A stretch of DNA of 13,515 nucleotides from assembly GCA_019347795.1 (NCBI GenBank), contig JAHWKS010000041.1:1-13515 (forward strand). Direction: 5' to 3'. The position numbers and the translations under genes are program-made. This document shows positions 1 through 13,515 of the stretch, one piece after another. The notes under the pieces are model-generated. The model made no database searches. It was not told where the DNA came from and saw only the letters and a list, made by a program, of their open reading frames with translations. Positions within the stretch are counted from its first letter, which is position 1. Every line of letters begins with the position of its first letter. The DNA is from Planctomycetota bacterium (GTDB lineage Bacteria; Planctomycetota; Planctomycetia; Pirellulales; Pirellulaceae).

Positions 1-971
1 ACCTGGGCGAGCGGATCGTGCAGCTCCGCCGCGAGCCGCCCAGCCACATCGTCCTGCCGGCCATTCACATCAAGAAGGAGGAGGTCGGCGAGTTGTTCCA
101 CCAGCATCTGGGGACCGACGCCGGCGCCACCGACGCGAACTACCTGACCGAGGCCGCTCGCGGCCATCTGCGAGAAAAGTTCCTTGGCGCCGACGCCGGC
201 ATTACCGGCGTCAACTTCGCCGTGGCCGAGACGGGCGGGATTGTTGTGTGCACGAACGAAGGGAACGCCGATTTGGGCGTCTCGCTTCCGAAGCTGCACA
301 TCGCCTGTATGGGGATCGAGAAGCTGATCCCGCGGACCCAGGACCTGGGAGTCTTCATTCGCCTCCTGGCCCGCTCGGCCACGGGCCAGCCGATCACGAC
401 CTACACTTCGCACTTCCACGGTCCGGCGCCGGGGGGCGAACTGCACATCGTGCTGGTCGATAACGGCCGCAGCGAAATCCTCGCCAGCGACGACTTCCGC
501 CGCTCGCTGCACTGCATTCGCTGCGGCGCCTGCATGAACACCTGCCCTATCTACCGCCGCAGCGGCGGGCACAGTTATCGAAGCACCGTGCCGGGGCCGA
601 TCGGATCGATCCTGGCACCCGCCCGCGATGCGAAGGAGCATTACACGCTCCCCTACGCCAGCAGTCTGTGCGGCTCCTGCACTGACGTCTGCCCGGTGAA
701 GATCGACCTCCATCACCAGCTTCTTACGTGGCGCCGCGAGATCAACGCTCGCCGGCTTCTACCCAAGAGCAAACGGCTCTCGATGCGAATCGGCGCGGCG
801 GTCCTGCGGCGGCCGTGGCTGATGAGCCTGGCCCGCAAGGCTGCCCGGCTCGCGTTGGCGATCGCGCCGCGGCTGCTTGTCTACAATCGCTGGAACGCTT
901 GGGGCCGCCAGCGCGAGTTGCCGCCGCTGCCGCCGCAGAGCTTCCGCGAACTGTATCGGCGAAGGAAGTAG
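1..971 (+). CDS. lutB: LutB-type lactate utilization iron-sulfur protein, 3' part
   Basis: This is the C-terminal 322 codons of a LutB-like protein; the frame is open from base 3 and the true start lies left of the window. LutB works with LutA and LutC to oxidise L-lactate to pyruvate in the cytoplasm, passing electrons through Fe-S clusters. The first half is the end of a LUD domain, with the typical stretch GVNFAVAETGGIVVCTNEGN. It is followed by a ferredoxin-like pair of cluster motifs: CIRCGACMNTCP (bases 513-548) and CGSCTDVCP (669-695). The tail is basic and contains a hydrophobic stretch, as in other LutB proteins. The GTG at base 18 is internal and is not the start. The gene ends 6 bases before the convergent BON-domain gene. 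The family call is firm. That lutA or lutC lies upstream is only an expectation. Confidence 0.92.
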   Translation, partial: LGERIVQLRREPPSHIVLPAIHIKKEEVGELFHQHLGTDAGATDANYLTEAARGHLREKFLGADAGITGVNFAVAETGGIVVCTNEGNADLGVSLPKLHIACMGIEKLIPRTQDLGVFIRLLARSATGQPITTYTSHFHGPAPGGELHIVLVDNGRSEILASDDFRRSLHCIRCGACMNTCPIYRRSGGHSYRSTVPGPIGSILAPARDAKEHYTLPYASSLCGSCTDVCPVKIDLHHQLLTWRREINARRLLPKSKRLSMRIGAAVLRRPWLMSLARKAARLALAIAPRLLVYNRWNAWGRQRELPPLPPQSFRELYRRRK

Positions 972-977
972 CCCCGC

Positions 978-1373
978 CTAGGGCGTCGGCTCGGCGACGG
1001 TCAACTGATCGACGACCGACTCCACGCCCACCGTGTCGCGGGCCAGGTCGAGCGCCTTCTCCTTGATCTCCGCCGTGGGGACGCGGCCTTGGAGGAGGAT
1101 GACGTTCTCCTCGGGGGCTTCAATTTCGATCGACGTGTTCCTCATGTCCTTGTCCCACCGCAGGCGGCTGTAGACGCGGCCCTGCACGCTCAGGCGCTCG
1201 ACCGATCGGCGAATCTCCGCCCACTCCTGCTTCAGCTCGCTGCGGAGCTCGCGGAGCCCGCGGTCGAGTCTCTCACCGATTTTTTCGCCGAGGCCTTCCT
1301 GAGCCGGAGCGGCCGAAAGCCCCACGCCGCCCAACAGCGCGACTAGCACCAATGAAACCAGAGATTTGCGCAT
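978..1373 (-). CDS. Secreted BON-domain protein
   Basis: This 131-residue protein begins with a Sec signal peptide (MRKSLVSLVLVALLGGVGLS, cleavage near AAPAQ). An amphipathic, charged helix follows at about residues 28-60 (EKIGERLDRGLRELRSELKQEW). The rest, about 60-128, is a BON domain with the usual features: a variable first half, then IEAPEENVILLQGRVPTAEIKEKALDLA and a GVESVVDQLTV end. BON domains occur in OsmY and in secretin- or channel-associated proteins and are thought to bind membranes or lipids; the protein is probably periplasmic. The start is supported by AGGAGG six bases upstream (1380-1385, minus strand). The gene is divergent from the ceramidase-like gene and convergent with lutB. 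A stress or envelope role is inferred from the domain only. Confidence 0.85.
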   Translation of the reverse strand: MRKSLVSLVLVALLGGVGLSAAPAQEGLGEKIGERLDRGLRELRSELKQEWAEIRRSVERLSVQGRVYSRLRWDKDMRNTSIEIEAPEENVILLQGRVPTAEIKEKALDLARDTVGVESVVDQLTVAEPTP

Positions 1374-1402
1374 GATCGACCTCCTAGTGAGTGTTTCTCG
1401 AT

Positions 1403-1563
1403 CACCCAGGGTGCAAAAGTTATGCCTTTTCGCGACTCTGCAAGCATCGACGAAGATGACTCCAGCGGCTAAGTTAGCCAGTGACGGGTATGTTGGACAT
1501 CAAGAGCGATTGACGAACCTCGACCTTCCGCAGCATCAGCGGTCGGTCGCAAAGGGGAAATTT
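1403..1563. other. Divergent spacer between BON gene and ceramidase-like gene
   Basis: This spacer must hold the promoters of two divergent genes, but I could not find a convincing -35/-10 pair on either strand. It contains an 11-base palindrome, CACCCAGGGTG (1403-1413), which could be an operator but is too short to rely on. Its right part (about 1473-1549) resembles the 5' end of the GNAT gene at 4577; see the repeat entry. AAGGGGA (1552-1558) sits just before the ATG at 1564 and fits a ribosome binding site. Confidence 0.4.
1514..1549 (+). repeat. Copied fragment of the GNAT gene (second copy at 4611-4646)
   Basis: Bases 1514-1549 match 4611-4646 at 35 of 36 positions in the same orientation: 29 identical bases, one mismatch, then six more. 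The copy at 4611 lies inside the acetyltransferase reading frame and encodes NLDLPQHQRAV (about residues 13-23). The copy at 1514 would encode NLDLPQHQRSV but lies in the leader of the ceramidase-like gene. Weaker likeness extends leftwards: GTTAGC and TGACGG occur in the same order at 1473 and 1482, and at 4567 and 4578, where they flank the GNAT start codon. The simplest reading is the decayed 5' end of a second GNAT gene, frameshifted by an indel and cut off after about 70 bases. Confidence 0.75.
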
Positions 1564-3102
1564 ATGATGTGTTCCGCGAGACAGGTTGCGAGAGGAACTT
1601 TGATCGGCTCGATTACGGCCGTGCTCGCCGTCGCGGCGCCGGCGATGAGCAAGGCAGCCGAGCTCTGGATCGGCCGGGCGACCGCCAGCATTACGCCGGA
1701 TCAGCCGGTCGCTCTCTCCGGCCAGATGCACACGCGCATCGCCCGGCAGGTGGAAACTCCCGTGATGGCCGCGGCGGTCGCGCTCGAGTCGCGAGAAGGG
1801 GAGAAGACGCTCGATCAGGCGATCTTCGTCGCCTGCGATCTGGTGGCGATTCGCGAGGGCGTCCTCGAGCGCGTGCGGGAGCATCTTAAGGATCGGCTTC
1901 CCGACTTTGACGCGGACAAGATCATCCTCAGCGCTACGCACACGCACACGGCGCCGGTCATGGTCGAGAACCGTTATGAGATTCCGCAAGACGGGATCAT
2001 GCAACCGGCGGAGTATGTCGAGTTTCTCTCCCAGCAGGTGGTCGAGGCGGCGGCGAACGCCTGGCGGGACCGCAAACCGGGCGCGGTCGGCTGGGGATTG
2101 GGACATGCCGTCGTGGCGCAGAACCGGCGGGCCGTCTATGCCGACGGGCGGGCGGTCATGTACGGCCGCACCGGCCAGTCCGACTTTCGCGGCATCGAGG
2201 GATATGAAGATCACGGCGTGGAGGTGCTGTTCTTCTGGGATCGGGACGAGCAACTGATCGCCACCGCGATCAACGTGGCGTGTCCCTCGCAGGAGGTCGA
2301 AGGGCGCTCGGCCGTGAACGCAGACTTCTGGCACGAAGTGCGGGAGACGCTCCGCGAGCGGCACGGAGAGGATCTCGCGGTTCTGGCCTGGACCGGCGCG
2401 GCTGGCGATCAGTCGCCTCACTTGATGTTTCGCCGCCAGGCCGAAGAGCGGATGCGAAAGCTCCGCAAGCTCGACCGGCTCAGCGAACTGGCCCGCCGAA
2501 TCGTCGCCGCCTGGGAAGAGGCTTACGAAGGGGCGCGACAGGAGATTCACACAGACGTCCCGTTCGTACACCACGTGCAATCGATCGAGCTGCCGCGGCG
2601 GGCCGTGACCGAGAACGAATATGCACACGCGAAAGAGCGGGTCGAAGCTTTATCAAAAAATCCCGCCGATCGGCGGCGCATGCTCTGGCATCAGGCGGTG
2701 GTCGATCGCTATGAACGGCAACAAGCGGATGAGGCCGCTTCTTACACGATGGAATTGCACGTGGTGCGGCTCGGAGACGTGGCGATCGCCACCAATGACT
2801 TCGAGTTGTTCACCGAGTTCGGCATCCAGATGAAGGCCCGCAGCCCGGCGCTGCAGACCTTCGTGATCCAATTGGCAGGACCGGGAACCTACGTTCCCAC
2901 GGAAGCGGCCGTGCGCGGCGGCGGATACAGCGCGATCGTCGAGAGCAGCGTCGTCGGTCCCGAGGGAGGCCAGACGCTTGTCGATCGCACGGTCGCAGCG
3001 ATCAATGGCCTCTGGTCCGATGCGCCCAAGCGACACGGCGGCCGGCGCCATGAGCGGCGTCGAACCAAGCTAGCATTCACCCCAACCCCAGCACGCCCAT
3101 GA
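1564..3102 (+). CDS. Exported neutral/alkaline ceramidase-like hydrolase
   Basis: I place the start at the first of two adjacent ATGs (1564), giving 512 residues. It follows AAGGGGA and begins a good signal peptide (about residues 1-32, RQVARGTLIGSITAVLAVAA, then AMSKA). The frame stays open upstream to 1366, but that part includes a copied GNAT fragment and is unlikely to be translated. The protein matches the N-terminal catalytic domain of neutral/alkaline ceramidases: WIGRATASITP near the start, SATHTHTAP (123-131) with the zinc-ligand type histidines 126 and 128, GAAGDQSPH with Ser284 where ceramidases carry the active serine, and YVPTEAAVRGGGYSA near residue 443. It is shorter than full ceramidases and lacks their C-terminal domain, so the substrate is open; planctomycetes carry many such proteins. 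It overlaps the next gene by 4 bases. Confidence 0.8.
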   Translation: MMCSARQVARGTLIGSITAVLAVAAPAMSKAAELWIGRATASITPDQPVALSGQMHTRIARQVETPVMAAAVALESREGEKTLDQAIFVACDLVAIREGVLERVREHLKDRLPDFDADKIILSATHTHTAPVMVENRYEIPQDGIMQPAEYVEFLSQQVVEAAANAWRDRKPGAVGWGLGHAVVAQNRRAVYADGRAVMYGRTGQSDFRGIEGYEDHGVEVLFFWDRDEQLIATAINVACPSQEVEGRSAVNADFWHEVRETLRERHGEDLAVLAWTGAAGDQSPHLMFRRQAEERMRKLRKLDRLSELARRIVAAWEEAYEGARQEIHTDVPFVHHVQSIELPRRAVTENEYAHAKERVEALSKNPADRRRMLWHQAVVDRYERQQADEAASYTMELHVVRLGDVAIATNDFELFTEFGIQMKARSPALQTFVIQLAGPGTYVPTEAAVRGGGYSAIVESSVVGPEGGQTLVDRTVAAINGLWSDAPKRHGGRRHERRRTKLAFTPTPARP

Positions 3103-4544
3103 TCAGCATTAATCGCCGAAGATTCCTCGAAGACTCCATTCTCGCCACTGCCGCGGCGGCCGCGGCGTCGGCGCCGGTCCCGGTCTTGGCCGAGGAAAAC
3201 GCCGCCGGCAGCGCTAATGAAAAGATCACCGTCGCGATTATCGGCTGCGGCATTCGCGGGAAGCAGCATGCGCGGGAGCTGGCGCGTTACCCGGACTGCG
3301 ACATCGCCTATGTCTGCGATCCGGACAGCGAGCGTGCGGCGGAAGTGGCGGCCCAGCTTGTCGAACTGGATCGCCCGTCTCCCAAGGCGGCGCCCGATCT
3401 GCGGGTGATCCTCGACGACAAATCGGTGGACGCGGTCTTTATCGCCACGTGCAATCACTGGCATGCCCTGGCGGCGATCTGGGCCATGCAGGCGGGGAAG
3501 GACGCGTATGTGGAGAAGCCGGTCAGCCATAACGTCGCCGAAGGCCGCCGCATCGTGCAGGCCGCGCGGAAAACCGGCCGCATCTGCCAGGGCGGGACGC
3601 AGAATCGCTCCAATGCGGCGCTGGCCGCCGCCATCGACTACATGCAGGCTGGCAAGCTCGGCCAGGTGAAGCTCGCCCGCAGCGTCGTCTACGGCCGGCG
3701 CGGATCCATTGGAGGGCCGGGCAAGTGCGAGATTCCCCCGAGCGTCGATTACAACCTGTGGGCGGGGCCGGCATCGCTGACGCCCCCGAGGCGGCCGCGA
3801 CTGCACTACGACTGGCACTGGGTATGGGACACCGGCAACGGCGAGTTGGGGAACAACAACATCCACTCGCTCGACATCTGCCGCTGGGGCCTGGGCCTCT
3901 CGGGCCTGGGCCGCTCGGTGATCAGTTACGGCGGGCGGTTCGGCTACACCGACGCCGGCGAGACGCCCAACACCCAGGTCTGCATCTTCGACTTCGGCGA
4001 GAAAACGATCGTCTCCGAGACCCGCGGGTTGAAGACAGAGCCGTTCCATCCCAATTACAAGGGGGGCTGGATCTTCTACGGCGACGAAGGGATCATCTCC
4101 GGCGCCTCGCTGTTCGACCTGCACGGCAAGCTGGTTCGCACTTTTGAGGGCCGGTCCGAGAGCCACTTCGCGAACTTCCTCAAGGCGGTTCGCAGCCGCA
4201 AGCGGGAAGACCTGAACGCCGAGATCGTGGAGGGGCATCTCTCGACCGCGCTGTGCCACCTCGGCAACATCTCATGGCGGCTGGGGCGCGAGGTTACCCC
4301 TTCGGAGCTTCGCGAGGAGATCCGGGAGGTGAACGCGCACGGGGATGTGCTGGAGACTTTGGATCGCACGCTCCGCCACCTCCGCGACAACGACGTCGAT
4401 CTGGCGCAGACGCGCATGACGCTCGGTCCGCACTTGCGAGTTGATTCGGACCGGGAAGTTTTTACCGACCACGCCGAGGCGGATGCGTTGCTGAGCCGAG
4501 AGTATCGAGAGCCGTTCGTCGTGCCCTCGGAAGAGGATGTATAG
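3099..4544 (+). CDS. Gfo/Idh/MocA family oxidoreductase with Tat signal
   Basis: This 481-residue NAD(P)-dependent oxidoreductase carries a twin-arginine leader (NRRRFLEDS at 5-13, then an alanine-rich segment), so it is probably exported folded with its cofactor. The Rossmann domain starts at about residue 43 with VAIIGCGIRGKQHA; GCGIRG (49-54) is the dinucleotide loop. CDPD (73-76) ends the second strand, and EKP (139-141) is the family's catalytic lysine motif. The C-terminal domain contains GELGNNNIHSLDICRWGLG, typical of planctomycete members. Length is normal or slightly long because of the leader. The ATGA overlap (3099-3102) with the ceramidase-like gene suggests translational coupling and a shared pathway. 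Members act on sugars, inositols or their derivatives; the substrate here cannot be told from the sequence. Confidence 0.9.
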   Translation: MISINRRRFLEDSILATAAAAAASAPVPVLAEENAAGSANEKITVAIIGCGIRGKQHARELARYPDCDIAYVCDPDSERAAEVAAQLVELDRPSPKAAPDLRVILDDKSVDAVFIATCNHWHALAAIWAMQAGKDAYVEKPVSHNVAEGRRIVQAARKTGRICQGGTQNRSNAALAAAIDYMQAGKLGQVKLARSVVYGRRGSIGGPGKCEIPPSVDYNLWAGPASLTPPRRPRLHYDWHWVWDTGNGELGNNNIHSLDICRWGLGLSGLGRSVISYGGRFGYTDAGETPNTQVCIFDFGEKTIVSETRGLKTEPFHPNYKGGWIFYGDEGIISGASLFDLHGKLVRTFEGRSESHFANFLKAVRSRKREDLNAEIVEGHLSTALCHLGNISWRLGREVTPSELREEIREVNAHGDVLETLDRTLRHLRDNDVDLAQTRMTLGPHLRVDSDREVFTDHAEADALLSREYREPFVVPSEEDV

Positions 4545-4576
4545 TCCTGGATCCCACCCCCGGCGGGTTAGCGGGA

Positions 4577-5065
4577 ATGACGGATTTAAAGGCGATCGAG
4601 ATTGTCGAGGCGAACCTCGACCTTCCGCAGCATCAGCGGGCGGTCGTGGGGCTGCTTGATGGCTACGCCCGCACGCCGGCCGGAGGCGGCGCGCCGATCT
4701 CTGCCGAGGCTCGCGAGCGGATGCTCCCGGAGTTGCGGCGGCGAGCGAACCGCTTGATTCTTCTGGCTCTGATCGACGGCAAGCCGGCAGGCATTGCGGT
4801 CTGCTTCGAAGGCTTTTCCACCTTCATGGCCAGGCCGCTGTTGAACATTCACGATTTAGCCGTGCATCCTGAGCACCAACAACGGGGCGTGGGGACGCAG
4901 CTTTTGGCCGAAGTCGAGCGGCGCGCCCGCGAGCGCGGCTGCTGCCGAGTGACGCTGGAAGTGCTGGAGCACAACGTCGTCGCCCGCAAGCTCTACCGCC
5001 GCCTCGGCTTTCGCGGCGATGGCGAGGCCGAAGAAGCGAATTACTTTCTCACGAAGAAGCTGTGA
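4577..5065 (+). CDS. GNAT family N-acetyltransferase
   Basis: This 162-residue protein is a stand-alone GCN5-related acetyltransferase that uses acetyl-CoA to acetylate an unknown amine. The central strand and pyrophosphate loop are clear: LLNIHDLAVHPEHQQRGVGT (88-107), with QRGVGT (102-107) binding acetyl-CoA. NVVARKLYRRLGF (133-145) is the usual C-terminal helix and strand that close the cofactor site. The N-terminal part (ANLDLPQHQRAVVGLLDGYA) belongs to a GNAT subfamily with a conserved NLD-P-H-LL-YA pattern. It lies 32 bases after the oxidoreductase on the same strand and may be read from the same transcript, though no functional tie is visible. The codons for residues 12-23 are nearly identical to bases 1514-1549 in the ceramidase leader. 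The substrate is unknown. Confidence 0.9.
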   Translation: MTDLKAIEIVEANLDLPQHQRAVVGLLDGYARTPAGGGAPISAEARERMLPELRRRANRLILLALIDGKPAGIAVCFEGFSTFMARPLLNIHDLAVHPEHQQRGVGTQLLAEVERRARERGCCRVTLEVLEHNVVARKLYRRLGFRGDGEAEEANYFLTKKL

Positions 5066-5089
5066 GCTTTACTTTTACTTGATGCGCCG

Positions 5090-5109
5090 GCGGCCGCGGC
5101 CGCGGCCGC
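5090..5109. repeat. 20-bp perfect GC palindrome (three overlapping GCGGCCGC)
   Basis: The 20 bases read the same on both strands and consist of three overlapping GCGGCCGC units stepped by six. As RNA they would fold into a very stable all-GC stem. The palindrome sits 24 bases after the GNAT stop and 21 bases before the next start, and is followed by TTTCTCC. It could act as a weak intrinsic terminator or simply be a slippage-prone simple repeat. The U-tract is too short for a firm terminator call. Confidence 0.45.
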
Positions 5110-5130
5110 TTTCTCCAACTGGTTCGCCCG

Positions 5131-5490
5131 ATGCATGGATTCTACTTCACGAAAGACCTGTTCTTCGCCTCGCGCGTGACCGCGGCGGCCCGCGCCCTGG
5201 GGGCGGAGCTGCGCGTGATCGGCGCCGTGGACGAGATGGCGAAGCCGGACGCCGACGAGGAATACTCGCTCGTCCTTCTCGACCTGGACACGCCCGGCGC
5301 CGATCCGGCCGCGGTCGTCGCCGAAGCCCGCAAGTCCGCCGCAGCGCCGCCCGCGGTGGTCGCCTTCGGCTCCCACATCCACGAAGCCCGCCTGGAGGCA
5401 GCACGGCAGGCCGGCTGCGACCTCGTCCTCACCCGCGGCCAATTCGACCGCCAGGCGAATGACATTCTGCGTCAATATCTGGGCGAGTAG
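5131..5490 (+). CDS. Small receiver-like (CheY-fold) protein, degenerate
   Basis: This 119-residue protein looks like a response-regulator receiver domain with nothing attached. SLVLLDLDTPGADPA (46-60) matches the strand and loop around the phospho-accepting aspartate (Asp51 by position). VVAFGSHIHEARLEAARQAG (76-95) resembles the fourth strand and helix, and CDLVLTRGQF (96-105) the fifth strand. The acidic pair expected at the N-terminus is missing (the first strand reads FYFTKDLFFASRV), and the conserved lysine after strand five is replaced (TRG). It is therefore probably not phosphorylated in the normal way and may act as a pseudo-receiver or protein-binding module. The ATG at 5131 has no clear Shine-Dalgarno site. 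It converges on bioA with a 19-base gap. The fold assignment is inferred from sequence pattern only. Confidence 0.7.
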   Translation: MHGFYFTKDLFFASRVTAAARALGAELRVIGAVDEMAKPDADEEYSLVLLDLDTPGADPAAVVAEARKSAAAPPAVVAFGSHIHEARLEAARQAGCDLVLTRGQFDRQANDILRQYLGE

Positions 5491-5509
5491 GATGGATTGA
5501 CTGACGTCG

Positions 5510-6856
5510 CTACAACGTCTTATCAACTCCGCGAATCAAGGCATCGCAGAGGCGGTTGATCTCGTCCAGCGAAATCGCCAGCGGGGGCATGAGGTAGACG
5601 ACGTTGCCCAGCGGCCGAATCCAGGCGCCGTGTTTGAGCGCGTGCTGACAGACACGCATGCCTCGCTTCTCGTGCCAGGGGAACGGCGTTTTGGTCGTTT
5701 TGTCTTGCACCAGCTCGACCGCGGCGATCATGCCGCGCTGCCGGATGTCGCCGACGTGCGGATGGCTGGCCAGTGAGGCGAGGTGCGTCGCGATGCGATC
5801 GATCGTCTCCGGCAGGCGGGCCAGCGTTTGCTCCTCTTCGAAGACGTCGAGCGTGGCCAATGCCGCCGCGGCGGCTAAGGGATTACCGCCGAAGGTGTGG
5901 CCGTGAAAGAACGTCTTCAGCTCCGCGTAGTCGCCCAGGAAGGCATTCCAGATTTCCGTGGTCGCCAGCGTGGCCGACATCGGCAGGTAGCCGCCGCTGA
6001 GGCCTTTGCCCAGACATAACAGGTCGGGCGTGACGTCCTCCTGCTCGCAGGCGAACATGGTTCCGAGGCGCCCCATGCCCACGGCGATCTCGTCGGCGAT
6101 CAGCAGCACCTCGTACTTTCGCGTCAACTTGCGGACGCCGCGCAGGTAGCCCGGCGGGTGCATCAGCATCCCCGCGGCGCCCTGCACCAGCGGCTCGATC
6201 ACCACCGCCGCAATTCGCCGGCTTTCGGCGGCCAGCAACTCTTCCAATTCGAGCAGGTAATGCGACGTGGCCGACTCGGCGGTCACGCCTTCCGGCAGGC
6301 GATACGTCTGCGGCGCCGGCAATCGCAGCGTCTCGAAGAGCAGCGGCTCGAACATTGCGTGGAAGTGCGGCACGCCGCTCACGCTGACGCTCCCCAGCGT
6401 ATCGCCGTGATAGGCGCCCGCGTATGCGACGTACGTCGTCTTTTCCGGACGTGGATCGTTCCGCTGGCGCCAGTACTGGAACGCCATCTTCAACGCGACC
6501 TCCACCGCCGAGGCGCCGTCGCTTGCGAAGAAGACGTGATTCAGCCCGGGAGGGGCCAACTCGATCAGCCGCGCCGCCAGCTAGATCGCCGCGGGGTTGG
6601 ACATGCCGAGGTTCGTGACGTGGGCGACACGATCGAGTTGCCGCCGAACGGCCTCGTTAATGGCGGGATGGCCGTGGCCGTGCACGTTGCACCACATGCT
6701 GGCGGCCCCGTCCAAGAGCCGCCGGCCGTCGATGTCGATCAGCGTGCAACCTTCCGCTCGCTCGATGATCAGCGGCTCGTACTCCGCCATCTGCGTAAAG
6801 GCGTGCCAGACGTTCTCGCGATCGATGCGGCGGAGGTCTTCCTGCGTGAGATTCAT
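5510..6856 (-). pseudogene. bioA: bioA (adenosylmethionine-8-amino-7-oxononanoate aminotransferase) with in-frame amber codon
   Basis: Read from the ATG at 6856, this is a full-length BioA (447 sense codons; E. coli BioA has 429) with one TAG at codon 92 (6581-6583). Both halves lie in the same frame and join without loss: MSNPAAI, stop, LAARLIELAPPGLNHVFF. BioA is the PLP enzyme of biotin synthesis that makes 7,8-diaminopelargonate using SAM as amino donor. Visible motifs are SMWCNVHGHGHP near the N-terminus, SDGASAVEVALKMAFQYW, AYHGDTLGSVSVSG, DEIAVGMGR with Asp255, and CLGKGLSGG with the PLP lysine Lys284. BioA proteins commonly read AIEL at the stop, so GAG to TAG is the likely change. 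No other decay is seen, which suggests a recent mutation, a sequencing error or readthrough. A TTG at 6865 is an alternative start. No other biotin gene is visible nearby. Confidence 0.88.
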
Positions 6857-6905
6857 CAAGTCCAAAGGTTTCGCGGAATTGAACTCGGCGCGGCGCCAGG
6901 CATCG

Positions 6906-7940
6906 CTATAGCGCGTGGTCCTGCGGCTTGACCCCTGTCTTGAATCCGTTGAACTTGAACGGACTCGGGTCGTACTCGCCGACGATTTCGACGCTGGTCT
7001 TCTTCGGGATCTTCTCCTCCAAGCCCAGCGCCCAGTAGGCCGCGTTGACCAGCAAACGGCGGACGCCCTCGCTTTCCAGGTCGGTGGAGGACCCCATCGT
7101 GGTCGTGAACACGCGGGCGGTCTGACCGCTCTCGGACTTGTACGTCTTGGTCCACGCCACCGGCATCATCGGATCATTCTGTTTGCCCTCGACCGGTTCG
7201 GAATCCGGCGTCATGCCGTCCAGCACCTGGCCCATGACCAGCGGCTGGCTGTCGCCGGGGAGCGGGAGCCGCACGCCGTAGACGTCGGTCGGGCCCCAGA
7301 TGTCGCCGTCGTCGATGCCGCGGAGGATCGGGTGATCCTCCATCCCTTCGGCGATCAGGCCTCGCGTGCTCTGCTGGCCGTGCCGGCCGTGATGGCTGAT
7401 CCACGTCTCGCCCAACACCTGCCGGCCGAAGCCGCCGTCCCACTCCTTGCTCTGCCAGGAGTATTTTGAATACTCCTCGCCGGCCGGGATGTTGAAGGCG
7501 TGCGTGGCGGTTCGCATGCCGATGATCGGCCTGCCTGACTCGAAATACTCGACGAGATGCCGCATCTGCTCCGGCGGCAGGTTGCGAAACCGCGTGGCGA
7601 TAATCATCAGGTCGGCTGTCTTAAGCGCCTCCAGCCCGGGAATATTGTCGTTCCGATTGGGATCGATTTCCCCCGACTCCGGGTCCACCGCAAAAAGTAC
7701 GGTGCACGTGAAGCCATGACGGACCGCCAGGATCTTTCCGAGCTGCGGCAGCGCTTCCTCCGATCGATATTCCTCGTCGCCGCTGACCAGCACAATGTGC
7801 TTTCCCTTCCCCGGCCCCTCGCTTCCCTCGTAGACAACCCACGGCTGATCGGCGGCGAGAGAGGCGCTGGCCAGGCCGCCGGCGATTGTCAGGATGATCA
7901 AAGAATGAAGGGCGAACTGTTGCACGGCGAAACCTTTCAT
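6906..7940 (-). CDS. Exported ThuA-like domain protein
   Basis: This 344-residue protein has a signal peptide (1-30, FALHSLIILTIAGGLASASL then AA) followed by a ThuA-like domain, which has a class I glutamine-amidotransferase-like fold. Recognisable segments are KHIVLVSGDEEYRSEEALP, LKTADLMIIATRFRNLPPEQ, LVEYFESGRPIIGMRTATHA, and GRQVLGETWISHHGRHG with clustered histidines. The domain is named after a trehalose-utilisation gene, but most planctomycete members are uncharacterised and are often found near Gfo/Idh/MocA oxidoreductases and sugar-processing genes. The C-terminal segment, EGVRRLLVNAAYWALGLE, is also typical of the family. A possible -10 box lies at 7964-7969. bioA follows 49 bases downstream on the same strand and may be co-transcribed. 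The family is clear; the substrate is unknown. Confidence 0.85.
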   Translation of the reverse strand: MKGFAVQQFALHSLIILTIAGGLASASLAADQPWVVYEGSEGPGKGKHIVLVSGDEEYRSEEALPQLGKILAVRHGFTCTVLFAVDPESGEIDPNRNDNIPGLEALKTADLMIIATRFRNLPPEQMRHLVEYFESGRPIIGMRTATHAFNIPAGEEYSKYSWQSKEWDGGFGRQVLGETWISHHGRHGQQSTRGLIAEGMEDHPILRGIDDGDIWGPTDVYGVRLPLPGDSQPLVMGQVLDGMTPDSEPVEGKQNDPMMPVAWTKTYKSESGQTARVFTTTMGSSTDLESEGVRRLLVNAAYWALGLEEKIPKKTSVEIVGEYDPSPFKFNGFKTGVKPQDHAL

Positions 7941-7963
7941 GCGGGGGCTCTGCGGGCGCCGCT

Positions 7964-7969
7964 ATTATA
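7964..7969 (-). promoter_or_regulatory. Likely -10 box of the ThuA-like gene
   Basis: The minus strand reads TATAAT here, 23 bases upstream of the ATG at 7940. A TGG lies just upstream (TGGTTATAAT) but is one base off the extended -10 pattern. I found no good -35 at 16-18 bases, so the call rests on the perfect hexamer and its position. Confidence 0.4.
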
Positions 7970-8076
7970 ACCACCGCGTCCACCTCCAGTGCGGCCGGAA
8001 CTCCGCCGGACGTAAAACTTTGTGGAAATCCTGTGAATTTCCAAAACCGGCGCTCCCCTTCGCGGGTTTAATCCGT

Positions 8077-8082
8077 TAGAAT
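8077..8082 (+). promoter_or_regulatory. Possible -10 box upstream of the ArsR-type gene
   Basis: TAGAAT differs from the TATAAT consensus at one position. Transcription from it would start near 8089, immediately before the first hairpin, and leave a leader of about 200 bases before the ATG at 8289. No matching -35 hexamer is seen at the usual distance, so an activator-dependent promoter or a chance match are both possible. Confidence 0.3.
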
Positions 8083-8092
8083 AGTCGGGAGA

Positions 8093-8143
8093 CGTGAAAG
8101 GGGCTTGTCGTGACTCATCCTTTCACGCCCCACATTCTGTGGG
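8093..8143 (+). promoter_or_regulatory. Two consecutive inverted repeats in the leader of the ArsR-type gene
   Basis: The first is a perfect 9-bp inverted repeat, CGTGAAAGG (8093-8101) with CCTTTCACG (8119-8127), around a 17-base loop. One base further on comes CCCACA (8129-8134), TTC, TGTGGG (8138-8143), a tight 6-bp hairpin. GGGGC (8100-8104) could instead pair with GCCCC (8127-8131), so alternative folds exist. These could be operators for the ArsR-type regulator itself, or a structured 5' leader RNA. I do not recognise a known riboswitch. Confidence 0.45.
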
Positions 8144-8288
8144 AGAACAGGCGATTCCGCCGCACGTGACTTCATCCATCTTGTCGCATGGGCCGCAGGG
8201 CGCGGGCTGAACGTCCATTTGCTTGCCGCTCTCGGTCGCCGGCATTCGCCGTGGGAAACCCGTTTACCTGGACCATTCTGAGGCCGCT

Positions 8289-8732
8289 ATGGCGCCCCTG
8301 CTCACCGAACCAGCCGTGAATCGAGAAAACTACCTGACGGACGAGGGAGACGGAGACTTTCTTTCCGGCGCCGCGCTCCGCACTCGCGAGGGGATCGACG
8401 ACCACGTCGTGGGCGACTTGGTGCTGCTTTTCAAATTGTTCGCCGACGAGACGCGGCTCCGCATCCTGCTGCACCTGATGCAGCACAGCGAGTTGAACGT
8501 CCGCACGCTTTGCGAGATGCTCGGACAGAGCCAACCGGCGGTGAGCCATCACTTGGCGCTATTGCGGGCGAACGGCCTGATCGAGTCCCGCCGCGACGGC
8601 AAGCACAACTTCTATCGCGTGCTTCCCGAGCGCTTCGAAGAACTAAGCGGCATGATCTTCCACCTGGCGGGCAACGCCGCCGGCGCCATCCGCTTCGAAA
8701 ACTTCACCCTCACCCGAAGCGAGAACGAGTAA
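8289..8732 (+). CDS. ArsR-family winged-helix transcriptional regulator
   Basis: From the ATG at 8289 (TGAGG five bases upstream) the protein has 147 residues. A winged helix-turn-helix of the ArsR type spans about residues 45-115: LLFKLFADETRLRILLHLMQ, then LNVRTLCEMLGQSQPAVSHH (recognition helix SQPAVSHHLALLRANGLI) and the wing ESRRDGKHNFYRV. The metal-binding ELCVCDL box of arsenic and cadmium sensors is absent: the equivalent stretch LNVRTLCEM has one cysteine. It is therefore unlikely to sense metals in the ArsR/SmtB manner and resembles the other planctomycete regulators of this fold. An acidic extension of about 40 residues precedes the DNA-binding domain. It probably represses its own transcription through the inverted repeats upstream; that is inference. 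The REP-flanked transposase gene follows directly. Confidence 0.85.
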   Translation: MAPLLTEPAVNRENYLTDEGDGDFLSGAALRTREGIDDHVVGDLVLLFKLFADETRLRILLHLMQHSELNVRTLCEMLGQSQPAVSHHLALLRANGLIESRRDGKHNFYRVLPERFEELSGMIFHLAGNAAGAIRFENFTLTRSENE

Positions 8733-8756
8733 CGCGGAGTTTTGGCGCCGCCGCCC

Positions 8757-8787
8757 GGTTAGCGACGGGGCTTGCCCCGTGCGCCCG
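8757..8787 (+). repeat. Left arm of the 31-bp REP-like inverted repeat
   Basis: This arm is a perfect reverse complement of 9451-9481 over 31 bases, with mismatches immediately outside on both sides. Its core, ACGGGGCTTGCCCCGT (8765-8780), is itself a palindrome with 7-bp arms, so it can fold alone as well as pair with the distant arm. A leading GTTAG tetranucleotide-type tag before a small palindrome is the usual layout of REP elements. Confidence 0.9.
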
Positions 8788-8838
8788 TCGCAGTTCTCGG
8801 CGCGTTGCTTCGGCTATCTGGCGCGATAAAATCTCGCC

Positions 8839-9435
8839 ATGCGAGTCCGCGCCTATCATTCCATCATCTCCGCGTACGGCTTCTGGCTCCCCAACGACCC
8901 TCGCGGCTCGTGGTCGGATTGGATTCGTTCATGGGAGTTGTTTCTTCAAGGACGCGCCACCAAGGTAAGCACGACACGCTCCGTCGCGGGAAAACCGCAC
9001 AATCGACAGAAGCGCCTCGCGGCGAAGCAATCTCTTCTCTCCCCGCCCGTCGTTTTCGACGGAACTCAAGCTCAATCCGTCGCACTTGGTTTTAAGGAAG
9101 CCGTCGAGGAGAGCGGCTATGTCGTCCATGCGTGCGCTATTCTTCCCGAACACGTGTATCTGGTGGTCGTACGGACTAGCAACCGGGACATCGAACGGAT
9201 CGTCGGACATCTGAAGGGACGGGCGACACAGCATCTGATGAAGAATGGGCTTCATCCGCTGCGCGACTTCCGTGATAGGAACGACGAAGTCCCGTCGCCT
9301 TGGGCTCAGAAGGGATGGAACGTATATCTCTTTACGACGGAAGAAATACGCAGCGCGATCAGGTACGTCGAAGATAATCCGCTTAAGGAAGGGAAGCGGC
9401 GGCAGGCGTGGTCGTTGGTGACGCCGTTTGAGTAG
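8839..9435 (+). CDS. RAYT-like transposase (Y1/HUH, IS200-related family)
   Basis: This 198-residue protein belongs to the Y1 transposase superfamily by overall pattern: RAYHSIISAYGFWLPNDPRG at the start, HACAILPEHVYLVV (97-110) where the metal-binding HUH motif lies, IVGHLKGRATQHL (121-133) as the helix that normally carries the catalytic tyrosine, and AIRYVEDNPLKEG (173-185), a typical RAYT end. RAYTs nick and join single-stranded DNA at REP hairpins. Two key residues look altered: the HUH pair reads His105-Val-Tyr107, and the 121-133 helix has no tyrosine. The protein may be inactive or use other residues. The Trp-Leu-Pro-Asn-Asp-Pro-Arg-Gly-Ser-Trp stretch recurs in planctomycete homologues. 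Perfect REP-like repeats lie 51 bases upstream of the start and 15 bases past the stop. The start codon ATG at 8839 is the natural choice. Confidence 0.82.
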   Translation: MRVRAYHSIISAYGFWLPNDPRGSWSDWIRSWELFLQGRATKVSTTRSVAGKPHNRQKRLAAKQSLLSPPVVFDGTQAQSVALGFKEAVEESGYVVHACAILPEHVYLVVVRTSNRDIERIVGHLKGRATQHLMKNGLHPLRDFRDRNDEVPSPWAQKGWNVYLFTTEEIRSAIRYVEDNPLKEGKRRQAWSLVTPFE

Positions 9436-9450
9436 GAGAGTCCATGGTAG

Positions 9451-9481
9451 CGGGCGCACGGGGCAAGCCCCGTCGCTAACC
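9451..9481 (-). repeat. Right arm of the 31-bp REP-like inverted repeat
   Basis: This arm is the exact reverse complement of 8757-8787, with the same palindromic core (ACGGGGCAAGCCCCGT at 9458-9473 on the plus strand). It lies 15 bases after the RAYT-like stop and 27 bases before the methyltransferase start. As RNA it could also act as a transcript end or stabiliser for the transposase mRNA. Confidence 0.9.
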
Positions 9482-9508
9482 AGAGTATCGGGGAAATTGA
9501 TTTCTCCC

Positions 9509-10009
9509 ATGGCGCGATTCGAGCATGTTCGTCACAAGCCGCCGCGGGCGCTGGAGCAGCCGCGGGAGTTGGTTTTGGCGTGTCCGCCGCTGCGGAGCCA
9601 GGTGAATCTGGCGCGGATCGTGCGAGCCGCGGGATGTTGCGGCGTGACGCGAATCTACGCCTGCGGCAACCCGAAGGTCGATCGTGAGGTGGCCCGCGAC
9701 GCGGCCGACGTGGTGGAAGTCATCCCTCGCCGCACGCTTCCGCCCGTGCTCAAGGCGCTGAAGGATGAGGGCTATGCGCTCGTGGGACTGGAGCAGACCA
9801 CCGACTCCGCGAGTCTCTACGACTTCGCCTTTCCTCGCCGGACCGCGCTGGTGATTGGCCACGAGCGCCACGGGCTTTCCGACGACGTGCTGGCGTTGCT
9901 GGACGCGGTGGTCGAGATCCCCGTCTACGGCCGTCCCTTCGCCCACAATGTGGCGACCGCGACGGCGATGGCCCTGTACGAGTATTGCCGGCAATATCCC
10001 GCCGGTTGA
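9509..10009 (+). CDS. SpoU/TrmH-family RNA 2'-O-methyltransferase
   Basis: From the ATG at 9509 this is a 166-residue SPOUT methyltransferase, close to the minimal length of the family and lacking an RNA-binding extension. All three SpoU motifs are present: [17 protein letters not shown] (30-46, with Asn33 and the arginines of motif 1), [12 protein letters not shown] (113-124, with Glu119), and [20 protein letters not shown] (137-156), where Asn148 sits in the SAM-binding knot. SpoU enzymes transfer a methyl group from SAM to the ribose 2'-OH of tRNA or rRNA. The target here cannot be named. Upstream in-frame codons reach into the REP arm and are unlikely to be translated. No clear Shine-Dalgarno site is seen. 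purA starts 70 bases downstream, so the two could share a transcript. Confidence 0.9.
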
Positions 10010-10068
10010 CCGCTTTGGCGCCGCCTGCCTAGACTGGCGTGTTTGGCTTCTGGCGCCTTTCTTTCCGT

Positions 10069-10072
10069 GGAG
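10069..10072 (+). promoter_or_regulatory. Shine-Dalgarno site that sets the purA start
   Basis: GGAG lies seven bases before the GTG at 10080. The reading frame is open well upstream into the methyltransferase gene, so this site, together with the family N-terminus, decides the start. Confidence 0.6.
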
Positions 10073-10079
10073 CGAACCT

Positions 10080-11387
10080 GTGGCTGGCGTGTGCGTGATC
10101 GGTCTTCAATGGGGGGACGAAGCTAAGGGAAAACTTGTCGATCTGCTCACCGGGCAGTTCGACATCGTGGTCCGCTATCAAGGGGGCGCCAATGCCGGGC
10201 ACACGGTAGTCGCCGGGGACAAGACGTACAAACTGCACCAGATTCCCAGCGGGGTGCTCACTCCCGGCGTCATGAATGTCGTCGGCCCCGGCGTGGTGCT
10301 TAATCCTCCGGTCATCATCGAAGAGATGGACCGCCTCATCAGCCAGGGGGTGAAGTTCGAGGGCAACTTAATGCTCAGCGACCGGGCTCACGTCGTGCTT
10401 CCGTGGCACATTGCCGAGGATCAGATGCTCGACAAGACGGCCACCACCGACGGCGAGAGCATCGGCACAACGCTTCGCGGGATCGGGCCGTGCTATCGCG
10501 ACAAGGTCGGCCGCTCCTACGCGGTGCGGCTGGGGGATTTTTATCGCGATTCCTTTCGGCAGCGGATCGCGGGCATCGTCGAGGCGAAGAAAAAAATGCT
10601 CGCCGGCATTAGCGGGGAGAGCGTTTCGCTCGACGCGGCGGCGATCTGCGACGAGTTCCATCGCTACGGCGAGCGGCTCGCCCCGCACGTCGGCGACACC
10701 ACGGCCTACCTGCTCGACGCGGTGGAAGCGGGAAAGCGTCTGTTGTTCGAAGGCGCACAAGGGGCGCTCTTGGACGTGGATCACGGGACGTATCCGTATG
10801 TGACCAGCAGCAACAGTTCGGGCGTGGGCGTCTCCGCCGGCTCCGGCGTGCCGGGACGGTGGATTGAGAAGGTGATCGGCGTGATCAAGGCCTACACCAC
10901 TCGCGTCGGCGGCGGCCCATTCCCCACGGAACTCAAGGACGACGTCGGCAGCCATATCCGTGAGCGGGGCCGGGAGTACGGCACCACCACGGGCCGGCCG
11001 CGGCGCTGCGGCTGGTTCGACGCGGTGGCCGCCCGCTACACCGCGCGGTTGAGCGGCGTCGATTCGCTCTCGCTGATGATGATGGACGTACTGAGCGAGC
11101 TGCCGCAGATCAACGTCTGCGTCGCCTATGAGGTCGACGGGGTCCGCACCGACCGTTTCCCCAGTCACGCCGACGACCTTCGCCGCGCCGTCCCCGTCTA
11201 CGAAACGCTCCCCGGCTGGCAACAGGACGTAACCCGCGTGCGCCGGATGGAAGACTTCCCCGCCAACGCTAGAAGCTACATCGACCGCATCAGCCAACTC
11301 ATCGGCCGCCCCGTGGAGGTCGTCTCGGTCGGCCCGGACCGGCAACAGACGATTTTCGCGTCCGGGGCGCTGAGCAGCGTCACTTGA
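10080..11387 (+). CDS. purA: Adenylosuccinate synthetase
   Basis: PurA joins IMP and aspartate using GTP to make adenylosuccinate, the first committed step from IMP to AMP, in the cytoplasm. From the GTG at 10080 the protein has 435 residues, normal for the family. The N-terminus reads [20 protein letters not shown]; Asp13 and His41 (in [10 protein letters not shown], 35-44) take the positions of the E. coli catalytic pair. Later motifs are [51 protein letters not shown], the nucleotide/aspartate loop [14 protein letters not shown], and SVGPDR near the end. The glycine usually found in GDEGKGK is alanine here (GDEAKGK). The gene follows the methyltransferase gene on the same strand. The open frame extending left to 9855 overlaps that gene out of frame and is not real. 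Confidence 0.97.
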
Positions 11388-11512
11388 TCCAGCTTGCGAT
11401 GAGGCTCACACGCGGAAAATCAACTTTGGCGCAGCGTCAGCCGCCGGGATCAAGACGTACGGGGACCTTCTCGCAGCCGACCGCCCAGCGTCTCGAATCG
11501 CTCGAAAATCGG

Positions 11513-11541
11513 TTGAAGTCCCGAGCGAAGATGGGCATAAT
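11513..11541 (+). promoter_or_regulatory. Sigma70-like promoter for the cytochrome-type gene
   Basis: TTGAAG (11513-11518) and CATAAT (11536-11541) are separated by exactly 17 bases; together they match 9 of 12 consensus positions. Transcription would start near 11548, giving a leader of about 48 bases before the GTG at 11596. This is the best -35/-10 pair I found in the window. The rest of the 208-base gap after purA shows nothing else clear. Confidence 0.5.
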
Positions 11542-11583
11542 CGGCCAAGTCGACTGGCATTCCGCTTCCTTACCTCTGCGGAC

Positions 11584-11589
11584 AAGGAG
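11584..11589 (+). promoter_or_regulatory. Shine-Dalgarno site for the GTG start at 11596
   Basis: AAGGAG lies six bases before a GTG that opens directly into a signal peptide. It fixes the start of the large gene at the right edge. Confidence 0.7.
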
Positions 11590-11595
11590 ACGGTC

Positions 11596-13515
11596 GTGAA
11601 CCCTCATCAATGCGCGGCAGCGATCATTCTTCTCTTTCTCGCCTCGCCGGAGGCGTTGGCGAGAAAGTGGACCGATTCGTCGGGGAACTTCAGCGTCGAG
11701 GCGGAACTCGTCGATTTCACGGGCGAAGCAGTCCGCCTCCGAAAGCCCGACGGGACGATTATTGCCGTGCCGTTTGCGCGTCTGAGCAAGGCCGATCGAG
11801 AGTTTCTCACCGGGGGGAGCGGCTTGGCCCGTCGCGCCCGACGCGTGTTGCAGCAATACTGCCACTCCTGCCACGGGCAAGACGGCGCCGACGAAGGAGG
11901 AATGAATTACGTCCTGAACCTCAAACGCCTCGTTGACGCCGAGAAAGTCGTCCCGGGCGAGCCGACGGGGTCTATCTTGCTGGAGCGAATGCTCGATCGC
12001 GAGATGCCGCCCGAGGACGCGGAGCGACAGCCCACAGATTCTGACATTGCCGTCATTGAAGAGTGGATTCGATCCGGCGCCCCGGCGTTCGAGGCTCCCA
12101 CCGACCGAAAATTCCTCGGCAATGACGATATTGTCCGTTACGTAGCCGCCGACGTAAACTCAGCGCCCGAGCGCGACCGGCCGTACTACCGTTATTTCAC
12201 GATCACGCATCTTCATAACGGCGGGGTTTCCGACGACGAGTTGCAAACTTTTCGGCTCGCGCTAGCGAAGCTCTTGAATAGTTTATCGTGGGAGCGAGAG
12301 TTGGTTCACCCCAAGCCGGTGGATCCTGCGGAGACGGTATTCCGCGTCGACGTCCGTGATATGCGGTGGTCAACCCGGCATTGGGATCTGATCGTCGCCG
12401 TGTACGCCTATGGCGTTCGCCAAGTCAGCTCCGAAGCAAACCTGCTCTATCGCGCCTTGGGAACTCCCGTTCCGTGGATTCGCGCCGACTGGTTCGCGGC
12501 TGTCGCGTCCCGTCCGCCGTTGTATCACGGGCTGCTCGATATGCCCGATTCGCTGGCGGGCTTGGAGAGCCAGCTCAAGATTGATCTCGAGAGAAATGTA
12601 CGTCAGGACCGAGCCGCGCGCGCCGGCTTCGCCAACTCGGGAATTTCCGTGAACCCGCGCATCATCGAGCGCCACAAAACATCCGACGGGGCTTGTTGGA
12701 TTTCTCGCGATTTCTCCGGGAGCGCCGGGCGCAGGAACTTCTTCAATCACCCCCTGGACTTTGAGGCGGACGGCGGAGAGGTCATTTTCAGTCTTCCCAA
12801 CGGCCTCCAGGCGTATTTGCTGGTGAACGCCGAAGGTCAGCGAATCGACCAGGCGCCAACGTCCATCGTCAAAGATCCGGAAACGATCGACGGCGCCGTC
12901 ACCAACGGCGTCTCATGCATGCGCTGCCACGCCGGTGGAATCATTCCGAAAGATGATGAGGTGCGCCGCAGCGTTGCGGCGAACGCTCGCGTCTTCGCCG
13001 ACGTTTTGCCCACGATCAACGCGCTCTACCAGGAGAGGGGCCAGTTCCAAGAACTCGTGGACGAAGATCGCGGCCGTTTCGTCGCTGCGCTGCAAAAGCT
13101 TGGAATCACGCGGTTCTCATCGTCTGGAGAACCAATTCACAACACGTCCCGGCGGTTCCGCGAGCCGCTCGATGTGCGACTCGCGAGCGCTGAACTCGGG
13201 TTGCCGGTGGATCAGTTCAAGATCGAGTTGGAGCGGCGGCCGAGTCTGCAGCGCGTGTTGGGGCCGTTGCGCGTTCCTAACGGGGTCGTGCATCGCGAAG
13301 CTTTTGAGGAGGCGTTTGGCGGCGTCGTTGATGTGCTTCCAGGCGTAAGGCATCATCCGCCCACGGCCGCCATTGCCGCGGCAACATCGTCCGCCGGCGT
13401 TGCATCGTCAGCTTCACAAGCGACCGGGAAAGGCTTGCTTCACCATTGGCGATTCGATGAAACCAAGGGAGATATCGCTCGCGATTCGGCCGGACGCAAC
13501 AATGTCTTGCTCACC
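11596..13515 (+). CDS. Secreted dihaem cytochrome-type protein with SHD1-like and LamG-like domains, 3' end missing
   Basis: The frame is open without a stop from the GTG at 11596 to the window edge (640 codons), and the gene continues beyond. Domains in order: signal peptide (about 1-22, AAAIILLFLASPEALA); an SHD1-like domain (about 23-72, RKWTDSSGNFSVEAELVDF to ARLSKADREFL); a planctomycete-type cytochrome c domain with CHSCH (89-93) and a downstream EMPPED whose methionine could be the second haem ligand, ending EEWIRSGAP; a middle region of unknown fold; a second haem motif CMRCH (441-445) after the conserved-looking NGLQAYLLVNAEGQRID; and, from about residue 613, GLLHHWRFDETKGDIARDSA, the typical opening of a LamG/concanavalin-like domain. 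It is probably a periplasmic or surface electron-transfer or binding protein. Its role is unknown. Confidence 0.85.
   Translation, partial: MNPHQCAAAIILLFLASPEALARKWTDSSGNFSVEAELVDFTGEAVRLRKPDGTIIAVPFARLSKADREFLTGGSGLARRARRVLQQYCHSCHGQDGADEGGMNYVLNLKRLVDAEKVVPGEPTGSILLERMLDREMPPEDAERQPTDSDIAVIEEWIRSGAPAFEAPTDRKFLGNDDIVRYVAADVNSAPERDRPYYRYFTITHLHNGGVSDDELQTFRLALAKLLNSLSWERELVHPKPVDPAETVFRVDVRDMRWSTRHWDLIVAVYAYGVRQVSSEANLLYRALGTPVPWIRADWFAAVASRPPLYHGLLDMPDSLAGLESQLKIDLERNVRQDRAARAGFANSGISVNPRIIERHKTSDGACWISRDFSGSAGRRNFFNHPLDFEADGGEVIFSLPNGLQAYLLVNAEGQRIDQAPTSIVKDPETIDGAVTNGVSCMRCHAGGIIPKDDEVRRSVAANARVFADVLPTINALYQERGQFQELVDEDRGRFVAALQKLGITRFSSSGEPIHNTSRRFREPLDVRLASAELGLPVDQFKIELERRPSLQRVLGPLRVPNGVVHREAFEEAFGGVVDVLPGVRHHPPTAAIAAATSSAGVASSASQATGKGLLHHWRFDETKGDIARDSAGRNNVLLT

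Follow-up and report, generated by a model that had tools for sequence, protein, structure and literature searches.

A probable REP-RAYT unit with TTAG-headed hairpins in a planctomycete genome

The 13,515-nucleotide stretch of planctomycete DNA analysed here (the window) contains what we take, with a probability of roughly 0.85, to be a REP-RAYT unit belonging to a RAYT clade centred on planctomycetes. A RAYT-like gene lies between two hairpins with outward-facing heads, and the repeat that forms these hairpins is dispersed through the genome both singly and as REPIN-like inverted pairs, with compensatory change in its stem. The corresponding site is empty in a congener, and the head of the hairpin across the clade is mostly YGTTTAGC.

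The unit and its genomic site

Features of the unit, in window coordinates:

8733 to 9508, no strand: ArsR-SpoU intergenic region containing the unit, 776 bp
8757 to 8787, plus strand: left REP, head outward, with GG-TTAG-C, the hairpin ACGGGGC-TT-GCCCCGT, a bulged G, and GCGCCCG
8839 to 9435, plus strand: RAYT-like Y1 transposase gene encoding 198 aa, with the nucleophile Tyr176 retained
9151 to 9159, plus strand: HUH motif codons H105-V106-Y107, the second metal-binding His replaced by Tyr
9451 to 9481, minus strand: right REP, a perfect inverted copy of the left REP, head outward

The original prediction of one RAYT-like gene framed by identical inverted palindromes is exact in its coordinates, with the 31-nt arms (8757-8787 and 9451-9481) 100% complementary at a spacing of 663 nt and the 198-aa ORF (8839-9435) located between them; the next-best inverted pair in the window reaches at most 83% complementarity among the 25 longest of 118. 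An ORF for an ArsR-type regulator (8223-8732) precedes the RAYT gene, and a SpoU methylase follows it (start taken as 9509, stop 10009). The sharp 31-base boundaries that had been claimed are retained in part: matching does end abruptly, but the repeated unit is a conserved element of ~28 nt, seen in 29 genomic copies, rather than one of 31 bp, with the terminal CCCG of the window arms common to only some of these copies. Similarly, the description of the unit as “complete” needs qualifying, since the transposase has Tyr at the position of the second HUH histidine of its relatives. The proposal that each arm folds on its own (core ACGGGGC, TT, GCCCCGT) is borne out by single-stranded DNA folding energies of -9.2 and -9.3 kcal/mol for the arms alone (z of about -2), with 10/200 and 5/200 shuffles folding as well, and the stem is longer than had been proposed, with 7 bp in its upper part, a single bulged base, and then 2–3 further pairs. 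Pairing of the two arms into a long-range stem around the gene, also suggested in that prediction, may be feasible.

In the congener G001 (99% complete), ArsR, SpoU, and PurA occur in the same order, with identities of 76, 80, and 85% respectively, and 38 bp separate the stop of ArsR from the start of SpoU, compared with 776 bp in the window genome. Neither RAYT nor REP is present in this gap of G001, no REP at ≤2 mismatches is found genome-wide, and the one distant RAYT-like gene of this genome (30% identity) lies elsewhere. A RAYT match around SpoU was found at 0/19 relatives' loci, an ArsR match being present at nine of the 19. This arrangement suggests that the unit was gained in the window lineage, with the flanking DNA too diverged for the junction to be placed at base level. 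A chance palindrome was rejected as the explanation of the arms on the grounds of their perfect match, the genomic copies, and the empty site in the congener.

The transposase

The window protein scores 42.1 bits (E 7.5e-11) against the NCBIfam family REP_Tyr_transpos (NF047646), below the equivalog cut-off of 80, with this family ranking above IS200 (23 bits), and its Pfam Y1_Tnp score of 20 is below the cut-off of 23. Homologues number 3879 at E 1e-3, and those named by their source are mostly “REP element-mobilizing transposase RayT” among the 120 matches listed. An AlphaFold2 model (35-row alignment), with a mean pLDDT of 84 and residues 19–48 mostly below 50, returns ISDra2 TnpA (2xma, E 1.2e-5) and E. 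coli TnpAREP with a REP hairpin (4er8, E 1.5e-5) as top Foldseek matches, at TM scores of 0.44–0.48 by query length and 12–14% identity (0.48 and 12% for 4er8). The model indicates a Y1 HUH transposase fold for the window protein.

The nucleophile Tyr176 is invariant in 35/35 alignment rows, with a nucleophilic Tyr found in 199/200 proteins of the wider set by pattern scan and by eye, the exception being L120, where it is out of frame. Tyr107 (codon TAT, 9157-9159) replaces the second HUH histidine, giving HVY in the window protein where the clade has HUH. His is found at this position in 118/119 other homologues among the matches listed (two read by eye) and at 80/80 related loci (the best 80 of 253; five by eye). 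As P0032 (62% identity), the sole other HVY protein among the 120 homologues listed, has the same motif, the substitution may have had more than one origin; H107Y itself may also be a one-base assembly error. The HUH histidines hold the metal required for cutting (PMC8266576, PMC2817692) and, with H107Y located at a metal-binding His, the window copy would be expected to cut weakly or not at all, and its DNA-cutting activity may have been lost. The window protein departs from near-invariant columns at Y68S, H107Y, and F193L, with 8/34 other aligned proteins exceeding it in such departures at a 94% threshold, and one of 34 exceeding it and three tying at 97%; as the result shifts between these thresholds, the comparison is weak evidence on whether this copy has decayed.

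Copies of the repeat within and between genomes

The source assembly comprises 5.9 Mb in 976 contigs and is 72% complete, and was searched with a 22-nt core at ≤3 mismatches to either of two subtypes. Recurrence of the 31-mer and its core elsewhere in the genome, put forward as a check on the prediction, is observed, with contig C930 carrying the full 31-mer a third time and 27 core copies lying outside the window. The core TTAGCGACGGGGCTTGCCCCGT occurs 19 times at ≤2 mismatches in its own genome (reversed control pattern 0) and 0 times at this threshold in 59 relatives, the congener G001 included. The second subtype TTAGCGGCGGGGCTTGCCCCGC occurs 28 times at ≤3 mismatches (reversed control 1) which, together with a copy on C787 from the first-subtype search, gives a total of 29 REPs.

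The aligned consensus of the 29 copies is [C/T]G-[A/G/T]-TTAGCGRCGGGGCTTGCCCCGYGCG, an element of ~28 nt with sharp ends. Position -2 is G in 29/29 copies and position -3 a pyrimidine in 28/29, both positions lying outside the search pattern, and a bulged G separates the upper and lower stem in all 29. The two stem subtypes are connected by compensatory changes, with A-T replacing G-C at one stem pair in seven of 25 distinct rows and at another in two. The number of cells changed on both sides (nine, over 25 rows) is reached by 0/500 shuffles and compares with 0–1 in slid controls, with the fraction of paired cells (95.6%) and the covariation score (0.145) also reached by 0/500 shuffles; two of the five pair measures are not above shuffles, namely pairs with a double change (108/500) and further pair types (500/500).

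Ten of the copies are arranged as five inverted pairs (C273, C310, C634, C857, and C868), with every head outward and start-to-start spacings of 62, 62, 106, and 145 bp, and 699 bp around the RAYT gene. The other 19 of the 29 are single, a possible 5-mismatch partner on C124 being left uncounted. The pairs L009/L040 (C310) and L038/L043 (C634), both of 62-bp spacing, have similar flanks, as if they lay in paralogous genes or a duplicated segment. One close RAYT copy was found in the 72% complete assembly. The RAYT-like genes on C706 (35% identity), C529, and C760 were rejected as sources of the window REP, the 320–340 bp on either side of each showing other sequences and, by eye, no window REP. 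The palindrome adjoining the second RAYT on C706 (L013) includes GTTTCGCG and may represent a second REP family.

The repeat could also have been equally common in genomes lacking a related RAYT, which is not the case. In an order-wide survey of 196 genomes (RAYT homologue at E≤1e-10, window-type REP at ≤1 mismatch), the REP is present in 7/33 RAYT-bearing and 2/163 RAYT-less genomes (Fisher p=6e-5, genomes counted as independent), and in 6/32 and 2/163 with the window genome excluded (p=2.8e-4, counted likewise). Near copies number 2–3 in the two RAYT-less carriers, G126 and G205, whose assemblies are 75% and 86% complete. In G187 and G150, which have the RAYTs closest to that of the window (64% and 60%), 21 and four copies occur, and among the matches listed almost all of them read GTAG in place of TTAG. 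The REP type of locus L061 is present in 15, 10, and 10 copies in the genomes of L061, L067, and L063/L075 (the last two loci sharing an isolate name), all with that RAYT type, with one diverged copy in a fourth genome and none in the other 19 of the 23 searched; among the same 23, the REP of L118 is restricted to its own genome (five copies).

By analogy with TnpAREP, the transposase itself, or else a recent ancestor or relative that had the His, would recognise the single-stranded REP through its TTAG head and bulged stem, with Tyr176 cutting at a nearby dinucleotide. Such cutting would spread paired REPs as non-autonomous elements, as is thought to occur for TnpAREP with GTAG REPs, and the unit itself resembles a REPIN with a gene in its spacer. 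H107Y probably weakened or abolished cutting by the window copy, so the present REPs are likely to be relics of past activity or to be served by another copy.

A more thoroughgoing loss, in which the unit has decayed, H107Y has killed the RAYT, and the REPs survive as fossils through drift or because they serve some other purpose, has a substantial chance of being correct, though one short of even. The sharing of H107Y with P0032 only, among the 120 homologues listed, points in this direction, as does the high proportion of singlets (19/29), which Bertels and Rainey describe as remnants (PMC3116915). However, the ORF is intact and the arms flanking the gene are still perfect, and the finding that some other proteins equal or exceed the departures at Y68S, H107Y, and F193L is weak evidence. 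That the unit is instead an ordinary IS200/IS605-type insertion sequence, the hairpins being its ends, is improbable: whilst the common fold, the hairpin at each end, and the congener site without the unit are all compatible with such an element, one close gene copy was found in the 72% complete assembly, compared with 29 hairpin copies, the two ends are identical as well as inverted, and NCBIfam places REP_Tyr_transpos above IS200. It is more improbable still that the arms are transcription terminators flanking the gene by coincidence since, although the hairpins are GC-rich and intergenic, no T-run follows either of them on either strand by eye, conservation extends beyond the stem to the unpaired head YGNTTAGC, and copies at ≤2 mismatches number 0 in 59 relatives.

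The TTAG head and its relation to known systems

Of the related loci, the best 80 of 253 were analysed; record titles name planctomycetes for all except L112 (Vicinamibacteraceae, isolate PLA1). Within these best 80, inverted arms (score ≥19) between the gene flanks are present at 53 loci, compared with 3/159 mispaired controls, and strong arms are absent at 27. A motif-free k-mer count gives GTTTAGC as the top 7-mer, found at 45/80 of these loci and in 3.0% of 945 control window pairs, with the 8-mers CGTTTAGC and TGTTTAGC at 39/80 and 25/80 respectively. The stem sequence varies widely from locus to locus, with the head mostly constant. The arrangement is not always a frame of two REPs, with the head of the upstream arm facing the gene at some loci, and a strict scan finds no YGNTTAGC hairpin within 300 bp of the gene at 45 of the best 80 loci.

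Comparison of hairpins near the genes (n=237 from 81 loci, window included) with those far from them (n=722) places TTAGC at the foot of 95 near and 24 far hairpins. GTAGC (13 near and 8 far), TTCGC (27 and 20), and GAAGC (28 and 29) show three- to fivefold enrichment. GTAG is not enriched at near feet (14/237, compared with 37/722 far), nor are GTGG and CGTC, and GTAG and CGTC were consequently rejected as the head; CnGA is likewise not enriched (41/237 near and 169/722 far). The sharing of GTTTAGC beside these RAYTs suggests that the clade uses mainly TTAG rather than GT(A/G)G, with some sub-clades apparently using GTAG, TTCG, or GAAG.

Heads were scored at the 54 of 81 loci that have strong arms, giving 37 TTAG, six GTAG, four TTCG, four GAAG, and three other, where a label denotes a pattern match anywhere in the arm and those of L116 and L130 are doubtful. 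On the tree, three of the GTAG heads (L059, L060, and L120) form a clade beside the window RAYT, with a weak join to the window (90/64), and the remaining three are placed elsewhere. The TTCG heads of L061, L067, and L074 form a clade with the unlabelled L063, and the four GAAG heads with the unlabelled L107. Leaving out the three loci labelled other, the 51 labelled rows require seven changes of head state, whereas none of 200 label shuffles gives fewer than 10 (mean 13.5). Setting aside L116 and L130 (49 rows) leaves five changes, compared with at least 10 (mean 11.7), and with six near-identical rows also dropped (43 rows), five compare with at least seven (mean 7.9). The clustering of head states on the tree thus stands out against shuffled labels when every row is used, and support for co-evolution of guide and enzyme is modest after removal of the near-identical ones.

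RAYTs between inverted REPs were described in 2010 (Nunvar 2010, PMC2817692), GTAG REPs in planctomycetes in 2013 (PMC3733652), and feet other than GTAG in 2018, in subclass 2.6 (mostly Bacteroidetes) and in class 3, with CnGA (PMC6006769). The gamma-proteobacterial REP-RAYT system, or REPtron (PMC2817692, PMC8266576), resembles the window unit in its Y1 fold, its gene between inverted REPs, and its dispersed hairpins with a conserved 5' head, and the bulged stem is shared with E. coli REPs, which require the bulge (PMC8266576). In contrast to that system, the window head is TTAG within YGNTTAGC rather than GT(A/G)G, the stretch YGFWLPNDPRGSWS is conserved at the N-terminus within the clade, and the window copy has HVY rather than HUH. 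We therefore class the unit as a REP-RAYT variant, because these two textbook features, the GT(A/G)G head and the intact HUH motif, are absent whilst fold, frame, dispersed repeat, and genome co-occurrence are alike. The TTAG head, its occurrence across most of a planctomycete clade, and the altered HUH motif all go beyond the original prediction.

The five outward pairs are similar to REPINs (Bertels and Rainey 2011, PMC3116915), in which two inverted REPs enclose a spacer, although copies in the window genome are few and mostly single (19/29); the count of 29 is low beside the hundreds reached in Pseudomonas (table of PMC2817692). Class 3 TnpAY1 enzymes, found mainly in planctomycetes and acidobacteria (PMC6006769), share the extended N-terminal conservation, the phylum, and hairpins other than GTAG, but are described there with a CnGA foot and a Y----Q motif, compared with TTAG and Y---NP (Y176-VEDN-P181) in the window unit, and membership was rejected on the missing Y----Q and the unenriched CnGA. 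The TIRYT/TIRtron of PMC3733652 is also comparable: there, too, a RAYT-like gene is framed by inverted repeats belonging to a family, and the species concerned lack GTAG REPs; however, GGGGWSAS, the motif given for some TIRYT repeats, is missing from the window arms when compared by eye, and TIRYT membership was rejected on this comparison. Neither a TTAG head nor the octamer YGTTTAGC was encountered in the literature searched, although a TTAG-type hairpin may be listed in the supplements of PMC6006769 and PMC3733652.

In TnpAREP systems, the tetranucleotide 5' of the hairpin affects cutting, with CT the usual site and positions 3–4 (AG) proposed to select this site by pairing; changing the head shifted the cut site in one system, and similar attempts failed in two others (PMC8266576). 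By analogy, a CT cut would be predicted for TTAG heads, because TTAG retains AG, and a CG cut for TTCG heads; the conserved YG immediately preceding the head is an alternative candidate for the site. We lean slightly towards the wider proposal that the planctomycete-centred clade replaced the GTAG guide with the octamer YGTTTAGC (guide TTAG), that sub-clades switched to GTAG, TTCG, or GAAG, and that guide and enzyme co-evolved, which would make the cleavage dinucleotide predictable (CT for TTAG, GTAG, and GAAG; CG for TTCG).

The choice of cleavage site by TnpAREP is partly solved, with the model of pairing by the guide tetranucleotide built on GTAG systems. Natural guide changes within a large clade provide ready pairs for this model, such as the sister enzymes L092 (GTAG) and L132 (TTAG), which have similar stems, and the head offers a recognition sequence for finding planctomycete REPs, many of which would escape a scan limited to the GTAG foot.

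Two further observations concern repeats. The TTCG-headed REPs of genomes G062, G063, and G069 (including L160-L168) fall into two stem subtypes, the outer pair of the upper stem being either A-T or G-C; the window genome likewise has two. Elsewhere in the window, a 36-bp direct repeat is found at 1514-1549 and 4611-4646, its copies 97% identical and 3.1 kb apart, with the latter inside an ORF that by eye resembles a GNAT acetyltransferase (ANLDLPQHQR) and the former near the start of a different ORF.
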